A DNA stretch of 64,000 nt, taken from positions 1 through 64,000 of IMG/VR virus record IMGVR_UViG_3300022908_000001; one strand, written 5' to 3'. The notes beneath the pieces were generated by a model. It ran no database searches. It was not told the origin of the DNA and worked only from the letters and a program-made list of their open reading frames with translations. How positions within the stretch are numbered: position 1 is the first letter of the stretch; every line of letters begins with the position of its first letter. A program made the translations under genes and the position numbers. Shown here piece by piece: positions 1-64,000 of this stretch. This stretch comes from a virus.

Positions 1-261
1 CAATCCTGTTATGGTTGCCGGACTGCCTGCGCCATAGGTATTGTAAAGGTCATTAGCTTTTGGGTTTAATACCCCGACAAACTCTTGGTTTGCGGCGAAA
101 TGCTTGGAACCAGAAAGTGTATTCGCTTTGGTTATTGTGGCGCATGGGTTGATTATGGGGCATCCAGCGTGACTGTCACTTCCGGCGTTATTGAAGTAGT
201 AATCTTGCCCAAACACCATCAGCGGCGCAAGCAGGAATAGAGTCAGGGCGATTTGTTTCAC
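1..261 (-). CDS. Exported beta-helix-like protein, N-terminal part (runs off left edge)
   Basis: The frame reads leftward from a GTG at 261-259 and leaves the window with no stop, so 87 codons are visible. The first residues, VKQIALTLFLLAPLMVFGQ, form a Sec-type signal peptide with a lysine, a hydrophobic core and a GQ cut like other exported Bacteroidetes proteins. The mature start has a tyrosine pair, NNAGSDSHAG and PCATITKAN, which resembles the first coil of right-handed beta-helix (pectate-lyase-like) proteins found in phage fibres. No ATG lies between the upstream in-frame stop and this GTG. It follows the late block and is probably a receptor-binding or exported accessory protein. The signal peptide is seen; the beta-helix is inference. 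Confidence 0.6.
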   Translation of the reverse strand, partial: MKQIALTLFLLAPLMVFGQDYYFNNAGSDSHAGCPIINPCATITKANTLSGSKHFAANQEFVGVLNPKANDLYNTYGAGSPATITGL

Positions 262-351
262 GTAGGTAAAGATAGAAAATATTTTGAAATGTAATATATG
301 GTTCGTATGTTTGGGTGTTCATAATAGTTTGAACAGTAAAAGCTTGCAAAA

Positions 352-1629
352 ATGAAATACCTGAAAATTCAAAATCAGGGTGAATTAGACATTCGCCTTG
401 TCGCCCTGATGGGTGGGACAACAAAAATTGACAACCCTCACAAAATCGGTCAATTTGGAACTGGACTCAAATACGCTATTAGCTGGTTAGTCCGAAATGA
501 AAACAAATTCAAATTATTTATTGGTGAAAATGAAGTAGTCTTTGAAAGCAGAGATGAAACTATCGCCGACAATTCATTTAAGGAAATTTACTGCAATGGT
601 AAATCGATGAGTATCACAACTCGCTATGGCTACCAATGGAAAGCATGGGAAGCTATAAGAGAATTGTGGTGCAATGCTAAAGACGAGGGTAGTGAACTAA
701 GGGAAGAAAGCGAAATAGCGGTTGGAGAACCCGAAACGACCACGTTTTTTATTGAAATTACGGAAGAAATACAAACATTAATTGACACATGGGATACCTA
801 TTTCTTAGCCGATCAGCCCTTGTTCGAGAATGGAAACTTCGGCATTTATAATAATCCTGAAAAACATCTAAAAATTTATAAAAATCGTGTTCTTATTCAC
901 ATAGATACTTATTATAAATCTAAATTCATTTATGATTTTAAAGAAGCCAACCTGAATGAATTAAGGCAGTTTATGGGATATGCCAAAAGTGATATAGCTA
1001 CAGCATTACTCCAATCGAATAAAGATGTTATCGATTTGGTGCTAACCGATTTTAAAAATCAAAACCAGAATGATAGGGTTGAATTTACGCTTGACTTCGG
1101 ATATACCAAATATGATGAGGATTACGTAAAATCCATATTTGAGGGCTATCTGTTTTTACATCCTGAAAGTGATAGGCGCAGTGGAAGCAAAAGTATACAG
1201 GTAAATAAATCTCTGTTTGAATTATTACAAAAAATCGGACTGCCAACTGAAACGGTTTATTCAGAGCGCGGACGTTATTACGGCGGTAGTGGGTATGGAA
1301 TTGACGATGATAGCGAAGTTATCTATTCTGAAATAAGCGATAACCAACTTCAAAAACGTATAGATATTATATCTGCAAAATATGATATTGAAATGGATTA
1401 TTCTATAGTGACACCCAAGGACAGTGATTTTGAAATTCTGATCAATAACAACGGCGAAATAATGTTTAGCTATGATTTGAAAAATCAATCCGATGCCGAC
1501 TTAGAAGCAATTGTATTGATAGCTATCTTTCAAACAAAACAAGGAAACATCTTTAAAGCCTTGAAAAGATTGATTAAATTTGCTCGGTCTAATAAGGCGT
1601 TTAAGAAAATATTTTTTGGCGAGATATAA
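352..1629 (+). CDS. Predicted GHKL-type ATPase with permuted motif order
   Basis: This 425-residue protein carries two GHKL (Hsp90/MutL/histidine-kinase type) ATP-binding motifs in the wrong order. Residues 21-43 read GGTTK then IGQFGTGLKYA, the usual lid motif that contacts phosphates. The N-box helix, RELWCNAKDEG with E104, N108 and D111 spaced E-x3-N-x2-D, comes after it instead of before. A weak match to the Asp-box (IQNQGELD, residues 6-13) precedes the lid. The remaining 300 residues show no known domain to me. The gene stands alone on the plus strand between leftward genes, is AT-rich, and has its own double terminator, so it looks like a moron. A defence, takeover or topology role is possible but not shown. 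Confidence 0.6.
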   Translation: MKYLKIQNQGELDIRLVALMGGTTKIDNPHKIGQFGTGLKYAISWLVRNENKFKLFIGENEVVFESRDETIADNSFKEIYCNGKSMSITTRYGYQWKAWEAIRELWCNAKDEGSELREESEIAVGEPETTTFFIEITEEIQTLIDTWDTYFLADQPLFENGNFGIYNNPEKHLKIYKNRVLIHIDTYYKSKFIYDFKEANLNELRQFMGYAKSDIATALLQSNKDVIDLVLTDFKNQNQNDRVEFTLDFGYTKYDEDYVKSIFEGYLFLHPESDRRSGSKSIQVNKSLFELLQKIGLPTETVYSERGRYYGGSGYGIDDDSEVIYSEISDNQLQKRIDIISAKYDIEMDYSIVTPKDSDFEILINNNGEIMFSYDLKNQSDADLEAIVLIAIFQTKQGNIFKALKRLIKFARSNKAFKKIFFGEI

Positions 1630-1640
1630 GCCGTAGTGTT

Positions 1641-1663
1641 CCGCAAGCTCATTGCGGTTTTTT
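1641..1663 (+). terminator. Rho-independent terminator of the GHKL-like gene
   Basis: The stem CCGCAA/TTGCGG (1641-1646 with 1652-1657) has a five-base loop and is followed by six T. It lies 11 bases after the stop codon of the plus-strand gene. Confidence 0.75.
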
Positions 1664-1664
1664 A

Positions 1665-1696
1665 GCTCACCCGACTTCGGTTAGGTGGGCTTTATT
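1665..1696 (+). terminator. Second hairpin terminator
   Basis: The stem GCTCACC/GGTGGGC (1665-1671 with 1684-1690) with one G-U pair is followed by TTTATTT. It backs up the first terminator and separates the rightward gene from the convergent late block. Confidence 0.6.
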
Positions 1697-1996
1697 TCAC
1701 TTCCCCCACTTAATAAACCTATACAGCCTCCACATAACGAACACCATAGGCACGTTGCAGATGATACGAACCCACAAGGCGGATGAGTTTTGAAAGTATC
1801 CTAAGTCCCAAATCAGATAGTATGCCCCTGCAAAACCGTAGACCCAAGCCTTAGTAAGAAATAGTTCCATTATAAGCGACCTTAGTTTACCCTTATCGGT
1901 CGCCCTGTAAAACTCATACCAGATGCATAATGAGAAGATGAATATTCCCCAAAACATTATTTGCGATATAAGCATTTCAATATGCACGGGTGTCAT
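1697..1996 (-). CDS. Small membrane protein
   Basis: The 99 residues hold about three hydrophobic segments, roughly residues 8-27, 52-68 and 77-92, with charged loops between them. The start ATG overlaps the stop of the upstream gene by four bases, so the two are translated together. It is the last gene of the late block, next to two other holin-like proteins, so a role in lysis is possible. No family is recognised. Confidence 0.6.
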   Translation of the reverse strand: MTPVHIEMLISQIMFWGIFIFSLCIWYEFYRATDKGKLRSLIMELFLTKAWVYGFAGAYYLIWDLGYFQNSSALWVRIICNVPMVFVMWRLYRFIKWGK

Positions 1997-2250
1997 TTTC
2001 GGCTTTTTAGTATCGTTGTTAATTCGGTTAAGGCTTGTGTAGCGTTGTTGGTTACTTTATTGCTTGATTCAAATTGGTTTTCGATGGTTTTACGGAAGTC
2101 GTCACGTTCAATTCTGTGCAGTCTCTCCAGTTCTTCTCTTTCCTCTTTATGCTCTTTCAGCATATCCTTTATGAACTTTACGCACCAACCGATGGCTGCT
2201 ATGCCGATTGCTGCGATAACTCCGGGGATGCCGTACTTTTCTAAATCCAT
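1993..2250 (-). CDS. Holin-like protein, one TM segment plus coiled coil
   Basis: The 85 residues have one N-terminal hydrophobic helix (about residues 8-28, rich in G, A, I) followed by a long charged helix with heptad character (KEHKEEREELERLHRIER). This architecture matches BhlA/UviB-type and other small phage holins, but I cannot show homology. It starts directly after the HNH gene stop and overlaps the next gene by four bases. In the late operon it is a candidate for membrane permeabilisation at lysis. Confidence 0.5.
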   Translation of the reverse strand: MDLEKYGIPGVIAAIGIAAIGWCVKFIKDMLKEHKEEREELERLHRIERDDFRKTIENQFESSNKVTNNATQALTELTTILKSRK

Positions 2251-2745
2251 TCACTTGCTATTCGATAAAGATAATGATTTTTTCTTTTCCCGTTGCCTTT
2301 TCCATTTTGCTTGCATTTTATCTATATTTCTATAATACCACTCCCGTTGATAAGCTAATTCCAATTCGTGGCAAGACTCACACCTGCACCCAAGCCTATA
2401 TGCATTGCGAGATGGATGGATATACTGGCCTATTCGACCCTTGTTTTGAGCATCTGAATGATTATCCTTGTGACTTCCCTTGAACAAGTGCAACGGGGAC
2501 ACGCATTTAGGATTGTCGCAAGTGTGGCATACCAGTTCCATTTTACTATTTAATTCGCCAATAAATAATACATAGCTTAATCTATGCGCGTACCAATTTT
2601 CTGTTTTCCCATTGCGAATAAATGATATTTGCCCGTAACCTTGTTTATTAGACGCCCCTGTCCATTCCAAGCAACCATTTTCACTATTATATTTTACAAA
2701 TCTTGTAAATCTTTCAAGAGGTGAAACTCTTTTTATACCACCCAT
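2251..2745 (-). CDS. HNH homing endonuclease (HNH_3 type), copy 1
   Basis: The 164-residue protein contains the HNH_3 core: AHRLSYVLFIGEL, then CHTCDNPKCVSPLHLFKG and KDNHSDAQNKGR. The H/N/H residues and zinc cysteines are all present. The C-terminal part has HPSRNAYRLGCRCESCHE, a cysteine knuckle it shares with the second copy at 17666-18256. It sits between two late genes with no spacing at its 3' end (its stop abuts the next ATG), as a free-standing homing nuclease does. A structured RNA (2758-2860) precedes it by 12 bases. Such enzymes cut homologous phage DNA so that the element is copied into it. Confidence 0.85.
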   Translation of the reverse strand: MGGIKRVSPLERFTRFVKYNSENGCLEWTGASNKQGYGQISFIRNGKTENWYAHRLSYVLFIGELNSKMELVCHTCDNPKCVSPLHLFKGSHKDNHSDAQNKGRIGQYIHPSRNAYRLGCRCESCHELELAYQREWYYRNIDKMQAKWKRQREKKKSLSLSNSK

Positions 2746-2757
2746 AAACTTAAAAAT

Positions 2758-2860
2758 CCTGTTCCGGGTTCAGCCGATTGCGCCAGCCTCACCCAAAACA
2801 GGATTGAAATATCTTTAACTACGGAGCGCAATTCCGATTTGTTAATACGAATATACGAAA
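2758..2860 (-). ncRNA. Structured RNA 5' of HNH gene, copy 1
   Basis: On the minus strand this leader has a small hairpin CGGA/TCCG, a box containing AAAGATATTTCAAT, then a closing stem CCTGTT/AACAGG (2797-2802 with 2758-2763). Inside are GGGT/ACCC and CTGAACCCGG. The same order with different stem sequences occurs before the other HNH gene, which suggests paired-base conservation. It ends exactly 12 bases before the ATG. It could regulate translation of the nuclease or be part of the mobile unit. I do not recognise it as a known RNA class. Confidence 0.5.
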
Positions 2861-3127
2861 TCATTTCTTATTCTGCAATCCCCAAATCGCCTTACTCAAA
2901 TCCTCTATACGCTCACCAAGAGTAGTAATGGTTGGGTTCATTTCGTCATGCACGATTTTTCTCAATTCTGCATCCCTGGCATCTGAAAAGTATTTGAATA
3001 CCTTATCGATTCCTTTCCATAAAAGCCCGAATACCATCGCCCACGGAGTAATATCCTCTATGAATTTAAGAAACGGCGCCCAAGTATTTGTTTCGGGTGG
3101 TGTCATTATTTCAATCTTTGTATCCAT
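2861..3127 (-). CDS. Small holin-like membrane-anchored protein
   Basis: The 88 residues have one hydrophobic stretch around residues 26-41 (ITPWAMVFGLLWKGIDKVF) and then an amphipathic charged C-terminal helix. The layout resembles the protein at 1993-2250 and other small phage holin or spanin-like proteins, but there is no clear family. The HNH unit separates the two. It overlaps the start of the neighbouring membrane protein gene by 17 bases. Confidence 0.5.
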   Translation of the reverse strand: MDTKIEIMTPPETNTWAPFLKFIEDITPWAMVFGLLWKGIDKVFKYFSDARDAELRKIVHDEMNPTITTLGERIEDLSKAIWGLQNKK

Positions 3128-3473
3128 GTCTATAAATACTTGAACCTATCATAATCGTAACGGCCATGACCGCACCATTGAATGAATAAAATATAGGATC
3201 ACAATCCCGTAAAATAGTATGGTGCGTTAAAATAATAATTACATAATTAATTAACAAGCAAATAAAACATATTAAATTAAACTGCTTGTGCATAAAGCTA
3301 ACGAACCCGCACTTTAAATCCAGCAATGCGAATAATAACATACCAAACGTGATATAGTTATAAAATAGTTTTGAATTTTTGATAGGTATAAAGTCGAGTT
3401 CGTACATATATAAGTTGAACAATGCTACATAAGTAATTAGCACGCCAATGGTAATATAAACCCTTATCTTCAC
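3111..3473 (-). CDS. Polytopic membrane protein
   Basis: The frame is open to 3527, but a GTG at 3473-3471 overlaps the stop of the small upstream gene (GTGA), so translation probably starts there and gives 120 residues. The protein has about four hydrophobic helices with few charges and ends in a short basic tail. It lies among the lysis-like membrane genes of the late block. No family is recognised. The longer form starting at 3527 would add 18 mostly charged residues. Confidence 0.5.
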   Translation of the reverse strand: MKIRVYITIGVLITYVALFNLYMYELDFIPIKNSKLFYNYITFGMLLFALLDLKCGFVSFMHKQFNLICFICLLINYVIIILTHHTILRDCDPIFYSFNGAVMAVTIMIGSSIYRHGYKD

Positions 3474-3595
3474 CCACCCACGTTTTTTACGCACATAGAC
3501 CCGTTCCAGTAATAGCCATTGGGACATACAGGCGGATCACCCGCTGGTTTAACAATTGGTTCTTTCGGTTTATTTGTTGTAGTTTTCTTTGCCAT
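3470..3595 (-). CDS. Small proline/lysine-rich two-cysteine protein
   Basis: A 41-residue frame starts at ATG 3595 and ends at TGA 3470. It is rich in K, T and P in the first half and ends with VCPNGYYWNGSMCV, a two-cysteine C-x9-C-type loop of a sort I associate with tiny proteins near phage fibre and lysis genes. The GTGA overlap with the next gene supports that it is translated. Function unknown. Confidence 0.5.
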   Translation of the reverse strand: MAKKTTTNKPKEPIVKPAGDPPVCPNGYYWNGSMCVKNVGG

Positions 3596-3616
3596 AATAT
3601 ATAAAGTTTAAATTGT

Positions 3617-4093
3617 TTAAAACGCCACTTCCCTGCCGCTTACAACACTCATAGTTGCTGTACCAGAGGAGACTAATTTATAATAATAATTTGGTGGAAC
3701 AGCGCCAAGCATCTGAACGGTTTGACTATTTAAGGTATTTAAGCCTATTGTCAATGTTCCGGTGTTCCCATTTACCGCCGTGCATACCGTACTCCAAACC
3801 GAGTTATCCGGTGATGTTTGCAGTACGATAGTTCCGGTTTGACCTCCGGTAAGCGATAATGAAGCATTGATGGTAGTCGAGAAATTGACGATATTCCATC
3901 TCGCTGGTATAGTTGCCTGATATGACGTGTTCAATACGCGTGAACTGACATCTGTAATGGTTATGGGACTATAATCCGGCTTATCAAGCGCCTTGAACCC
4001 TAAAAAGGTTAATATAACACCGCACAGAAATACGATCAGCATGTTCTTCATGCTGTCAATTGTTGCTTTATGCTCCTGTATAGTTGCTTCCAT
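3617..4093 (-). CDS. Membrane-anchored beta-rich virion-associated protein
   Basis: The 158 residues begin with a short polar stretch, then one TM helix (about residues 18-34, MLIVFLCGVILTFLGF), then a threonine, serine and valine-rich beta domain containing a QTSPDNSVWSTV motif. That composition is typical of small fibre or decoration domains that hold carbohydrate. It lies three bases after the large fibre gene. It may be a membrane-tethered partner of the fibre or a tail tip protein. Function is inferred from position only. Confidence 0.45.
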   Translation of the reverse strand: MEATIQEHKATIDSMKNMLIVFLCGVILTFLGFKALDKPDYSPITITDVSSRVLNTSYQATIPARWNIVNFSTTINASLSLTGGQTGTIVLQTSPDNSVWSTVCTAVNGNTGTLTIGLNTLNSQTVQMLGAVPPNYYYKLVSSGTATMSVVSGREVAF

Positions 4094-4096
4094 AAT

Positions 4097-7000
4097 TTAT
4101 TCTCGTAAAAATTGAGTTCCGTCCGGCATGAGTGTTACTGCACTTCCCGGGGTTATTGTTATACTTGCCACAGCCGATGTGTCGTATATTTGATTGCCAC
4201 TTGCACTATTAAGGGTTATATTTCCGCTACCTGCATTTTTGATCGTGATTTGATACGCCCTGCCCGTAGCTGAACCCGATGGTGCGGGTAAAGTCCATGT
4301 GGTTGTCGTGCCATTAAACTCATAATCATTACTTGCGGCTAGCGTCAGTGTTCCGGCGGCTGATATCGTTATACCCGGATTAAGCAATGTACTTGCCGCT
4401 ACAGTGATATTCCCACTCGCATAAGTTAACCCAACACCTGTTCCAGCAACCAGCTTAGTCATCCTAACCGCGTGTGTAGTCGGGTTAAAAGCCATTAAAC
4501 TGTCGTTACTCGAAGCGGCTACAAACTGGCTGATACGGGCACGCCCAATCACGGAGAATTTGTATGCAGTTGAGTCGGATTGCGTACCACCTGATTGAAC
4601 CAATAGGTTGCCGGTGCTGAATAGGGTGGCGTTGGTTTGCCCATTCGTTTGCAGACTTATAGCAGTTGCGCCGGGGGTCTTTATAGTAAGCGCCGACGAG
4701 CTGGATGAGGACAAAATATTACTAAAGGTATTCTGCCAAGTCAATGCAGATGTTCCGTTTGATACAGCATTAGTAGTTAGCGGAACAACGTTACCACCAA
4801 ATCCATTAGTACCAGCCAATGAGTATAACGCGTAATTAGCTGTTGCCCCTGTTGGCGCGGCATCGATATATAAAGAAGCCGCGTTAGTCACGGTTGATCC
4901 GCCGGTAACCGTAATTGCAGGTGCTTTTATAGCTACGTTAGAAAGCATAGCACTTGTTCCTGAACTCGCTGTGGTTACCGCAGAGGAGGCGAATATATTT
5001 CCAGCGTATGAATTACTGGCGCCTAATGCCTGTGACGATTGATTGCCACCAAAGGCGTTTCTATACATTACCGTACCCGCACCGGCAAAAGTATACAACG
5101 CATTAGATGAACCTGCGCCTATATTTGATGAATACGAAACAAAGTTAGAGGTGGCTACCGTTCCAAATCCAAGCGTTGTACTTGAAGTGTTACCACCTAA
5201 AATCGTTCCGTTTGATGTAACCGTACTTGATAGCAACGCTCCAAGATTGCTTACCTGAAAACCGGTAGCCGTTGGCGTGGCGCCCGCAATGGATTGGTAT
5301 AAGATGTAATTCGCTCCCGGAGTCGTGGTTCCTTGTATTGGTGTTAACCCGAAACCCATACCGATTGTGGACGCGGATACGGGTGTAGTCAGCCAAGCGG
5401 AGCCGGTATTCAGCGTAATGGGTGAGTTCTTTTGCGCACCTACTGTAGCTACATCGCTACCGGCGAAATTTGAGCCTACCACCAGTGTTGAGCCAATGCC
5501 TGATATGTTGGCATTGACTGATGTAGTAAATGTCTTAGCGCCACCTATAGATGCCTGCGTGGTGGTTAGGTCAACGAAAGGCTGCGTACCTGAACCTGTA
5601 CCTCCGTTGGCTATGGGGAGTACGCCTGTAACTCCGGTGGTCAACGGCAACCCTGTTAGGTTAGTTGCCACACCAGAGGATGGTGTACCAAGAGCTGGCG
5701 TTACGAATGTCGGGGATGTTGCAAACACAGCGCTGCCAGACCCGGTTTCGTCACTGATCGTTGAGGCTAATTGCGCAGATGTGGTTGAGGCGAATTGAGA
5801 AAGAGGATTCGCTACTTTGCCCAATAATCCCTCAAAAGTTGCAGATATGTCGATCTGCGGTGTAGTTCCCCCTGTCGAAGTTATACGGTTGGTTGTGCCT
5901 GTTACGGCGGCGACTGTTCCCCCGCCGCCACTCCCTGAATTGCCAATAACGCGCAAAACCGTTCCGTCATAATACTGATACTTGGCGGAGTCGGTATTAA
6001 ATACTAAAGTTCCCTGAATTAAATAATTCTGGACTAATGCGGTTGATCCAGTTCCATCCCCTGTAACGGTCGCTGTTTGCGGAGTTAAGTACCCTGTACC
6101 GGCATTTGTTACCGTCCAACTCCTTATTTGTCCGCCAACTATTACGGGAGTAGCCGTAAAGCCGCTTCCAGTCGAGCCACTTAAGGATATGCTTGCAGTT
6201 GTATAGCCGCTGCCTTGATTTACGACATTGATAGACGAAATCTTCTCCATAGCCACAACTTGCGCAGTGGTCATTCGGGGCGGTATAAAGCCCTTAGTAA
6301 GGCTATTTATGGTTAACTTACCGGACGGAACTGTTGCGTAGGTATCGGGGGTTACAAAGTCGGCATCGTTCTGCAATAATGCCTGTCCATCATAGTTTAT
6401 GCCAAACATTTTAACCTGAGCACCGTCAGTTCCATTAGCCTCATACACCGAAGTGCTGCCTCTACTTTTCTGATTAAATATCTGCTGTTCAGAAGCGGAT
6501 GTCAGTGGTACGATGCCTGATTGGTATCCTGACCCATCGTCAAAATAAAATTTATTCCCAAGACCTGTTATTTTCACACTGCCATCAGAAACGATATTCC
6601 CAGCAGCATCCAGCGCCATATTTCTATGACTATTATTCATAAAGGTCATAGCCGCACCAGCGCCACCATTCATAAAGAATGTCATACCTCCGCTTATATC
6701 CATTGGTTGAACATAATTGTAGATGCCAAACCCTGTATTGGGTGTGTATATGCCCGTTATTCTCGCCCCCTCGCTTAACGAAAAGTCGTTTGACTGAACT
6801 GTATAACCCGGTGGAGTAGTCCACCCCGGTTGATAAAGCGTACCATTAAGGTAAAAGTTTCCCGCCGTGCCAATATCTTTAGGTAATTGAGCAATTCTGC
6901 CGACCGTGTCTCCCGCCGTAATACCCATTAACATTGGGTTAACTGTGGCGCCTAATGGTATATTAGGCAGTTTTGGTAACCTCAATGTAGTCAGATCGGT

Positions 7001-8770
7001 CAACCCTGCTACCGCCAAAGGCTGTCCTTTTTGAGTAACATTCGGATAAACTTTATTGTATATCAGCCGTGCGAGAAGCGTATTTCCCACGTTATTCAGA
7101 TGCTGCCCATCTGATAGTAATGAATTTGAGCCATCGTATTTAACTAAACCGTAAAGATTTATATCAATACATCCCAATACGGCTGCTATGGAGTCAACTG
7201 CGTGACTGAACTGTGCCTGCCGTGATAAGTACTGTGGCAATGTCAGTGAACCCGGCGGAATTGTTGAAGGATTAAAGGCGACATTGGTTAAAATAATTTG
7301 GTTGTATGCCCATCCTTTTGAGTTTGCATTATTAAGAACGGTCACCCAGTCCAACGCGAATTGATGCTCAAAATATGAACTTGTCGCTGTGTTGATGTCG
7401 TTTTGGCCCAAGCAGAAAAGTAAATACCTGTCGCTACCGCCCTTTGTTGGTATTCGTGACAGGTTGTTTACCCATGCTGTGCCACCCCCTGCACCTAAAT
7501 CCGTTCCCGACATGCCTATATTGACCTCGGTTGATCCGAATAAAGCGGCTGTCTGTGTGGAGAAAGCCAGTGAACTTGGATTTGCGCCCGGTGCAGGATT
7601 AACAAAGCTATCTCCGGCAAATACCATGTTGCCGCCAATGGCTACGGTTGGTTGTACGCCGCCTAAGTATAAAGAGTCGGCTTGTAACTTGTGTCCGGCG
7701 TTTGAAACATACCTATCCCCCTGCAACGGTGCGGAAGTATTATAAATATTAACACTGCTCACCCCAGCTATTTTTTTAACCGTTCCTAAATGGCTCACCA
7801 AGATACTATCTGTCCCGCTTCCCGTAGGCAAATTAGGAAAGACCACACCAGCATTAACCAATAATCCCTTATTTGTGTGCACGTTCCCAACGACCAGTGA
7901 ATAGTCATTATTCAGGTTATCTGTCGTTACCTTGTTGCCAAAGTAATGGGTGCCGTACCAGCCTTTATTTCCCGGTATACTGTATTGCGTGGTGTTGGTT
8001 GTAACAAAATTGGTTATAGGCGGGTTGGGTATAGTCGTTACGGATGTAGGCGTGATGAGCACCGAGCCGACATCTACAGTTCCGGCAGGTATGGCAGGCT
8101 GAACCGGTGCAAGACTAAGCGTGCCCGATACTACGTGCAGCGTATTGGATGCGTCTGCATAAACCTCGTCATACCGTGAAAGCGTGGCGTCCTGCGCGTC
8201 AATACCCAGCGTGGTAGTCCCCGTGGTGTGGTATAGGACATCATGTATGCGCCAAACACCTGCTGTAATGAATACAGATGGTTCTGTTGCGGACATATTC
8301 AGACCGGAAATTACTGTGTTTTGTAGGTATTGGGAGGTATCCCGCCACATGTGCCCGGTATCATCCCGCACGACTACTTGCCCGTGCCCTATATTGCCTA
8401 TGTTAACTGTAAGGGGTATCGATTGAGTCCCGAAGCCAGTTAGCGTGGTCGTGTCAACGTATAGGGAGTCTGCGCCTCCACCAGAACCCGCTTTTCTCCA
8501 TTGCCCCCGTAGATAGAAATAAAATGCACTGTCAACCGTTCCGATACCAATAGCGCCGTCTTGGGGAGTGCTGTTATTGAAGGTCGGGGTAGTGAATATC
8601 GGAATAATTTGGGTAAGCGTAGTTTGCGTATTTGCGTATTTGAACGTCTGCCTGTTATAGGTAGGCGAACTTGGAGACGAAGCAACAGGATTCTGTTGAG
8701 TTACGATGGCATTCTGCGCACTCACCCAAAACGGGAGCAATAAGAGTAGGTATAGTAGGGTTTTTCTCAT
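4097..8770 (-). CDS. Large fibre/tailspike-like protein with signal peptide and SGNH hydrolase domain
   Basis: This 1557-residue protein starts with MRKTLLYLLLLLPFWVSAQN, a clear Sec signal peptide, which is unusual for a tail fibre. Repetitive S/T/G-rich beta sequence follows. Residues about 383-565 form an SGNH/GDSL esterase domain: GDSF at 386-389 (catalytic Ser388), GQND at 455-458, and D554-G-Q-H557. The C-terminal half has GSGF-, NGTIL-, and GTG-rich repeats like fibre shafts and ends in a small trimer-like tail (SAVTLMPDGTQFLRE). It overlaps the upstream gene by four bases. It probably binds and deacetylates or de-esterifies surface polysaccharide. The long opposite-strand open frames here are shadows of its biased composition. 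Confidence 0.75.
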   Translation of the reverse strand: MRKTLLYLLLLLPFWVSAQNAIVTQQNPVASSPSSPTYNRQTFKYANTQTTLTQIIPIFTTPTFNNSTPQDGAIGIGTVDSAFYFYLRGQWRKAGSGGGADSLYVDTTTLTGFGTQSIPLTVNIGNIGHGQVVVRDDTGHMWRDTSQYLQNTVISGLNMSATEPSVFITAGVWRIHDVLYHTTGTTTLGIDAQDATLSRYDEVYADASNTLHVVSGTLSLAPVQPAIPAGTVDVGSVLITPTSVTTIPNPPITNFVTTNTTQYSIPGNKGWYGTHYFGNKVTTDNLNNDYSLVVGNVHTNKGLLVNAGVVFPNLPTGSGTDSILVSHLGTVKKIAGVSSVNIYNTSAPLQGDRYVSNAGHKLQADSLYLGGVQPTVAIGGNMVFAGDSFVNPAPGANPSSLAFSTQTAALFGSTEVNIGMSGTDLGAGGGTAWVNNLSRIPTKGGSDRYLLFCLGQNDINTATSSYFEHQFALDWVTVLNNANSKGWAYNQIILTNVAFNPSTIPPGSLTLPQYLSRQAQFSHAVDSIAAVLGCIDINLYGLVKYDGSNSLLSDGQHLNNVGNTLLARLIYNKVYPNVTQKGQPLAVAGLTDLTTLRLPKLPNIPLGATVNPMLMGITAGDTVGRIAQLPKDIGTAGNFYLNGTLYQPGWTTPPGYTVQSNDFSLSEGARITGIYTPNTGFGIYNYVQPMDISGGMTFFMNGGAGAAMTFMNNSHRNMALDAAGNIVSDGSVKITGLGNKFYFDDGSGYQSGIVPLTSASEQQIFNQKSRGSTSVYEANGTDGAQVKMFGINYDGQALLQNDADFVTPDTYATVPSGKLTINSLTKGFIPPRMTTAQVVAMEKISSINVVNQGSGYTTASISLSGSTGSGFTATPVIVGGQIRSWTVTNAGTGYLTPQTATVTGDGTGSTALVQNYLIQGTLVFNTDSAKYQYYDGTVLRVIGNSGSGGGGTVAAVTGTTNRITSTGGTTPQIDISATFEGLLGKVANPLSQFASTTSAQLASTISDETGSGSAVFATSPTFVTPALGTPSSGVATNLTGLPLTTGVTGVLPIANGGTGSGTQPFVDLTTTQASIGGAKTFTTSVNANISGIGSTLVVGSNFAGSDVATVGAQKNSPITLNTGSAWLTTPVSASTIGMGFGLTPIQGTTTPGANYILYQSIAGATPTATGFQVSNLGALLSSTVTSNGTILGGNTSSTTLGFGTVATSNFVSYSSNIGAGSSNALYTFAGAGTVMYRNAFGGNQSSQALGASNSYAGNIFASSAVTTASSGTSAMLSNVAIKAPAITVTGGSTVTNAASLYIDAAPTGATANYALYSLAGTNGFGGNVVPLTTNAVSNGTSALTWQNTFSNILSSSSSSALTIKTPGATAISLQTNGQTNATLFSTGNLLVQSGGTQSDSTAYKFSVIGRARISQFVAASSNDSLMAFNPTTHAVRMTKLVAGTGVGLTYASGNITVAASTLLNPGITISAAGTLTLAASNDYEFNGTTTTWTLPAPSGSATGRAYQITIKNAGSGNITLNSASGNQIYDTSAVASITITPGSAVTLMPDGTQFLRE

Positions 8771-9351
8771 GATTCTGTTGCGTAACTATACACGGTAATT
8801 AACTGCCCATCTACCACACTTGGTAAATTCCCACCCGGCAGAAGTACAAAACCTCCCGTAGGTAATAGCGAATAATCTGAACCGACTTCTAGCCCTGTTA
8901 GCATTGGGCTTGTGAGCGCCATAAAGGGATTAAAACCTTTCCATAGCGGATTATCGTACTCAATGCGATTAACACCGCCGTCAGGCGAACCGGTAGTAAC
9001 GAAATCCCCCCAAGTTAGCACTACAGGCTGCGGCACACTCGGCGTATTAATAATCTCAATTGTATTACCCGGAACCTGTGCGTTGGGATCAAATGCTATA
9101 CCGCCAAACCAAGTCGAGCCAATGTCCAATAACTGATTGTAAATGTCAACACTCGCGGCGGATGAGTAGTCAGCCATACCCAATGACCATAATCCTGATT
9201 TTATCTTTAAATCCTGACAGGCAGCCAAATTCCAATCAGGCGAACATCCCAACGCTTCTTGGTTACGCAACATCAATACAAGTGCTGCGTTAGCCCTGTC
9301 AGCCGTAAAAACAGCCGTAGTATATTGAGCCTGTGTTATTGACACTGGCAA
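8767..9351 (-). CDS. Virion-associated hypothetical protein (fibre region)
   Basis: This 194-residue soluble protein lies between the fibre gene and a 167-residue companion, overlapping both (by 4 and 16 bases). The N-terminal half is helical (TADRANAALVLMLRNQ). The C-terminal half is beta-rich and includes VLTWGDFVTTGSPDGG. I recognise no family. The tight coupling to the fibre gene suggests a fibre adaptor or tail component. Confidence 0.5.
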   Translation of the reverse strand: MPVSITQAQYTTAVFTADRANAALVLMLRNQEALGCSPDWNLAACQDLKIKSGLWSLGMADYSSAASVDIYNQLLDIGSTWFGGIAFDPNAQVPGNTIEIINTPSVPQPVVLTWGDFVTTGSPDGGVNRIEYDNPLWKGFNPFMALTSPMLTGLEVGSDYSLLPTGGFVLLPGGNLPSVVDGQLITVYSYATES

Positions 9352-9839
9352 TCCTCCGAATTGATAAGTGAATTAGCGTCGATGATAGCGTTTTGAGCTT
9401 CTGATGGCACACCGAATAAGGTAGCTGTTACCGCTTCATTATATGCCAAATTAGCCTTTGTTGCAGCATTGCATAGTTTTGAACAGTTGCAACACCGTAG
9501 CTTACGCGAAACTTCTCTTGCTTGGTTGTTATAGAAGTTGGCAGCGAGAAAATTATCCGTACCTGTTTTAATGGTTGAGCCGGGTATGGTGAATGCTAAT
9601 GAGTTGTTTAGGTATGAATCTGCTGTAAGTGTAATAGATGCCGTGAGTAAGCCCGGTGTGAATGTTACTGTAGCTATGGGATTGTTAAGGCCATCTGTTA
9701 TCGTGTCGAGTCGGGAAACTATGTTGCCGAGTGTTACGCCGTCTGTATTGGTCGAGTAATTCGAGATGTCCGTTATGATGACAGTTTCGCCAGACGCCGA
9801 CTGTGCAAGTGATACTGCTGGTTGGAAAGGTACTGCCAT
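9336..9839 (-). CDS. Virion-associated hypothetical protein with cysteine pair motif
   Basis: The 167-residue protein has a beta-rich first half and a helical second half holding a KLRCCNCSKLC cluster and an end of DCQCQ. The cysteines could bind a metal, but no known family fits. It overlaps the next gene by 16 bases and lies 25 bases after the huge internal protein gene. It is probably a tail or fibre-attachment component on context alone. Confidence 0.45.
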   Translation of the reverse strand: MAVPFQPAVSLAQSASGETVIITDISNYSTNTDGVTLGNIVSRLDTITDGLNNPIATVTFTPGLLTASITLTADSYLNNSLAFTIPGSTIKTGTDNFLAANFYNNQAREVSRKLRCCNCSKLCNAATKANLAYNEAVTATLFGVPSEAQNAIIDANSLINSEDCQCQ

Positions 9840-9864
9840 GTCTTTAAAAGTTTGTCTAAGGTAA

Positions 9865-12800
9865 TTATTTTTTCTTATTTGTAAAAGTATTCACACCAAC
9901 ACCAAATTGTGACGGAACAAGCACCTTGAGTGCGTTGGTTATGCCGCCTAATTTATAAGCCTCGTAAACATCTGTTGCGGGTAACGGAACAAACTCTTCC
10001 GGCACATTAGGCCATAAATGGTATGGTTGCCCCACAACATCTTTTCCTGCCATTAGATTAGTCGCACTTCCGACAATAGGGTTAAGCTTACCGCGCACAA
10101 AGCTGATTGTATTATCCAAACGTGTTGGTGCCCCAAACTTACCACTTGTCAGGCTTTTTGGTTGAGTTGTTCCCGCAGCTACTTTTTGACCCGATAGCAT
10201 TTGCGACAGGTAAACCACATATTGTGTCAATCCACCTAAAATATCATAACGGGTATCACCGTCCTTTATCTTTAAGAAATCAGAACCACGCGGATCGTGT
10301 GAAACTTTTAATCCTGCCAGTGATGCCATAGTGAGTATCGTTCCTGCCGTGGCCAGTGTTTTACCAATGTCCTTTGCCGCTAACACCTTTGCTGATCTTG
10401 ACAATCGAGGGTCACCCCACAGATATAATGTATGGATACGGGCAGCCATGAATCGGGGCGAGAATAACAGGTTACTTAATACGGCAGGCTGTTTACCTCC
10501 CAACGCATCAGGTATATTGCCACGACCGGAAAGTACATTAACCACCGTAGCCAAGTCGCGGAATGCTTCGGGATTGTTTTTGAAAGTGTATCCACGTTCC
10601 TGTAACTTAGCGGCTTCTGAAATAAATACACCCGTTCGTATAGCGTTTAAATAACCGGTATAGGCACGTTCTGCACCCTGATGTATTTTACCCAATACCG
10701 GGATTTTCTCCAACAGGTTCGACGTAAATTGCTCTTCCCGTGCCAATAATTCAGGGTTGTTTTTCTCGCTGATATATAAGCCGGACGCTTTCATCAATTC
10801 GTATTGAGGCGAACGTTTAATATCTGAAAACCAATCCTGATACTTCTTTTCGGAGAAAGTCTGACCAAACATCGTCTTCAATGCCTTCACAGCCTCTCCG
10901 GGATGCGCTACGGTTGGTATTAAACCCTGACGCAATACAGCCGAAAAGTCCAACGTGGCTTTTATAGCACGTGGCAATGAGGCAACGTTCAACGTAACAT
11001 CTTTAGCTTTCTCGAATTTGCTCCGTTTGTCGAGCTCACGTCGAGCCTGCTCTAAGTCGTAATCATGTCTTAATGCATCCCTCTTTCTGCGCAACTCCAT
11101 AGCCTCCGGTGACTCATCGGGCTCCTTTGGCTGTGGCTTTTCATAGTCACCCTTAGCTATTTTGTCCTGTAACTCCTTGATTGATTTTTGAAGTTGTCGC
11201 TTGCTTGCTTCCTTATTCTTCTCGTCATAAAGTCCATTTTCCTTATCCAATTCCCTAAGACGGGTACGCAGCGCCTCAATCTTCTCATCGGCTACCCTCC
11301 GTTTTGGTTCGGGTAGCTTACGCAATCCATTTTCAGCATCGTCAATTTGGCTTAGTAACTTAGCTTCATTCTTTAACTTGCGTATCTGTTCCTGAATGGC
11401 ATCTTTGGTAACCGGTTCATTGTACTTACCACTAACCAGATCATACATTTCTTTGGTGGATAATTCTTTCAGGTCGAGTTCTTCTCTGATTCGCTTAACA
11501 ACCTCCGAAAGTTCTGTTATTTTCTCGTGCGCCAATGATGTTACCATTTTAGCTACATAAGGCGCTGCGGCACGTAAGAATTGAGCAGATGCGCCAAAAA
11601 CATCATTCAACTGGCCATTCTTACGCATTTCAGCTAACTTCTTACTGAACTCTTGCGATATAGCTTTTCGTTCCTTAACAAAATCTTCATGCGTCTTGGC
11701 TGTGCTTCGGGTACGTGGTTTTGATACAGCCTTTTCAGCTTTTAATCTGGCTATTTCTTCCTGTGATTCCTGTAACTTCTTCTCATAAGCGGCATTAGCC
11801 TTTTCAAGTTCAGAATGACGATTGCTGACATCGGCCAGTTGGGTTTCAGTAAGCGGTTTGCCATCGTTTAACCTGCGTTCATTTCGTATAAGCGATTCTA
11901 AGGAATAGTTATTATGCAACTGGAACTGACCGGACTTTAAAGCACGACCGGCATTACTGCGGGTAGCATCATTTGCATTAGCGACATCCTGAAAGTCTTT
12001 CAGAGCGGCGTCACGCTTACCTGTCAACTCATCCAGTTTTTCAGCACTCATGGTAGCCGCACCTTCTTCGATTCGCTTGTTCAGATCAACTATCTCGTCA
12101 GTACGCGTTCCGATATGCTTAGCTAATATGGCATTTTCCGTATCGGTAGCTACGTGCTTATCATCCTTTATTTTACGAACTAATTCGTGAATATCGTAAC
12201 CGTCTTTAAGGGCTTTATCTGCCTCTGCCTCGACTATATCCTTACTTCGCGTACCACCTTTATTGTCATCCAATTTAACATCAACCTTGTCAGCTTGCTC
12301 TTTTATTGAGGTTTTTTTGGAGGAAACGGGTTCTTCTGATTTGGGTGGTTCAGGAACTACTTCTTCCGCTTGCTGTGCATCGCGGCCGCCGCTGTTTTCG
12401 GGTTGTGGCTGACTTTCTCCGGCAACTTGGCTCCCTTCGGTGTCTCCGATTGGAACTTCGCTGCTATCTCCGGGTGTTGGCTGTATAGGTACGCCCGTTG
12501 TGCTTGGCTCTTGAATGGCATTTTGTTGTTCTCCTTCCTGTGTTATTGGTTCTGCATTAGTAGAAACACCCGCATCGGCTACCAATGGGCTAACACCTTC
12601 CTGCGCAGTATCGACAGGACTTTTATTTTCAGATGTAGTTTCGGATGTTTCTATACTGCTGTCTTTTGATTCAGGCGTTAACCCGACTATATCAGCTATC
12701 TCATCAGTTTTTACCTGTGATTTAGCTTTGCGTTCCATATCCTCCAATTCATACCGTTCAGGCGTAATTTCTTCTTTAACGCCATTTACAGTTTTAAAAT

Positions 12801-14382
12801 ACTTTCCCTCATCGCCTTCAACTCCTTTTGAATAAGTAGTACGGTTTCCCGTAACCAGGTCTTTTAATTTATCATTGGCCTGGTCTATCTTATCCTGTAT
12901 CAACTGCTCCTGCTGTCCGGGTATTTCAGATACAGATGGGTCAAGTTTACTTCGCTGTTCCTGTAAGTCCTTTAATTGACCCTCCAATTCATTTCGACCC
13001 ATAATAATGGATACACCTTTTGTAACTTTTTTAGCAGGCAAGGTGGGCGGTAACTTGGCTACCGTATTGGATAGTAAATCAACTCCGTCCTGTGCTTGCT
13101 GTATCTGCTCATCAGTCCAGCCCTTTTCTTTACCGTGTTGTACAACGTCTTGTTTTAGTGACGCAACAGCTTCGGGGCTATTATCGGTCTGTAATTTCTC
13201 AATAGTTGGATTAGGATTGTGCCCAAGCATGCCTAACATTTCACCAGCGCCCGTTATCCCGCCAAATACTGCGGCAGGCGAAGTTATTATATTGCCCAAT
13301 GCTGCTTTCAAATCACCATGTGGGTTCTGATCTAAACCGAACGGTTCCGATACCCCTTGTACAAAGTCTGCACCTGTGGTATCTTTAAACGGCTCTTCGC
13401 CACTCACAGCATTGGCTAATTTCTTAGTTCCGAATGTGGCAGCATTAGCGGCAGATAACTCCGTGCCAACTTTAGCATATTGGGCTATAGCAGATAACCC
13501 AGTTTGTCCAACTTTTTCAGCAAGCGTGTTGGCTTTGGACAGGAAAGCATCTGCAATATCCTGCGAGGTTGCCTGTATGCCCTTTTCACCTAATTCCTGT
13601 ATGGCTTCGGCTGTCAAGCCTGATACGATATTGCTTTTAGCGGCGCTCCCGAATGAGTTAAATACCTTACCCATGCTGCCACGACCTAACGCTGTCCCAA
13701 TAACACCTGAACCGAGTATGAAGAGGTCGTCGGAATGGTTATCAAACTTAACGCCATTGTCCTTCATCTTTTGAACGGCGGTTGCAGCTTGACCGGCTGT
13801 TTGCAATCCAAATGAAGCGCCGCCTGTTTCCCCCGCTGTTATTAAGGACGGAGCCATAAAAGCGAATTGGTTGATAGCATTGTGAACCTTACTATCGCCT
13901 TGTTGCAGTGTGCTCGGGTCTAAACCGAATGTTTCCTTTCGGCTATCGGCAACCTGATCAAGTACCCGCTTTGTTTCCGCATCATCAACCAGACCTATTT
14001 TATTTGCGCCATAATACAATGGGGCGATAGTCATATTGGCAATACCTTTATTCAAGCTGCCTGCTATGGATTTTAACTCATAAGCGGCTTTTTGGCTAAA
14101 TGTTGGCGCTACGTATTGTTTGATTTGATCGGGTTGTTGATCTGGTGCAACTAAGTTTCCACCTTGCGCTTGCCTGTATGCAGCCAAGTTGCCCTCAAGT
14201 TGGTTCGACAGCGCCTGTGATTTCGCATCTTGTGCGGCGTGGTATTGCGGAGTAAATGGCGTAACAGGTTCAGTACTTGACGGGGAAAGGGGGTCGGGTA
14301 GGCTACCTAAACCAGTTAATGAACCTGTGCCACCAGTAGAGTGGGGTATATTTTTTTTTAGGAGGCGGCGGGGGTAACCCAT
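9865..14382 (-). CDS. Very large internal virion / DNA-ejection-type protein
   Basis: The open frame gives 1505 residues. The first 380 are A/G-rich with weakly hydrophobic helices (for example ANMTIAPLYYGANKIG). A low-complexity acidic S/T/E/P/Q stretch is next, then a long charged coiled coil. The C-terminal 450 residues are helical and conserved-looking (LLFSPRFMAARIHTLYLW). This layout resembles T7 gp16-type or cargo proteins ejected with DNA. I see no DxDxD RNA polymerase motif. The start is uncertain: the likely true N-terminus begins at 14443 in another frame and joins through a run of nine A. Confidence 0.65.
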   Translation of the reverse strand: MGYPRRLLKKNIPHSTGGTGSLTGLGSLPDPLSPSSTEPVTPFTPQYHAAQDAKSQALSNQLEGNLAAYRQAQGGNLVAPDQQPDQIKQYVAPTFSQKAAYELKSIAGSLNKGIANMTIAPLYYGANKIGLVDDAETKRVLDQVADSRKETFGLDPSTLQQGDSKVHNAINQFAFMAPSLITAGETGGASFGLQTAGQAATAVQKMKDNGVKFDNHSDDLFILGSGVIGTALGRGSMGKVFNSFGSAAKSNIVSGLTAEAIQELGEKGIQATSQDIADAFLSKANTLAEKVGQTGLSAIAQYAKVGTELSAANAATFGTKKLANAVSGEEPFKDTTGADFVQGVSEPFGLDQNPHGDLKAALGNIITSPAAVFGGITGAGEMLGMLGHNPNPTIEKLQTDNSPEAVASLKQDVVQHGKEKGWTDEQIQQAQDGVDLLSNTVAKLPPTLPAKKVTKGVSIIMGRNELEGQLKDLQEQRSKLDPSVSEIPGQQEQLIQDKIDQANDKLKDLVTGNRTTYSKGVEGDEGKYFKTVNGVKEEITPERYELEDMERKAKSQVKTDEIADIVGLTPESKDSSIETSETTSENKSPVDTAQEGVSPLVADAGVSTNAEPITQEGEQQNAIQEPSTTGVPIQPTPGDSSEVPIGDTEGSQVAGESQPQPENSGGRDAQQAEEVVPEPPKSEEPVSSKKTSIKEQADKVDVKLDDNKGGTRSKDIVEAEADKALKDGYDIHELVRKIKDDKHVATDTENAILAKHIGTRTDEIVDLNKRIEEGAATMSAEKLDELTGKRDAALKDFQDVANANDATRSNAGRALKSGQFQLHNNYSLESLIRNERRLNDGKPLTETQLADVSNRHSELEKANAAYEKKLQESQEEIARLKAEKAVSKPRTRSTAKTHEDFVKERKAISQEFSKKLAEMRKNGQLNDVFGASAQFLRAAAPYVAKMVTSLAHEKITELSEVVKRIREELDLKELSTKEMYDLVSGKYNEPVTKDAIQEQIRKLKNEAKLLSQIDDAENGLRKLPEPKRRVADEKIEALRTRLRELDKENGLYDEKNKEASKRQLQKSIKELQDKIAKGDYEKPQPKEPDESPEAMELRRKRDALRHDYDLEQARRELDKRSKFEKAKDVTLNVASLPRAIKATLDFSAVLRQGLIPTVAHPGEAVKALKTMFGQTFSEKKYQDWFSDIKRSPQYELMKASGLYISEKNNPELLAREEQFTSNLLEKIPVLGKIHQGAERAYTGYLNAIRTGVFISEAAKLQERGYTFKNNPEAFRDLATVVNVLSGRGNIPDALGGKQPAVLSNLLFSPRFMAARIHTLYLWGDPRLSRSAKVLAAKDIGKTLATAGTILTMASLAGLKVSHDPRGSDFLKIKDGDTRYDILGGLTQYVVYLSQMLSGQKVAAGTTQPKSLTSGKFGAPTRLDNTISFVRGKLNPIVGSATNLMAGKDVVGQPYHLWPNVPEEFVPLPATDVYEAYKLGGITNALKVLVPSQFGVGVNTFTNKKK

Positions 14383-14443
14383 CGTCTCCTGAACTAACCT
14401 TTTTAGGGGGAGGTGGTAATAAATCGTCGTCTACTGTTCCCAT
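14303..14443 (-). other. Out-of-frame N-terminus of the large internal protein, joined at a nine-A run
   Basis: An ATG at 14443 directly follows the TAG of the upstream gene and opens a 46-codon frame. Its sequence has a repeated acid-proline-lysine pattern (DDDLLPPPPKK, then DDGLPPPPPKK). If the nine-A run (plus-strand T run 14351-14359) were eight, reading would continue as KKNIPHSTGG into the 1505-residue frame. Either the base count is wrong, the gene is broken, or the polymerase slips here. Confidence 0.55.
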
Positions 14444-16018
14444 CTATTTAATATTATATCCCTGAGCTTTATAATAATCAACCAGCTCTTGTTGCGTATA
14501 TCCTTCGAATCCCGGCTTACCTACTTTTGATTGTATTTGTTGTAACGTTGTCGTTTTCCCATGTTGCCCGGTTCCGGCATTATTCTGAACCGTAGGCAAA
14601 TGCTTCTTACCACCAACTGTTCTTAATGCAGATATGTCTACCTTCTCGCCGGTTAATTGATTCACCAACTCATTTAGTTCAACATCTGCGTTAGGGTCTT
14701 GTTTATTTATCGTTACCACGTGCGATGGCTGAACATCAGCATAGTCCCCAGCGCCATTATTGGCTTTCGGATCGAACTTTCGGCGTGCCGGAATAGTGAA
14801 TTTTATATTATCTCCCTCTACCTTAATACCCAGTTCTGTTTTTGGATCATAAGACGGATCAGCCTTTAGCCGGTTTGTAAGCGTCTCCCCACTCCCCGGA
14901 ACTCCTGTCAACATATCACTAACTAACTTTTGACGGTATATCGGAGTGGTGTCTTTAACTCCTTTTTCTTTAGCCAACTCCATGCGTTGACGAGCCAAAT
15001 CTAAATTAGCTTCACTTATAGCTAACCTGTCTTCTCCATAGTCAGGCACTTTTTTTGTTTCTACATTGGCGTCGAGCCTGCTTCTAAAATCGCCCAATAC
15101 CTTACCATAGCCCGCATTTTGCTTGGTGACTACATCAACTAATTTATCCTTTGCATGCGGGTCGGCTGGGTCAATACCGGCAGCTTGTAGCGTAGCAGTA
15201 TAATGCGGTTGCTGTGCATTCTGTAATATCTGGTCAGCTATAGCATTAACACGTGGTGCATCAGTAGGATATATCGTTCCGCCATGACCGTTTGGTATAC
15301 CACCAATATCACCAACATGGGGGTCGATTCCATATCCTTGAAGCAATGGTGAAAACTCCGGTTGGCTTAATATTGCCTGCCCTTGTACAACATGGTTGTG
15401 TGAATTTGGTTCCGTTATGGTGTATCCGCCTGCGCTTCTTACATTTGCCGTAGCGTGTCCCAACTTCACCGCATCATTCAAGTCCAAATTCCGTTCTTCC
15501 AATGGCGGTGGCGGAGTGTATAATGCACTCACGGGATCGCTGTGATATTTTTGCAACCAATCAATATTGGCCTGTTTGCTCTCAGGTGTATAGTTTTTAC
15601 TCTTATCAGCTATAGCCGTAGCTACTGCAACTGCCCGCTTATTAGCTTGGTCGGTAGACTTCGCAACCGTATTAAGCTGATTTGTTTGACGGATGAAGTC
15701 AGGATTTGTAAAAGGGTCTTGCCCTGTAGAGGCATGATACTGCGCTGCGCTGCTCAATAAGTCATCGAATTTAGGTTGTAGCCATTTGGTGTACTCATTG
15801 GCAATCTCGGGTGTTTTAAACTGATACAGGTGATTTGCATATGCTTCATTAGCTTTCTGTTGCTGTTGCTGTAATAACGCCGCCTGCGCACGCCTGTCGG
15901 ACTCTCTTTCATTAGCTAACTGCATGAAGTATCCCGTAGTCCTGCTTTGTGGCAGAACATAGGCTAATCCTTGCCCTTGTTGCGACTGATCGCCTTCAAA
16001 TCCTGATAGTTCATCCAT
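14444..16018 (-). CDS. Internal virion / cargo-like protein
   Basis: The 524-residue soluble protein is rich in Q, N, A and D with a glutamine run (LLQQQQQK near residue 50) and long helices. It is coded between a small A/G-rich protein and the giant internal protein and is separated from both by 0-2 bases, which suggests coordinated amounts. By position it matches the second of the three ejected proteins of podoviruses (T7 gp14/15/16-like sets) or the cargo proteins of crAss-like phages. No motif proves this. Confidence 0.5.
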   Translation of the reverse strand: MDELSGFEGDQSQQGQGLAYVLPQSRTTGYFMQLANERESDRRAQAALLQQQQQKANEAYANHLYQFKTPEIANEYTKWLQPKFDDLLSSAAQYHASTGQDPFTNPDFIRQTNQLNTVAKSTDQANKRAVAVATAIADKSKNYTPESKQANIDWLQKYHSDPVSALYTPPPPLEERNLDLNDAVKLGHATANVRSAGGYTITEPNSHNHVVQGQAILSQPEFSPLLQGYGIDPHVGDIGGIPNGHGGTIYPTDAPRVNAIADQILQNAQQPHYTATLQAAGIDPADPHAKDKLVDVVTKQNAGYGKVLGDFRSRLDANVETKKVPDYGEDRLAISEANLDLARQRMELAKEKGVKDTTPIYRQKLVSDMLTGVPGSGETLTNRLKADPSYDPKTELGIKVEGDNIKFTIPARRKFDPKANNGAGDYADVQPSHVVTINKQDPNADVELNELVNQLTGEKVDISALRTVGGKKHLPTVQNNAGTGQHGKTTTLQQIQSKVGKPGFEGYTQQELVDYYKAQGYNIK

Positions 16019-16020
16019 CG

Positions 16021-16713
16021 CTAAAAAGGTTTCCAGTTAGTGTAGTCCGGTACTTTATATGGTACGTACGGGGTGTTATTTGTGGTAATAGGGGTTGCAT
16101 ACGGGCTATTGTTTACCGGTGAGCCCTGTGGCTGCGTAGTCGCATCTGAACCACCGCCGTAAGCTTTAGCTGCACCAATGACGGATGAACCAATATCATC
16201 CAACCCGCTGTACAAATTCTGCTGACCTGCGCCATACATTGATGAGGCAAGATTAGCTGTACGCAGGTATGGTTGTAGTGTATTGTTGTTGTACAATTGC
16301 CGTTGCCATTGAGCCTGATTTCCCAATGCAGATTCATAACCGCCCAATGCCTGCGCTTTATATTGCGATTCTTGTGCATTTAAATTATTGGTAGCCAAGT
16401 TGGTTCCTTGTCCTATGCGTGTAGCAAGGTCGAGCACGTCTCCCCCGCTTGAAGCGCCTTGACTGCCCCGGTAGAACTGCGTCGCTGAATTCCGGTTTAT
16501 ATCATTGCGTGCTTGTGCATCGCCGGGCATGCCATTCGTGTAGTTGCGAGCCGCTAAGTCTGTGGCTAATCCAACCTCGGAAGGCATTTCCTCGGGCGTA
16601 AATATGTTTGATTTAGCCAAACGGTTAGCCTGCGCTGTTTGATTTGCGCCTTTAACAGCCTTATATATGCCTAAGCCTGCCGATACTGCGCCTGCGGCTA
16701 TAACGAAACTCAT
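16021..16713 (-). CDS. Small internal virion protein (gp14/gp7-like)
   Basis: The 230 residues start with a hydrophobic helix (FVIAAGAVSAGLGIYKAVKG), followed by a Q/N/A-rich helical body and a proline/threonine-rich tail. That start and composition are characteristic of the small ejection protein class that enters the host envelope during DNA delivery. It is the first of three consecutive genes (16713 down to 9865) with almost no spacing. Homology itself cannot be shown from the sequence alone. Confidence 0.5.
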   Translation of the reverse strand: MSFVIAAGAVSAGLGIYKAVKGANQTAQANRLAKSNIFTPEEMPSEVGLATDLAARNYTNGMPGDAQARNDINRNSATQFYRGSQGASSGGDVLDLATRIGQGTNLATNNLNAQESQYKAQALGGYESALGNQAQWQRQLYNNNTLQPYLRTANLASSMYGAGQQNLYSGLDDIGSSVIGAAKAYGGGSDATTQPQGSPVNNSPYATPITTNNTPYVPYKVPDYTNWKPF

Positions 16714-17174
16714 TGTAATGCCTCCTGTTTTCTTCCTTCTAAGTATGGGTTCTCGCGAGCCTCTATAATATCATGTTCAACCAATAAAGCCGTTTCCTCA
16801 ACACCGCATTCATCTGTAGGAAACCGTTCTGTCGGATGAAAGGTAATCAGCATTGTATCTTCATGGGTAACGAACACCCTGCGCGTTCCCGGTTCTGTCA
16901 CACCCTTATGGTATCCGATTACGCGCTCCCATCCTCTGCCCTTAAGGTAAATATCAACATTCCCATAAGCGATAACGAATTGGTGCTGTGTTTTATGGCA
17001 CTTGCTCATTATCTCCAACCCGGCAGGCATAAACAATTCACGGGAGTACAAGCCTTTGGTGAACACATGCTTTACAGGTAATTCTACCTGTGGCTTGTCT
17101 GCTATCGCGGCGTGCACGAGGTCGAGAACCTGGTCTTCAGTGAATGTTTGCTCCATTTTGCCTAAAGTTATCAC
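16710..17174 (-). CDS. Cupin-like protein in virion cluster
   Basis: A GTG at 17174 overlaps the upstream stop (GTGA); an ATG at 17156 is the alternative start. The protein of about 150 residues shows a single cupin-like beta-barrel pattern: SRELFMPAGLEIMSKCHKTQHQF, then GNVDIYLKG and GTRRVFVTHEDTMLITFHP. The H residues (HKTQH, HEDT, FHP) could bind metal. Cupin domains occur in phage structural clusters as small sensor or fibre-like subunits, and the role here is unknown. It overlaps the next gene by four bases. Confidence 0.55.
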   Translation of the reverse strand: MITLGKMEQTFTEDQVLDLVHAAIADKPQVELPVKHVFTKGLYSRELFMPAGLEIMSKCHKTQHQFVIAYGNVDIYLKGRGWERVIGYHKGVTEPGTRRVFVTHEDTMLITFHPTERFPTDECGVEETALLVEHDIIEARENPYLEGRKQEALQ

Positions 17175-17626
17175 TTATTTTTTAATTTAGCAATCGCGGC
17201 ATCATAGGCGGATGTATTAGTCCCGTAGTTCTGTCCATTAAACGCCGCTACAGGATATCTGTAAGATGAAGTCCGGCTACCGAGCCACCCGTCAACGGGG
17301 CTTATCCCACCCATTATTTCATCTTCTGACTTGACATCCGGAGCAGCAGCAGGATTAGCTTTCCATTTTTGTATCAATGACTGCCTGTAATTCTGTAAAT
17401 CCGATTGGACTGCCGGAACTTGGTCGTATGTTAAGGTAAAATGTGGGTTTTGTGCCCGGTATTCTTCCATTAACTTCTGTCCTAAGCCGGTGTCACGGTT
17501 ATCCAATGCGGGATTTCCTTGCATGCCCTTCTGCTTTAGGTAGTCCAAGAATGAGTTCCATTGCATTCTCTGGTCATTGCCTAATGGTGTTCTGCTTGTA
17601 GCTGCGGCTGCTTTTACGTACGTCAT
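17171..17626 (-). CDS. Hypothetical virion-cluster protein
   Basis: The 151-residue soluble protein is Q/N/A-rich with a helical N-terminal half (QWNSFLDYLKQKG) and a glycine/tyrosine-rich C-terminal third. The gene starts just downstream of the HNH unit and overlaps the cupin-like gene. No family is recognised. Composition and position suggest an internal head or tail component. Confidence 0.5.
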   Translation of the reverse strand: MTYVKAAAATSRTPLGNDQRMQWNSFLDYLKQKGMQGNPALDNRDTGLGQKLMEEYRAQNPHFTLTYDQVPAVQSDLQNYRQSLIQKWKANPAAAPDVKSEDEIMGGISPVDGWLGSRTSSYRYPVAAFNGQNYGTNTSAYDAAIAKLKNK

Positions 17627-17665
17627 AATTTAAAATTATATAATTACCATACAATAATAATCAAT

Positions 17666-18256
17666 TTATTGCAACCATTTCCATTTTCTTCTTTTTGCTA
17701 AGTCATCTATATGGCGCCTTTGTAAATTAGGGAATGCCTCACAAATTTGTTTTATCTTACTACCCGAATCATACATTCGTCTAATTTCCAAAACCTCATA
17801 CTCTTTAACGGTTCTATTTTTCTGCTCGGATATAGGCTTTTTAACAAATCCAGCATTGTATCTTGCGTCAAAACGCGCTTCGGTAGCAAGCCTTGTACAA
17901 TCTTGGCACCTACACCCATAACTATATGCGGTTTTACTTGGATGGGTAACTACCGGCATCCTTCCTTTGAGTTGAGCATCGTTCATGTTATCTTTCTGCG
18001 TACCCAAAAATAAGTGAAACGGATTTACGCAACTCGGATTGTCGCATTTATGGCAAATTTTCATACCTTCCGGCACTTCTCCTATGTAATGCATATAAGA
18101 ATACCTATGCGCAAAATACCCCCTTTCCCTTGTTTTAAATGAACCGTAGCCTTTTTTGTTTTTGCTTGCCTGCCATTCCCAACAACCGTTTTCTGGAGTG
18201 TATTTAACGAAACTAATAAACCTTTCAATATCAGATAATTTACTTCTCGGTGGCAT
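17666..18256 (-). CDS. HNH homing endonuclease (HNH_3 type), copy 2
   Basis: The 196-residue paralogue of the protein at 2251-2745 has the same core (AHRYSYMHYIGEVPEG, CHKCDNPSCVNPFHLFLG, KDNMNDAQLKGR) and the same cysteine knuckle (HPSKTAYSYGCRCQDC). It differs by an extra C-terminal segment (about residues 147-196) that looks like a small DNA-binding helix-turn-helix (VLEIRRMYDSGSKIKQICEA). It is inserted between the two virion genes at 17171 and 18367. The RNA at 18269-18364 precedes its ATG by 12 bases. It is intact and likely active as a free-standing mobile nuclease. Confidence 0.87.
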   Translation of the reverse strand: MPPRSKLSDIERFISFVKYTPENGCWEWQASKNKKGYGSFKTRERGYFAHRYSYMHYIGEVPEGMKICHKCDNPSCVNPFHLFLGTQKDNMNDAQLKGRMPVVTHPSKTAYSYGCRCQDCTRLATEARFDARYNAGFVKKPISEQKNRTVKEYEVLEIRRMYDSGSKIKQICEAFPNLQRRHIDDLAKRRKWKWLQ

Positions 18257-18268
18257 AATACTAAAAAA

Positions 18269-18364
18269 GCCGATGAGCCGGGTTCAGTCTGCCAACATCC
18301 CCCGAATCAACGGCTATTAAATATCTTACTAACCGTGGCAGCGGTTATTTATCAATACAAATAT
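18269..18364 (-). ncRNA. Structured RNA 5' of HNH gene, copy 2
   Basis: In the transcript it reads TTTGTATTGATAAATA, a hairpin ACCG/CGGT, a box TAGTAAGATATTTAAT, a closing stem GCCG/CGGC (18311-18314 with 18269-18272), an inner GGG/CCC pair and CTGAACCCGG. All elements match copy 1 in order and spacing, while the stems have changed on both sides. The distance to the ATG is 12 bases in both. An unknown RNA class or translational control leader is likely. Confidence 0.5.
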
Positions 18365-18366
18365 AA

Positions 18367-19290
18367 TTAAAACGAACGAGAAGTTTCGACATAATATGTC
18401 TCCACAGAGGATATTTCATTATACTCTGTGTCGTCGCATTGCAAATCAATAATAAGCCATCCGCCCTGCATTTTACGCCCATTGAATAGGGCGTCTAATC
18501 GCCTTTGAGTTGGGTCACTAATTCCGGCGAAGTTCGGGTCGGTAACACAGCCCAAAATATCCGCCCAAAGTTTATTGTCAATTAACTTAAAGTTATTTTT
18601 CTTTAACTGAGTCAGCATACCATTAGGAAATTGATTGCTATCCGGCGTGGTTATCGATGGCATATACCATTTTCCTACCGCATCTAATCTAAAGTTATAA
18701 AATATTTTCTCACGTTGATATTCAGCATTGACAATTATAGTTAGCTTTGATGAATATTGGTCACCATATAGGTTATTTTGAATAGGATTGGTGTTGTGAA
18801 CCCATAATTCACCATTCTTCCAGCTTATGAATGAGTCAATGAATTTAGCCATGACGTCGTTTGTGTACTCGTAATCGGCACACCATTTATTAGCCTTATC
18901 AAAGAAAGATACAACCTGAGCTGATTTTGGGCCGAGAAGTAAATCATAAAACTTCAAACCGTCAACCTGCAAATTTCCATCTGAAAAGAAAAATATCGAA
19001 CTGTTATTAAGCTGAGTTAGTGTTTCGGTGTACGTACCATTAGCTGTGCGATTTGTGCCAGCTTGTGTACCAGCATATATCTGAACACCGCCAGATGTCC
19101 TATTGGACACTGGGTATGTAAAAACGTATTGCCTACCGACTACCAATCCAAAATCAGTAAGGGATTGCGTAAAACCGGCATTACAAGCCGAGTGGATTAA
19201 GCTTCCATCGGAAATAACCCACCCTGTGTCTGTTGCGGCGACCGGGGCGTTTACATAGCCAGTTTGATTTTGTATGATTTGCAGGCTCAT
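18367..19290 (-). CDS. Tail/neck-associated structural protein
   Basis: The 307-residue protein has a beta-rich first half with a carbohydrate-binding-module flavour (GRQYVFTYPVSNRTSGGVQ, QVDGLKFYDLLLG) and a second half of mixed helix and strand. It is coded one base after the muzzle-like gene, in the tail part of the late block. I recognise no exact family. It is probably a tail spike adaptor or side component. Confidence 0.5.
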   Translation of the reverse strand: MSLQIIQNQTGYVNAPVAATDTGWVISDGSLIHSACNAGFTQSLTDFGLVVGRQYVFTYPVSNRTSGGVQIYAGTQAGTNRTANGTYTETLTQLNNSSIFFFSDGNLQVDGLKFYDLLLGPKSAQVVSFFDKANKWCADYEYTNDVMAKFIDSFISWKNGELWVHNTNPIQNNLYGDQYSSKLTIIVNAEYQREKIFYNFRLDAVGKWYMPSITTPDSNQFPNGMLTQLKKNNFKLIDNKLWADILGCVTDPNFAGISDPTQRRLDALFNGRKMQGGWLIIDLQCDDTEYNEISSVETYYVETSRSF

Positions 19291-19291
19291 G

Positions 19292-22200
19292 TTACGTATT
19301 CACTCCTATCGTTATATTATGCGTGTCCGCTGTACTCGGCATACTCAAATTATAAACCCCCGGTGCTGTTATACCCGTTCGTGATGAGATCAATATTCCG
19401 TCAATGTAAAGGTCTAACCGCCGAGTCACAGGTGCACCCGCTCCCAACCCAACAGATATAGTCTGCGCAGGTATAGTTCCAGTAAAATTCATACCTGTAT
19501 TTGTATTTACCGGGGTCGGAAATGTAAATGTCGGTGCACCGGTACATCCCAACGAGGTGAATGGTGTATTGAAACTTGAACTCAATATAAAGTTAAATGT
19601 CGGTGGTGGTATCGGGCATGAGGTAGCGTCTGTTATGGTGGGTATATAGTTCGTATTAACTACCTTATCAACCAATAAAGCCCAGTTACCGGCTATCTTT
19701 TTATATAATGTATCCGATAGTCCGTTATACCAAATATCACCATTAGAACCGCCGCTTGGCGTTGCGTCCGTATTTGGATTGTAAGTTATTGTAGCCGTAT
19801 TCGGTACGATAGCATCGGGCGATATATTCTGCACGTTAGGCATTATCCGGCCTGTAAGTACGCCGGTTCCTACATTTTTTTCATCAAGTATTTTCCATCC
19901 ATACTGCCCATTGTTGTCACCTCCCGGCGCATCACAATAGTTCGTCGTAGCATCTACTACCCAAATCAACGTGGGATTAGGGTCCGGAATAACATTGAAG
20001 CAAAACTTTATTACGGGTGTCAGGCTTGTATCCGGTTCCGTTCCCTGAAAAGTAAAGAAATCAGCCCCTAATGTGCTTGTACCGGTTATCTGTATCTGGT
20101 TGCCTACAACGGTTGCGGTAGAGTGAGCGGGTTGCGCTATGATAGCCCACGTAGTTCCTGTTGGGAACAATGGATTGGCCGTACGCCAATCGTTCGTGTA
20201 AAATGAGCCGTTGAAGATATAGTCAATATAGGCCGGTATAGCCCAAACATCCTCTCCGTTTACCCTGTCATGCGAGCCGGATATGGTCAGTGAGTTTTTG
20301 GCTACTTCCGATAATAAATCCCGTGCTTTCTTGTCAAATAAGTACAGTTCTGAAATCGGTATCGAACCATCCTGCGCAATCCTTATGAATACGCCTGAAT
20401 TAGTCGATGCATATTTTTGATATGAACCATCATCCAGCCAGCTTTCGGGGTTGTCGCCTATGCCGCCCTCCCATGTGCTGTATTGGAGATCATTCAGCAA
20501 TTCAGACGAGGTGGTCAGCAATGAGTTTCCGGTATTGTCCTGTATCAACCGTTTGGATACCGGTGTCCATGTAGTTTTGAGCTGCTTGTATAGGAATAGG
20601 TAATCGCCACGCATCCTGCTTAGTACCATAGCGCCGTATTGGTCATTATAATCCTTCCGGTCTAAGTTATCAAAGTCATTCAACCCGTTAATTCTGGTTC
20701 CCTGTATGTAATTCTTACTGAAACGAACCCGCTGCGTAAATGTAACCTGCCCAAACCCCTGATCCTGTGGGAATACCCGACCGGTGCCGTACAGATTAGA
20801 TTGGTAGAAGTCAGAAAAGTTCGGATCGCATATCTGGTCGATAACCACCTGCGGATTTGGGTCGGCATTATTGGTAGGCATAGCCCTGTTTCTCACGTAA
20901 GCGTCGCCCTGTGATATTTGGATGATTGCCGGAGTAGTTACAGGATGTGCAGGGTCTTGCGACTGAATATTCCCTGTAAATGCGCCGTTCTTAATAGGGT
21001 ATTTCTGTTGAAAATCCTTAAACTCAAGATAGGCTAAGTTATTCAGGTTTTGTTCAGGACGGTATAGTTCAACTAATGGCATCGATCCACCCGAAAAGGT
21101 GTAGGTAGCAGGTGGTTTTTTTATGCGTAATATCCCGCGTGTATCCCTGTATGAGTAATTCGGGTAAACCGTACTCGTAGCCGAACCACCTGCGAAATTC
21201 ACATTGGCAACCAAAGGCTCGTCCAATACGTAATCCGCACCCGATATTCCGGTTATCAATCGCTGCACATCGTTAATGATGATATACTTACCAACGTGCC
21301 CCGCATCTGGCGCAACGGATGGTGTTACATTATTGGATGGCGGATTAGCTACGGTAATATTTGCGTTAACCAATTCAACTACATTATCAGAATAGGATAA
21401 CACCTCTGTTTCGTAATATGGTGTATAAGGTGTCGGCGGTGTGGTTGACTCATCTGAAATCAGCCTCAACCGGTCGCCACGTAAGAACTCGTACTTTAAT
21501 ATCGTGTCAGGGTGTATCTTTTGATAGGTAAATAAGCTACCAACAATCATATCGAGATATGTATCTTCATTAGCCACAACCACGGTCGTAACCTGCTGAA
21601 TTAATAATTGAATGAATGTAGCTGTATCATTGGTTCTAACAATGGAAAAGTAAGTAGCCCATGATGGCGGCAATGATGTGATGGTGATAGTATGCAAAGG
21701 TTGCTGTAACCCAATAGGAGTAACCCCATCCGCACCATATTCCGTTTCAAATGGCGTACGAACCAGTAGCGAATTAGCAGTATAAACATCGCTTGTTACC
21801 CCGTCGTCATCGTAAAATATGATACCGTACTTTCTGCTTGCCCCTTGCTTAATGGTGTTAATGGATAACCCATTGTCCAATAGGGATGAGTAATTAACCG
21901 GCGTAACGGATGTAGCAAATGTTATAGCGTTCTTGCCCTCATGCGCCTCAATAGTAAAATCCCATGCTGCATTTCCGCCTGCGGCACTTTCGCCCGTTAC
22001 GGTTCCTGTTCCAACTGCATCAATCGTACGAAGCCACTGTTTAATTCGTGAGGCTACCGTACTGGCAGTATCTGCATTGGTTGCAATGTACGAGAATGGT
22101 CTTGCGCCATTCCCCCCAAAGGATTGTATGAAAAATACGTTCCCTTTCTTGACATCGCTTCCTACCAAAAAGTGTGTCGCGGTAGTAAACCATGAATTGA

Positions 22201-23341
22201 ATATACCCCCATGCTCGTCTGTGCTTGTCAGGCTCGATGTAAAGGCCGGACTGTTCAGTTGAGAAGTCGTACCAGATGGCAGGTAAAATGGCTTGAATGT
22301 TACTACAATACTGGCATCAATATGCACTACCGGAAAGCCTTCCTGAAAATTCGCATAGGACATTGCCCTATTCAAAAACGACTGGCACTTTGGTTTATAG
22401 GGCAGGTAGGAATATGGCCGTGCTATTTCGTTCTGGTCTACCGATACGAGCGGCCCGTCATTATAAAACGTGTAAATAAAAGTGGAATAGTCTGGTATGT
22501 TCAGATCATCCTTATTCAGCACAATTACACTTGCCCAGTCATCGCTGTTTATCTTAACCAGTAATTCAATCTTGGTCACATCCCGGCTACCTGTTTCCAA
22601 AGTCCATTCAACCGCATTGTTATTGAATGAAACATTGCCTATGCCAAGATAGCTTTCATTTGGCGGCAATGGAACATCGCTGTATGGTGAGCAATCCGAC
22701 TTCTCATTATCGAAATAATAGAAGCGATAGCACATCTTAATCTGTATGCCATACAGGTAGTTCGATGTTTTGGTTAGGTCGGTTATAAACCGCCATGTTG
22801 GGCTATATATCGGTGCTTGCTTGTAAGCCGTGATAAATTCCTCTGTAATGACCGTTCCATACCCGCTTGAAGTCTTGTCTATACAGCGGTTAATATTCGT
22901 TTTGCGGGCTTTATTCAGCCCATCAACCCAATATAACAGGTCGTCCTGTATAACGTCAGCATGGTAGATTGGCGAACCGGTGTCGAACTTAAGTATGTCA
23001 ACACCGTTCGTATCGGTCAGGTTCAATAATACCTGCGTGATAGTATTTGATTTTATATCGTAGAAATAAATTCCGTGATTGGCGTTTGAGTTCCAGTTGA
23101 AATAGTACAATTTGCCCTGCTCTTCATTTGCTGCCCAACCCAAACACTTATTCAACCCTTCCGGCAGATTATTAGCAACCAAAGTATTGCCGAGTATGGA
23201 TGTAGCGACACCACGCCTGCCAGAACCGAATACACGCATATTAACCATGCGACGGACGGCGGATTGCTTGATGAACTGATCTGACGAGTCAACATCAACC
23301 GCATCGACAAAATTGTTGGTTGTGATTTTTTTATCTGCCAT
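19292..23341 (-). CDS. Large tail stabilisation / muzzle-like protein
   Basis: The 1349-residue protein starts with MADKKITTNNFVDAVDVD and KQSAVRRMVNMRVFG. This start resembles phage stabilisation proteins of the P22 gp10 type and the muzzle of crAss-like phages, in which the N-terminus docks on the neck and a beta-propeller-like body follows. Many strands with GKLYYFNWN/GIYFYD-type repeats fit that. The C-terminal part has fibronectin- or immunoglobulin-like beta domains. Position directly after three neck genes supports a tail-tube or muzzle role. The family assignment is inference from pattern and order. Confidence 0.6.
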   Translation of the reverse strand: MADKKITTNNFVDAVDVDSSDQFIKQSAVRRMVNMRVFGSGRRGVATSILGNTLVANNLPEGLNKCLGWAANEEQGKLYYFNWNSNANHGIYFYDIKSNTITQVLLNLTDTNGVDILKFDTGSPIYHADVIQDDLLYWVDGLNKARKTNINRCIDKTSSGYGTVITEEFITAYKQAPIYSPTWRFITDLTKTSNYLYGIQIKMCYRFYYFDNEKSDCSPYSDVPLPPNESYLGIGNVSFNNNAVEWTLETGSRDVTKIELLVKINSDDWASVIVLNKDDLNIPDYSTFIYTFYNDGPLVSVDQNEIARPYSYLPYKPKCQSFLNRAMSYANFQEGFPVVHIDASIVVTFKPFYLPSGTTSQLNSPAFTSSLTSTDEHGGIFNSWFTTATHFLVGSDVKKGNVFFIQSFGGNGARPFSYIATNADTASTVASRIKQWLRTIDAVGTGTVTGESAAGGNAAWDFTIEAHEGKNAITFATSVTPVNYSSLLDNGLSINTIKQGASRKYGIIFYDDDGVTSDVYTANSLLVRTPFETEYGADGVTPIGLQQPLHTITITSLPPSWATYFSIVRTNDTATFIQLLIQQVTTVVVANEDTYLDMIVGSLFTYQKIHPDTILKYEFLRGDRLRLISDESTTPPTPYTPYYETEVLSYSDNVVELVNANITVANPPSNNVTPSVAPDAGHVGKYIIINDVQRLITGISGADYVLDEPLVANVNFAGGSATSTVYPNYSYRDTRGILRIKKPPATYTFSGGSMPLVELYRPEQNLNNLAYLEFKDFQQKYPIKNGAFTGNIQSQDPAHPVTTPAIIQISQGDAYVRNRAMPTNNADPNPQVVIDQICDPNFSDFYQSNLYGTGRVFPQDQGFGQVTFTQRVRFSKNYIQGTRINGLNDFDNLDRKDYNDQYGAMVLSRMRGDYLFLYKQLKTTWTPVSKRLIQDNTGNSLLTTSSELLNDLQYSTWEGGIGDNPESWLDDGSYQKYASTNSGVFIRIAQDGSIPISELYLFDKKARDLLSEVAKNSLTISGSHDRVNGEDVWAIPAYIDYIFNGSFYTNDWRTANPLFPTGTTWAIIAQPAHSTATVVGNQIQITGTSTLGADFFTFQGTEPDTSLTPVIKFCFNVIPDPNPTLIWVVDATTNYCDAPGGDNNGQYGWKILDEKNVGTGVLTGRIMPNVQNISPDAIVPNTATITYNPNTDATPSGGSNGDIWYNGLSDTLYKKIAGNWALLVDKVVNTNYIPTITDATSCPIPPPTFNFILSSSFNTPFTSLGCTGAPTFTFPTPVNTNTGMNFTGTIPAQTISVGLGAGAPVTRRLDLYIDGILISSRTGITAPGVYNLSMPSTADTHNITIGVNT

Positions 23342-23345
23342 ATTG

Positions 23346-24086
23346 CTATAGTTTTGGTGCAGACATCACATTGCTGCGCATGGCGTCGATCCATGCTGTC
23401 AAACCTTCATCGATTTCGTAAGAACTCAAACGATGAAACTCCTCTTTATAATTTTTACGATTTAATTCGCCTAAATTTGGATTTCTGGTGCGATAGTATT
23501 TAGCTAATGAAAAGAACTCAATAGCCTCTTTGCATTGCGATGGAACCCATTCAGGGCAAACTGACAAACCGTCGCTGGAAAAAAACATGCCATAAGTATC
23601 ACTCGACTTCACACTTACACCATTTATAAAACTTCTTCGGTTGGGCTGATCATAAGTAACGATGCCCGTTTTAAAGGCATCACTCGGCAATCCATAAATC
23701 TCGCCAAGCCCAAAGTTCCAACTTACATAAGGTGCAACGGCATAGAACAAGTCAGTCCTGTAAAACTCCCATAGGGCTTGGTCTGCCGTTCCGTTAAAAT
23801 TAGTTTTATTGATTGTGCCAAGCAGGGAATCATCAACTGAAAGAGCAAAAGAACGTCCGTTACGGGTAACAAATGTCATTAGTGGCTTAACGCATGCTTT
23901 AGGCCAGCAGATAGCATTCAGGTTATTGGCGGTAAGCCCCTCAATAGTTCCCCAACAAGGCATCGCGTGCAGACTCAGGTCGCGAATTGCGTCAAAGACG
24001 CAGCCCCACAACGTCTGGTTGTTACTTAGTCCCGGCTCCCCGGTCTCCTTGCATAACTCTATGACTATTTGTTCTGTGGCTACCAT
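23346..24086 (-). CDS. Neck/ring-like structural protein
   Basis: The 246-residue protein is mostly helical with an AIRDLSLHAMPCWGTIEG stretch near the N-terminus. It is the third of three consecutive genes between the 372-residue protein and the muzzle-like protein. Its ATG overlaps the preceding stop by one base, and five bases separate it from the muzzle gene. In short-tailed phages this slot holds head-to-tail adaptor or ring proteins. Homology is not proven. Confidence 0.5.
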   Translation of the reverse strand: MVATEQIVIELCKETGEPGLSNNQTLWGCVFDAIRDLSLHAMPCWGTIEGLTANNLNAICWPKACVKPLMTFVTRNGRSFALSVDDSLLGTINKTNFNGTADQALWEFYRTDLFYAVAPYVSWNFGLGEIYGLPSDAFKTGIVTYDQPNRRSFINGVSVKSSDTYGMFFSSDGLSVCPEWVPSQCKEAIEFFSLAKYYRTRNPNLGELNRKNYKEEFHRLSSYEIDEGLTAWIDAMRSNVMSAPKL

Positions 24087-24694
24087 TAGTTATCCCTATT
24101 ATCCTGCGTATAATCCTGCGGAGTTTGCCGCTCTTTCATAAAAAAATCAACCATCAAATCTACCACCTTAACATCTCCCTCCGATGGCAATATTACTTCG
24201 TCATCATCATCCAAATCAGCTACGTGAACCCATTGTTTCGTTCGTACCTTACTTACCAAAGCGGGCTTGTTATACAGCCATACCTTAGTTTGTCCTTCCG
24301 GAAAGTAGGATATAACTGGTTTTAGCTCACCATAGAACCGCTCCAATGCGTTATCACCCTGATTAAGCGGGTAACACATCTTTCCGCACATTGTATTTAC
24401 TTCGAGTGCCCGTGCTTTAGGTAAAGTAATAAGTCGTTTGGGCAGATTGAAATAATATCGTTTCGTAGTTGAATCTTGCTGTATGACTACGTTTTCAAAA
24501 ACCGTGTACAGAAGCGGGTTAATGTTATGCCCACCTTCTGCTTTGTTTTCAGCCCAGTACTGCCCTACCATGACATAGTTTACCGCCATACATAGGTAGG
24601 TTTCCATTTCGCCCCAGTGAACGGTGCTGTCTACCGTGATGGCACCGCCCTCTATCCTAATTAGGGCTTGCGACACGAGTTCGGCCTTTGTCAT
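24086..24694 (-). CDS. Neck/ring-like structural protein
   Basis: The 202 residues combine an N-terminal helical region (MTKAELVSQALIRIEGG) with a beta-rich middle (RYYFNLPKRLITLPKAR) and an acidic C-terminus. It overlaps its upstream neighbour by four bases (ATGA). The gene order capsid - 372 aa protein - this group - muzzle suggests an adaptor or ring subunit. No motif fixes the role. Confidence 0.5.
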   Translation of the reverse strand: MTKAELVSQALIRIEGGAITVDSTVHWGEMETYLCMAVNYVMVGQYWAENKAEGGHNINPLLYTVFENVVIQQDSTTKRYYFNLPKRLITLPKARALEVNTMCGKMCYPLNQGDNALERFYGELKPVISYFPEGQTKVWLYNKPALVSKVRTKQWVHVADLDDDDEVILPSEGDVKVVDLMVDFFMKERQTPQDYTQDNRDN

Positions 24695-25377
24695 TTAGAT
24701 ACAGCCTCCACCTGTGCCAATTGAGTTATACCATATTTAGCATAAGCCTGTAATAATTCTTCCCTTATACTGACACCAATCTTTTCAAGCATTTTATATA
24801 TGATTAAATTGTCAGCCGCTTCCGGCCAAGCCAAATCAATACTATCAACGTCATCGTAAGTCATAATATCCTCGTCGTCTGTGCTTGAATAAGTGAACGC
24901 TATCTTAGCCTCGGTTGGATAGACTAAGTAATAACAAAAATATGGCGTTATGGCTGCGGGGTAGAAATTTAGCGTTCCGGGGGCGTTAAATCTATAGTAT
25001 ACTATTTTTTTATTTACACTCGGCGCTCTTTGTGGCATTCTTGCTGCCGCCACCAATTCACTTTCTGATGCTTCTGTTATGGAAAATAAAATACTAGTGC
25101 CGTCTGTGTAGCCTATAGCCAAGGGACGGTTAACTATTTCAGGATCATTTCCGAGCGATTGAGAGCCGTCAACCATAGATGAACCAGCCTGTTGTCTAAC
25201 CCAAAAGTTGAGCAACTCCTTGACCATTTCGTTCTTGTCGTATAGGGGGCTAAGGTCGTTAAACAACTCATACTGAACCTCTGAAAGTTTGGTATTAAAA
25301 TAGTCAACGATGTCTGCTCCAGATTGATATTTTTGGATGTAATCAGCACAACGGTTCCAAAGAAAAAGTACCTTCAT
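24691..25377 (-). CDS. Neck/head-completion-like protein
   Basis: The 228-residue protein shows long N-terminal helices (YIQKYQSGADIVDYFNTK), a central beta region with YYRFNAPGTLNFYP, and a C-terminal helix. It is the first of the three-gene neck group and is preceded by a bidirectional hairpin terminator, so the group may be transcribed separately from the 372-residue gene. A role in joining portal to tail is inferred from position. Confidence 0.5.
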   Translation of the reverse strand: MKVLFLWNRCADYIQKYQSGADIVDYFNTKLSEVQYELFNDLSPLYDKNEMVKELLNFWVRQQAGSSMVDGSQSLGNDPEIVNRPLAIGYTDGTSILFSITEASESELVAAARMPQRAPSVNKKIVYYRFNAPGTLNFYPAAITPYFCYYLVYPTEAKIAFTYSSTDDEDIMTYDDVDSIDLAWPEAADNLIIYKMLEKIGVSIREELLQAYAKYGITQLAQVEAVSK

Positions 25378-25410
25378 TGACTATACTTGCTTAACCTTGT
25401 AAATATATAA

Positions 25411-25440
25411 AAAAAGTGATGCATTACACACCACTTTTTT
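25411..25440. terminator. Bidirectional hairpin terminator
   Basis: The stem AAAAAGTG/CACTTTTT (25411-25418 with 25432-25439) gives a T run on both strands. It lies between the 372-residue protein gene and the neck group and could set their relative expression. Confidence 0.65.
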
Positions 25441-25486
25441 AACCAAAAATATGAAAATAATTCAGGAAACCACCCCTGAGATCAAG

Positions 25487-26605
25487 CTAACCATTGAGTT
25501 TTTCAAGCTCAAGACCTTTTTTATACAATGCGATTTCTTCCTGCGCTCTTTCAGCAGCAAGCCTAACATTAGTATTTAATCCGGGATTGGTAATATCCAC
25601 GTCCATATATTTTAATACCTTTTCCATTTTACGCTCATCTTTTTTAAGCGTTTGGTAGGCATCCCATAGTTCAGCATCCAACTGTGCTGATTGTGTTTCA
25701 GCTATAGGCGGATTCTCAAAAGCGGCATCGTTTTCAGGCGATGCTAAGTTCGATGCGATAGATGTGTTGGTCAACGCGGCATTGATTTCGTCAGAGTACA
25801 TATACCATTTGGCTGATAAATGGTCATCCAATACCTTGCGGGCATCAATGCCATACTGAACCGGTATAATTTCACTTCCGTTCAGATACCAGCGTTGCAT
25901 ACCGTTTACAGTACGCAGCTGTATGATGTGTAGGTCAATCGCTTCCTGTATCTTGCCATTAAATGCAACTTCACGGCTTTCTGCCTGATTGATAAACGTA
26001 ATAGGGTCGGCGTACGCCTTTGATTTCAACGTGCTTTTAACAACCTCGTCGGTCATATCATTTACACCGGGAATGCCGATACCCTTAGCCAGCGTTTTTA
26101 AGCGCGACATAGGCCATGCGTTCTGTCCGAGTATGATAGACATGGCGGTAATTCGAAGTTCTTCTTTATCGTTGTCAACCTTAGCCAGATGGTCATTATC
26201 CAAGAACTCATAGAATACAGGCGCTTGTGGCTTCCTGAACGGGCTTTGACGGTTCATTGGGTTGATGAACCAAAACAGGAATGTCATATCATCATTTACC
26301 ACCACTAATCCTTTTTCGCCAGATTCCAGTGCGTTATCGGTAGGGAAATACTCAAAATTTTGCTCTTTGTCTTTCTTTTGAGTAGTTGCCAGTCGCACAC
26401 GGACTTCTCGGTTCTCCTTTGGCAGGTAAATTGAAAACTCATTGCACATCAATCGATGTAAATGACGTGAATTTCCGTCACCGTCAGTTCTGGTTGGTAA
26501 TTGGAAACGTTTTTCACGCGGTGCGGGAATAGAGTTTGGTGGAATGCCTAATCTCTCGAATAGTTTAGCTTTGGTTACGACCTCGTCGCTGATATATATT
26601 GCCAT
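25487..26605 (-). CDS. Head-associated structural protein
   Basis: The 372-residue protein has mixed helix and strand in the first two thirds (for example MTFLFWFINPMNRQSPF) and a long charged helix at the end (EEIALYKKGLELEKLNG). It is coded after the major capsid gene and the broken AP2-HNH gene. In related phages this position holds an auxiliary capsid or head-vertex protein, but I recognise no family. The downstream terminator suggests it ends a transcript. Confidence 0.5.
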   Translation of the reverse strand: MAIYISDEVVTKAKLFERLGIPPNSIPAPREKRFQLPTRTDGDGNSRHLHRLMCNEFSIYLPKENREVRVRLATTQKKDKEQNFEYFPTDNALESGEKGLVVVNDDMTFLFWFINPMNRQSPFRKPQAPVFYEFLDNDHLAKVDNDKEELRITAMSIILGQNAWPMSRLKTLAKGIGIPGVNDMTDEVVKSTLKSKAYADPITFINQAESREVAFNGKIQEAIDLHIIQLRTVNGMQRWYLNGSEIIPVQYGIDARKVLDDHLSAKWYMYSDEINAALTNTSIASNLASPENDAAFENPPIAETQSAQLDAELWDAYQTLKKDERKMEKVLKYMDVDITNPGLNTNVRLAAERAQEEIALYKKGLELEKLNG

Positions 26606-26611
26606 CTTATT

Positions 26612-27133
26612 TTATGTTGTTTTTAATCTGATTGCAGGTCTCCTATTTTGAGCCTGTTCTTTAGGTGTCGCCCATTTACAATTATCCGGGCAGTAATTAC
26701 CATTGTTATCGATTCTTTCAATACTAAACTTTCTATTACCATCTGGTCTGCTTCCTACGTCTCTAAGGAAATTAAAAAAATCTTCCCTCCAAGAATCGCA
26801 AACGGATATCCCCCTTCCACCATACCTATGATATCCATCATAATTCTATTTGTGGCATCTCCTTATCATATCCCACCAGACATGATATTCCGGGTATTTG
26901 GTACGACCGTCCTTTTCTATTACCTTATAGAACCTTGCTCTAACCTGACAACCGCATGATGGTTTTTCAAATTTTATAAACCTTTCGGGTCTATAAACGG
27001 TTTGTTTTCCGCAATCGCAGGTGCAGTACAACATCGTGCATATTTGCGTTTTACCATTCCTACCTTTCCCAAATCCGGTTACGGTTAAAAGCCCTCTTTT
27101 TTCTCCAATTAAATGACTGTAATCTTTTGCCAT
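26612..27133 (-). pseudogene. AP2/HNH homing endonuclease interrupted by one amber codon
   Basis: Reading from ATG 27133, the first 95 residues carry a zinc ribbon (TCDCG ... SCGC) of the kind found before AP2 domains and end ...WWDMIRRCHK. A TAG at 26846-26848 is then followed, in the same frame, by [13 protein letters not shown], an [17 protein letters not shown] stretch and [10 protein letters not shown] to a TAA at 26612. The downstream part is a textbook AP2-HNH nuclease end, so one base change stops a 173-codon gene. It lies between the capsid gene and the 372-residue gene. TAG serves as a normal stop elsewhere in this genome, so recoding is unlikely. Confidence 0.8.
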
Positions 27134-27173
27134 ACTAAAATATACAACAAAAAATATAAAGTGCCATTTTTTT

Positions 27174-27207
27174 TAATTTAAAAAATAGGGAGGGTTTTCG
27201 CCCTCCC
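27174..27207 (-). terminator. Terminator after major capsid gene
   Basis: The stem GGGAGGG/CCCTCCC (27188-27194 with 27201-27207) has a six-base loop. On the minus strand it is followed by TATTTTTT, and it lies 13 bases after the capsid stop. Strong late expression of the capsid would end here. Confidence 0.75.
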
Positions 27208-27219
27208 GTTAAATTATGC

Positions 27220-28683
27220 TTAGATACCAATGAGCTTTATCATGGTATTTGCCAGTGCATTTTCAGCACCGATCTCAGAACGAATGTCTAAGAACTTGGC
27301 ATCTATAGAAGATGTTGCCGGATCAATACCCGCACCACCAGTATAGTGTTGTTCCATTTCACGGTTATACCCGTTCAGTTCTTTGTAGCGATAACCTACA
27401 GAAGCGGTTGCGTCCTTATCAAAACGGCTTTGAACAAAGTCGATTGGCAATACGTAACCTACACCTGCCCAGTTATAGCCTTCTGTTCCGGCACCCATTT
27501 GCTCGTTCAGTTCTTCCTGTGTACGTAACAGGTAGTTGTAACCACCCTTATGAACACCGTCGAAGGCGAGCCATAAGAAGAAGTCATTTTTGTCAGAGAA
27601 TGAATTGAACATATCTGAACTGATCTTACCGCTTGCAGCCGCATATTGGAAGCAGGTGTTGTTCATGTATGTTTTCAGGGTATTGTCAACCTGTGTGCGC
27701 AGTCCATAGGCCATAGGCATCAGGAATGTTTTGCTTGCTACACGCTCGCGTTGCAGGATCGTACCTACGTTATCGAAATCAGGCATAGCCAAGTTTCCGA
27801 AAGCGTAGGTCAGGATGTTACCGCCGTTATTCACGATATAGTCATCCAAGCCCTGAGTAGTACGTACAGGAGTAGGACGGTTTTGAGCCGCACCCATGTT
27901 CTGCGTAACGTTATTATCACCCTGAACAGAGAACCACAATGCTTTTGAAATCCTGTCCATGTGCAACTTTTCAGTTGATTCTGAACCGACAACAAGCATA
28001 TAGTTTCCTTCTGCGCCACCAATAGCTTTCACAGGCATACGATCGGTCATTGCTGAACCGGTGATGCCATAAGAAGATTTGATAATCTGGCAGTTGTTGG
28101 TCTGGCGATACAAACGTGGCTCTTTCGGGTCAGCGCCTAATGTACCTTCGCCAAACGCATTGGAAGTTATCCAGTAGCGGCTGCCCGGATTCAGTTTTGA
28201 AACCAAATCATTGGTAGTCAAACGGGGCTTAATAGTTAAGCGGTGAGGCGTAACGGTTTCGTCTTTCAGTACGATTTGAGCCTCGGTGTTATCAACCAGT
28301 TTGATAATATCCCATTGTGCAGGATAAGAAAATGATTGAGTGCCATAACCCGTAACGGTCGTGGTGTACATTGAAGCGGTATCAAGTGCAATAACTACGG
28401 ATGTACTGGGGCCTGTAGATGGGGTTACGATTGATCCAACCAAGAAGTTGTTAATGATCCAATCCTGTTCCCAGTGTGCGTAGTTGGGGCCTTCTACTGC
28501 CATACCTAAACCCATTTCTTTGAGCATGGTATACCAGTTCTTTTCCATTCCATGACGGGAAAGCAGGTCTTTACGTACTTGCGGTATGTCCGCTAATAAA
28601 CCAAGTCCGGTTACGAAACCTTCCGAGGTTGTGCCCATCACGGTGGAGGGCTGATTCGAATAATTATAAGGTGCTACTGGCAT
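27220..28683 (-). CDS. Major capsid protein
   Basis: The 487-residue protein is in the right size range and place for a HK97-fold major capsid protein: directly after the scaffold-like gene, with a strong terminator behind it. Features include a QVRKDLLSRHGMEKNWYTML helix near the N-terminus, a long beta-rich middle and a FLDIRSEIGAENALANTMIK end. I identify it from gene order, size and composition. A structure-based search would be decisive. Confidence 0.75.
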   Translation of the reverse strand: MPVAPYNYSNQPSTVMGTTSEGFVTGLGLLADIPQVRKDLLSRHGMEKNWYTMLKEMGLGMAVEGPNYAHWEQDWIINNFLVGSIVTPSTGPSTSVVIALDTASMYTTTVTGYGTQSFSYPAQWDIIKLVDNTEAQIVLKDETVTPHRLTIKPRLTTNDLVSKLNPGSRYWITSNAFGEGTLGADPKEPRLYRQTNNCQIIKSSYGITGSAMTDRMPVKAIGGAEGNYMLVVGSESTEKLHMDRISKALWFSVQGDNNVTQNMGAAQNRPTPVRTTQGLDDYIVNNGGNILTYAFGNLAMPDFDNVGTILQRERVASKTFLMPMAYGLRTQVDNTLKTYMNNTCFQYAAASGKISSDMFNSFSDKNDFFLWLAFDGVHKGGYNYLLRTQEELNEQMGAGTEGYNWAGVGYVLPIDFVQSRFDKDATASVGYRYKELNGYNREMEQHYTGGAGIDPATSSIDAKFLDIRSEIGAENALANTMIKLIGI

Positions 28684-28695
28684 TTTTTTAAGTTG

Positions 28696-29808
28696 TTAGA
28701 GTTTGTAATATTCCTTAACAGCCGCTGCCCTTGTATCCCTGTCTGATTTACCTGCGTTATCAACATTATCCGGCCCACGATTAATAGCCGATGGGTTATG
28801 ATATTCCTCACGTATCTTCTTTTCAGCCACATTAACGGCGTGCTGACGCCATGCTTCGTGGTTTTCCAGTATGAGTACGTTTTGGGCGAAATCAGATATA
28901 CGCTTAGCGCCATCTTCATTAGCCGGAATATCTGACCAGTTACTTTGTATGTATTGAGCCACTTTAGCAGGCAGTGTTTTTACGCTATCTTCCGATGGGG
29001 TAAAATCTGCGAATATTGCTTTGTCATCCGACTTACCGTTAATATTTATATTGGCAAAACTGATGTTCTTCAATGCATTATTTGCTATCGGCGCTAACTT
29101 ATCAATGTGTTGAGTTTGTTTCTGCGCTTGTATAGCCTGTTGTTGCTCTTGTTCTGATGCGGGAGCCTGTGATACCTGTGCCTTATGCTCGGTCAGGTAC
29201 TTACGGTCATCCTGTGCATCTACTTTAAGCCGGATTTGTTCTCTTGCAATCGTTTCTTCGTCGTGATCTTCGGGGTTGAGTTTATACTGGCCTTCGAGAT
29301 AAATCTTAGCCTCTTTCTCAGTCAATCCCATTTTAACCTGTAGCGCCAATGCCTTAGCATCATAAGCCGACATGCTTTCAAAGTTGTCATGCTTGTTCAG
29401 TTTCAGGAATGCGTCTACTTGCTCGGGTTTTGCGCCGCCTTTTAGCAGTTCGTTGAATTTCTTTGATAAATCATTGGCGAACGGGTCGGTTGCTACTTTG
29501 GCTTTTAGTTCGGTATTCTCGCTGTCGAGTTGGCTTAAGCGGCTTTCAAAGTCGCCAAGTTGTCCATACTTCTCTAAAATGCCCGCAAGATCGTCTTTGG
29601 TCTTAACGCGTCCGTCAGTAATCTTTACTAACTCTGCGTCCAAGTCAAATTGTGGAGCTTGCGCCTGCTCGATTTTTGTTGGCTCGGGAGTACTCGCTAC
29701 TTCCGGTGCCGGTGGGGTATCAGGGGTATTAGGTGTTGTTGGTGTTGTAGGTTCGCTCTTTGTTAGAACGCCAGCTTGCTCAAGTAAGTCTAAAGTATCG
29801 TTTGGCAT
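28696..29808 (-). CDS. Scaffolding-like capsid assembly protein
   Basis: The 370-residue protein has a T/P-rich N-terminus, charged coiled-coil segments (FESRLSQLDSENTELKAK), a Q-rich stretch and a basic C-terminal region, the usual make-up of a phage scaffold. It is immediately upstream of the capsid gene with 12 bases between. It should guide procapsid assembly and be lost during maturation. It starts divergently from the plus-strand operon at 29916. Confidence 0.7.
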   Translation of the reverse strand: MPNDTLDLLEQAGVLTKSEPTTPTTPNTPDTPPAPEVASTPEPTKIEQAQAPQFDLDAELVKITDGRVKTKDDLAGILEKYGQLGDFESRLSQLDSENTELKAKVATDPFANDLSKKFNELLKGGAKPEQVDAFLKLNKHDNFESMSAYDAKALALQVKMGLTEKEAKIYLEGQYKLNPEDHDEETIAREQIRLKVDAQDDRKYLTEHKAQVSQAPASEQEQQQAIQAQKQTQHIDKLAPIANNALKNISFANININGKSDDKAIFADFTPSEDSVKTLPAKVAQYIQSNWSDIPANEDGAKRISDFAQNVLILENHEAWRQHAVNVAEKKIREEYHNPSAINRGPDNVDNAGKSDRDTRAAAVKEYYKL

Positions 29809-29879
29809 AAAATGCTTTGGATTTTGTTTTCGTAAAAATACATAAGTACTACTATAAAGTAAAAAACTTTAAATCGCTA

Positions 29880-29910
29880 TTGTTAATTCAGTACTTAATA
29901 CATATATTTG
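29880..29910 (+). promoter_or_regulatory. Bacteroidetes-type promoter of the embedded plus-strand operon
   Basis: TTG at 29880-29882, exactly 20 bases, then TATATTTG at 29903-29910, matching the -33 TTTG / -7 TAnnTTTG promoter class of Bacteroidetes. The ATG of the next gene starts only six bases after the -7 box, so the message may have almost no leader. Confidence 0.65.
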
Positions 29911-29915
29911 ATGCC

Positions 29916-30095
29916 ATGACAATTGGAGAACAGGTTAAAAGCAAGCGAAAAGAACTTGGATTAAACGAAATTCAATTCGCCGTAAGGGCAGGAATAGCAC
30001 TTGATACCCTACGTAGGGTTGAAAAAGGCGGCAACCCTACGCTATACATAATTAAAAAATTACAGGACGCCTGCGGGTTTAAATTTGAAATATGA
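29916..30095 (+). CDS. XRE-family HTH transcription regulator
   Basis: The frame is open from 29817, but the ATG at 29916 gives the standard start MTIGEQVKSKRKELGLNEIQ and lies just after a good promoter. The 59 residues are a single Cro/C1 helix-turn-helix: RAGIALDTLRRVEKGGNPTL is the recognition region, and the end is KKLQDACGFKFEI. It heads a chain of overlapping plus-strand genes embedded in the late block and probably controls its own promoter and perhaps the divergent scaffold-capsid transcript. Confidence 0.8.
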   Translation: MTIGEQVKSKRKELGLNEIQFAVRAGIALDTLRRVEKGGNPTLYIIKKLQDACGFKFEI

Positions 30096-30241
30096 CTGAT
30101 AAACTTTTTACGCCGGATGAAATTATTGATTTTTTACTTTGGGCAAATGACTTCTATTCAGTTGAAGGGTTGGTATGCGGAGAAGAAAGAGAAGTATTAA
30201 AACAAGTAATTGAAGAATATTTAGATAAAATTAAAAAATGA
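30092..30241 (+). CDS. Small hypothetical acidic protein
   Basis: A 49-residue frame (MTDKLFTPDEIIDFLLWAND to ..EEYLDKIKK) overlaps both neighbours through ATGA junctions, which strongly supports translation. It is acidic and predicted helical. Function unknown. Confidence 0.6.
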   Translation: MTDKLFTPDEIIDFLLWANDFYSVEGLVCGEEREVLKQVIEEYLDKIKK

Positions 30242-30360
30242 ACCTCTACTGCTTCCTCCTCTCCCATACATGGTTTCAAACGAAATTCAAAATTCGTAAG
30301 TGTACTGTTTGCGGGAAGGTGCAGAGGTTTAGCGATGGGAAATGGAGAGATGTGAGATGA
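30238..30360 (+). CDS. Small CxxC protein
   Basis: A 40-residue protein with a FKIRKCTVCGKVQRFSDGKW segment resembles short phage proteins carrying one zinc half-knuckle (DUF1660-like). It starts and stops in ATGA overlaps with its neighbours. Function unknown. Confidence 0.6.
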   Translation: MNLYCFLLSHTWFQTKFKIRKCTVCGKVQRFSDGKWRDVR

Positions 30361-30620
30361 ATAAATACAAATGTATTTGGAATATAAATGCCACAGCCGA
30401 GGAGTATCCGGCTAATATACCTACATGGCTCCCTGAATTCATGGTAATGGCAGAAGATGAGGCCCATGCTTTATACCAATATGAAAAACATTTACTTTCC
30501 ACGTGTCAACATCCGAATCCTAAATACTTTAATGAAGAATATGCCGAAAACATAGAAAAATACCTTTCTCGCCCATTCGCATCTGGCGGTTGGGGTTTAT
30601 TTGCAAATAAGATAAAATGA
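30357..30620 (+). CDS. Hypothetical protein
   Basis: The ATG at 30357 (MNKYKCIWNINATAEEYPAN) overlaps the upstream stop and is preferred over an in-frame ATG at 30342. The 87-residue protein has two short helical segments and a tryptophan-rich end (ASGGWGLFANKIK). It resembles small proteins found in many phage operons. Function unknown. Confidence 0.6.
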   Translation: MNKYKCIWNINATAEEYPANIPTWLPEFMVMAEDEAHALYQYEKHLLSTCQHPNPKYFNEEYAENIEKYLSRPFASGGWGLFANKIK

Positions 30621-30886
30621 CCTACCAAGAAGCCATCCTCGAACAGACCGTAGAAACACAGCGCAGATCAGATAAACTACTTGGTCGTGATAAAATGGGA
30701 TATGATGAATTTTGTAACGCGGTAGACGAAATCATACCATCTGAAATGATGACTATGAAGGATGGGAAACCATTAGCCAACATGCGTGAAACCAACAAAG
30801 TAATTGGAAAGTATATTAAAGATACGACCGGAATGCCTTATTATGAGATTTATTTAAGCATGAAATATAATTTACCTTTAAGATGA
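30617..30886 (+). CDS. Hypothetical helical protein
   Basis: The 89 residues are charged and mostly helical (MTYQEAILEQTVETQRRSDK). ATGA overlaps join it to both neighbours. No family is recognised. Confidence 0.55.
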   Translation: MTYQEAILEQTVETQRRSDKLLGRDKMGYDEFCNAVDEIIPSEMMTMKDGKPLANMRETNKVIGKYIKDTTGMPYYEIYLSMKYNLPLR

Positions 30887-31098
30887 ACGAAATAGAATTA
30901 TTTAACGAGGCGCATAATTTACAGATAGAGATAGCGGTAGGAAATGCGATTGCCTATAAATTTCCGCATATTGCTCATGTGATTACATTAAATTACGATG
31001 GTGATAATCTTGAAATTACTTTTTTAGACCCAAGTCAAAATTATTCTGACAAAGTATTTAAGTTTATTGAAGAGCTTAAATTAACAGGAGCTTTATGA
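30883..31098 (+). CDS. Hypothetical protein
   Basis: The 71-residue acidic protein alternates strand and helix (VITLNYDGDNLEITFLDP). It lies directly before the GroES-like gene in the same overlapping chain. Function unknown. Confidence 0.55.
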   Translation: MNEIELFNEAHNLQIEIAVGNAIAYKFPHIAHVITLNYDGDNLEITFLDPSQNYSDKVFKFIEELKLTGAL

Positions 31099-31334
31099 CC
31101 ATTCTCGGCAACCGCCTCCTGATCGAACCAACAGAACCTATAAGACAGCTTCCGAGTGGATTATATTTGCCTGATAGCGCTATTCAAAAACCAAATACCG
31201 GCACTGTTGTTAGTGTAGGTACTAAGTCAGACCCATCATGGCTGAATAAGATTGTTTTGTATAATCCTATTATAGCCGTGTCGATTGAGGGGAAACATTT
31301 AGTTCACGAAACTGATATAAAGTTTATCTTATGA
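31095..31334 (+). CDS. GroES-like co-chaperonin
   Basis: The 79-residue protein follows the Cpn10 pattern through its length: TILGNRLLIEPTEP (first strand), LPSGLYLPDSAIQKPNTGTV (mobile loop region and hairpin), VVSVGTK, KIVLYNP, then VEGKH-type LVHETDIKFIL at the end. It is shorter than host GroES (about 95), mainly in the loop before KIVLYN. Phage GroES homologues such as T4 gp31 work with host GroEL to fold the capsid protein, and this gene lies next to the capsid cluster. Overlap with both neighbours shows it is part of the operon. Confidence 0.8.
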   Translation: MTILGNRLLIEPTEPIRQLPSGLYLPDSAIQKPNTGTVVSVGTKSDPSWLNKIVLYNPIIAVSIEGKHLVHETDIKFIL

Positions 31335-31648
31335 AGAATAAATATACCTTTGAATGCTCAAGTGTTGATATTCTGAATAAGAAAACCATAGGCATTGTGA
31401 TTTCAAAAAATCCAATCAAGGAGTACTGTGAGGGTTATTTTGAATCCGGTACAATTTCATGCCCTGAACCCCGTATGATATTAAGACATATAGAAAGTGG
31501 TTATGATTTTATAGTTCAGGTTGTGGATAAGACCGTACCCTATCAGCATAAAATATCCCTGATTAAAACTTATAAAAATATACCTATGCCTAAAGTTAAT
31601 GCAGGAGATTCTTTTATATCAAATGGATTTATTACTTTTAATAATTAA
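31331..31648 (+). CDS. Hypothetical protein
   Basis: The 105-residue beta-rich protein (KNKYTFECSSVDILNKKTIG) overlaps the GroES-like gene. It has two spaced cysteines at YCEGYF and SCPEPR. No family is recognised. Its place suggests a partner in the same assembly step, which is inference. Confidence 0.5.
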   Translation: MKNKYTFECSSVDILNKKTIGIVISKNPIKEYCEGYFESGTISCPEPRMILRHIESGYDFIVQVVDKTVPYQHKISLIKTYKNIPMPKVNAGDSFISNGFITFNN

Positions 31649-31660
31649 AAAATCATCATC

Positions 31661-31870
31661 ATGGCATCAAACTTAACGATTCAGTATCCCTTAACAACAG
31701 GAATACCGCTACCTCAGGCCGAATTAGTACCATTTGGCAATAATTCGGCGTCTACACAAGATTCAGCCGCAAACTATGTGGCAGGAACTCCGGCTGTGAC
31801 CACACCGGTTACCTCACGTCCGAGGTATCATGAACAGTACACGAAGGGGCAGTTTGAATATCCGAGATAA
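31661..31870 (+). CDS. Small P/T/A-rich protein
   Basis: The 69-residue protein is low in charge and rich in P, T, A and S (SASTQDSAANYVAGTPAVTT), ending RYHEQYTKGQFEYPR. Composition recalls small virion decoration or cement proteins, like the lone plus-strand gene at 38737. It is separated by 12 bases from the operon and followed by a terminator-like hairpin. Confidence 0.5.
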   Translation: MASNLTIQYPLTTGIPLPQAELVPFGNNSASTQDSAANYVAGTPAVTTPVTSRPRYHEQYTKGQFEYPR

Positions 31871-31908
31871 TATTTGGAATTACGGAAACTGTTATTTACC
31901 TTTAGTTA

Positions 31909-31967
31909 TTGTGATAAGGTTTTAGTAACCGAGGGATACGCTACCCCAAGCTGCCTTCGGTTTTTTT
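31909..31967 (+). terminator. Terminator with conserved leader motif (copy B)
   Basis: TTGTGATAAGGTTTTAG (31909-31925) is followed by the stem AACCGA/TCGGTT (31927-31932 with 31957-31962) holding GATACGC in its loop, then seven T. The same motif order occurs at 60729-60779. The T run makes this copy a terminator for the small gene at 31661. Confidence 0.6.
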
Positions 31968-31983
31968 ATTTAAAACAATTCCC

Positions 31984-32196
31984 ATGCATATTGGTTTTAA
32001 CAATATGATTTCATCGATACTATACCTTTTGCTTTACCTCGTTGTCGCAGTCATTGTGATTGAGGTAGTATTTTGGATATTAGGTATGATATTTCCCGGT
32101 GGTATCATTACGCCACGCATAAGAGGGTTGCTATACGCCCTCGTTCTAATCGTTCTGCTTATTTGGGCTTTCGGGCATTTTCATTGGATAGCTTAG
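31984..32196 (+). CDS. Small two-TM membrane protein
   Basis: The 70 residues form two long hydrophobic helices (about 8-33 and 47-66) joined by a short GGIITPRIRG loop. This is a holin-like or Thivi_2564-like layout. Its stop overlaps the portal gene stop by four bases on the opposite strand. Lysis or membrane modification are possible roles, with no direct evidence. Confidence 0.55.
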   Translation: MHIGFNNMISSILYLLLYLVVAVIVIEVVFWILGMIFPGGIITPRIRGLLYALVLIVLLIWAFGHFHWIA

Positions 32197-34529
32197 GCTG
32201 ACTTCCTTGGCATAATTAAACTCTGTAATCTTAACTCATTTAACCTATTTTGTCCTTTAATGATTTCGGTCTGGAGCGCTTGCTGTGTCTGTTGCTGTCC
32301 TTTTTGAGCCTGTAATACCGCTTCATTCTGCGCTTCCTGTTGTTGCAATTGAGCATCAGTTTGACCTTTAGCCTGCTGTGACATCTGTTGCTGTTGCCCA
32401 TTTGCCTGTATAGCCTGCATTTGTTCTTGCTTGGCCTGTTCCTGGCGTTTAGTTACAGCAAATGCGGTATATATCTGAGCCTGCTTTAATTTTCCTGAGC
32501 GGATCATGGATTCTACCAGCAAAAAATCCGCTTCACTCATAGATTGCAAACCACCCTGACGGGCTGCCGAGCGCATTTGCATGATATTTTCAAGCATTAA
32601 TTGCTTATCGCTATCATTCAACGCAGGTACAATTTGACAGTCAAAATCGTAATCAAATATCTTTTCACTTATACCAACTATCTCAAGTGAGCGTGAGATG
32701 CTTAATTTCTTCTTTTGCTCCGGTGTAGCATACTTAGCCACGCACTGCCATTTACTTGCTACAACCTCATAAACCGATTGCGTCATCTGCTCTCCCGCAT
32801 TAATCAACGGCGTTAACGAGTTCTGGCTACCTTCGAGCAACAGTTTGCTAACACCAAGCCCCGTCTGCTCATGCGGTGTCTGCGCTGCAAAAATATCATT
32901 CACGCCAGTAACTTTCTCGATCATGCCAATAGTACGGGACATATCTTCCCACCAAGCTGAAATGATTTGCATAAGGTCTGTTCCAATTGGCACAACCGGT
33001 CTGCCTGCACCCTGATTCTGCCCCCATTGGTTCTTGGTATCCATCAACAGGTAGCCCTCGTCTTGCAGTATTTTCAACAACTGTTGGGGTTTGTAGGAAA
33101 CTCCATCAATCTTCATGCCCTCTAACGCACCTTTGTCTATGGCTAAATTTGGCGGTGCAGGCATCTTAGCACGAGCCACGCGCAATTTTAGCATGATTAG
33201 TTGCGCATCATCTACGAAAGGTATAGAGCGTTCCACGATTGAAGTAGAGCCAGTGCGAGTAAACTTCAAAGGAAACAGCGGCCATTTCTTACCGCCTTCT
33301 GTTTTATAGTTGATGTCGGTATCTTCTCCGTAATCGAATACGTACATTGAACCCAAGACAAGAGATGCACGGTAGACAGTCATGTTTGAGTAGGCGTCGA
33401 GGGTTTTGCCCTTATTATTTTTGACCTTGTTCAGGTCATACGAGGCGTCAACCTTATTCACTACCAACGTACCGTTATCCCTTGTCACGCTGGTAACCCT
33501 AACCGACTTACTCCCAATCCAATACCCCCTGAATACATCGACCAAAATCTGATCGATCATTCTGAAATCAAACTGATCGTTGTTATTGTATAATGAAGAG
33601 AAGAAACCGGATGTATTCGTGTTGGCGTATTTACGGGCTATTTCAATAACCTGCTTACTGGTCAAATCAGAAGTCCTGCGTAATTCTGCTATAGATATTC
33701 GCTCCCACCAACCACCCCAAGAGGCGTCACGGTAGTCCCTGTATTGAGAATGTGGAAATACAGCCCGTTCAATATCGATGTATCGTTCTTCTACCTCATT
33801 TGAATTAGGATTGGTAAATACGCCCCGTGCCGCATATCCGACAGTAATAAGGTCATCGTTCTGCAAATCCTCTATACCTTCTGTTTTGGATATGTAACGG
33901 GTGGTATCGATCAGGTTTTCCAGTGCAGCTTCCTCTTCGAGCATGAACAAGCCGATAGATTGAGCCAAGTCAACATCCTGTGGTGTTTGAATTGGAACGG
34001 AGTTGTTAGCGGCAGGAATTTGTGGCTTAGCAAGGTTAACGGTGTGATATTGGTTGACGTTCTGCAGCAGGTTTCCAAGCCGTATGTCGGTGACAATTTT
34101 AGCTACAGCGACTTTAGTCTTTTTGTCCATCAGCGCCTCGTAATCACTTGCCTGAACGTTGATGTCATATTTGTTCTTCATCAGGAAGCCAAGTACAGCA
34201 TCGCATTTCTGCGGAAGCACCTGTGTCATATCCCATGAGATGTTCAGTGTAGTTTTGCGTATGCCAGACTCATCCGGCAACCCAACCATATAGTTTTTAT
34301 ACTTATTGATGTTGTTACGCCCGTGCCGGTAAGCGCGTAACTCCCCAATAGAACGGCGCGTCCCCCATCCATCATAAGGCAACCCGCAACGGTTCATAAA
34401 GTACTTTGAACACATCGCATTGCAGGCGGCTAAAAAATATCCTTCGTCTTTTACGGGGTTTGATTCATCAGGGAAAGGGTACGCCGTTTCCGAAACATAC
34501 TTGGATGCGAATTTTAACTGTTCTGCCAT
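32193..34529 (-). CDS. Portal protein
   Basis: The 778-residue protein is the right size for portals of large short-tailed phages and lies between terminase and scaffold. It has a mixed N-terminal body, a DIFAAQTPHEQTGLGVSKLL stretch typical of the portal stem/crown junction, and a long glutamine-rich helical C-terminus (barrel-like, QQQQMSQQAKGQ) as seen in P22-type portals. The product forms the ring through which DNA is packaged. Identification rests on order, length and these features. Confidence 0.75.
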   Translation of the reverse strand: MAEQLKFASKYVSETAYPFPDESNPVKDEGYFLAACNAMCSKYFMNRCGLPYDGWGTRRSIGELRAYRHGRNNINKYKNYMVGLPDESGIRKTTLNISWDMTQVLPQKCDAVLGFLMKNKYDINVQASDYEALMDKKTKVAVAKIVTDIRLGNLLQNVNQYHTVNLAKPQIPAANNSVPIQTPQDVDLAQSIGLFMLEEEAALENLIDTTRYISKTEGIEDLQNDDLITVGYAARGVFTNPNSNEVEERYIDIERAVFPHSQYRDYRDASWGGWWERISIAELRRTSDLTSKQVIEIARKYANTNTSGFFSSLYNNNDQFDFRMIDQILVDVFRGYWIGSKSVRVTSVTRDNGTLVVNKVDASYDLNKVKNNKGKTLDAYSNMTVYRASLVLGSMYVFDYGEDTDINYKTEGGKKWPLFPLKFTRTGSTSIVERSIPFVDDAQLIMLKLRVARAKMPAPPNLAIDKGALEGMKIDGVSYKPQQLLKILQDEGYLLMDTKNQWGQNQGAGRPVVPIGTDLMQIISAWWEDMSRTIGMIEKVTGVNDIFAAQTPHEQTGLGVSKLLLEGSQNSLTPLINAGEQMTQSVYEVVASKWQCVAKYATPEQKKKLSISRSLEIVGISEKIFDYDFDCQIVPALNDSDKQLMLENIMQMRSAARQGGLQSMSEADFLLVESMIRSGKLKQAQIYTAFAVTKRQEQAKQEQMQAIQANGQQQQMSQQAKGQTDAQLQQQEAQNEAVLQAQKGQQQTQQALQTEIIKGQNRLNELRLQSLIMPRKSA

Positions 34530-34571
34530 TTTAGCGTTGGGGCTATATGGGTGTTAAAGATATGATTAAAA

Positions 34572-35137
34572 TTACACATATTGCAAATTGGATTTATTCG
34601 GGTATCTGCCTCTTACCCAATCCGTCAATGTTCCTCTTTTTATTCCATTGTATTTAGCCGCCTCTCGTGTCCCTGAATAGTATATGCCAGTTTCAAAATT
34701 TAGTATTAAAAATGCTTTTGCATCTCGCATTTTATCTATTTCATCTGGAGTATATGGCCTTTGGTAATTTCCATTTTTTTCTCCGCAATTAATACCAAAC
34801 TTCCGCTTTATACTATTTCCCGTCCTTAAAGCACCCGGAGCACCTTTGCCTCCATGAGTTAGGTTTAATCCGAATGGATTATTTAATCTATGTGTGTTAA
34901 ACTCTTTAATCCAAAATATCTCTAAATCATGTCTATCCTCTAACTTACATGATTCAATTACAATAAACCGGCAAAGATGCAGCGGGTATTTTTTTAATGC
35001 ATTATAAATCAATCTTTGCCTATTGATAGAAAGATTTTTATAGTCATTTATCCTGTTTGTTAATTTGTGGTACACCCTACGTATTTATGACCCGTCGGGG
35101 TGACGATAAGATAAATAAAAGCAACTCCTTTTTTCAT
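34572..35137 (-). pseudogene. GIY-YIG homing endonuclease with a one-base frameshift
   Basis: An ATG at 35137 opens MKKGVAFIYLIVTPTGHKYV, the GIY-YIG start, and reads to GCTTN before a TAA. In the -1 frame the sequence continues as LTNRINDYKN to FWIKEFNTHR, LNLTHGGKGAPG and a C-terminal NUMOD-like DNA-binding part, to 34572. Adding one T near 35061-35063 (minus AAATTAAC to AAATTTAAC) restores TTNLTNR. No slippery heptamer fits, so a real deletion or a base-calling error is likelier than programmed shifting. It lies between portal and terminase, a common homing site. Confidence 0.75.
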
Positions 35138-35151
35138 ATTTAAATATACTA

Positions 35152-37287
35152 CTAAACTCGCTGAAAAACAAACCACGTATTTTCACCAGTAGTCGCTAAA
35201 TTATCACCGGGGTAGCTTAAATACACCTTATCTCTCGCTAATAGAACGAAGCCAAATGCCACGCCCAAATCTTTTTTCGTTCTCACTTTCTTGCTTCGAT
35301 TCATTGTCATTAAATCAGATACAATCCGCTTATGCTTTATGGCGTTACTAAAGTTCATCACGTAGCTTGATATTGACGAAAAGTATTGGTTTATGGTTTC
35401 CTCCGTGGCAGGGGTTCCAACTTGCTTGATGTGTTTAGCCTGATACATTGCGCTATCAAATGTTTCTTCCGGTCTATCCATTAGGTACATACCATAGCCA
35501 CGTGATCTGAAATATGCCTTTATAGACCGCTTGTTATTCTCGACATTCATCTGAGTTCCATAGTATACATGCATTTTTAACATATCCTCAAAAAACACAT
35601 TCGGATCGCCTTCTCGAAATAGGTAATCCGCTACGACTTGGTTTGTTTCCCAGTCCCATCCCAGATCAAAAGGTGTGCCGTCATCATGCTTTTTAGCACC
35701 GTCCACCATATCATCATACATCCTAAATATAATACCTGCACCTTTTGACGCTCTGTTTTTGTCTACAATTTCGTCAATGTCATGCTCGAACGGGTCACAT
35801 GAACCCCTGAACTTTCTTATATTTCCGGGGAGTTTAACACCTGCATCGAGTATGAAATGATTGTCAGTTCCGTCTTTTAACAGATACGACACCTCCCACT
35901 TCCCATCCTCGCAAGGTTCAAAAATAACTTTGGTATCCCGCTGACCATTTGTCCATTCAAAATTTCCCTTTACAGTCCATTCCTTTGGGTCAAATCCGTA
36001 CGCTTCGGGATATTCGAGCCGTCTTGTAATATCTTGAAGGTGTTCCTTGTTAAAAGCCGTCTTCTCCCCACTCGGAGTCAAAGCATCCTCAATTTTAGTC
36101 GGCGATTTCCTTAACAGGTTCCCAATGGCCTTTTCCTTGCCCAACTTCCGCAGGTTAGCTATTTCCTTTTCCAAACGCTGTTTAGCTTCCTCCCGTTTCG
36201 GGAAACCCCAATCATCTGGCTCGGCTACATCCTCTACGGTAATGAATATCCTCCACAGCCCCGTTGTAGTCCTACCATTCTCATTAAGTTCATCAGGGTT
36301 GCTATCCTTCCAAAATGTATTTACCTCGTCAATCTGTTCATCATCTATTTCCTCGATACTCGATTCTACCCAGCACTTACCAACTATAATAGCCCCGTCA
36401 AAGTAATGCAGTGTGGGTTTAAATACTTCCCACCACTTAATCAATGACATGGTTTCCAACTTGCCGGCTTCGTTCAGGATGCCCCGGTTGGTTTCCTGAC
36501 CATCATACGCACTCGCCTTAGCGGGTTCAAAGTCAATTTTACTACCCAACTCATCCTCACTGTACTTGATCTCATCTGAATTAGCGTCATTCTCTGCCAT
36601 GCCTTTCATCTTGGCGTCCGTCATACGCTCAGATGGGTAGCTGAACTCTAACTTATCTTCCGGGTCATCACTACCTTTGTGAACCGGCTTCATAAACCAG
36701 ATCATTTTCTTATTGGCACGGGTAATGCGCTTGAAATTCTTGTAAGCCTCGGTATCGTTTTTAGATTGATTGTGCCCCTGTACATTTCGAACCCTTGAGC
36801 AGAACTCGTACTCTTCCCCCAATGTGAACTCAGTCTTACCACCACGACGGGGGCCGATAAGAAATAATCCGTAGCAATCAACGTTTCGTACTACCATATT
36901 CCATAATTGGAATACGTAACATTGAAACAAACGAAATCCAGGGTGTATATTCTTTACCGTCCACCAATAATTCAGGAAGAAGTAGTAAGGGCCTGTAAAA
37001 TAGATGGGCTGGTTTTTAATCAGTATCCAAATCCCATTCTTGCGCTTATGCCACTCATTTTCAATCCACTCTTCTTCTTCTTTTGTGACTCGGTTCTTTC
37101 GTGTTAGAAGTGATTTCGGTATTTCGGTGTGCCTGAACTTCTGGTCTTTCTCCGGTAAGCCATAGTTAACCATGTGCTTTAGCGGCGGCATGGATGGCAG
37201 TGGGATTTTATAGCCGCCAAACTCAGTGTAGCCGGAGATGGTTGACCAATCGGCGGTGTATCTATATTGTTCCTTTTGGGTCGGCAT
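35152..37287 (-). CDS. Terminase large subunit
   Basis: The frame is open to 37416, but the arginine-rich extra 43 residues look unnatural, and ATG 37287 gives MPTQKEQYRYTADW. The 711-residue protein has the packaging ATPase Walker A GPRRGGKT (about 145-152), a RGILNEAGK segment in the Walker B region, and a GAIIVGKCWVESSIEE coupling region. The C-terminal nuclease domain includes the FRGSCDPFEHDIDE acidic cluster. It cuts and pumps DNA into the procapsid through the portal. It overlaps its upstream neighbour by 26 bases. Confidence 0.88.
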   Translation of the reverse strand: MPTQKEQYRYTADWSTISGYTEFGGYKIPLPSMPPLKHMVNYGLPEKDQKFRHTEIPKSLLTRKNRVTKEEEEWIENEWHKRKNGIWILIKNQPIYFTGPYYFFLNYWWTVKNIHPGFRLFQCYVFQLWNMVVRNVDCYGLFLIGPRRGGKTEFTLGEEYEFCSRVRNVQGHNQSKNDTEAYKNFKRITRANKKMIWFMKPVHKGSDDPEDKLEFSYPSERMTDAKMKGMAENDANSDEIKYSEDELGSKIDFEPAKASAYDGQETNRGILNEAGKLETMSLIKWWEVFKPTLHYFDGAIIVGKCWVESSIEEIDDEQIDEVNTFWKDSNPDELNENGRTTTGLWRIFITVEDVAEPDDWGFPKREEAKQRLEKEIANLRKLGKEKAIGNLLRKSPTKIEDALTPSGEKTAFNKEHLQDITRRLEYPEAYGFDPKEWTVKGNFEWTNGQRDTKVIFEPCEDGKWEVSYLLKDGTDNHFILDAGVKLPGNIRKFRGSCDPFEHDIDEIVDKNRASKGAGIIFRMYDDMVDGAKKHDDGTPFDLGWDWETNQVVADYLFREGDPNVFFEDMLKMHVYYGTQMNVENNKRSIKAYFRSRGYGMYLMDRPEETFDSAMYQAKHIKQVGTPATEETINQYFSSISSYVMNFSNAIKHKRIVSDLMTMNRSKKVRTKKDLGVAFGFVLLARDKVYLSYPGDNLATTGENTWFVFQRV

Positions 37288-37792
37288 ATTTTTCGCTAAA
37301 CTGTAACAACCTCGCCGTCTCCTGTCTAGCCGTCTTTCTCGTATGCGTATCAGGAAATATCTGCTTCTCATACTCCACCAGCGACTTATGCATATCCGGC
37401 AGTACTTTCTCCACATTTAACCGCTCGCGAACTGACTTTTCTACGTCGTCCATACCTAACGGGCTTCGAATGAATGCAGTTAATTGGTGAAAATTAATCA
37501 ATTTTGATTGCCACGTAACGAAAGCAAGGTTATCCATTGCCATAAATATGGCTGTGGCTATTTTATTATATTCTAAGTTTTCCCCGGTTAGTATGTCGGG
37601 ATATTCAGCATTCAGGTGTTTGGTAACCTTGCTTAGCCGTGCCGAGTAATCATCCCTATCGTCCAACAGGTATGGGCTATCCTCCTGTATCATGTACAGA
37701 ACGACACGTAATAGCTTATCATCTTCGGTTATACCACGCAATGACGGGTATTTGTCGCAGATGGGTTCTTTGCAGGAGGGATCGTATCTCAT
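37262..37792 (-). CDS. Protein upstream of terminase, possible small-subunit role
   Basis: The 176-residue protein is largely helical (DKLLRVVLYMIQEDSPYLLDD, LEYNKIATAIFMAMDN) and basic at the C-terminus (TRKTARQETARLL). It overlaps the terminase start by 26 bases and the GroES-like gene by four. Small terminase subunits often sit here, but no HTH is evident, so this is positional inference only. Confidence 0.45.
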   Translation of the reverse strand: MRYDPSCKEPICDKYPSLRGITEDDKLLRVVLYMIQEDSPYLLDDRDDYSARLSKVTKHLNAEYPDILTGENLEYNKIATAIFMAMDNLAFVTWQSKLINFHQLTAFIRSPLGMDDVEKSVRERLNVEKVLPDMHKSLVEYEKQIFPDTHTRKTARQETARLLQFSEKYADPKGTI

Positions 37793-38664
37793 TTAATAGT
37801 CCCCCATTCGTCTAACTCAATAGCGTTTTTTATAGAACCCGTATACGCATCTTCGCCAATATCTTTAAATGATATTGACTTGAAATCCTTTACAAGTTTA
37901 GGTTCTGTATCTACCGTAAATGTATGCGTATTCATCAGTTTTGCTGCTATATCCTTCCTATGCACCAACTCAATATCCCTCAATTCCTCATTTCCCACCT
38001 CATAGCTGATACGAAACCCCCTATTCTTAGCTATCAGCACCCGGTCGCCCGGAGAAAGTTCCATACCCGGCTCAAATTCGTTCTCCAAATGCTGTCTGCA
38101 TGGGGCATCAGCCGATAACACGATGCCGTGATTCAGTTCGTACTTATTATGGTTCCGCGTAAGCAGTATCCCGCTCGACAATTCCAGCTTATCCGGTAAC
38201 TGGTCACGAAGAAAGAAGACGTATCCATTGACGGGACGCAGTTCATCTTCGTAAACACCATACACCCTATCCTGCCTGACCAGTACGCACAGCCCATAAT
38301 CAGCCGTTCTGACCAATCTGCACTCAATTTCAGCGTCAACTTGTTCCCGGTAGTCAAAAAACACCCGGTCACCAACTTTTACATCAAAATTAGCATCAAA
38401 TTCCAGTGAATTTCGTACCATGGCGTTAAATTCATCGCCGTGACCGTCGCCTTTGTTGCCAAAAAACCATGTTTGCTCGGGCAGCATGAGCACTTTACCT
38501 GATATGGACAGGTATTTTGACCGGTCTTGGTTGAAATAGGTTAATTGTATCTTAACTGAGCCGTCTGGTGTGGGTATTTCGTGAAAATCATACGCCGAAT
38601 CAGCTTTGATTAGGACATGGTTAAAGGGGATTTTAGCGGTCTTGATGTCTATTGTATCGATCAT
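37789..38664 (-). CDS. Tandem GroES-like (Cpn10) protein
   Basis: This 291-residue protein contains two Cpn10-like units. The first (about 12-110) begins IPFNHVLIKADS and has VKVGDRVFFDYREQ. The second (about 142-235) has VFFLRDQLPDKLELSSGILL, HGIVLSADAP and LSPGDRVLIAKNRGF. GroES signatures such as a G-I-hydrophobic loop and the VKVGDxV strand recur in both. Around 55 C-terminal residues are extra. Together with the single-domain protein at 31095, the phage encodes two distinct GroES relatives. It may fold or chaperone virion proteins with host GroEL, or be a structural derivative. Confidence 0.65.
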   Translation of the reverse strand: MIDTIDIKTAKIPFNHVLIKADSAYDFHEIPTPDGSVKIQLTYFNQDRSKYLSISGKVLMLPEQTWFFGNKGDGHGDEFNAMVRNSLEFDANFDVKVGDRVFFDYREQVDAEIECRLVRTADYGLCVLVRQDRVYGVYEDELRPVNGYVFFLRDQLPDKLELSSGILLTRNHNKYELNHGIVLSADAPCRQHLENEFEPGMELSPGDRVLIAKNRGFRISYEVGNEELRDIELVHRKDIAAKLMNTHTFTVDTEPKLVKDFKSISFKDIGEDAYTGSIKNAIELDEWGTIK

Positions 38665-38736
38665 TTGTATAAATGTATAAATTATTCAATACCTTTATGC
38701 TGTTTTGTTTATTTATTCACTTTATTCATTTAAAAC

Positions 38737-38961
38737 ATGGCAAACATCACTACCGTAACAGCGTATCAGTATAACACTACGCCTGCTTACAAAGTTCACG
38801 CAATCGGAACGGCATCTATCCTGGATATTTTGCCTTTTTCTCAATCAGCAATCCCATTCATCAACTCGGTCGTTTACACAAGTAACCCGGTTCTGTCTGC
38901 ATTGTATTGCAACGAAACCCCATCTGTTATTCAGAACAGGGCTAACGCTCCGCTGGCGTAA
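38737..38961 (+). CDS. Small plus-strand virion-like protein
   Basis: The 74-residue protein (MANITTVTAYQYNTTPAYKV ... APLA) has low charge and much T, S, N and P, like decoration proteins. It is alone on the plus strand inside the minus late block. A TTTG and a TACCTTTA box 22 bases apart lie upstream, close to the Bacteroidetes promoter pattern but with wider spacing. No family is recognised. Confidence 0.5.
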   Translation: MANITTVTAYQYNTTPAYKVHAIGTASILDILPFSQSAIPFINSVVYTSNPVLSALYCNETPSVIQNRANAPLA

Positions 38962-39133
38962 TTGACTCTCCCTTGTCTGTTGGCAGGGGAGTTTCATATC
39001 ACCTCCAACCTCCTGTGCGTCGGAAACATTCTAAGGTTAGACGAATTGTAGGGAGATAGCCAGAGCATCAGCGCATACGGTGCGTGACGGTGGATTCGGG
39101 ATTTGTGGGAGGCAACTAATTTCTCGTGGTTGG
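38962..39133 (+). other. Gene-free stretch with hairpins, possible ncRNA or terminator
   Basis: After the small gene, ACTCTCCC/GGGGAGT makes a bulged hairpin (about 38965-38992) that may end the transcript. A second CGCA-TACGG-TGCG hairpin lies near 39080-39095. I see no open frame of note and no clear RNA class. Confidence 0.3.
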
Positions 39134-39322
39134 TCATATATCTGCGTATAATTGAACATTATTCAAATCACCGCCAGTCATGTACTGGCTGTATTTATCT
39201 TCCCACTCATAGATATTATCATCGCTAAGCCCGTCCAAATCAGAGATAAACTCATCTTTCATTTCAAATGGGATAACGTATGAATGCCCGCTATCATCTT
39301 GTGTTGCATAAACTTTTTTCAT
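39134..39322 (-). CDS. Hypothetical acidic protein
   Basis: The 62-residue acidic protein (VIPFEMKDEFISDLDGLSDD) shows a pattern common to small phage proteins. It overlaps the next upstream gene by four bases. Function unknown. Confidence 0.55.
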   Translation of the reverse strand: MKKVYATQDDSGHSYVIPFEMKDEFISDLDGLSDDNIYEWEDKYSQYMTGGDLNNVQLYADI

Positions 39323-39591
39323 ATCTTCTCAATATCCTTCTCCGGTAACGGTTCTGGCGACGGCTTAACATCAGCCCACGCACTTTTAAACACCTTTTCA
39401 CTCGGAATATTTTCAAATACCTTAGCGTAATAGGTATCAAAAACATCATAGAAAACTTTCGCCTCTGTAAAGCGAACCGCAACAACTTTTCCATCCCGTT
39501 CATCAGGCGCTATGCCCATTTCGGTATGTTGTTTAAATGTTGGGATAAATTCGCATTCATCTCCGATTTGAAATCCTGATGGTAATTCCAT
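39319..39591 (-). CDS. Hypothetical small beta-rich protein
   Basis: The 90-residue protein starts MELPSGFQIGDECEFIPTFK and has a GKVVAVRFTEAKVFYDVFD stretch, a beta-barrel-like layout often seen in small phage proteins that bind nothing known. It is in the same leftward unit as its neighbours. Function unknown. Confidence 0.55.
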   Translation of the reverse strand: MELPSGFQIGDECEFIPTFKQHTEMGIAPDERDGKVVAVRFTEAKVFYDVFDTYYAKVFENIPSEKVFKSAWADVKPSPEPLPEKDIEKI

Positions 39592-39601
39592 ATTATTTAT
39601 T

Positions 39602-39901
39602 TTAAATTGTTTCTATACTATTCTCCGGCAACCACTTCGCCTTAATCCCATTCAACCAATGCGCATCATAAAACACCTGCTCACTTCCCTCACGCCAAAC
39701 AGCAGAGTCCACTACAAAGTAATCACCGCTCTTCCGTTGCCGAACCGTGTCTCCACGTCCGTATTTTGGCGTCCGTTCATGGTGACGCATCGGGTACTGG
39801 CGGGACTCGAATGTTTGGGTGCCACAGCCGGACAGCCACCCGAGAGCGAGCAGCATAGCGAACATGAGCAGGATTGGTTTTAGGATGGGGTCGTTTTTCA
39901 T
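39602..39901 (-). CDS. Phage-encoded lipoprotein
   Basis: The 99 residues start with a basic end and a hydrophobic core (ILLMFAMLLALGWLSGC), with the lipobox LSGC predicting cleavage before Cys26. The mature part is basic, with TPKYGRGDTVRQRKSGDYF. A phage lipoprotein may alter the host surface against superinfection or act in lysis (outer spanin). No inner spanin partner is evident nearby, so the first is likelier. It overlaps its upstream gene by four bases. Confidence 0.65.
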   Translation of the reverse strand: MKNDPILKPILLMFAMLLALGWLSGCGTQTFESRQYPMRHHERTPKYGRGDTVRQRKSGDYFVVDSAVWREGSEQVFYDAHWLNGIKAKWLPENSIETI

Positions 39902-40236
39902 AAGGTAGTCAGTTCGGTAAACGGGTTTAAATTAAACCAATTCGGCACCCCTAAACATACTATTAATATTTTTCCGTCATGTGGGAACCAAGAGAATTTT
40001 GTTATAGTAGGCTTTCTCACTAAAAATGGCTTTTTAACAAAATCTATTATGGCAAAGCACCTGCCATTTTCTTTTGAAACAGATACAACTTTGCCTAATG
40101 ACGGGTAGGCGTTTACGTTATCTAAATAAGGAACTACAGGTGTTCCATTACTTAAATCAATGTCGTCTATGTTTTTAAAGCCATAGTCTTTAAAGCTACT
40201 AAATATAGACTTCTTTATTTCAACCTTTATTTTCAT
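39898..40236 (-). CDS. Hypothetical protein
   Basis: The 112-residue protein is beta-rich and basic (MKIKVEIKKSIFSSFKDYGF ... GVPNWFNLNPFTELTTL), with many aromatics. It is joined by ATGA overlaps to both neighbours. No family is recognised. Confidence 0.5.
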   Translation of the reverse strand: MKIKVEIKKSIFSSFKDYGFKNIDDIDLSNGTPVVPYLDNVNAYPSLGKVVSVSKENGRCFAIIDFVKKPFLVRKPTITKFSWFPHDGKILIVCLGVPNWFNLNPFTELTTL

Positions 40237-40424
40237 ATGCCTAACATTGGGTTTTTACTTATTTTAATATCATTCGAGTCGAAATGTTTAACCTCACCAT
40301 TATCCAATCGCACCAACCATATCGTATTAATGTTAATGCCGTAATCTATCACCACAAGACACCAACCGTGCCCTAACGGTGTTTCTACCTCAATGGGTGG
40401 GTTCAGTTGAAGCATCATATCCAT
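40233..40424 (-). CDS. Hypothetical small beta-barrel protein
   Basis: The 63-residue protein has the pattern PPIEVETPLGHGWCLVVIDYG then WLVRLDNGEVKHFDSNDIK, a conserved motif I associate with small Bacteroidetes phage proteins. It overlaps the glycosyltransferase gene by 35 bases. Function unknown. Confidence 0.55.
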   Translation of the reverse strand: MDMMLQLNPPIEVETPLGHGWCLVVIDYGININTIWLVRLDNGEVKHFDSNDIKISKNPMLGI

Positions 40425-41070
40425 AATACAACTTACTCCCCAAAACCTCCTTATTGAATATCTTCTCGTTCTCCCGTATATGGGACTCCTTTTCCTCCTT
40501 GCTCATCGAGTGCTCTTTCACGTACCCATGCTTCTCAGCGCCGCTCTGATCTAAATCCCAAGCGTAAATATACTCTTCCCATCCATTAAGACTGACATAC
40601 CAAGCCGGGGTTAATCCTGCCATCCTTATCCGGTGCGAATAGGCAACGTGCTCGTAACCGTATTTGCCATAAGCCGGGTTGATATACCCCACGGTTTCCA
40701 CGACCTTTCGGGTCAGGAATAGCATGCATCCTGTTCCGGTTAAATAGCAGGACACATCCTCGTTTCCTGACTGGTATAGTGAATTGACTGGATTGCAAAG
40801 AACGAAATGCTGTATGCCTGTTTTTAGGCAGCCATCGATAAAGAATTTCTCCCAGCCTTTTTTTATGGGGAAGGTATCGTCGTCGAAGATGAATAGGTAT
40901 TGCGCACCGGAATCGTAAAGTTGCTTTATAAGTACATTCTTATCATGTGATACAGATATTTGATCTGAATTTATAAAAAAAAGATTATCAGTAATACTAA
41001 ACCTGTCGTAAGTTTGTATTAAATCATTGGTTATACACGGTGCGGTCACTCCGACTCCTATTTTGCTCAT
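40390..41070 (-). CDS. Glycosyltransferase (GT-A fold)
   Basis: The 226-residue protein has a nucleotide-sugar binding start (KIGVGVTAPCITND), a metal-binding FIFDDDTFP acidic motif near residue 77, an acceptor-side region TGTGCMLFLTRKVVETVGYI and an EHVAYSHRIRMAG stretch. This is a family-2-like GT-A enzyme. It is part of a run with two methyltransferases and three more glycosyltransferases, so the phage probably glycosylates a virion protein or a host surface molecule. Confidence 0.75.
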   Translation of the reverse strand: MSKIGVGVTAPCITNDLIQTYDRFSITDNLFFINSDQISVSHDKNVLIKQLYDSGAQYLFIFDDDTFPIKKGWEKFFIDGCLKTGIQHFVLCNPVNSLYQSGNEDVSCYLTGTGCMLFLTRKVVETVGYINPAYGKYGYEHVAYSHRIRMAGLTPAWYVSLNGWEEYIYAWDLDQSGAEKHGYVKEHSMSKEEKESHIRENEKIFNKEVLGSKLYYGYDASTEPTH

Positions 41071-41702
41071 GGCTTTATAAATATAATATTTTCTGCGTTT
41101 ATCAAGCCAATCCCCATCCTATAACCCTTACAGTGCTCAACAAATCTTTGCAGTAGTGCTCTGTCGCTGTTCCATTCAATGCACAACACTTTGCAACCAA
41201 TATCATCTAAATCCATCTGTTTTAGTATGATTTCATCAAAACCTTCAGCGTCAATCGATATAAAATCAAACCGAACCTGCTTATTATATCTTTCGCATAA
41301 ATCATGGTAAAAATCAGTCCACGACTTGATGTATATCGACGTTTTTTTGAACTTTACATCAGGCCAACGTTTGGTTTCTTCGAAATTAACCGTGCTAACC
41401 AGTCCCCTGTCTTCGCCATTTGGTACGTGGGCTTCCGATTCATAAAAATCAGCATCCCCCGTTTTGTCACCAATTCCTAAATTGAATGTGCGGACATTTT
41501 TATTTTTAAGATGTAATTTATGAAGGTCTTTATACGTTTCACCCGGCTCCACCAAAACGGCTGACCAATTATTGTCTATAAGTAATTTTGAATTACTTAA
41601 GTCGATGCCATTATTGCTACCAATTTCGAGCAAATTACCCACATACCCATTGAAATAGTCGAGTACGAAAAGGTCTTCTTTATTTTGAGAATATGTATTC
41701 AT
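41067..41702 (-). CDS. FkbM-family methyltransferase
   Basis: The 211-residue protein starts SQNKEDLFVLDYFNGYVGNL and has the SAM motif LEIGSNNGIDLSNS, then VLVEPGE, and a FDFISIDAEGFDEIILKQ motif that is typical of FkbM methyltransferases. Such enzymes methylate sugars or glycans in O-antigen and capsule pathways. It overlaps neighbours at both ends (ATGA and 23 bases), so it is part of the glycan cassette. Confidence 0.85.
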   Translation of the reverse strand: MNTYSQNKEDLFVLDYFNGYVGNLLEIGSNNGIDLSNSKLLIDNNWSAVLVEPGETYKDLHKLHLKNKNVRTFNLGIGDKTGDADFYESEAHVPNGEDRGLVSTVNFEETKRWPDVKFKKTSIYIKSWTDFYHDLCERYNKQVRFDFISIDAEGFDEIILKQMDLDDIGCKVLCIEWNSDRALLQRFVEHCKGYRMGIGLINAENIIFIKP

Positions 41703-42249
41703 TGTAAATCTGGTTAAATGTTTCCTCTTCTATAAATGGCTTATCAATAACCTTTCGCAATACAGCGGATACGTTCCACCCATCGGTTATATTTCCCATA
41801 GCTGGTTCTTGCTTATTCTCAAGTATTTCATATTCCATAAATGTACTAAGCATTACATAGAAATCGTTGGTAAAATAATGCTGCCCATGCCCCGGCCAAT
41901 TACCTGTCATTGGATTTTCGTGGATCATTATCCCATCAATAACGCAGGCGTTGTGTATATTCTTGAATGGGATATACAGCGAACCGTCTATGTGCTCCAG
42001 TGTTCCTTCGTTGGTTACGATGTCAAACCCTCCGTATGGTTGCAGTTCACGCAAATCACCATACACGCACTTCTGGTGCTCAATTATATCAACCGAGATG
42101 TGTTCGATTGATATAGCTTCAAAGTAATCCTTAGCTATCCATCCATAATGTTCGATATCGTATAGGTTTTGTGCCCCTAATTCCAACATTTTCATGTGTG
42201 GTTTAAGGTAGCGGCTGATACGTTCGAGTGAAAGTGAGGTTATGCCCAT
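41680..42249 (-). CDS. Class I SAM methyltransferase-like protein
   Basis: The 189-residue protein has a SAM-binding MKMLELGAQNLYDIE start and a GGFDIVTNEGTLEHIDGSL motif IV region like Methyltransf_11 enzymes. The middle is shorter than usual for the family. Its gene overlaps the FkbM gene. It probably modifies the same glycan, but substrate is unknown. Confidence 0.65.
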   Translation of the reverse strand: MGITSLSLERISRYLKPHMKMLELGAQNLYDIEHYGWIAKDYFEAISIEHISVDIIEHQKCVYGDLRELQPYGGFDIVTNEGTLEHIDGSLYIPFKNIHNACVIDGIMIHENPMTGNWPGHGQHYFTNDFYVMLSTFMEYEILENKQEPAMGNITDGWNVSAVLRKVIDKPFIEEETFNQIYNEYIFSK

Positions 42250-42251
42250 AT

Positions 42252-42434
42252 TTAGTCAGTTAAATCTTCCTTCATCTTATCGTAGTCATCGCCAATTTCT
42301 TTTAGTTTTTTAAAGGTATATGGCTCATCCTGTTCAGTAATCGACCCTCCTAAAGTGGCTACGTCCTTTACTATAGCTATTGGAGTTTCTATAACATCCA
42401 GTGCCAGTTTTGTTAATTGTCCAAAAAATCCCAT
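42252..42434 (-). CDS. Small conserved-looking phage protein
   Basis: The 60-residue protein (MGFFGQLTKLALDVIETPIA, then an acidic helix ending KMKEDLTD) matches a short amphipathic layout found in many phages without known function. It sits two bases from the methyltransferase gene. Confidence 0.5.
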   Translation of the reverse strand: MGFFGQLTKLALDVIETPIAIVKDVATLGGSITEQDEPYTFKKLKEIGDDYDKMKEDLTD

Positions 42435-42455
42435 AATTATATATTTTAAATTAGT

Positions 42456-43142
42456 CTACCCCTGCGCTTGTATTAAAATAGTTTCATTCTTCCTTTCACT
42501 ACCCGGCGCCGCATACTCCAGCCACTCATCGCCCCGTTTAGCCAAGTGACCCAACCCCATCAGGTAAACCAGCGCACTTGAGTTACTCATATCGTGGCGG
42601 CTACCCTTGCACCGATCATCCGCACTGCATTCCCCATTCGTATTCGTCCAACTTCCCTTGAACATCCCGTCACGCATCGATTTCTCCCACGCGATAAAGA
42701 ATGCCTGCGCTGCGGGATGCGTGAAGTCAAAACCCAGCATCCCCGCATTCCCTATCATACCAACCTTCATTGCTTCATCACGGCTGATACCCCAGTAATT
42801 TAACTGCGCATCAGTGCTCCAAGTCCCTAAGTAGTGGCCCGCTTCCTGGAATATAAAGCCGTCACGTTCAATTGACTCAAATATAGGGGATAAGTCGGCC
42901 ACAGCGAAGCAACTCGAATCCAACCATAACACACTGGTGTAGCCAGCCTCAATAGCATGCTGTATGCATACCACTTTAAACCCGTATGGAACGTTGATGT
43001 GAAGCGGCGAACCTATACTCTCCTCTCCAATAAACCCCAAGAAGTCACCATCGAACCTGCCGACCAATGACTCCTCTAACCGTGCTAAATTCTCACGATA
43101 TCTTCCGGTTCCATTTGCAAAACTTACAATCGCTCTATCCAT
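42456..43142 (-). CDS. Glycosyltransferase-like protein (GT-A)
   Basis: The ATG at 43142 (MDRAIVSFANGTGRYRENLA) overlaps the upstream stop by eight bases and is preferred over an in-frame start at 43199. The 228-residue protein has YTSVLWLDSSCFAVADLSPI, a DxD-like donor site as in galactosyl-type GT-A enzymes, and a NTNGECSADDRCKGSRHDMS stretch with cysteines. It belongs to the glycan cassette. Sugar and acceptor are unknown. Confidence 0.65.
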   Translation of the reverse strand: MDRAIVSFANGTGRYRENLARLEESLVGRFDGDFLGFIGEESIGSPLHINVPYGFKVVCIQHAIEAGYTSVLWLDSSCFAVADLSPIFESIERDGFIFQEAGHYLGTWSTDAQLNYWGISRDEAMKVGMIGNAGMLGFDFTHPAAQAFFIAWEKSMRDGMFKGSWTNTNGECSADDRCKGSRHDMSNSSALVYLMGLGHLAKRGDEWLEYAAPGSERKNETILIQAQG

Positions 43143-43773
43143 TTGGGTTTGTCCACGCTTCGTTGCTTTCGGTCGAAGCCTCCGTTTTATCAATGTCAAA
43201 ATTATATTTGAATAACACCTTGTCGATATGCACCTCCGTAATGGACTCTGTCAGGCATTGCTGTACGAAACTCCAATCCTCGGCGTAGCTTATATCTGCG
43301 AATTTAAATTTCCTGAACTTACCATTCCAAGCACAGTTTGGAAATGGCGGACGCCTGCAATCCAAATACCTTCCGTCCTGCGTATTATGCTCAACATCAC
43401 TGCCCAACCGCTGCGTAACAATGTAGGTGCTCCCGTCAGCATTGCGGCACTCCGCCTTAAAATCTATCACATCAACATCAGAACCAGTAACCTCGTATAT
43501 CTCCTGCAAAGATAGCAATTCGTCATCGTCATGCAGGAAACAGAAGTACTTGCCCCTACTTGCATTCATCAGGTGGTTGCACTTCTCGCCTATACTCATG
43601 ATCTTGTTATCAGTAAGCATCAGTATCTCCACACTCATACCCGAAGACAGTTCAAGCAAACGTTCGTACAACGCAGCAGCCTGCACCAACCTTGAAGGGA
43701 TTGACGGTATCAGTATCGATAACCTTATCTCACTTATATGAGCGAAAATCATAATAGTACATTTGTGGTTCAA
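43135..43773 (-). CDS. Family 2-like glycosyltransferase
   Basis: The 212-residue protein has LSILIPSIPSRLVQAAALYE, a MSIGEKCNHLMNASRGKYF segment and FLHDDDEL, the GT2 donor and metal sites. An ATG at 43752 is an alternative start. It overlaps the tandem glycosyltransferase gene by up to 44 bases. It resembles the second half of that neighbour and may have come from a duplication. Confidence 0.75.
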   Translation of the reverse strand: MNHKCTIMIFAHISEIRLSILIPSIPSRLVQAAALYERLLELSSGMSVEILMLTDNKIMSIGEKCNHLMNASRGKYFCFLHDDDELLSLQEIYEVTGSDVDVIDFKAECRNADGSTYIVTQRLGSDVEHNTQDGRYLDCRRPPFPNCAWNGKFRKFKFADISYAEDWSFVQQCLTESITEVHIDKVLFKYNFDIDKTEASTESNEAWTNPNG

Positions 43774-44932
43774 TCAATACTTCTGTTTTCAATAACGGCA
43801 ACAGCCTGTGCGAGAAATCGGCATCCTCACCATGCGATATTTCCGGGAACCTTACCATAAGCGCCAGTTCCCTGCGCACCGGACTAATGTGGTTTGGCGT
43901 CCTGTATAACACACCATCCTTCTCAAACCAATGACCGTACTCTTTAGATATATACCACTTCCGAAAGTTCCAGCCATCAGTGCTTACCGTACCGTTGATG
44001 CCAATGCAGTCTGGTTTCGACCCGATAGAGGCAAGTATCTGCGCCACGTAATACTCAGGCACTTTATCATCATCATCAACGAAAACAACATACTCTCCCT
44101 TAGCCGCTTCAAGCAGGCTGTTACGCTTCTTGCCTATACAATCGATTTCATCCGAGTCCATCAGTATCTCAACGGCGTAGGTTTTCTGAGCTACTAAAGT
44201 AGCCAGTAGGGGTGCGAGTTGTTGTGCCCGTGATTTGGTTGTGGCAATCAGGATTGATAGCAACACTTCACACGAAGGGTGCCATTCCAAACTTTCGTAT
44301 GAGTTTACCGGGTCAGCAATACCAAACCCTTCCACCAGCCTGCTTTCAAATAACAAACGTCCCTGTTCCTGTGTCAAATCATTCCGCTCGTTTATTTCAT
44401 CCTTCTGCGTTTTTCCAGTTGTGTGGTGCAAATGCGGAAACTCCAGATTAGAATATATCAACCGCCCGGTCATATGCGCAACGGCGGTCAGGTCGGTGTC
44501 TGCGTACAAGTGCTTATAGCCTGGGTGGTAAATATATCCATACCGCTCATACCAAACCCGGTCAACAACCGGAAGTGTTACAAGGGTGGGCTGGATACCG
44601 TCACGGGTTTTTAGGACGAAGTCTGATTTGCCGGATAGTTCAGATAATAATCTTTCATCCCAACCATACTCACCGCAATCAAAATCATCACTAACAACGA
44701 TTAGTATCTCTCCTGTAGCGTGTTTTGCAGCATTATTAATAGCCTCAATGGCTGATTTGTTTGGTAATCTTATAGCTGGCGTGTCTTTAGATATGGTTTC
44801 ATCGTCAGTATCAACGCTCATTAGGTATTGGATATTTTCGGGGTATTTCGCCTTACAAATCCACCTTTTATTTGTAGCGAGCATTTGCTGTGGCCTGCCT
44901 CGGGATGGATGTATTATAGTTATGCTTTTCAT
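43730..44932 (-). CDS. Tandem two-domain glycosyltransferase
   Basis: The start at 44932 (MKSITIIHPSRGRPQQM) forms an ATGA overlap with the upstream stop. The 400-residue protein has two GT-A units. The first has HPSRGRPQQM, LMSVDTDDET and GEILIVVSDDFD. The second has LSILIATTKSRAQQLAPLL, IDCIGKKRNSLLEAAKGEYV and VFVDDDDKVP. Fusion of two transferases suggests sequential addition of two sugars to one acceptor. The second domain is close to the single-domain neighbour at 43135. Confidence 0.8.
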   Translation of the reverse strand: MKSITIIHPSRGRPQQMLATNKRWICKAKYPENIQYLMSVDTDDETISKDTPAIRLPNKSAIEAINNAAKHATGEILIVVSDDFDCGEYGWDERLLSELSGKSDFVLKTRDGIQPTLVTLPVVDRVWYERYGYIYHPGYKHLYADTDLTAVAHMTGRLIYSNLEFPHLHHTTGKTQKDEINERNDLTQEQGRLLFESRLVEGFGIADPVNSYESLEWHPSCEVLLSILIATTKSRAQQLAPLLATLVAQKTYAVEILMDSDEIDCIGKKRNSLLEAAKGEYVVFVDDDDKVPEYYVAQILASIGSKPDCIGINGTVSTDGWNFRKWYISKEYGHWFEKDGVLYRTPNHISPVRRELALMVRFPEISHGEDADFSHRLLPLLKTEVLIEPQMYYYDFRSYK

Positions 44933-45312
44933 TGACTTAGCCATTTCTGTATCTTCTCCGTATTATCCATCAACTCAGCCAGATTCTTATTCGGTAAGGT
45001 AGCGGCTATTTTAGCGGCTTCGAGGCGGGATGGTAGAACCAAAAATCCCTGTTCGTTAAAATCCTTCATAAGTTGTTCGGGTGATTTGCCAATCTTTACA
45101 AGATCGGTATACCTCAATATAGCGCCTGCCTTATCTTCTTTAGGATGAAGCGCGCATGTTTCTTTACATAGCAATATGTTAGGTGCTGTCAACTCAATAC
45201 CCATATCCTGCATAATGCCCTCCAGTTCATTATCTATCAAAACACGTGTGCCACTTTCGTAAACCCTTACCAATCCCTTACTTGATTCTTCGAGTGTGAA
45301 GTTTTCTGTCAT
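44929..45312 (-). CDS. Hypothetical protein at head of glycan cassette
   Basis: The ATG at 45312 (MTENFTLEESSKGLVRVYES) is the first natural start; the frame beyond is open but opens only with TTG. The 127-residue protein is acidic, with two cysteines in LLCKETCALHPKED and a helical C-terminus. No family is recognised. It is co-transcribed with the glycosyltransferases. Confidence 0.5.
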   Translation of the reverse strand: MTENFTLEESSKGLVRVYESGTRVLIDNELEGIMQDMGIELTAPNILLCKETCALHPKEDKAGAILRYTDLVKIGKSPEQLMKDFNEQGFLVLPSRLEAAKIAATLPNKNLAELMDNTEKIQKWLSQ

Positions 45313-45375
45313 AATAATGTAAAAAATACCGGCAACCCAAAATGAGATATTAAGCGCAAACGAAATATTGGACAA

Positions 45376-45567
45376 TCAGGGTGTACCGGTAAAATCTTTA
45401 TGTTGGTCGTCCATTATCGTTTGCTCCCCAAGTATCGGAACAATATTTGGCTTTACCAAATTTGTGAATACTTTTTTCTCCGGCCCCACCGCAACGGGCA
45501 CACGCACTGCCTGCACCCTACCCTTCACGCACGCAGCGGCTTCTTCTAAGAGGACTTTGTAGTTCAT
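45376..45567 (-). CDS. Hypothetical protein, first gene of late block
   Basis: The 63-residue protein (MNYKVLLEEAAACVKGRVQA) is beta/helix mixed with a VPVAVGPEKKVFTNLVKP middle. It lies at the upstream end of the leftward late transcript. Function unknown. Confidence 0.5.
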   Translation of the reverse strand: MNYKVLLEEAAACVKGRVQAVRVPVAVGPEKKVFTNLVKPNIVPILGEQTIMDDQHKDFTGTP

Positions 45568-45821
45568 GGGTGTAAAGATACCACTTAGGTTGTAAAGTTG
45601 GCTTATTTTTGATTTTGGGTGTGTAGATGTGATATGGGTGCAGCCACCTATAGACGGGTGGGGTAGATCCGTGTGTGAAAAGTGCGTTTACTGAACCGGC
45701 GTACCCTCAAATATTTTCAAAAGCATTCCGGATAAAGGATGCTGTTGTGAGGCCGATAGGACATAGGGAAGCTATTCTAACAACTACTTGATAATTATAG
45801 TATTAATACATATATTGTGTT
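45568..45821. other. Divergent intergenic region
   Basis: This 254-base stretch separates the leftward late block from the rightward early block. It holds a rightward promoter at 45788-45818 and a possible hairpin CCACC/GGTGG near 45635-45651. I see no open frame and no clear leftward promoter. Confidence 0.4.
45788..45818 (+). promoter_or_regulatory. Bacteroidetes-type promoter of GIY-YIG gene
   Basis: TTG at 45788-45790, a 20-base spacer, and TATATTGT at 45811-45818 match the -33/-7 promoter class. ATG starts at 45822, so the message may be leaderless. TTAATACATATATT is shared with the promoter before 29916. Confidence 0.6.
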
Positions 45822-46163
45822 ATGAATAGAATAACATCTTGTATCTACATGATACTGTTTGACAACAATATGTGTTATATTGGCAAATCAGATGCACCAT
45901 ATTTAAGATTTTATAAGCATATCTCATTACTAAAATCTAACAGGCATGGTAATAGAATAATGCAACAAGCTTATAATGAAGGTCACTTTAAATCTATTGA
46001 TTTTGCTGTTGTTAGAGAGGTTGATAGAGATGTTGTAAGCGACTGGGAGAAGTTTTATATATTCCTTTATAACAAAACAGCCTATAATATTATGTGCAAT
46101 AGGAATTATAAAAAGACTGGAAAATCTGAAAGATACATGAACAATAAAGTAGAATTAGTATAA
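45822..46163 (+). CDS. GIY-YIG nuclease, intact
   Basis: The 113-residue protein has a CIYMILFDNNMCYIGKSDAP start (GIY-YIG equivalent, Y and Y-I-G present), YLRFYKHISLL, a central arginine region and a DWEKFYIFLYNKTAYNIM end with the conserved Glu. No separate DNA-binding domain is present, so it is a minimal homing or processing nuclease. It has its own promoter and stands between the two transcription blocks. Confidence 0.8.
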   Translation: MNRITSCIYMILFDNNMCYIGKSDAPYLRFYKHISLLKSNRHGNRIMQQAYNEGHFKSIDFAVVREVDRDVVSDWEKFYIFLYNKTAYNIMCNRNYKKTGKSERYMNNKVELV

Positions 46164-46200
46164 CTTTTTGGGAATAAGTATTATAGGCAATAATCAATCT

Positions 46201-46246
46201 CATAAGTTATCTTATGTATACTAAACTTTGTTTACATATACTAAAC
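46201..46246. promoter_or_regulatory. Candidate operator of the wHTH gene
   Basis: A perfect palindrome CATAAG-TTAT-CTTATG (46201-46216) is followed by two copies of TATACTAAAC at 46217-46226 and 46237-46246, 20 bases apart (two helical turns). They lie upstream of the winged-helix gene at 46295 and could bind its product. Confidence 0.45.
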
Positions 46247-46278
46247 CCTCCTACCCTACCCATATTGTGAAAACTGTT

Positions 46279-46286
46279 TATATTTG
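46279..46286 (+). promoter_or_regulatory. -7 promoter element of the wHTH gene
   Basis: TATATTTG fits the -7 consensus. I find no TTG at the expected -33 distance, so an activator may be needed. The ATG is nine bases downstream. Confidence 0.4.
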
Positions 46287-46294
46287 GTAGCTAT

Positions 46295-46663
46295 ATGCCA
46301 GTCAACAACCAACTATTACACACTATTTGCCGCTCAAGGCTAATCGATAGGAACCTGATAGCTAAATATATCCCGCACAAAGCTAATAAGAGGCCGTCAC
46401 GAGCATTAGATGTATTACTGATAGTCTACTGTCACCCAAACAAAACAATGTCTTATATCAAGGCTTTGCAGCATAATAAGAGCGATACAATATCAGATCA
46501 TGTTAATAGCTTGGTTCAGCTTGGTTATTTAAGTAAGAAAAACCGGCAAAGATTTGTCCCGCAAATAAATTGCTGGAAGGGTGAATTTGTTTACAATGTC
46601 ACAAAACACGGTCAAGACGTTCTAAACGCTGTTTTTGGATCAGTTGGAGAGGGGAAATACTGA
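46295..46663 (+). CDS. Winged-helix (MarR-like) DNA-binding regulator
   Basis: The 122-residue protein has LDVLLIVYCHPNKTMSYIKA, an HTH (SDTISDHVNSLVQLGYLSKK) and a wing (KGEFVYNVTKHGQDVL), typical of MarR/PadR-like phage regulators. The palindrome and direct repeats just upstream suggest autoregulation. It lies at the entry of the early plus-strand block. Confidence 0.65.
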   Translation: MPVNNQLLHTICRSRLIDRNLIAKYIPHKANKRPSRALDVLLIVYCHPNKTMSYIKALQHNKSDTISDHVNSLVQLGYLSKKNRQRFVPQINCWKGEFVYNVTKHGQDVLNAVFGSVGEGKY

Positions 46664-46829
46664 GATAGATAACCGTTCGGTTACATAATATCCCTTATTA
46701 AGTATCATTTATTGTAGCCATTTGACTACCTATTGCACCGCGCGTACACGTGAGAGGGGAAAAGTGTGTAATTTTTTCTAACTGATAATCAACGTGTTAT
46801 AAATAAATGTATATTTATTGTATATTTTA

Positions 46830-46861
46830 TTTGTATATATCATATATCTACCTTATACTTG
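46830..46861 (+). promoter_or_regulatory. Bacteroidetes-type promoter of the early block
   Basis: TTTG at 46830-46833, a 20-base spacer and TATACTTG at 46854-46861. A seven-codon frame (MDDELKT) follows at 46872-46895, a possible leader peptide, then the gene at 46900. Its last codons hold CTTAGCAG, which recurs in the palindrome at 47243. Confidence 0.65.
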
Positions 46862-46899
46862 TATTGTCAAATGGATGACGAATTAAAAACTTAGCAGTT

Positions 46900-47229
46900 A
46901 TGAAAGCCTTACCAATCCTAACCACAGTAAACTACAATTTAGCTAACGAATCATACAGCGCAACACGTCACGACATTAATACACGCATTACTTTCCGCGG
47001 CTCTCATTGCGGCTTGCATGGATGTCATATAAATACATTCAGCGATCCACTTTGGTACTTAGGATCATTCACTAAGGCTCAAAGGCTCGAAAACTACACC
47101 AATGGTATGTTAGAGCAACTTGAGCGCCCATTCCATTTTACAGATGAAGAATGGGCTCAATTTGAGCATGATTACGCATCTGAAATACATTCAGAGCGCT
47201 GTCTTGCACGCGAAATGGCAAACTATTAA
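46900..47229 (+). CDS. Hypothetical early protein
   Basis: The 109-residue protein is rich in H, Y, N and T (RGSHCGLHGCHINTFSDPLW) with two cysteines and several histidines that might bind metal, and an acidic helical end. It is the first full gene after a strong promoter. No family is recognised. Confidence 0.55.
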   Translation: MKALPILTTVNYNLANESYSATRHDINTRITFRGSHCGLHGCHINTFSDPLWYLGSFTKAQRLENYTNGMLEQLERPFHFTDEEWAQFEHDYASEIHSERCLAREMANY

Positions 47230-47242
47230 GCAACTCTAAGTT

Positions 47243-47299
47243 CTGCTAAGTCTTAGCAGTCTGCCAGCGCATACCTCACAAGGGTTGCGCTTAAGGCAG
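47243..47299 (+). promoter_or_regulatory. Double hairpin leader before the RHH gene
   Basis: A perfect inverted repeat CTGCTAAG-T-CTTAGCAG (47243-47259) is followed by CTGCC-AGCGC...GCGCT-TAA-GGCAG (47261-47299). Either could bind the RHH protein encoded just downstream or act as an RNA structure. Confidence 0.45.
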
Positions 47300-47316
47300 T
47301 AAAAGACCACAACAAA

Positions 47317-47526
47317 ATGACTAACAACGAAAAAGTACAAAAGAATATTCACCTCACAGACGAGGTAATATCAGGGCTAAAGGATTTATCTTTGAAAGAG
47401 GATAGAACATTGAAGGCCTTTATCGAACGTGAACTAATCGCAATGGCTGCAAAGGGTGTGAGCTACCTCGACCTTTACACCCAATACGAACGCACAGCAC
47501 AAAAGTTGAGGGAGATATTAGAATGA
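47317..47526 (+). CDS. Ribbon-helix-helix-like regulator
   Basis: The 69-residue protein shows the Arc/MetJ pattern: KNIHLTDEVISGLKDLSLKE (strand and helix 1) and RTLKAFIERELIAMA (helix 2). A coil follows. It is preceded by two inverted repeats, a usual operator arrangement. It overlaps the next gene by four bases. Confidence 0.6.
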   Translation: MTNNEKVQKNIHLTDEVISGLKDLSLKEDRTLKAFIERELIAMAAKGVSYLDLYTQYERTAQKLREILE

Positions 47527-47711
47527 GAATAATAGACAACACCCCAAACGGGATAGCAAAAGCTTCGATATTAAAATACCAAGAAGCAGACCGCAAGAGT
47601 AGGGTAATGATGCTGAAATTTGTAAATGAGCAACTAAATTTCTTTTTTCAGTATAATGACGATCAAGTGAAAGCGGCTCATATATTCTTAAAACTAACTA
47701 ACCACATTTAA
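47523..47711 (+). CDS. Small hypothetical protein
   Basis: The 62 residues are mostly helical and charged (QEADRKSRVMMLKFVNEQLN). It overlaps the RHH gene by four bases, so the two are likely translated together. Function unknown. Confidence 0.5.
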   Translation: MRIIDNTPNGIAKASILKYQEADRKSRVMMLKFVNEQLNFFFQYNDDQVKAAHIFLKLTNHI

Positions 47712-47723
47712 AAACATACGAAG

Positions 47724-47981
47724 ATGAAAACAGATTACAACGGGTGGAAAAACCGCCAGACATGGAACGTAGCTTTACACATTGGTAATGATTATAGCCT
47801 ATACAAATCAGCAGTTGAGTTTGTAAAGAATATCGGCGATCAAAACCATAACAAGCTATATATGAAGTTTGTTAAACATATCGGCTTGCGTGGCGAACGC
47901 ACACCTGATAATATTGCATACGATGGCAGCCGCTTAGACTACAAGGCACTGAATGAATTTATGCGTGACATTATTAACTAA
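47724..47981 (+). CDS. Conserved phage/plasmid protein of the 'YNGWKNRQTWNV' type
   Basis: The 85-residue protein starts MKTDYNGWKNRQTWNVALHI with NDYSLYKSA, a motif found in many phages and plasmids (DUF7249-like). Function of the family is unknown to me. It is one gene in the early cluster. Confidence 0.65.
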   Translation: MKTDYNGWKNRQTWNVALHIGNDYSLYKSAVEFVKNIGDQNHNKLYMKFVKHIGLRGERTPDNIAYDGSRLDYKALNEFMRDIIN

Positions 47982-48010
47982 CCCCATCACAACCAAATAA
48001 AAGAGAGATT

Positions 48011-48226
48011 ATGAAAAAGTACATCATCGCACAAGACAAACAGGGTAAGTTTATTGTATTCGCTACCATATCAGACCTTAGGGATGAACTGGACAATATT
48101 AAATCATGGTTAAGTATCAGGGCTGACTCGATAGAAGAGGCGATAGATAGGTTTCCAGAAATTGAGGCTAAGTATGATAAGATCAATAAGGCGGACAGCC
48201 TGAAACATATCATAGACCTGTCTTAA
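48011..48226 (+). CDS. Hypothetical protein
   Basis: The 71-residue protein (MKKYIIAQDKQGKFIVFATI) is mixed strand and helix with an acidic end. It has no recognised family and stands alone with spacing on both sides. Confidence 0.5.
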   Translation: MKKYIIAQDKQGKFIVFATISDLRDELDNIKSWLSIRADSIEEAIDRFPEIEAKYDKINKADSLKHIIDLS

Positions 48227-48270
48227 CCACCGCAGAGTCAGTTAATAAATTATGTAAATAAGAGGAGAAA

Positions 48271-48435
48271 ATGAAAATAAAAAAATCACTATGGCAGCAC
48301 GAAATGGAGTTAGAAACGCTCATTATTGTATATAAAAAAATGATAGAATGCCGGGATGATAAGGAAACGATAGAGAGGCAATGGCAGAAGATTTTAGATA
48401 AACATGAATTTATAAACTTAACTTACACAGCATAA
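48271..48435 (+). CDS. Small helical protein
   Basis: The 54-residue frame (MKIKKSLWQHEMELETLIIV ... TYTA) follows AAGAGGAGAAA, a good ribosome binding site, and its stop overlaps the next start (TAATG). Helical and charged. Function unknown. Confidence 0.5.
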   Translation: MKIKKSLWQHEMELETLIIVYKKMIECRDDKETIERQWQKILDKHEFINLTYTA

Positions 48436-48593
48436 TGAACACACTAACAACACTACAGATCGACCTGCCAACTTTCTTACTAAGCATGGCACTGATCCAG
48501 GCACTCGCACACATCCTCCCCCTTGTTGACTGGAAAGAAGAAACGAGGGATTTGAGGGAATTGTTTACCACAAAATCAATTGAGAAGATATGA
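48435..48593 (+). CDS. Small amphipathic protein
   Basis: The 52-residue frame (MNTLTTLQIDLPTFLLSMAL) has one hydrophobic helix (about 11-30) then a charged end. It overlaps both neighbours. Membrane-associated or toxin-like role is possible, not shown. Confidence 0.45.
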   Translation: MNTLTTLQIDLPTFLLSMALIQALAHILPLVDWKEETRDLRELFTTKSIEKI

Positions 48594-48937
48594 AAACCAA
48601 CGAACTACAAAAACTAAAAGAGCGCCAACTTGCCTACAATGCCAAGTGGAGCGAGGGTAAAAAACTATTAAGGATGTATAACTGTCCTTCATGTAACAAG
48701 CCTAACCAAACTCCAATGCCAACACGAAAAGATGTGTCAGGTAAGGGATATTGGGACAGCTTAACCACTTGTTACGAGTGTGGCGACTGCTACTTTGTGA
48801 TAAAGTATCCGAAGTCATTAATGTTACCTCATGGTAAAATACTGATCAGAACTATAGATGGAGTAGATCACGATGCCGACATTCAGGCAGAGAGCCAACC
48901 TAAATCGAATATCGATAAACTTGTAGATTTGCTATGA
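48590..48937 (+). CDS. Zinc-ribbon protein
   Basis: The 115-residue protein has two cysteine pairs, NCPSCNKPNQ and TCYECGDCYF, about 33 residues apart, which fits one zinc ribbon. The rest is basic N-terminally and acidic at the end. It could bind DNA or RNA polymerase, as short phage zinc-ribbon proteins do. It overlaps both neighbours (ATGA). Confidence 0.6.
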   Translation: MKTNELQKLKERQLAYNAKWSEGKKLLRMYNCPSCNKPNQTPMPTRKDVSGKGYWDSLTTCYECGDCYFVIKYPKSLMLPHGKILIRTIDGVDHDADIQAESQPKSNIDKLVDLL

Positions 48938-49095
48938 AAACATATCAAGCACCTCCGGTCAACAAACCTACACGAAAAGAAATCAAATTCTGGCAGGCAC
49001 AAGACAAATACGGTTGTGCCATTGAGAATAATAATTCAATAGCCATTCTCCGGGCTAAGTACGGAGCAAGTGTAATTTATAAAGCTATAAGATGA
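48934..49095 (+). CDS. Small basic protein
   Basis: The 53-residue frame (MKTYQAPPVNKPTRKEIKFW) is basic and joined by ATGA overlaps to its neighbours. No family is recognised. Confidence 0.5.
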   Translation: MKTYQAPPVNKPTRKEIKFWQAQDKYGCAIENNNSIAILRAKYGASVIYKAIR

Positions 49096-49277
49096 AAACA
49101 GACCACACAGAAGCGAAACCATTTATGGAAGCTATGAGTAAATCAGCCGATGCTGACAAGGTAGTGAAGTTATTTCAAGAATTGTGGAATGATTCTGCTA
49201 ATAATATGTACAATATAAGTAAATGGCAAGAAACATTTGTACTACTTTTAAATGTAGCAAAACCTACGAGACTTTAG
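49092..49277 (+). CDS. Small hypothetical protein
   Basis: The 61 residues are helical and acidic at the start (TEAKPFMEAMSKSADADKVV). Start overlaps the preceding gene. Function unknown. Confidence 0.45.
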   Translation: MKTDHTEAKPFMEAMSKSADADKVVKLFQELWNDSANNMYNISKWQETFVLLLNVAKPTRL

Positions 49278-49313
49278 CCATCCGCTAACATTTAACGCAA
49301 AAAAGGAAAGATT

Positions 49314-49487
49314 ATGAAAAAGCTAATTAAGGATATGTCAGACGAGGAAGTCATGGACGTATATAAAACAAGGTCTGTAGCCGCCCAAAAAGATATACTA
49401 TACTTAGCATTGATTATAATAGTCGGCACCAACAAGACTCGTAATGAAGCTATAATTGAATCGGTAAAACATCTTTATATAGACTAA
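49314..49487 (+). CDS. Small hypothetical protein with hydrophobic segment
   Basis: The 57-residue frame starts MKKLIKDMSDEEVMDVYKTR and has a hydrophobic patch (DILYLALIIIVG) near residue 35. An AAGGAAAG ribosome site precedes it. Function unknown. Confidence 0.45.
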   Translation: MKKLIKDMSDEEVMDVYKTRSVAAQKDILYLALIIIVGTNKTRNEAIIESVKHLYID

Positions 49488-49489
49488 CC

Positions 49490-49681
49490 ATGCCAACCAA
49501 CCCAAATGAGCCGGTAAGCCCGGTGACAATAGATGTGAAGCTGACTATAAAAGAGGCGAAACGTATTGAAATGGCATTACGTGCTTTACCATACCCCATG
49601 TACGAAGAGCGGGTATTCAATAATATGCTGGCTGACAAGTTAGACGCCCTAATCAACGCACTTAATGAGAAAACGAAATGA
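49490..49681 (+). CDS. Small hypothetical protein
   Basis: The 63-residue protein (VTIDVKLTIKEAKRIEMALR ... ALNEKTK) is helical after a proline-rich start. It overlaps the next gene by four bases. Function unknown. Confidence 0.5.
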   Translation: MPTNPNEPVSPVTIDVKLTIKEAKRIEMALRALPYPMYEERVFNNMLADKLDALINALNEKTK

Positions 49682-49938
49682 TAAACTGGACAGATTCAGC
49701 AGAAATACCCAAGCCTGCTACAGACGACAAATGGAGTCACGACAATGATCTAAGCAACCGGGTATTGGTGGCAAGTTATAATGGAAGGGATGGCGAGATT
49801 CAACCTGCAAGGTTTGCCCGGTATCACTTTAGGTTAAATTGGTGGAATATTGAAGGTATAACCGGAGGTAATTATATTGTTACGCATTATTCAGAGATTA
49901 ATATGCCGGATAACGCACTTAATCAGAAAGAGGGATGA
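49678..49938 (+). CDS. DUF551-like protein
   Basis: The 86-residue protein has the DUF551 pattern of small phage proteins: a W near the start, DLSNRVLVASYNGRDG, ARYHFRLNWWNIEG and a VTHYSEINMP end in place of the usual THW..LP. The function of that family is unknown. It overlaps the genes on both sides. Confidence 0.6.
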   Translation: MINWTDSAEIPKPATDDKWSHDNDLSNRVLVASYNGRDGEIQPARFARYHFRLNWWNIEGITGGNYIVTHYSEINMPDNALNQKEG

Positions 49939-50144
49939 AAAAACTAATCATAAACAATTGCAACCAATGCCCCCACTTCAAGGTGAGTGAGATACATGGC
50001 ATAGATGACTCATATAGGGCAACCTGTAACCATCCTGATATTGACAGTGTAGATTGGTCAGTCAAGCGTGGCAGAGACGCTTACATACCTTTATTCTGTC
50101 CATTGCCGGAGAATGTGGAACTTGACGAGTTTTTTAACCCTTAA
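49935..50144 (+). CDS. Cysteine-rich small protein
   Basis: The 69-residue protein has CNQCPHFK, a later CNHPDID and PLFCPLPEN, so four or five possible zinc ligands in a pattern like C-x2-C-x-H ... C ... C of small phage zinc proteins. It overlaps the DUF551-like gene by four bases. Function unknown. Confidence 0.55.
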   Translation: MKKLIINNCNQCPHFKVSEIHGIDDSYRATCNHPDIDSVDWSVKRGRDAYIPLFCPLPENVELDEFFNP

Positions 50145-50155
50145 CCCCAAACAAG

Positions 50156-50377
50156 ATGCAGAAAAGTAAAACCCATACAATCGTAGACAAGGCGCGTGCC
50201 AACATGCCAAGCCATCCTGTGGTCCGTATACATTCAGTATTCACAGGATACGTATATTACGATGTTAGTACCAATAAGAAGCATTGCCGAAATCCTATAC
50301 ATAGTGGAGTTACGGATTATAACAATCGGTATCTTGGAAGATACAGCGACCTTACAAATAGATACCTTGATTTTTAA
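50156..50377 (+). CDS. Hypothetical basic protein
   Basis: The 73-residue protein is basic and tyrosine-rich (SVFTGYVYYDVSTNKKHCRN). The second half repeats NNRYLGRYSDLTNRYLDF. No family is recognised. It is the last protein gene before the tRNA-like element. Confidence 0.45.
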   Translation: MQKSKTHTIVDKARANMPSHPVVRIHSVFTGYVYYDVSTNKKHCRNPIHSGVTDYNNRYLGRYSDLTNRYLDF

Positions 50378-50405
50378 CCCCTACTAAATAAAGAGAGGAA
50401 GATAC

Positions 50406-50513
50406 GCAGAGGGTGGTGGAATTGGTAGACACACCCTGCAAGGTGAGGGAGGGTTCGATCCCCTCTGAAAAAACTGGGTGCACTCTTTGAAGGTTCGAGC
50501 CCTGCCCCTCTAC
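50406..50513 (+). other. tRNA-like element with two T-arm motifs
   Basis: The 5' part has acceptor-like CAGAGGG and a D-arm like that of tRNA-Leu/Ser (GGTGGAATTGGTAGACAC). An arm CACC-CTGCAA-GGTG follows, then GAGGG-TTCGATC-CCCTC, a perfect T-arm shape. A second T-arm-like GGTTCGAGCC leads to CCCTCTA, which pairs with the 5' acceptor except for the first base. No single clean cloverleaf fits: it may be a tRNA with an insertion or two fused remnants. Confidence 0.5.
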
Positions 50514-50516
50514 CCC

Positions 50517-50545
50517 GCCAGTCCCCTAACAAGACTGGCTTTTTT
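50517..50545 (+). terminator. Strong Rho-independent terminator
   Basis: The stem GCCAGTC/GACTGGC (50517-50523 with 50533-50539) is followed by six T. It closes the tRNA-like transcript directly before the next gene. Confidence 0.8.
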
Positions 50546-50558
50546 AAAAACTAATAAT

Positions 50559-50798
50559 ATGAAAGTACGAATAACCCAATCAAGTAAACCATCATACTGG
50601 TACGCTGATAAAGTAGGACAAGAGTTCTACGTAACAGACCATGACCATAGAAGCTACAAGGTTACACCCGGTGGTCACTACATCCGCATGGTTGACTGTG
50701 ATATACTAAGCCATACCGAATTCGGCGATTCATATTGTGTTATACCTGCCAGCATCACCTACTTACTCAACAGGTTATTTAATGTGCTTGGTGGGTGA
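50559..50798 (+). CDS. Hypothetical protein
   Basis: The ATG at 50559 follows the terminator. The frame is open further upstream across the tRNA-like element, but that is not natural protein. The 79-residue protein is beta-rich (VGQEFYVTDHDHRSYKVTPG) and resembles small phage proteins with an SH3-like pattern. Function unknown. Confidence 0.5.
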   Translation: MKVRITQSSKPSYWYADKVGQEFYVTDHDHRSYKVTPGGHYIRMVDCDILSHTEFGDSYCVIPASITYLLNRLFNVLGG

Positions 50799-50826
50799 CT
50801 GGCTTTTTTGTTTCAGGGAAGTTTTG

Positions 50827-50950
50827 TATATTTACCTCAATCCTATACGGCCAGCTATGTTTCGCAACTTCCTGATTGCCGTATCGCCAGAACGCTCAGG
50901 CTTAATGCCCTCGCTTCGGAAACCCGTTCAGAAATGTCCGGGTTTTTTTT
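50827..50950 (+). ncRNA. Candidate small RNA with promoter-like box and terminator
   Basis: A -7-like TATATTTA box at 50827-50834 (with TTTG upstream at a shorter spacing than usual) is followed by about 100 bases and the terminator AACCCG/CGGGTT with eight T (50921-50950). No convincing protein frame fills the space. The small RNA is inferred. Confidence 0.35.
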
Positions 50951-51066
50951 GTGGGGTAGGTATAGGGGGAGAAATGGGATTATTAACGTGGAATATCATC
51001 GAATTTGACAAAATATATTATCCCTGTATTTAAAAGCGTACTTAAATTTAATTAGTAAATAGTAGA
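50951..51066. other. Gene-free spacer between convergent blocks
   Basis: AT-rich stretch of 116 bases between the small-RNA terminator and the end of the replication block. I see no frame or structure in it. Confidence 0.3.
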
Positions 51067-52590
51067 TTAAAAAGGTGCATCTGGACTATCAAATTTAACA
51101 TTCGGCTCAAGCTTAATATCCGGGTGAGGAGCAGCTTGTTTTTTGGGCTTTTTAGCACCCCTTACAGCATTATCGAACTCTTTATATTCCCAGTCCCTGA
51201 ACTTCATAAATGCCCCATTAAACTCAAGCTTAACCGTATCGCAAATGCCATTACGGTTCTTTGCAAATATTATCTCTGTTAAGCCCTGTGTTGGAAGGTT
51301 ATCCTCATTATGGGTTATACCATAGTATTCAGGCCGATAAAGGAAAATAACCTGATCTGCATCCTGTTCAATAGCACCAGACTCACGTATATGCGAAAGA
51401 TTTGGCCTTTTTGTTGGCGTTTTTTCAACCTCACGGTTTAATTGAGATAGAGCTATTACAGGTATATCCAATTCTTTTGCAATTGCCTTTAACGCCTGAC
51501 TAATACTGCTTACCTCTTGCTCTCTTATACCGTTCTTTGAGCTGGTTCCCTTCATTAATTGCAAATAGTCAATTACTATCAATCCGATATTATGCTGTTG
51601 TTTGAGCCTTCTTGCCTTTGAGCGAGCCTCAATAATACTCAACGATGGTGTGTCATCAATAAATATTTTATTCGTTTGTAGTAGCTTATTTGAAGCTGAT
51701 TCAATTCTTTCAGCATCATAGGGTGTTAATCGTCTTTTTACAAGGTCATCCATAAATATATTAGACTCAGAAGATATTAATCGTTCAGATAACTGAACCT
51801 TTGACATTTCAAGACTGAATATTAGAACCGGGCAGTCGAAATCTATAGCTGCATTTCTTGCTAACTGTAACGCAAACGCTGTTTTACCCATTGAAGGCCG
51901 GGCAGCTATAATTATCAATTCGGACTTTCGCCATCCATTTGTTAAATTGTCGACGGCCAAATATCCGCTACCAACCCCCACCAATCCTGTTATCTCCGGC
52001 TGCTTTAATTCAATAAGCTTTTGTGCTATCAACGTTGAATTATCAACAGCAGAATTACTTCTTTTATCGCTGATAACAGAAAATAAAGCGGCTTGATTTT
52101 TTTCAATTATATCAAAAGCATCCGAAGTGTCGTCATAGGCCTCGTTTATAGTTTCAGTACAAATCCTGATTGCCTCCCGTTGCATAAACTTTTCAACTAT
52201 AATTGCCGAGTGGTATTCAATATTAGCGGAAGAGGTAACCCTGTTTGTTAATTCGGTAATATAATAAGCATCGCCAATCATTTCCAATTCTCCCTGTTTT
52301 CTTAATTGGGAAGTCACGGTTAAAATATCAACAGGTTTATTTTTTGAAAAAAGATTAATTATGGATGAGTATATTTTTTGGTGGCTGTCTTTGTAAAACA
52401 TTTCTGGCTTTAATCGCTCTACAACCTCAATCAATGCATTCTTTTCAAGAAGCAATGCGCCTAATACAGCTTCTTCCAAGTCAGTTGCCTGCGGTGGTAA
52501 TTTACCTAAGCCTGAATACGGCGTTGGATTTGTAATCCTTGTTCGCAATGGTTTACTGTAAACATCTTCGTTTTCTAATATCATTTCCAA
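51067..52590 (-). CDS. dnaB: Replicative DNA helicase, DnaB family
   Basis: The 507-residue protein matches DnaB over its length: an N-terminal helical domain with LPPQATDLEEAVLGALLLEK, a linker with LTNGWRKSELIIIAARPSMG (Walker A ARPSMGKT at about 230-237), LIVIDYLQLM (Walker B near 338-346), and a C-terminal LNREVEKTPTKRPNLSHIRE region with the arginine-finger part and IEQDADQVIFLYRPEYYG. It unwinds DNA ahead of the replisome in the 5'-3' direction. It overlaps the loader-like gene by ten bases. It has a longer acidic C-terminus than the host enzyme. Confidence 0.95.
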   Translation of the reverse strand: MEMILENEDVYSKPLRTRITNPTPYSGLGKLPPQATDLEEAVLGALLLEKNALIEVVERLKPEMFYKDSHQKIYSSIINLFSKNKPVDILTVTSQLRKQGELEMIGDAYYITELTNRVTSSANIEYHSAIIVEKFMQREAIRICTETINEAYDDTSDAFDIIEKNQAALFSVISDKRSNSAVDNSTLIAQKLIELKQPEITGLVGVGSGYLAVDNLTNGWRKSELIIIAARPSMGKTAFALQLARNAAIDFDCPVLIFSLEMSKVQLSERLISSESNIFMDDLVKRRLTPYDAERIESASNKLLQTNKIFIDDTPSLSIIEARSKARRLKQQHNIGLIVIDYLQLMKGTSSKNGIREQEVSSISQALKAIAKELDIPVIALSQLNREVEKTPTKRPNLSHIRESGAIEQDADQVIFLYRPEYYGITHNEDNLPTQGLTEIIFAKNRNGICDTVKLEFNGAFMKFRDWEYKEFDNAVRGAKKPKKQAAPHPDIKLEPNVKFDSPDAPF

Positions 52591-53258
52591 GCCTCCGCAT
52601 TTTTTCTATGGTCTATAACAGGCTTCAATGGATGTACCGAAGCATCTATATTTTTATTCTCATCTTTAAACCAAACACTTACCATTTTTTGCTTCCAGCT
52701 TTTAACCTCTTTTCCCCGGCTATCATGCCAGTTAGCAGAGTCGTAATAATTAAATGCCGTTATGGCTGTTTTTTCAGAATATCCTTTTTCATTAAAATAT
52801 GCTTTCACCTCAATCAAAGAAGGGGGGATGAATATATTTTCCTTTCCTTTTATTTTATTTCCTTTCTTTTCCTTTATAGCATTGCCTTCGGATTGCGATT
52901 GCAATGCGTTCGCATGTTTTTCCCATCTGTTTTTGGCTGATTGTTGCGCTTTTTTTGACTTTTCATTCCTTAAATCAATTCTGTTTAGTACGCTTTTTGA
53001 CCAAAATCTAACCCCGTCATTATCGAATAATTTGTAATCTTTTATCACATTTTCTATGCGTTCGCATTGCGTTCGCAATTCATCCGCAATGCAGTCGCAT
53101 TCCTCCAATGGCAAAAAACCGCCTTCTTCATACAGCATTTCAATTAAACACCAATATATTCCTATTGATTCAACACCGCTTTTTGCAAGCATCCTTATCA
53201 TTTTTTTATCACTTCTTGCATGATAATCATGCGAAAAATAGTAGGTATCTTTTGCCAT
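52581..53258 (-). CDS. DUF4373/DnaD-like replication protein (helicase loader candidate)
   Basis: The 225-residue protein starts MAKDTYYFSHDYHARSDKKM and has a GIYWCLIEMLYEEGGFLPLEE region, the DUF4373 / Lin1244-type N-terminal winged helix of DnaD-like phage proteins. The linker is basic and low complexity (KEKKGNKIKGKENI). The C-terminal part has YSEKTAITAFNYYDSANWHD as in DnaD/DnaB loaders. It directly precedes and overlaps the dnaB gene, so helicase loading is a good inference. Confidence 0.75.
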   Translation of the reverse strand: MAKDTYYFSHDYHARSDKKMIRMLAKSGVESIGIYWCLIEMLYEEGGFLPLEECDCIADELRTQCERIENVIKDYKLFDNDGVRFWSKSVLNRIDLRNEKSKKAQQSAKNRWEKHANALQSQSEGNAIKEKKGNKIKGKENIFIPPSLIEVKAYFNEKGYSEKTAITAFNYYDSANWHDSRGKEVKSWKQKMVSVWFKDENKNIDASVHPLKPVIDHRKNAEAWK

Positions 53259-53266
53259 TATTTATC

Positions 53267-54097
53267 TTAGTTTTCAGTTATATAATCAACAGTAAGCAGC
53301 TTATTAATTTTAAGGGACTCGTTTATAAATTTTACCACATCAATATATAAATTCATTTGGTCATTATTGATGTCATATTTTGAAGTTTTACACTCATAAA
53401 TGCAGATGGTTTCATCGTTACTGCATAGAATATCTATAAAACAGCAACGCTCCTTGTCACCGGTGTATTTATACTTAACCGGGAATTGGTAAATTACATT
53501 AGGCCATTGGTTTCTTAAAAACTCAACCTGTCTTAATTCAAACTCTTTAGCCGATTTGTTGATATTAGTATAGCGATCTATTAGTATTTTAGAAGATATG
53601 CCAATGTGTTTATATTGTAAATCCTCCAGTCCATTTTCTTCATAGAATAGCAAAAGGTATTTCGTATGGAGTTTGCCTTTAAGCCCGAGGTTAGAAATAA
53701 TAACACCAAGCCAGTTTTTAAAAATATCCTTATAATCCTCCCCCGGTTCATAGTTCCATGCTTTGTGTCTTTTTGTTTCGTCAAGATAATCGGGGCACCC
53801 AAGAAATTGCTGCCCGTTATACCTATTGGTAAATAGTTTTAATTTCAATCCGCACTCACACAATTGATTGGTATAGCAATTCCTTGCTATTTTTATATGG
53901 GCAGCGTATTTATCCATCTCTAACCCGGAATTATAAGCAAACAAATGATATTCATTAATCAGTTGGCCAGCATATTTTTCAAGTGTATCTTGGGCTAATT
54001 TTATCTTTTCATCCTGTTTTTGCCTGATAAAAGAGTAGAAGTTATCAACTTCTGCCTTAGTCATCTTACGTGCATATTCAAGTATATTTTCAGCCAT
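53267..54097 (-). CDS. Zinc-ribbon protein with PD-(D/E)XK nuclease motif
   Basis: The 276-residue protein has a topoisomerase-like zinc ribbon (C74, CECG at 80-83, FLGCPDY at 98-104) in the middle. A C-terminal region follows in which CFIDILCSNDETICIYECK gives D222, E235 and K237, the PD-(D/E)XK spacing. This combination of NERD-like nuclease and zinc ribbon is known in Cas4- or Vsr-like repair enzymes. It lies next to replication genes. DNA repair, degradation of host DNA or recombination are the likely roles. Confidence 0.6.
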   Translation of the reverse strand: MAENILEYARKMTKAEVDNFYSFIRQKQDEKIKLAQDTLEKYAGQLINEYHLFAYNSGLEMDKYAAHIKIARNCYTNQLCECGLKLKLFTNRYNGQQFLGCPDYLDETKRHKAWNYEPGEDYKDIFKNWLGVIISNLGLKGKLHTKYLLLFYEENGLEDLQYKHIGISSKILIDRYTNINKSAKEFELRQVEFLRNQWPNVIYQFPVKYKYTGDKERCCFIDILCSNDETICIYECKTSKYDINNDQMNLYIDVVKFINESLKINKLLTVDYITEN

Positions 54098-54133
54098 TGT
54101 GTGTTTTTTTAAATACCGTACAGAGCCAAAAAA

Positions 54134-54307
54134 TTAAGCAGGTATCATCTTTAGGAAATCCTTTAACATACGTTCCTTTTCGTCTGGTATTATTCGCTCA
54201 CCCCTTAGTGCCATACTAAGCTGGTTTGGATGAACACCAATTTTACCGGCTAAAAACTTAACCTTAAAGCCCGATTCTCTTACCATCTTTACAGTTGACT
54301 CATTCAT
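54134..54307 (-). CDS. Small XRE-like HTH protein
   Basis: The 57-residue frame (MNESTVKMVRESGFKVKFLA ... FLKMIPA) has an HTH: AGKIGVHPNQLSMALRGERI. It starts at ATG 54307, ends TAA 54134. It stands alone between two enzyme genes with its own AT-rich leader, so it may be a repressor of the replication block. Confidence 0.65.
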   Translation of the reverse strand: MNESTVKMVRESGFKVKFLAGKIGVHPNQLSMALRGERIIPDEKERMLKDFLKMIPA

Positions 54308-54354
54308 TGCTTAAATATACTAATTTTCGTTTTTATTTAAACACAAATATAGTT

Positions 54355-54843
54355 TTATTTTTCATATAATATTCGATTTACCAAGGCATTGCACTCACCT
54401 TTATTAGATGGAAGCTCGATTATTGGCTGGCAATCTTCGATATGTTTCAGATGGCTCTTTAACATTTTATGCTTTATCTTCCCATCGTAGGTTTGCCAGC
54501 CCTTTGTATCGATCAATATATTACTTACAGGCAGGTAGAAATCTATTATTATCTTAATAGCTCGTATTGATGCCCCATTATACTTAAATGGCTTTTGTAA
54601 TATATATTCCTTCTGATGCTCAAATTTAATTCCTGAATTATGTAATAATGCATACATATATTGCTCCAGCTTGCTATCGAACAGTATCCCATAGGCCTCG
54701 ATTTTAGTAGCGTTCATTATCTTTGCATTGGGTTCTATTTTTTTTACAGAGCCTTTTTGCACAAGTGTTTTTACCGGAACAAACGAGCCGCCATCTTTTT
54801 GAACCAAACCCTTCTTTTTTAAATCCTCTGCCGTCCAGTTCAT
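54355..54843 (-). CDS. DUF1064-type predicted endonuclease
   Basis: The ATG at 54843 (MNWTAEDLKKKGL) is preferred over an in-frame upstream start at 54873. The 162-residue protein has the DUF1064 pattern: ILFDSKLEQYMYALLHNSG, KFEHQKEYILQKPF, IIIDFYLPVSNILIDTKGWQT and KIKHKMLK. The D and D-T-K residues form a PD-(D/E)XK-like nuclease site. Members are found with phage recombination genes. Confidence 0.75.
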   Translation of the reverse strand: MNWTAEDLKKKGLVQKDGGSFVPVKTLVQKGSVKKIEPNAKIMNATKIEAYGILFDSKLEQYMYALLHNSGIKFEHQKEYILQKPFKYNGASIRAIKIIIDFYLPVSNILIDTKGWQTYDGKIKHKMLKSHLKHIEDCQPIIELPSNKGECNALVNRILYEK

Positions 54844-54845
54844 GA

Positions 54846-55178
54846 TCAATCCAATTGATACCACATAACACAATCAATACCTTGTTTCTTTAATGATTTA
54901 AAAGCGGACTCCATCACGGCGCTCCTTAAATCTGCCTGCCCACCGGTTTCTATATGAAGAAACCTGTATCCAGAAAAGTACCCTGACAACCTTTCGCTTA
55001 TGCCGACACCACACTTCTTAGAAAGCTCGTCAATGTCGCCTTTTCTCCACCCTTTGAGAGATATACAAACAGTATCTAAGTTGCAACTCCCGCGATCAAC
55101 CGTTGACTTTACTGATTCTGATTCTTTTTTAGCTATAATTATAGCTTCTGCGACTCTTTCAATTTCTCTCTTTTCCAT
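54846..55178 (-). CDS. Hypothetical protein
   Basis: The ATG at 55178 (MEKREIERVAEAIIIAKKES) is taken; the frame opens upstream to 55199. The 110-residue protein is helix-rich and has two cysteines (RGSCNLDTVCISLKGW), with a FLHIETGGQADLRSAVMESA stretch. No family is recognised. Confidence 0.5.
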   Translation of the reverse strand: MEKREIERVAEAIIIAKKESESVKSTVDRGSCNLDTVCISLKGWRKGDIDELSKKCGVGISERLSGYFSGYRFLHIETGGQADLRSAVMESAFKSLKKQGIDCVMWYQLD

Positions 55179-55292
55179 AAAAACAACAAACCCCATCAAA
55201 TTCCAGCGGTCAGACTTTCATTCAACAGGGCGTTTTTAATTCCTTTTAATAACATTCTGACCAATGTTTTTGTTATTGTAAATATACGAATT

Positions 55293-55484
55293 TTATACAT
55301 TATAGCGCTCCTTAATTGCCAAAATAGTTTCAGGTGAGCATTTTACCTTTCCGCTATACCAAAGTCGGTCACGTTCCTTCCAGTATTCCTCAATTAGCCC
55401 CGGTATATATACCTTCGGCTTACTATACCTCTTCTTCTCAGGAACGTAATCTTCACGGTTTGTAGCCTTTATTAGTTTGGGCAT
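55293..55484 (-). CDS. Small basic protein
   Basis: The 63-residue protein is basic (EKKRYSKPKVYIPGLIEEYW) and shares its start with the stop of the DnaA-like gene. Function unknown. Confidence 0.5.
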   Translation of the reverse strand: MPKLIKATNREDYVPEKKRYSKPKVYIPGLIEEYWKERDRLWYSGKVKCSPETILAIKERYNV

Positions 55485-55837
55485 TATAACAACTTCTCCA
55501 GATTAATAATATCCTCCCTGAATTTCTTCTCGGCATAGTAATGATCTTGAACAGCGGCACAAGCGTATATCACGGTGCTATGGTCAATATGGAAAAATGC
55601 GCCAATTGTCTTTAATGGCAACTTTAATTGCTTCCTTATGAAATACATTGATATTTGCCTTACATGAACCAATTGAGCGAAACGCCTTGAGCCTAAAACC
55701 GATTCAATATCCTGTTCAAAATAATCGCATACAATTTTAGTAATATATGGCATCTTCTGGTTGTTGGTAAGCATTTTCCCAACCCTGTAGTTTTTTTGAA
55801 CGTACACAGGTAAACCTACGTAATGTTGTGGTGTCAT
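55484..55837 (-). CDS. DnaA domain IV-like origin-binding protein
   Basis: The ATG at 55837 overlaps the upstream stop (ATGA). The frame is open upstream to 55870. The 117-residue protein matches the C-terminal domain of DnaA: IVCDYFEQDIESVLGSRRFA, the HVRQISMYFIRKQL segment and IGAFFHIDHSTVIYACAAVQ (signature with DHSTV). It lacks the AAA+ ATPase part, so it can bind DnaA-box-like sites but not act as a full initiator. It may mark a phage origin or compete with host DnaA. Confidence 0.85.
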   Translation of the reverse strand: MTPQHYVGLPVYVQKNYRVGKMLTNNQKMPYITKIVCDYFEQDIESVLGSRRFAQLVHVRQISMYFIRKQLKLPLKTIGAFFHIDHSTVIYACAAVQDHYYAEKKFREDIINLEKLL

Positions 55838-56316
55838 AATGAGCCCCGCTGCCTTATCCAAAAGTTCCACGACGTAGACTTATCAATATCCTTCTCCTGC
55901 ACCACCAGATCGGGCTTATTACGATTCAGGTAATTCAGCGTGTATTTAGTCCCGTCTATCAGCGCCACGATCAGTTTGCTGCCATCCGACTGAACAAGAA
56001 ACTTCGTACCGACCGGATACTTCACGCTACTGGCAGGTTTCGGTGGCGCTTTCTTGAGTCGAATTTCCGGGTCGAATACCTTTGTGCGGCTACCATCCGG
56101 TATGCAGGATTGGATATGAAAACCGTTGTTGGTGAAGTGTTGCACCATGAGCATCTGCGCAGCCTGTTCCAACTCCGGTTCAGGCACACTGATATAGCGT
56201 TCAGGGATGTTCACAGCGTAGGGGATTTGCTTTGCCGCATTCTCCCAATACGCGCTACCATGTGAGCAGCCAGACTTTGTATCCGTTTTCTTCTTCTTGA
56301 TTGACATTGATTCCAT
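55834..56316 (-). CDS. Hypothetical protein
   Basis: The 160-residue protein has a lysine-rich start (MSIKKKKTDTKSGCSHGS; ATG 56307 is an alternative start), a helical middle and a beta end (VGTKFLVQSDGSKLIVALID). It overlaps the small gene before it by 62 bases, which is long but both frames look natural. No family is recognised. Confidence 0.5.
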   Translation of the reverse strand: MESMSIKKKKTDTKSGCSHGSAYWENAAKQIPYAVNIPERYISVPEPELEQAAQMLMVQHFTNNGFHIQSCIPDGSRTKVFDPEIRLKKAPPKPASSVKYPVGTKFLVQSDGSKLIVALIDGTKYTLNYLNRNKPDLVVQEKDIDKSTSWNFWIRQRGSL

Positions 56317-56470
56317 TGTTTTGAAGCATGGTTATTGTTTTCGGTTCGATTTGTATGCGCCGGTACTCAAACTTGTTGTTCTGGGCGCAATTCATCAGTT
56401 GTTTTCGTATAGCACGATATTCCACCGTGTCGGATCGTTCGTGCAAGATGGTTGATAGTAGTTTTTTCAT
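56255..56470 (-). CDS. Small hypothetical protein
   Basis: The 71-residue protein (MKKLLSTILHERSDTVEYRA) has a basic first half and a strand-rich end (YRRIQIEPKTITMLQNNGIN). It overlaps the next gene. Function unknown. Confidence 0.5.
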   Translation of the reverse strand: MKKLLSTILHERSDTVEYRAIRKQLMNCAQNNKFEYRRIQIEPKTITMLQNNGINVNQEEENGYKVWLLTW

Positions 56471-56524
56471 GTGATTGGTTAATTTATCCCCCGCACGGGA
56501 TTGAGTGGTGCGGGGGAGGGTGGG

Positions 56525-56812
56525 TTAAAAGGGCAATTCATCACTACTATCCGGCAATTGCTCAACGTCAGGTTTCTTTGTAGCGGTTGCGCCGCCAAAC
56601 ACGTACTCCTTACCAGAACCAACATAAACCTTTGGTTCTTTAGCCTCACGCTGTTCTTTGGTCTGATTGATATACAACGTATGCGTATTGCCATACTGAT
56701 CCGGTTCTTTGCGCTGGTCAACCACTATTTTAGCGTACCATTTTTTGTTCTTGTCTGATTGTTTGCGTGCATCCGCCGGGATGTCGCTGAGATTAAGGTC
56801 AATTACTATCAT
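56525..56812 (-). CDS. SSB-tail protein (possible ssDNA-binding protein)
   Basis: The 95-residue protein has a charged beta-like body (KNKKWYAKIVVDQRKEPDQY) and ends SSDELPF, an acidic aromatic tip like the D-D-D-I-P-F end by which bacterial SSB contacts its partners. The OB-fold itself is not obvious at this length. It lies between the exonuclease gene and other replication genes, so SSB-like or SSB-mimic activity is a reasonable inference. Confidence 0.55.
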   Translation of the reverse strand: MIVIDLNLSDIPADARKQSDKNKKWYAKIVVDQRKEPDQYGNTHTLYINQTKEQREAKEPKVYVGSGKEYVFGGATATKKPDVEQLPDSSDELPF

Positions 56813-57474
56813 GCTGTTAATTTATTTAATGTTTCTATGAAAATTTGATTTGCTTTAATTAATTTGTTTTTTAGTGCCGCTATTTGCTCTTGATAATCGG
56901 CTGCATATAAGCGCTTGTAAACGATTTGCAATTTTCCGGGATAGGCAGGATGGTATGACACGAAATCGATCCACTTTCGCCCCGTAATGAGTAAATAGCC
57001 CAAGCATTGATAGTAATATTCTTTCTTGCCAACATCAATCAGGTTTTCGAGTTTGTGTTCCAAATGTGAAGTTATGGTATAGGGGCATTTTATCTCTATC
57101 AACCCATCGATACCAACAAGTCCATCCGGGCTGCCGCCTGCGTTTTCTCCGTATTCAATATACGCAGAATCTTCGATTTTACAAGCGAATACCTCGTTGT
57201 AAATAGCCTTAGCGATTGGCTCGTTGTCGATGCCGTGTTCCGTGTATTTCGAGGTAAACTCATCTTTTGCACGCTGACCGGTTATGCGTTCTGCCAAACA
57301 CTCGTAAACATAAGTCATTGCGCCGTCGGAAAGATTACCGGCCTCTTTATCTGCTTTTAATTTTGGTTCGGTCATCAGCCTGTAGAATTGACTGCATGAG
57401 AACCTGCCAAGTCTGTTCGCATACCATTCAGGCGTGCGCTGACTTTCGTTGAGTATTCCGTTAATTTGTTGCAT
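56809..57474 (-). CDS. YqaJ/lambda-type exonuclease
   Basis: The ATG at 57474 (MQQINGILNESQRTPEWY) is the likely start; upstream codons to 57633 read like shadow. The 221-residue protein has WYANRLGRFSCSQFYRLMTE, ESK-like GIDNEPIAKA, SPDG and IEIKCPYT, the D-E-K catalytic set of the YqaJ family. It degrades 5' ends of double-stranded DNA and works with the annealing protein encoded next to it (overlap 14 bases) in phage recombination. Confidence 0.92.
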   Translation of the reverse strand: MQQINGILNESQRTPEWYANRLGRFSCSQFYRLMTEPKLKADKEAGNLSDGAMTYVYECLAERITGQRAKDEFTSKYTEHGIDNEPIAKAIYNEVFACKIEDSAYIEYGENAGGSPDGLVGIDGLIEIKCPYTITSHLEHKLENLIDVGKKEYYYQCLGYLLITGRKWIDFVSYHPAYPGKLQIVYKRLYAADYQEQIAALKNKLIKANQIFIETLNKLTA

Positions 57475-58021
57475 TTTCAAGGGATTTTTTAATTTCATCC
57501 AAAGGAACTTCTTTCGAATAGGCAGGTATAAACTCAACCTCGTCATTGCCACCGCCAAATAGCTTGCCCAATTTTTGGGCAGCGTTCTTGAGCGCAAAGC
57601 TGTCTGCCGCTGGGGCGTTCTTTTGTATAGCATCCCCTATGATCTGGCTAAAGTCAGTAGGGTTACTGCCTGACTTTAATTGGATAGGCACAGCGCCCAC
57701 GCCATCGAGGTTCCGTGTGCGCCCCGTTACCGGGTTGACTACAGATAGTGTACCGTAAACCAATATTGAATTGGCTACAACCTTAACATCTTTTATAGTC
57801 CAGTCATAATCCTGAAAAATGGTGATGAGGTTGTTTTTTACCCGGTCTACCGGCAGGTATTTCATGCCCTTGTATTCCTTTAACCAATTGGCAGGAGGGG
57901 TAGTGTTTAGTAGCGTATTCAGGTTGTCTACCTGAACCGCTAATCCTAAATCTTTTGTTAATGTACTGATTTGAACTTTCTGTGGTGATTTCGTTACCGC
58001 TGTGCTCTTTTTCGTTTCCAT
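57461..58021 (-). CDS. Rad52/Sak-like single-strand annealing protein
   Basis: The 186-residue protein has LPVDRVKNNLITIFQDYDWT, NSILVYGTLSVVNPVTGRTR and an FALKNAAQKLGKLFGGGN end, matching the Rad52/Sak/Erf class loosely (the DA-K-A-A-x-x-L-G turn is typical). It is next to the exonuclease gene, as such proteins normally are. It should anneal homologous strands during phage recombination. The exact subfamily cannot be fixed. Confidence 0.7.
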   Translation of the reverse strand: METKKSTAVTKSPQKVQISTLTKDLGLAVQVDNLNTLLNTTPPANWLKEYKGMKYLPVDRVKNNLITIFQDYDWTIKDVKVVANSILVYGTLSVVNPVTGRTRNLDGVGAVPIQLKSGSNPTDFSQIIGDAIQKNAPAADSFALKNAAQKLGKLFGGGNDEVEFIPAYSKEVPLDEIKKSLENATN

Positions 58022-58045
58022 ATTATTTACTTTGGTTTTTAGTGT

Positions 58046-58228
58046 TTAGTAACGGGTCGCGCCTCGTTCATACTTGGTGAGCGAAGTCAGCCATTTAACG
58101 CCGGGATTCCTGAAATCAATCAGGTGCTTTTTGTCCTCGTCAAATTTGGGAGGGTTCCGGGTTATCTTTTCACGCCCGATTGTTTGGGCGATTATGGCGG
58201 GGTCGGTGCGGTAATTAATTGTTTTCAT
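58046..58228 (-). CDS. Small basic protein
   Basis: The 60-residue protein (PAIIAQTIGREKITRNPPKF) is basic with a CxxC-less body and a SLTKYERGATRY end. It is part of the recombination unit. Function unknown. Confidence 0.5.
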   Translation of the reverse strand: MKTINYRTDPAIIAQTIGREKITRNPPKFDEDKKHLIDFRNPGVKWLTSLTKYERGATRY

Positions 58229-58254
58229 ATTTCTATTTTATTTGGTTTCATATC

Positions 58255-58482
58255 CTAATATCTCTTTTTAGTTATAGAAAAGTCAATGCCATTAAACCTG
58301 AGACCAAGTGCCCAGCTACTTGTAAATTTAGCATCGATTCTGTTTTTCCATTCATCTTCGAGCATTTCGAAATCTTCATAGCCCAATTCTAAATGAATCA
58401 ATGCATTTTCAACCCTTAGCCCATTGCAATCAATTTCAGACAATATGCATGATAACTGTTCAATTCTTTCTATCTGTGTCAT
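58255..58482 (-). CDS. Hypothetical helical protein
   Basis: The 75-residue protein is acidic and helical (EQLSCILSEIDCNGLRVENA). It overlaps the next upstream gene by four bases. Function unknown. Confidence 0.5.
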   Translation of the reverse strand: MTQIERIEQLSCILSEIDCNGLRVENALIHLELGYEDFEMLEDEWKNRIDAKFTSSWALGLRFNGIDFSITKKRY

Positions 58483-58676
58483 TTCTCATATCCTAAAAGT
58501 CCATGTACTTCAACAATTAAAAGTTCCTGATTCAACGCCTCAATGACCCGCTCACAAGCCGCATAATCGCCACGATCCAATACAGCCTGAACCAATTCCT
58601 GTTCGGTTTCGGCAATCGTCAGCAGCAGGAAGTTGCGCTCGTCCTGTAGGGTTATGGGTGGTTTTGGACGGTTCAT
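58479..58676 (-). CDS. Hypothetical protein
   Basis: The ATG at 58676 (MNRPKPPITLQDERNFLLLT) is preferred over an in-frame start at 58769, whose extra residues are arginine-rich. The 65-residue protein is helical (LVQAVLDRGDYAACERVIEA). Function unknown. Confidence 0.5.
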   Translation of the reverse strand: MNRPKPPITLQDERNFLLLTIAETEQELVQAVLDRGDYAACERVIEALNQELLIVEVHGLLGYEK

Positions 58677-58833
58677 GATTGATGATAGTAATAAATTAAA
58701 AAGTATCCTTCGCCAACGTTCATGAATAGAACGGATACGACTTCTATGTTTCTTTGCGAATTGACCCATATGTTGACAGCGTTATAATTTTGACTCGTTA
58801 CAGCATGGTTCATAAAAAGACGATCTGACTTTT

Positions 58834-59094
58834 TCATACCTTTTTCCAATTATTTTGCGCGTACTGAGCAAACCGACCAAAATTCTCATTAACAACCAAT
58901 AGTTTCTCTTTCCACGGCGCATCGTTATCGCCGCCGTATTGGTTAAAGAATGAGTTGATTATTATGGTTTGCATATCGTTATTGCCTTTGTATATATCGT
59001 TTATGTGCAGGTAGTTCTTTAGTTTCCATTCCAGTCCACTTGCGCCGGGTAGTATCAAACGGGGCTTGTTTTTATTTTTGTTTTTACGGCTCAT
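58834..59094 (-). CDS. Hypothetical protein
   Basis: The 86-residue protein has a KNKNKNKPR basic start and an aromatic, asparagine-rich end. It overlaps the next gene by four bases. Function unknown. Confidence 0.5.
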   Translation of the reverse strand: MSRKNKNKNKPRLILPGASGLEWKLKNYLHINDIYKGNNDMQTIIINSFFNQYGGDNDAPWKEKLLVVNENFGRFAQYAQNNWKKV

Positions 59095-59279
59095 GCTTCC
59101 TCCTTCACTACCAACCCTAACTCCTTAACCACACTCTCCACAGGCAGAACGCCATATTCGTCATAAACCAGTTGCAGTAACTTCGCAGCAGGCAATGGTG
59201 GCAATTCAAGTCGCTCACGTGCCGTTATGCACCCCACCATATAGGCAAAGGCTTCGGCGTAGTTGTTAGTTGTTTTCAT
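59091..59279 (-). CDS. Hypothetical helical protein
   Basis: The ATG at 59279 (MKTTNNYAEAFAYMVGCITA) forms ATGA with the upstream stop; the frame further up is read-through. The 62-residue protein ends in an acidic VVKELGLVVKEEA helix. Function unknown. Confidence 0.55.
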   Translation of the reverse strand: MKTTNNYAEAFAYMVGCITARERLELPPLPAAKLLQLVYDEYGVLPVESVVKELGLVVKEEA

Positions 59280-59611
59280 ATGTTTAATGCTTTGTTGATG
59301 GCTTGTCTCGCTATGTCTACATTCCAAGTTAATAATTGACCGTGTTCATCGTAATGATTCATAAGGTTTTGCAGGGACTCTAATAAGTCAGGTGCTGCGG
59401 CAATTAATCGAGCGTTTGAATGCTCTTCAACGCAGCAGCATGTTTCGACACCACAATCATCATCACTAATGTTGCCGACAAAAAGTACCCTTTCAACAAC
59501 ACGCTCACCAAATTTCTTAGGTATAACGGCGGTGATTTGCCCTTTATGGGTTGTCCTTTTAATCCATGGGCCGGGAGTCCCCTTAAATTGATTTGGAATT
59601 GCTGTACTCAT
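59276..59611 (-). CDS. Conserved phage protein of the 'NARLIAAAPDLLE' type
   Basis: The 111-residue protein starts with a PW-containing segment (GTPGPWIKRTTHKG) and ends with HSNARLIAAAPDLLESLQNL, a sequence common to many phage proteins with unknown role. A cysteine cluster (CGVETCCCVEEH) is in the middle. It overlaps both neighbours. Confidence 0.7.
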   Translation of the reverse strand: MSTAIPNQFKGTPGPWIKRTTHKGQITAVIPKKFGERVVERVLFVGNISDDDCGVETCCCVEEHSNARLIAAAPDLLESLQNLMNHYDEHGQLLTWNVDIARQAINKALNI

Positions 59612-59832
59612 ATATGAACATTATTTAATATATCACCTAAAAAATTACTGAACTCTTGTAGTAGCTTATTTTCACCACCACCATAATAATAGCCATAATC
59701 AAAATTATATCGCTGGCCACCATCTATGATATAAAACTCAAAACACTGGCAACCCATATCGGATTTATATGATTTATAATCATGGACTGACACGTTAGCC
59801 CGTTTTGCCATTTGTAGTATTTTTCTTTTCAT
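59608..59832 (-). CDS. Hypothetical protein
   Basis: The ATG at 59832 (MKRKILQMAKRANVSVHDYK) overlaps the upstream stop. The 74-residue protein has a basic start, a tyrosine/glycine-rich middle (YNFDYGYYYGGGENKLLQEF) and ends at 59608. Function unknown. Confidence 0.5.
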   Translation of the reverse strand: MKRKILQMAKRANVSVHDYKSYKSDMGCQCFEFYIIDGGQRYNFDYGYYYGGGENKLLQEFSNFLGDILNNVHI

Positions 59833-60050
59833 AAAATATCGCTTTCTATATCCCATCTCATAAGAGGACGATTTTCATCTTCATACTCCAATCCGAAGCT
59901 GTCAATTTCGCGGTGGTCGTCTTCTTCCCAACCACGGTTTCTGTTTTGGTATGCGTCAATTTCCGCGAGCTCAAATGGCGTAAATTCCAGCACCGATTTC
60001 GCCCTCGTTTGGGTGCGTTCGGTTGGTTTTAGTTCGGTTAGTTGTTTCAT
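59829..60050 (-). CDS. Hypothetical protein
   Basis: The 73-residue acidic protein has FTPFELAEIDAYQNRNRGWE and ends LMRWDIESDIL. It overlaps both neighbours by four bases. Function unknown. Confidence 0.5.
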   Translation of the reverse strand: MKQLTELKPTERTQTRAKSVLEFTPFELAEIDAYQNRNRGWEEDDHREIDSFGLEYEDENRPLMRWDIESDIL

Positions 60051-60412
60051 GACACAACCTCCAATGTTTTCGATTTGTGGATGTCGTCGATGTTGATGAA
60101 AGCCACAAGTTCGTCGGGTAAATCAATTTCAAAGGAGTATTCAGGCAGTAGTATCCGCTTTTCAGGCTTAGATAACAAACTGTCAAATGTCTGTATAAAA
60201 AAGGTCGTATCATCCGAAATGTGCATTATACCAAAATTATCCGACAACCCATTTGGCCTTATGGCGTGATATCCGACATGGGCATCGGGAAATATATCTC
60301 TTATAGCTAAGGCTATAGCGCAATTCTCCCCCGTAGCACCAATGGCGCGAATAGTTCCGCACCACATACTCCTGCGCAGAACATCTTTAGTAACTGTAAT
60401 CTTAATTTTCAT
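60047..60412 (-). CDS. Hypothetical protein, first gene of replication block
   Basis: The 121-residue protein has GTIRAIGATGENCAIALAIR and VGYHAIRPNGLSDNFGIMHI stretches, without a known family. It is the most upstream gene of the leftward replication unit and lies about 90 bases from a -7 box at 60507-60500. Confidence 0.5.
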   Translation of the reverse strand: MKIKITVTKDVLRRSMWCGTIRAIGATGENCAIALAIRDIFPDAHVGYHAIRPNGLSDNFGIMHISDDTTFFIQTFDSLLSKPEKRILLPEYSFEIDLPDELVAFINIDDIHKSKTLEVVS

Positions 60413-60499
60413 ATCCTTTCCTTATTTGGTATAAGCAAACCTACAAAGTATAATTGGGATGTGCAAATTTATTTTTATTTTTATTTTCAGATTTATTTG

Positions 60500-60507
60500 C
60501 AAATATA
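60500..60507 (-). promoter_or_regulatory. -7 element of the replication block
   Basis: On the minus strand this is TATATTTG. At the -33 position (20 bases upstream) the bases are TTA rather than TTG. The expected start is near 60493, giving a leader of about 80 bases. Confidence 0.45.
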
Positions 60508-60639
60508 AAAAATAGTTCCGATACTTGTAATGTAATAAAATATGAGGGTAGACAAAAAATGGAATAAAGTCGCCAGTTAATATAAGGTTAACGAAAACAT
60601 GTAAGTAGTTAATTGATAAATAACCGGAGAGGCAATAAT

Positions 60640-60703
60640 CGAATTAAAGCAAAGTACACGCATTGATTTGTAGCCAATGCAGGTTCGAATCCTGCCCCTT
60701 ATG
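60640..60703 (+). other. tRNA remnant (Thr-like anticodon arm and T arm)
   Basis: ATTGA-TTTGTAG-CCAAT resembles the tRNA-Thr(UGU) anticodon arm with one mismatch. It is followed directly by a perfect T arm GCAGG-TTCGAAT-CCTGC (60679-60695). The variable loop is missing and no matching D arm or acceptor 5' side is clear. Remnant, attachment-site or RNA mimic are options. Confidence 0.4.
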
Positions 60704-60728
60704 CGAACTGGCAATCTTGCCGGTTTAA

Positions 60729-60779
60729 TTGTGATAAGGTTTAGGAAAGGACGGCGATACGCAAGGTTGATCCGTCCTT
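60729..60779 (+). ncRNA. Structured leader motif (copy A)
   Basis: TTGTGATAAGGTTTA (60729-60743) is followed by an eight-pair stem AAGGACGG/CCGTCCTT (60747-60754 with 60772-60779) with GATACGC in the loop. The order matches 31909-31967 although the stems differ. There is no T run here, so it is not simply a terminator. Confidence 0.45.
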
Positions 60780-60803
60780 AATTAAGAAAACAAAAAGAAC
60801 AAA

Positions 60804-61037
60804 ATGATAAAATTAAACGAAGCGGCAAAAGAAAAGATTAAGAGCGACAGGCAGTTGTTTATAGAGGTTCAAAAGACCTTGAATGTAACTGAAAATAGCC
60901 TTTATAGATTCATTAAAAATGATAGCAATAGGCTGACGGAAATAGATTGCCTTAATACTATTGTTGAATTTACCGGCATGCCTTTATCTGCATTTGTTGA
61001 TGGTAAAATAAGCAAACTAATTTGCAAACAATCATGA
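60804..61037 (+). CDS. Small HTH-like regulator
   Basis: The 77-residue protein has RQLFIEVQKTLNVTENSLYR, an HTH-like pattern with FIKNDSNRLTEID as turn, and an end rich in hydrophobics. It resembles Cro-like phage proteins in size. It is the first gene of the rightward block, and its stop overlaps the next start. Confidence 0.5.
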   Translation: MIKLNEAAKEKIKSDRQLFIEVQKTLNVTENSLYRFIKNDSNRLTEIDCLNTIVEFTGMPLSAFVDGKISKLICKQS

Positions 61038-61249
61038 AAAAATTCTACCACTCCCTCTTCGCCAACAATAACCCAATCATCATATTGGCGATTGTAGCGA
61101 TCGTACCGCTCTGTGCTGTCATTAAGACACAGAACCGGATACATGAGCAGGATTTGTTAAGGATCGATTCGTTGGGTTCGATACACATCTCACCGCCCCA
61201 TATCGATACGTTGAGTTGGTTGAGCGGGGGAGGGGAGATAAAGAGATGA
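61034..61249 (+). CDS. Single-pass membrane protein
   Basis: The 71-residue protein (MKKFYHSLFANNNP) has one TM helix (about residues 15-32, IIILAIVAIVPLCAVI) and a polar C-terminal half. It overlaps genes on both sides (ATGA). Its role is unknown; accessory membrane or superinfection functions are options. Confidence 0.5.
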   Translation: MKKFYHSLFANNNPIIILAIVAIVPLCAVIKTQNRIHEQDLLRIDSLGSIHISPPHIDTLSWLSGGGEIKR

Positions 61250-61506
61250 AAATAAAAATAAAAATAAATTACAGAAGGGATACGTATCATTTCTACACGT
61301 GGATATATAAAGGACAGCGCAATTTGGATGTATCGTTCCTTTTTAAAACTTATAAAGGTGTCTTGTCTGATGACTTTAAACGGATCGTATTAACAGAACC
61401 TATCATAATCGATGGGATTATGAATGATAAACCAAGGGTATTAAAACACTTGACAATTAATAAATGGGATGTTAAAGAGGTTGAACGGGAGTATTTAGGC
61501 ATTTAA
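61246..61506 (+). CDS. Hypothetical protein
   Basis: The ATG at 61246 overlaps the upstream stop. The 86-residue protein is beta-rich and basic (MKIKIKINYRRDTYHFYTWI) with a WDVKEVEREYLGI end. Function unknown. Confidence 0.5.
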   Translation: MKIKIKINYRRDTYHFYTWIYKGQRNLDVSFLFKTYKGVLSDDFKRIVLTEPIIIDGIMNDKPRVLKHLTINKWDVKEVEREYLGI

Positions 61507-61518
61507 ACCCCCTACCAT

Positions 61519-61542
61519 CCTGACACCCTAAAACGGTTCAGG
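61519..61542 (+). promoter_or_regulatory. Hairpin leader
   Basis: CCTGA/TCAGG stem (61519-61523 with 61538-61542) is followed by GGCGGTAAAAAATA and AAAGAG before the ATG at 61571. Similar leaders occur before 62508 and 62842. Confidence 0.35.
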
Positions 61543-61570
61543 AGTTGGCGGTAAAAAATAGTAAAGAGTT

Positions 61571-61996
61571 ATGAGAAGTTTAGAGTATTTAATCCAATTA
61601 TTCCCAGATAAAACGGGTACGGAGCTAATGAAAATTCAGGCAGATGATAAAAAATTGGATGCCGAAGAGTTTGAAAACAGAAATAGGGCGAAGCTTGACC
61701 TGATCAATGACATTAATACCAATGGTGGTTTTTACAGAGGTCGCTTTGGCATGGATCAGCGGTTTTATTACTCTTTTAAAAACTTACAACTAATGAGTAC
61801 TGCCATTTATTGTGACGTTACCACATTAGTTACTTTTTATCAGGACAACGGCACTATTCATATAGAATACCGTGAAGAAACATTTAAGGCATTTGAAAAT
61901 TACGGTGTGGAAATATACGAGAAGATAACCAAGTCTGATTTTGATAAAGCCTACGAACTTTTGCAAGGGTTCAAAAATCAACTATGGAAAGATTAA
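61571..61996 (+). CDS. Hypothetical protein
   Basis: The 141-residue protein is helix and strand mixed with many acidic and aromatic residues (RFGMDQRFYYSFKNLQLMST). The second half has YREETFKAFENYGVEIYEK. No family is recognised. A good AAAGAG ribosome site precedes it. Confidence 0.5.
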   Translation: MRSLEYLIQLFPDKTGTELMKIQADDKKLDAEEFENRNRAKLDLINDINTNGGFYRGRFGMDQRFYYSFKNLQLMSTAIYCDVTTLVTFYQDNGTIHIEYREETFKAFENYGVEIYEKITKSDFDKAYELLQGFKNQLWKD

Positions 61997-62034
61997 TTAA
62001 GGTTTTTTGGCGGTAAAGGAGAAAAAAGAAGATT

Positions 62035-62454
62035 ATGGCAACAAGAGTAGATTTTTATGTAATGAGCCCGGATGGTGAATTGCAATTTATAGGGAATACC
62101 GTTAATGAGTATTACGGTGATTTTGAAAAAGCGACCAACGTTAAGGATTACCTTAAAAGTGTTCGTGAACTTTTAGCTATAAATAGTTCGATTGAGGGCA
62201 AGTGGTATTGGCCGTGGAAAACATCTAATATATCTGATGAGGTTTTTGTATTCAAACAAACTCCTACCTTTTTCAATAAGAACAAGGGCAAACTATTGTC
62301 TAAGGTTTATGTAAATGGTGAAGATAGGGACGAGAATTACCTATGGTTTGCCGATTACGATAAAAGGTATGATGAGAAATATATGGACAATGACGAACGG
62401 GGATGGTATAAAAAAGAGTTCGCAACCAAGATAAAACTTTTGAGATTTGATTAA
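62035..62454 (+). CDS. Hypothetical protein
   Basis: The 139-residue protein starts MATRVDFYVMSPDGELQFIG and has KGKLLSKVYVNGEDRDENYL and an aromatic YDKRYDEKYMDNDERGWYKK end. It is one of several spaced small genes each with its own ribosome site (AAAGGAGAAAA). Function unknown. Confidence 0.5.
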   Translation: MATRVDFYVMSPDGELQFIGNTVNEYYGDFEKATNVKDYLKSVRELLAINSSIEGKWYWPWKTSNISDEVFVFKQTPTFFNKNKGKLLSKVYVNGEDRDENYLWFADYDKRYDEKYMDNDERGWYKKEFATKIKLLRFD

Positions 62455-62480
62455 CCACCCCCACAAATCAACCAGGTGGT
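62454..62480 (+). promoter_or_regulatory. Hairpin leader
   Basis: ACCACC/GGTGGT stem (62454-62459 with 62475-62480) follows the stop of the previous gene and precedes the ATG at 62508 by 28 bases with AGAGAAGAG. It resembles the leader at 62801. Confidence 0.35.
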
Positions 62481-62507
62481 GGAAAAGTAAAATAAAGAGA
62501 AGAGAAT

Positions 62508-62801
62508 ATGGAAAACAACAAAGATATTGTTTACGGCCCCGGCGATAATGATTACGGCAGGCGAAGCAAACCGGCACTCCGGCCATTTAATGAAATGAAC
62601 TTTACGGAGTTTCAGGTACAATTAAGATGCTGTCTGATTATTAAAGACGGATTTGATAACGAGTGGATGCATGATTTTTATTCTGACTTCATCGAAGATT
62701 ATAGAGTTGGCAGATATGATACTGTTAAAGAATGGGCTGAATTTTTCTTTCAGGAAGTTACCCTTGACACGCATTCATATTGCCTAGTCACAAATATTTA
62801 A
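62508..62801 (+). CDS. Hypothetical protein
   Basis: The 97-residue protein has an acidic start (MENNKDIVYGPGDNDYGRRS) and a helical middle (YDTVKEWAEFFFQEVTLDTH). No family is recognised. Confidence 0.5.
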   Translation: MENNKDIVYGPGDNDYGRRSKPALRPFNEMNFTEFQVQLRCCLIIKDGFDNEWMHDFYSDFIEDYRVGRYDTVKEWAEFFFQEVTLDTHSYCLVTNI

Positions 62802-62828
62802 CCAACCCCCGCCCATTTGATAGGTGGT
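62801..62828 (+). promoter_or_regulatory. Hairpin leader
   Basis: ACCAACC and GGTGGT can pair imperfectly. The T-less end followed by AAAAAATAAGAG before ATG 62842 resembles the leaders at 61519 and 62454. Confidence 0.3.
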
Positions 62829-62841
62829 AAAAAATAAGAGT

Positions 62842-63081
62842 ATGGAAAATAATCAAAATTCAATAATTAGTGGGAATCTAAAGGGCGTTGTATGGTATTG
62901 GAGTCCGTGTTATTCAAATTATTTTAAGGATACAATTGATAGTTACGATGAAGAGTTAGATATGTATTACTTGAAAAATGCAGGTGATTTCTTCCAGTAT
63001 AATCAACTGTTTAAAACAAAACGTGAAGCAGCACTTGATGCGTTCCCGCCCCTAACCCCCTCCCCCGGTAAACCACGATAA
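62842..63081 (+). CDS. Hypothetical protein
   Basis: The ATG at 62842 follows AAGAG. The frame opens earlier from a GTG at 62824, but that lies in the hairpin. The 79-residue protein is acidic and aromatic (WYWSPCYSNYFKDTIDSYDE) with a PPLTPSPGKPR end. Function unknown. Confidence 0.45.
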   Translation: MENNQNSIISGNLKGVVWYWSPCYSNYFKDTIDSYDEELDMYYLKNAGDFFQYNQLFKTKREAALDAFPPLTPSPGKPR

Positions 63082-63095
63082 TAAAAAGAGATAGT

Positions 63096-63344
63096 ATGCC
63101 AACTAAAAAACAATTGAATCTTATGATGGAATCAGACTTAGAGTTCGGTTACCCAAATGACAGAGGGTCAGAACATACCCCAATAGGAGAACGCGCCCAA
63201 ACCGGTGTCCCCGAATGGCTTCGTCGCCAACGAGAAAGCCCGCAAGGTGAGGTTATAGGTAAAATAGTCCTCGATGAAGAAACCGGGGAAATGAGAATTA
63301 AACCTATAGACGACACTCGCCCCCATCCAAAGGGGAACACCTAA
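63096..63344 (+). CDS. Hypothetical protein
   Basis: The 82-residue protein is charged and proline-containing (ERAQTGVPEWLRRQRESPQG) with GKIVLDEETGEMRI. It follows a clear AAAGAG site. Function unknown. Confidence 0.45.
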   Translation: MPTKKQLNLMMESDLEFGYPNDRGSEHTPIGERAQTGVPEWLRRQRESPQGEVIGKIVLDEETGEMRIKPIDDTRPHPKGNT

Positions 63345-63357
63345 AAATTGAAATAGA

Positions 63358-63528
63358 ATGAAAAATAGCGAATTAAACAAGCAGTTAGGTATTGGCCCCG
63401 GTGGAATTAACTGTGGTTGCTGTATTGATTATCCTAAAAAGCGTCAGAACCATAAAAAATTATATCGCAGGCTTAAGCGCAAGATTTTAAAAGTTTTGGC
63501 CCAAAAGGAAATTAAACACCCCCTATAA
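63358..63528 (+). CDS. Small cysteine/lysine-rich protein
   Basis: The 56-residue frame (MKNSELNKQLGIGPGGINCG, then CCIDYPKKRQ, RRLKRK) has a CGCC cluster and a very basic C-terminus, a type of small nucleic-acid-binding protein found in phages. No family is recognised. Confidence 0.5.
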   Translation: MKNSELNKQLGIGPGGINCGCCIDYPKKRQNHKKLYRRLKRKILKVLAQKEIKHPL

Positions 63529-63568
63529 CTCCAGGTAGTTAACAGGTAGAAAATTAAAAGGAGGAAAG

Positions 63569-63820
63569 ATGAAAAATAGTATACCTAATCTTAAAGAAAA
63601 GATCGAGGAGAATTTGAAAGAGCTTCGATATGGTGACAATATTACCGAACTAGTGTGTGTGCTTCAAAACCCCTTAGGCGGTAAAATTCAGGTTCAATTA
63701 ACCCTGATAAAGGTTAACGAAGATGATGAGTTTCAGGAAGCAATAGATGAGCACCCAAATACGCCTATTTTAAAAATTAACGGCGGCAAGGTTTTAACCT
63801 CTAACCAACCACCTAATTAG
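63569..63820 (+). CDS. Hypothetical protein
   Basis: The 83-residue protein is acidic at both ends with a central GGKIQVQLTLIKVNEDDEFQ. The AAAAGGAGGAAAG ribosome site is strong. Its TAG abuts the ATG of the TnpB gene. Confidence 0.5.
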   Translation: MKNSIPNLKEKIEENLKELRYGDNITELVCVLQNPLGGKIQVQLTLIKVNEDDEFQEAIDEHPNTPILKINGGKVLTSNQPPN

Positions 63821-64000
63821 ATGCGCACGTACAAAAGAAAATTGATCCTAACGGAAGCCCAAGAAAAAAGACTCAGGGCATGGATTGATACGTGCAGGTG
63901 CGTTTATAATTTAGCTTTAGAAGTCAGGATAGAGTCGTATAAGAAATGCCAAAGGTCGGTACATAGGTACGATCTTATAAACCAGTTGCCGGAATTGAGA
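63821..64000 (+). CDS. tnpB: TnpB (IS200/IS605 OrfB) nuclease, N-terminal part (runs off right edge)
   Basis: The first 60 codons read MRTYKRKLILTEAQEKRLRA, then WIDTCRCVYNLALEVRIESY, then KKCQRSVHRYDLINQLPELR, the N-terminal HTH_OrfB domain of TnpB proteins. No TnpA or IS end is seen upstream; instead the gene follows directly on a phage gene stop, as part of the operon. TnpB is an RNA-guided nuclease whose guide RNA overlaps its 3' end, which lies outside the window. Confidence 0.85.
   Translation, partial: MRTYKRKLILTEAQEKRLRAWIDTCRCVYNLALEVRIESYKKCQRSVHRYDLINQLPELR

Follow-up and report, generated by a model that had tools for sequence, protein, structure and literature searches.

The two HNH nuclease genes that we followed up in a phage genome are preceded by copies of one structured RNA leader, which on the evidence of its covarying helices is a real and conserved fold, and of which 57 distinct members were collected, the majority from other phage contigs. 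Its most likely role is that of a gene-control switch in phages of Bacteroidota, rather than of a guide RNA for the nucleases. The reading that we favour, and hold to be probable, is a terminator-coupled 5' leader (an attenuator) that is used by phage replication genes and has been borrowed by homing endonucleases. The DNA analysed, here called the window, comprises 64,000 nucleotides (positions 1 to 64,000 of IMG/VR record IMGVR_UViG_3300022908_000001) and comes from a virus record of 73,487 bases, and the presence of a muzzle-protein domain marks the source virus as crAss-like.

Both leaders are on the minus strand, leader 1 (2746-2860) directly 5' of HNH gene 1 and leader 2 (18257-18366) directly 5' of HNH gene 2, and each of them starts at the stop codon of its upstream gene. 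They have a common order of elements: TAnnTTTG, the P1 hairpin, an A-rich box, the P2 stem with GGG/CCC and TGAACC, a T-run and the ATG. As read from the sequence, copy 1 consists of a promoter-like -7 box TATATTCG of the TAnnTTTG type (2848-2855), the P1 hairpin CGGA-ATTGCGC-TCCG (2822-2836), the A-rich linker box AAGATATTT (2807-2815), the P2/P3 hairpin AATCCTGTT..GGG..TGAACCC..AACAGGATT with its U-run (2755-2805, dG about -31 kcal/mol), and a U-run and spacer ATTTTTAAGTTT of 12 nt from P2 to the ATG (2746-2757); its L1 loop (2826-2832) would kiss the complementary L3 loop GCGCAAT (2777-2783) in a pseudoknot. Copy 2 has the promoter-like -7 box TATATTTG (18358-18365), which abuts the stop codon of the muzzle gene, the P1 hairpin TAACCG-CTGCCA-CGGTTA (18330-18347), the linker box AAGATATTT (18319-18327), the P2/P3 hairpin GCCG..GGG..TGAACCC..CGGC (18269-18314) with the L3 loop TGGCAG (18289-18294), the complement of its L1 CTGCCA, and the 12-nt U-run and spacer TTTTTTAGTATT up to the ATG (18257-18268). 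The folding z-scores of the two leaders are -4.1 and -2.0, and both thus beat their shuffles.

An earlier note on this DNA had listed a small hairpin, the AAGATATTT box, a closing stem, GGG/CCC and CTGAACCCGG. All of these are present in both copies, the ATG of both HNH genes does lie exactly 12 nt past the closing stem, and the closing stems are unlike in sequence yet paired (CCTGTT/AACAGG in copy 1, GCCG/CGGC in copy 2). What had been overlooked is that the P1 loop is complementary to the P3 loop in both copies (ATTGCGC/GCGCAAT and CTGCCA/TGGCAG), that a TATATT(T/C)G box stands just 5' of P1 and a T-run 3' of P2, and that the window holds a divergent third leader copy. TATATT(T/C)G is of the -7 type of Bacteroidota promoters. 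The third leader (55176-55292, minus strand) was found by a covariance model over the whole record (E=1.5e-4) and consists of TATATTTA, P1 AACATT-GGTCAG-AATGTT, L3 CTGACC (55208-55213), a U-rich tail and an ATG; it keeps the kissing loops GGTCAG/CTGACC and is without the AARATATTT box and TGAACC. The ORF of about 110 aa after it (54846-55178, minus strand) had no nuclease resemblance that we noted.

HNH gene 1 (2251-2745, minus strand) encodes an HNH_3 nuclease of 164 aa with a C-terminal HPS..AY..GCRC..C zinc knuckle; phrog endonuclease/HNH families are matched, phrog_1872 at E=3.6e-24, and HNH_3 itself at E=8.5e-5, just below the Pfam cut-off. HNH gene 2 (17666-18256, minus strand) encodes an HNH_3 nuclease of 196 aa (E=2.7e-11) with a zinc knuckle and a C-terminal HTH-like stretch. 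HNH_3, zf-His_Me_endon and a weak HTH_7 in gene 2 are the only domains matched in the two proteins, which carry the homing-type HNH catalytic domain of free-standing homing endonucleases (gene 1 below the cut-off), and as the earlier note had it, the domain search finds no RuvC in either. A PDB search with HNH 2 gave no meaningful match, and a DNA similarity search with copy 1 against phage records gave none. A third HNH-like gene of the window (26639-27133, minus strand) is 41% identical to the 177-aa HNH of G413, a close relative of the virus, and has one in-frame TAG; it looks like a broken gene, since other large genes here use TAG as a normal stop, and in place of a kissing leader it has just an ordinary terminator and a promoter-like box.

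The strict pattern AAGATATTT..CTGAACCCG gave only chance matches in viral contigs, none of them with the fold, and was rejected. The first true members came from a pattern with promoter and box and from a pattern with GGGGA, and an independent relative with the same order of elements and the loops ATGCCG/CGGCAT (L028) came from a protein search. Ten clean members were then obtained by a descriptor scan of contigs, reversed sequence giving zero matches. Run over complete records, a covariance model built from these ten revealed that the same phages have additional copies, the third copy of the window included. When the model was applied after a box-free pattern, it returned 64 hits with E no higher than 1, with 100 loci searched of the 103 stretches found, and after merging, 59 aligned hits, 57 of them distinct, were used for analysis. 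No false hit scored above 28.5 in the Markov and reversed controls, the best real ones having 32-37, and candidates scoring lower than these were accepted by inspection only. The early patterns forced the AARATATTT box, and its apparent invariance is therefore an artefact; the box-free pattern found members with a degenerate box, and in members not selected for it the box is still enriched (present in 12 of 43, where shuffled linkers give about 1). No convincing member was found in Bacteroidota chromosomes, neither by a GTDB pattern scan that required the box nor by model and pattern in 395 genomes, one of these searches being strictly filtered.

Two further arrangements were seen on the way. 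Three loci (L097 at 2487-2607, L166 and L168) have what looks like a variant of the kissing-hairpin leader, GTTCAGG/CCTGAAC without GGGGA/TGAACC, before a PD-(D/E)XK-like nuclease, and this group was left out of the proven members. At L192 (record G011, about 8410-8935) units spanning about 126 nt are repeated in tandem, each with the promoter TATATTTG, a small RNA and a T-run, and between neighbouring units the 5' arm of one seems complementary to the 3' arm of the other; this is probably something else than the kissing leader, and perhaps a different sort of small-RNA array.

The consensus of the family begins with TAnnTTTG, mostly 9-19 nt from L1, followed by P1 of 4-6 bp and an A-rich linker that often reads AARAYATTT; the 3' part has a P2 stem that measures 8-12 bp and ends in GGG/CCC, a GGA/UGAA internal loop, P3 of 2-5 bp, L3, the 3' strand of P2, a U-run and the AUG, and the fold extends about 90-100 nt after the promoter-like box. 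In an unfitted MAFFT alignment of the ten clean members, both partners have changed in 12 of the 19 pairs, and the covariation score of this alignment was reached by none of 500 shuffles and falls sharply when the strands are slid against each other. All 19 pairs have double changes in the model-fitted alignment, which leans to the model. Covarying helices, the mark of a structured cis-regulatory leader, are thus present. The earlier note had proposed to collect such leaders and build a covariance model, and had conceded that the similarity of the two copies might be only that of a recent duplication; with 57 distinct relatives at hand, the latter is ruled out because P1 and P2 covary.

The contact between the loops is an independent test, since the kissing pair is absent from the model. 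L1 and L3 are exactly complementary over 6-9 bp in 52 of 56 members; of the four exceptions, two (L491:2385 and the third copy of the window) are due to the choice of a wrong TGAA anchor. The mean complementarity is 6.59, compared to 4.51 (sd 0.13, maximum 5.09) in 10,000 permutations of partners, z about 15, a value that is not a strict probability because the members are related, their genes and loop sequences still being diverse. The pairing of L1 with L3 is accordingly a pseudoknot contact that covariation supports, and each of the 53 members checked has short P3 pairs (2 or more) on either side of L3.

The box TAnnTT[TC][GA] is at the expected place in 44 of 51 members. P2 has a median dG of -21 kcal/mol, and since a T-run follows it, it has the shape, and we speak of shape only, of an intrinsic terminator; a T-run of at least 5 T in 8 is present in 14 of 15 members that were not selected for one. 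A simple terminator scan, which allowed loops of 3-8 only, did not list P2. The gene upstream is on the same strand as the leader in 48 of 53 cases, which would suit the explanation that P2 is merely the terminator of that gene and that P1 and the kissing are accidental. We find this very unlikely, as both the kissing and P1 covary and the promoter box stands between the upstream stop and P1. A divergent upstream gene is moreover near two leaders, one HNH leader of G413 and the leader of L220, and P2 can therefore not be the terminator of the upstream gene there.

An ORF of at least 40 aa starts within 45 nt of the end of the element in 54 of 59 hits, a count that is slightly biased because the model includes the ATG. 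Having nearly every member directly before an ORF speaks against the idea that the short terminated transcript is a small RNA acting in trans and that the gene behind is expressed by leakage. The unit from promoter to terminator has a length of about 95 nt, the L1 sequences CGGCCA, CTGCCA and TTGCGC recur, and no ORF is directly behind the remaining 5 of 59 hits, L416 among them, but we still regard a trans-acting RNA as improbable.

The genes behind the leader are of several kinds. Among 47 non-redundant downstream proteins, the nuclease-type domains are HNH_3 (11), HNH (3), NUMOD3 (4), GIY-YIG (2), NUMOD4 (2) and AP2 (2), and the others include DUF6291 (5), SNF2/Helicase_C (4), Lin1244_N (3), DUF3987 (2), a DnaG zinc ribbon (1) and DUF1376 (1); an ATPase-like protein is also found. 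The first ten members alone precede genes for HNH_3, HNH_1, HNH with AP2, NUMOD4 with HNH and AP2, GIY-YIG with NUMOD3, and a DUF6291 protein.

Leaders were also found in cultured phages, as weak model matches (E 0.00015-0.13), the main ones of which show the kissing pair and the terminator by direct inspection. In Flavobacterium phage hattifnatt9-1 the leader is found 5' of two genes, those of the gp034 helicase (leader at 9352-9472) and the gp041 NUMOD4 endonuclease, and 14328-14452 is another candidate; in F. columnare phage FCV-1 it precedes two or three genes, in Croceibacter phage P2559S gp48, and in Bacteroides phage B40-8 a Rha regulator. The deposited start codon of the gp034 helicase (MN812207.1, 9441; L541 659) lies inside the leader, and the ATG past the U-run, a few dozen nt downstream of the annotated one, is likely the start.

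Proteins of G413 are mostly 61-85% identical to those of the window over the structural genes. From the muzzle gene to the next gene there are about 20 nt in G413 and about 740 nt in the window, where leader and HNH 2 (17627-18366, minus strand) fill a site that is empty in G413. Occupied and empty sites in relatives, as expected of a homing endonuclease, are thus seen for copy 2; for copy 1 there was no clean empty site among the records compared. Since leader and HNH 2 are missing together in G413, they seem to move as one cassette. G413 carries its own HNH genes with leaders at other sites, and a second case of presence and absence, sought in snusmum phages, was not obtained, the same endonuclease being present there. 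Near-identical P1/L1 sequences recur before nucleases of different families, CGGAATTGCGCTCCG in L220, L420 and leader 1 of the window (2746-2860), and GCGGCCAC in L158, L209, L524, L241, L521 and L416, which suggests that the leader has been swapped between unrelated homing endonucleases.

The earlier note had seen in RNA and HNH gene a possible mobile unit, and as far as copy 2 is concerned its mobility agrees with the joint presence or absence of leader and gene. That the two are one functional system, albeit a different one from IscB, is not supported, as the same RNA precedes GIY-YIG, HNH_1, HNH-AP2, DUF6291, helicase and primase genes. An RNA-guided or RNA-assisted nuclease unit like HEARO/IscB, in which the leader RNA binds the HNH protein, could draw on this joint presence or absence and on the roughly 40% of downstream genes that are HNH or GIY-YIG nucleases; we give it hardly any credence because the leader also stands before several unrelated kinds of genes (helicases, a primase, DUF6291, the ATPase-like protein and others), and both HNH proteins are without RuvC. 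Neither a HEARO model match, nor a split RuvC with HNH, nor an RNA specific to nucleases was found. The window gave 0 matches to the 4227 Rfam families at gathering score, HEARO included, and when Rfam was scanned permissively with both leaders and with ten member loci, all matches were weak and unrelated, again with none to HEARO; HEARO/IscB, a group I intron remnant and the known riboswitch families were rejected as having no Rfam support.

There are likenesses to several known systems. HEARO, the omega RNA of IscB, is also a structured RNA with a pseudoknot directly 5' of an HNH nuclease gene, but our leader is found before GIY-YIG and non-nuclease genes as well and ends in a terminator-like hairpin, and its HNH protein has no RuvC. 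The put RNA of HK022 and the nut of lambda are two-hairpin phage RNAs just behind promoters and in several copies per phage; put excludes a terminator, unlike the leader, and is not known to have kissing loops or a GGA/UGAA internal loop. Homing endonuclease genes of the T4 type are free-standing between phage genes, with their own promoter and 5' structure, whereas the leader is one conserved family common to different endonuclease families and replication genes. Attenuators and riboswitches have the same succession of promoter, conserved fold with a loop-loop contact, terminator-like hairpin with U-run, and gene; the leader differs from the known ones in having no Rfam match and in its clients, phage replication genes and homing endonucleases. 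The ANTAR dual-hairpin antiterminators (PMC3369931) likewise have two hairpins near a terminator, but in the leader one loop pairs with the other and the two covary in sequence. A literature search among open-licence papers gave none on such a leader. A structured 5' leader with a terminator is an already known kind, while what appears to be new is this family of RNAs, the kissing architecture that it has, and its joint use by replication genes and homing endonucleases.

From the structure and distribution shown above we infer the regulatory mechanism. Host polymerase would start at the TAnnTTTG box, P2 would act as an intrinsic terminator, and the kissing interaction together with a signal, be it a phage or host factor or a ligand, would set how often termination is used, so that the downstream gene would be made only on read-through or be held at a fixed low level. 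The leader would be used in this way by replication and early genes, and free-standing HNH and GIY-YIG homing endonucleases would carry it with them as a portable cassette for expression, one that functions at any place between phage genes where they land. No obvious alternative antiterminator pairing was found in the leader. The main rival, and for the earlier note the simpler explanation, is translational control: the leader could instead act on translation or mRNA stability, with the kissing fold 8-12 nt before the AUG setting ribosome access, possibly via a phage RNA-binding protein. The distance from stem to AUG is rather constant, and the U-rich tract before the AUG could serve translation in Bacteroidota as an S1-type binding site, the genes of that phylum seldom using Shine-Dalgarno pairing. 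The start codon and its surroundings are however outside the fold, the distance to the ORF is longer in several members, and the stem with its U-run is more terminator-like than translation needs. We therefore think translational control rather unlikely; judged by sequence features, transcription attenuation would fit better because hairpin and U-run are conserved.

A more tentative extension of the attenuator is that the leader defines a phage-wide regulon, in which one trans-acting factor or RNA polymerase would simultaneously abolish termination in a large number of early and replication units while the endonucleases hitchhike. Such a phage or host factor, or polymerase, would recognise the kissing geometry and the GGA/UGAA loop, leaving the sequence of L1 and L3 free to vary, and the homing endonucleases would carry the leader as a portable promoter-attenuator.

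The leader adds to the phages of Bacteroidota an RNA family that Rfam lacks, with members in crAss-like, Flavobacterium, Croceibacter and Bacteroides phages, and the cultured carriers hattifnatt9-1, FCV-1, P2559S and B40-8 make it open to direct experiment. It points to control at the RNA level of replication genes in the phages of a phylum that is dominant in gut and aquatic settings, and it suggests how endonucleases of unrelated families may stay expressed and yet restrained at any insertion site, by means of a shared leader.
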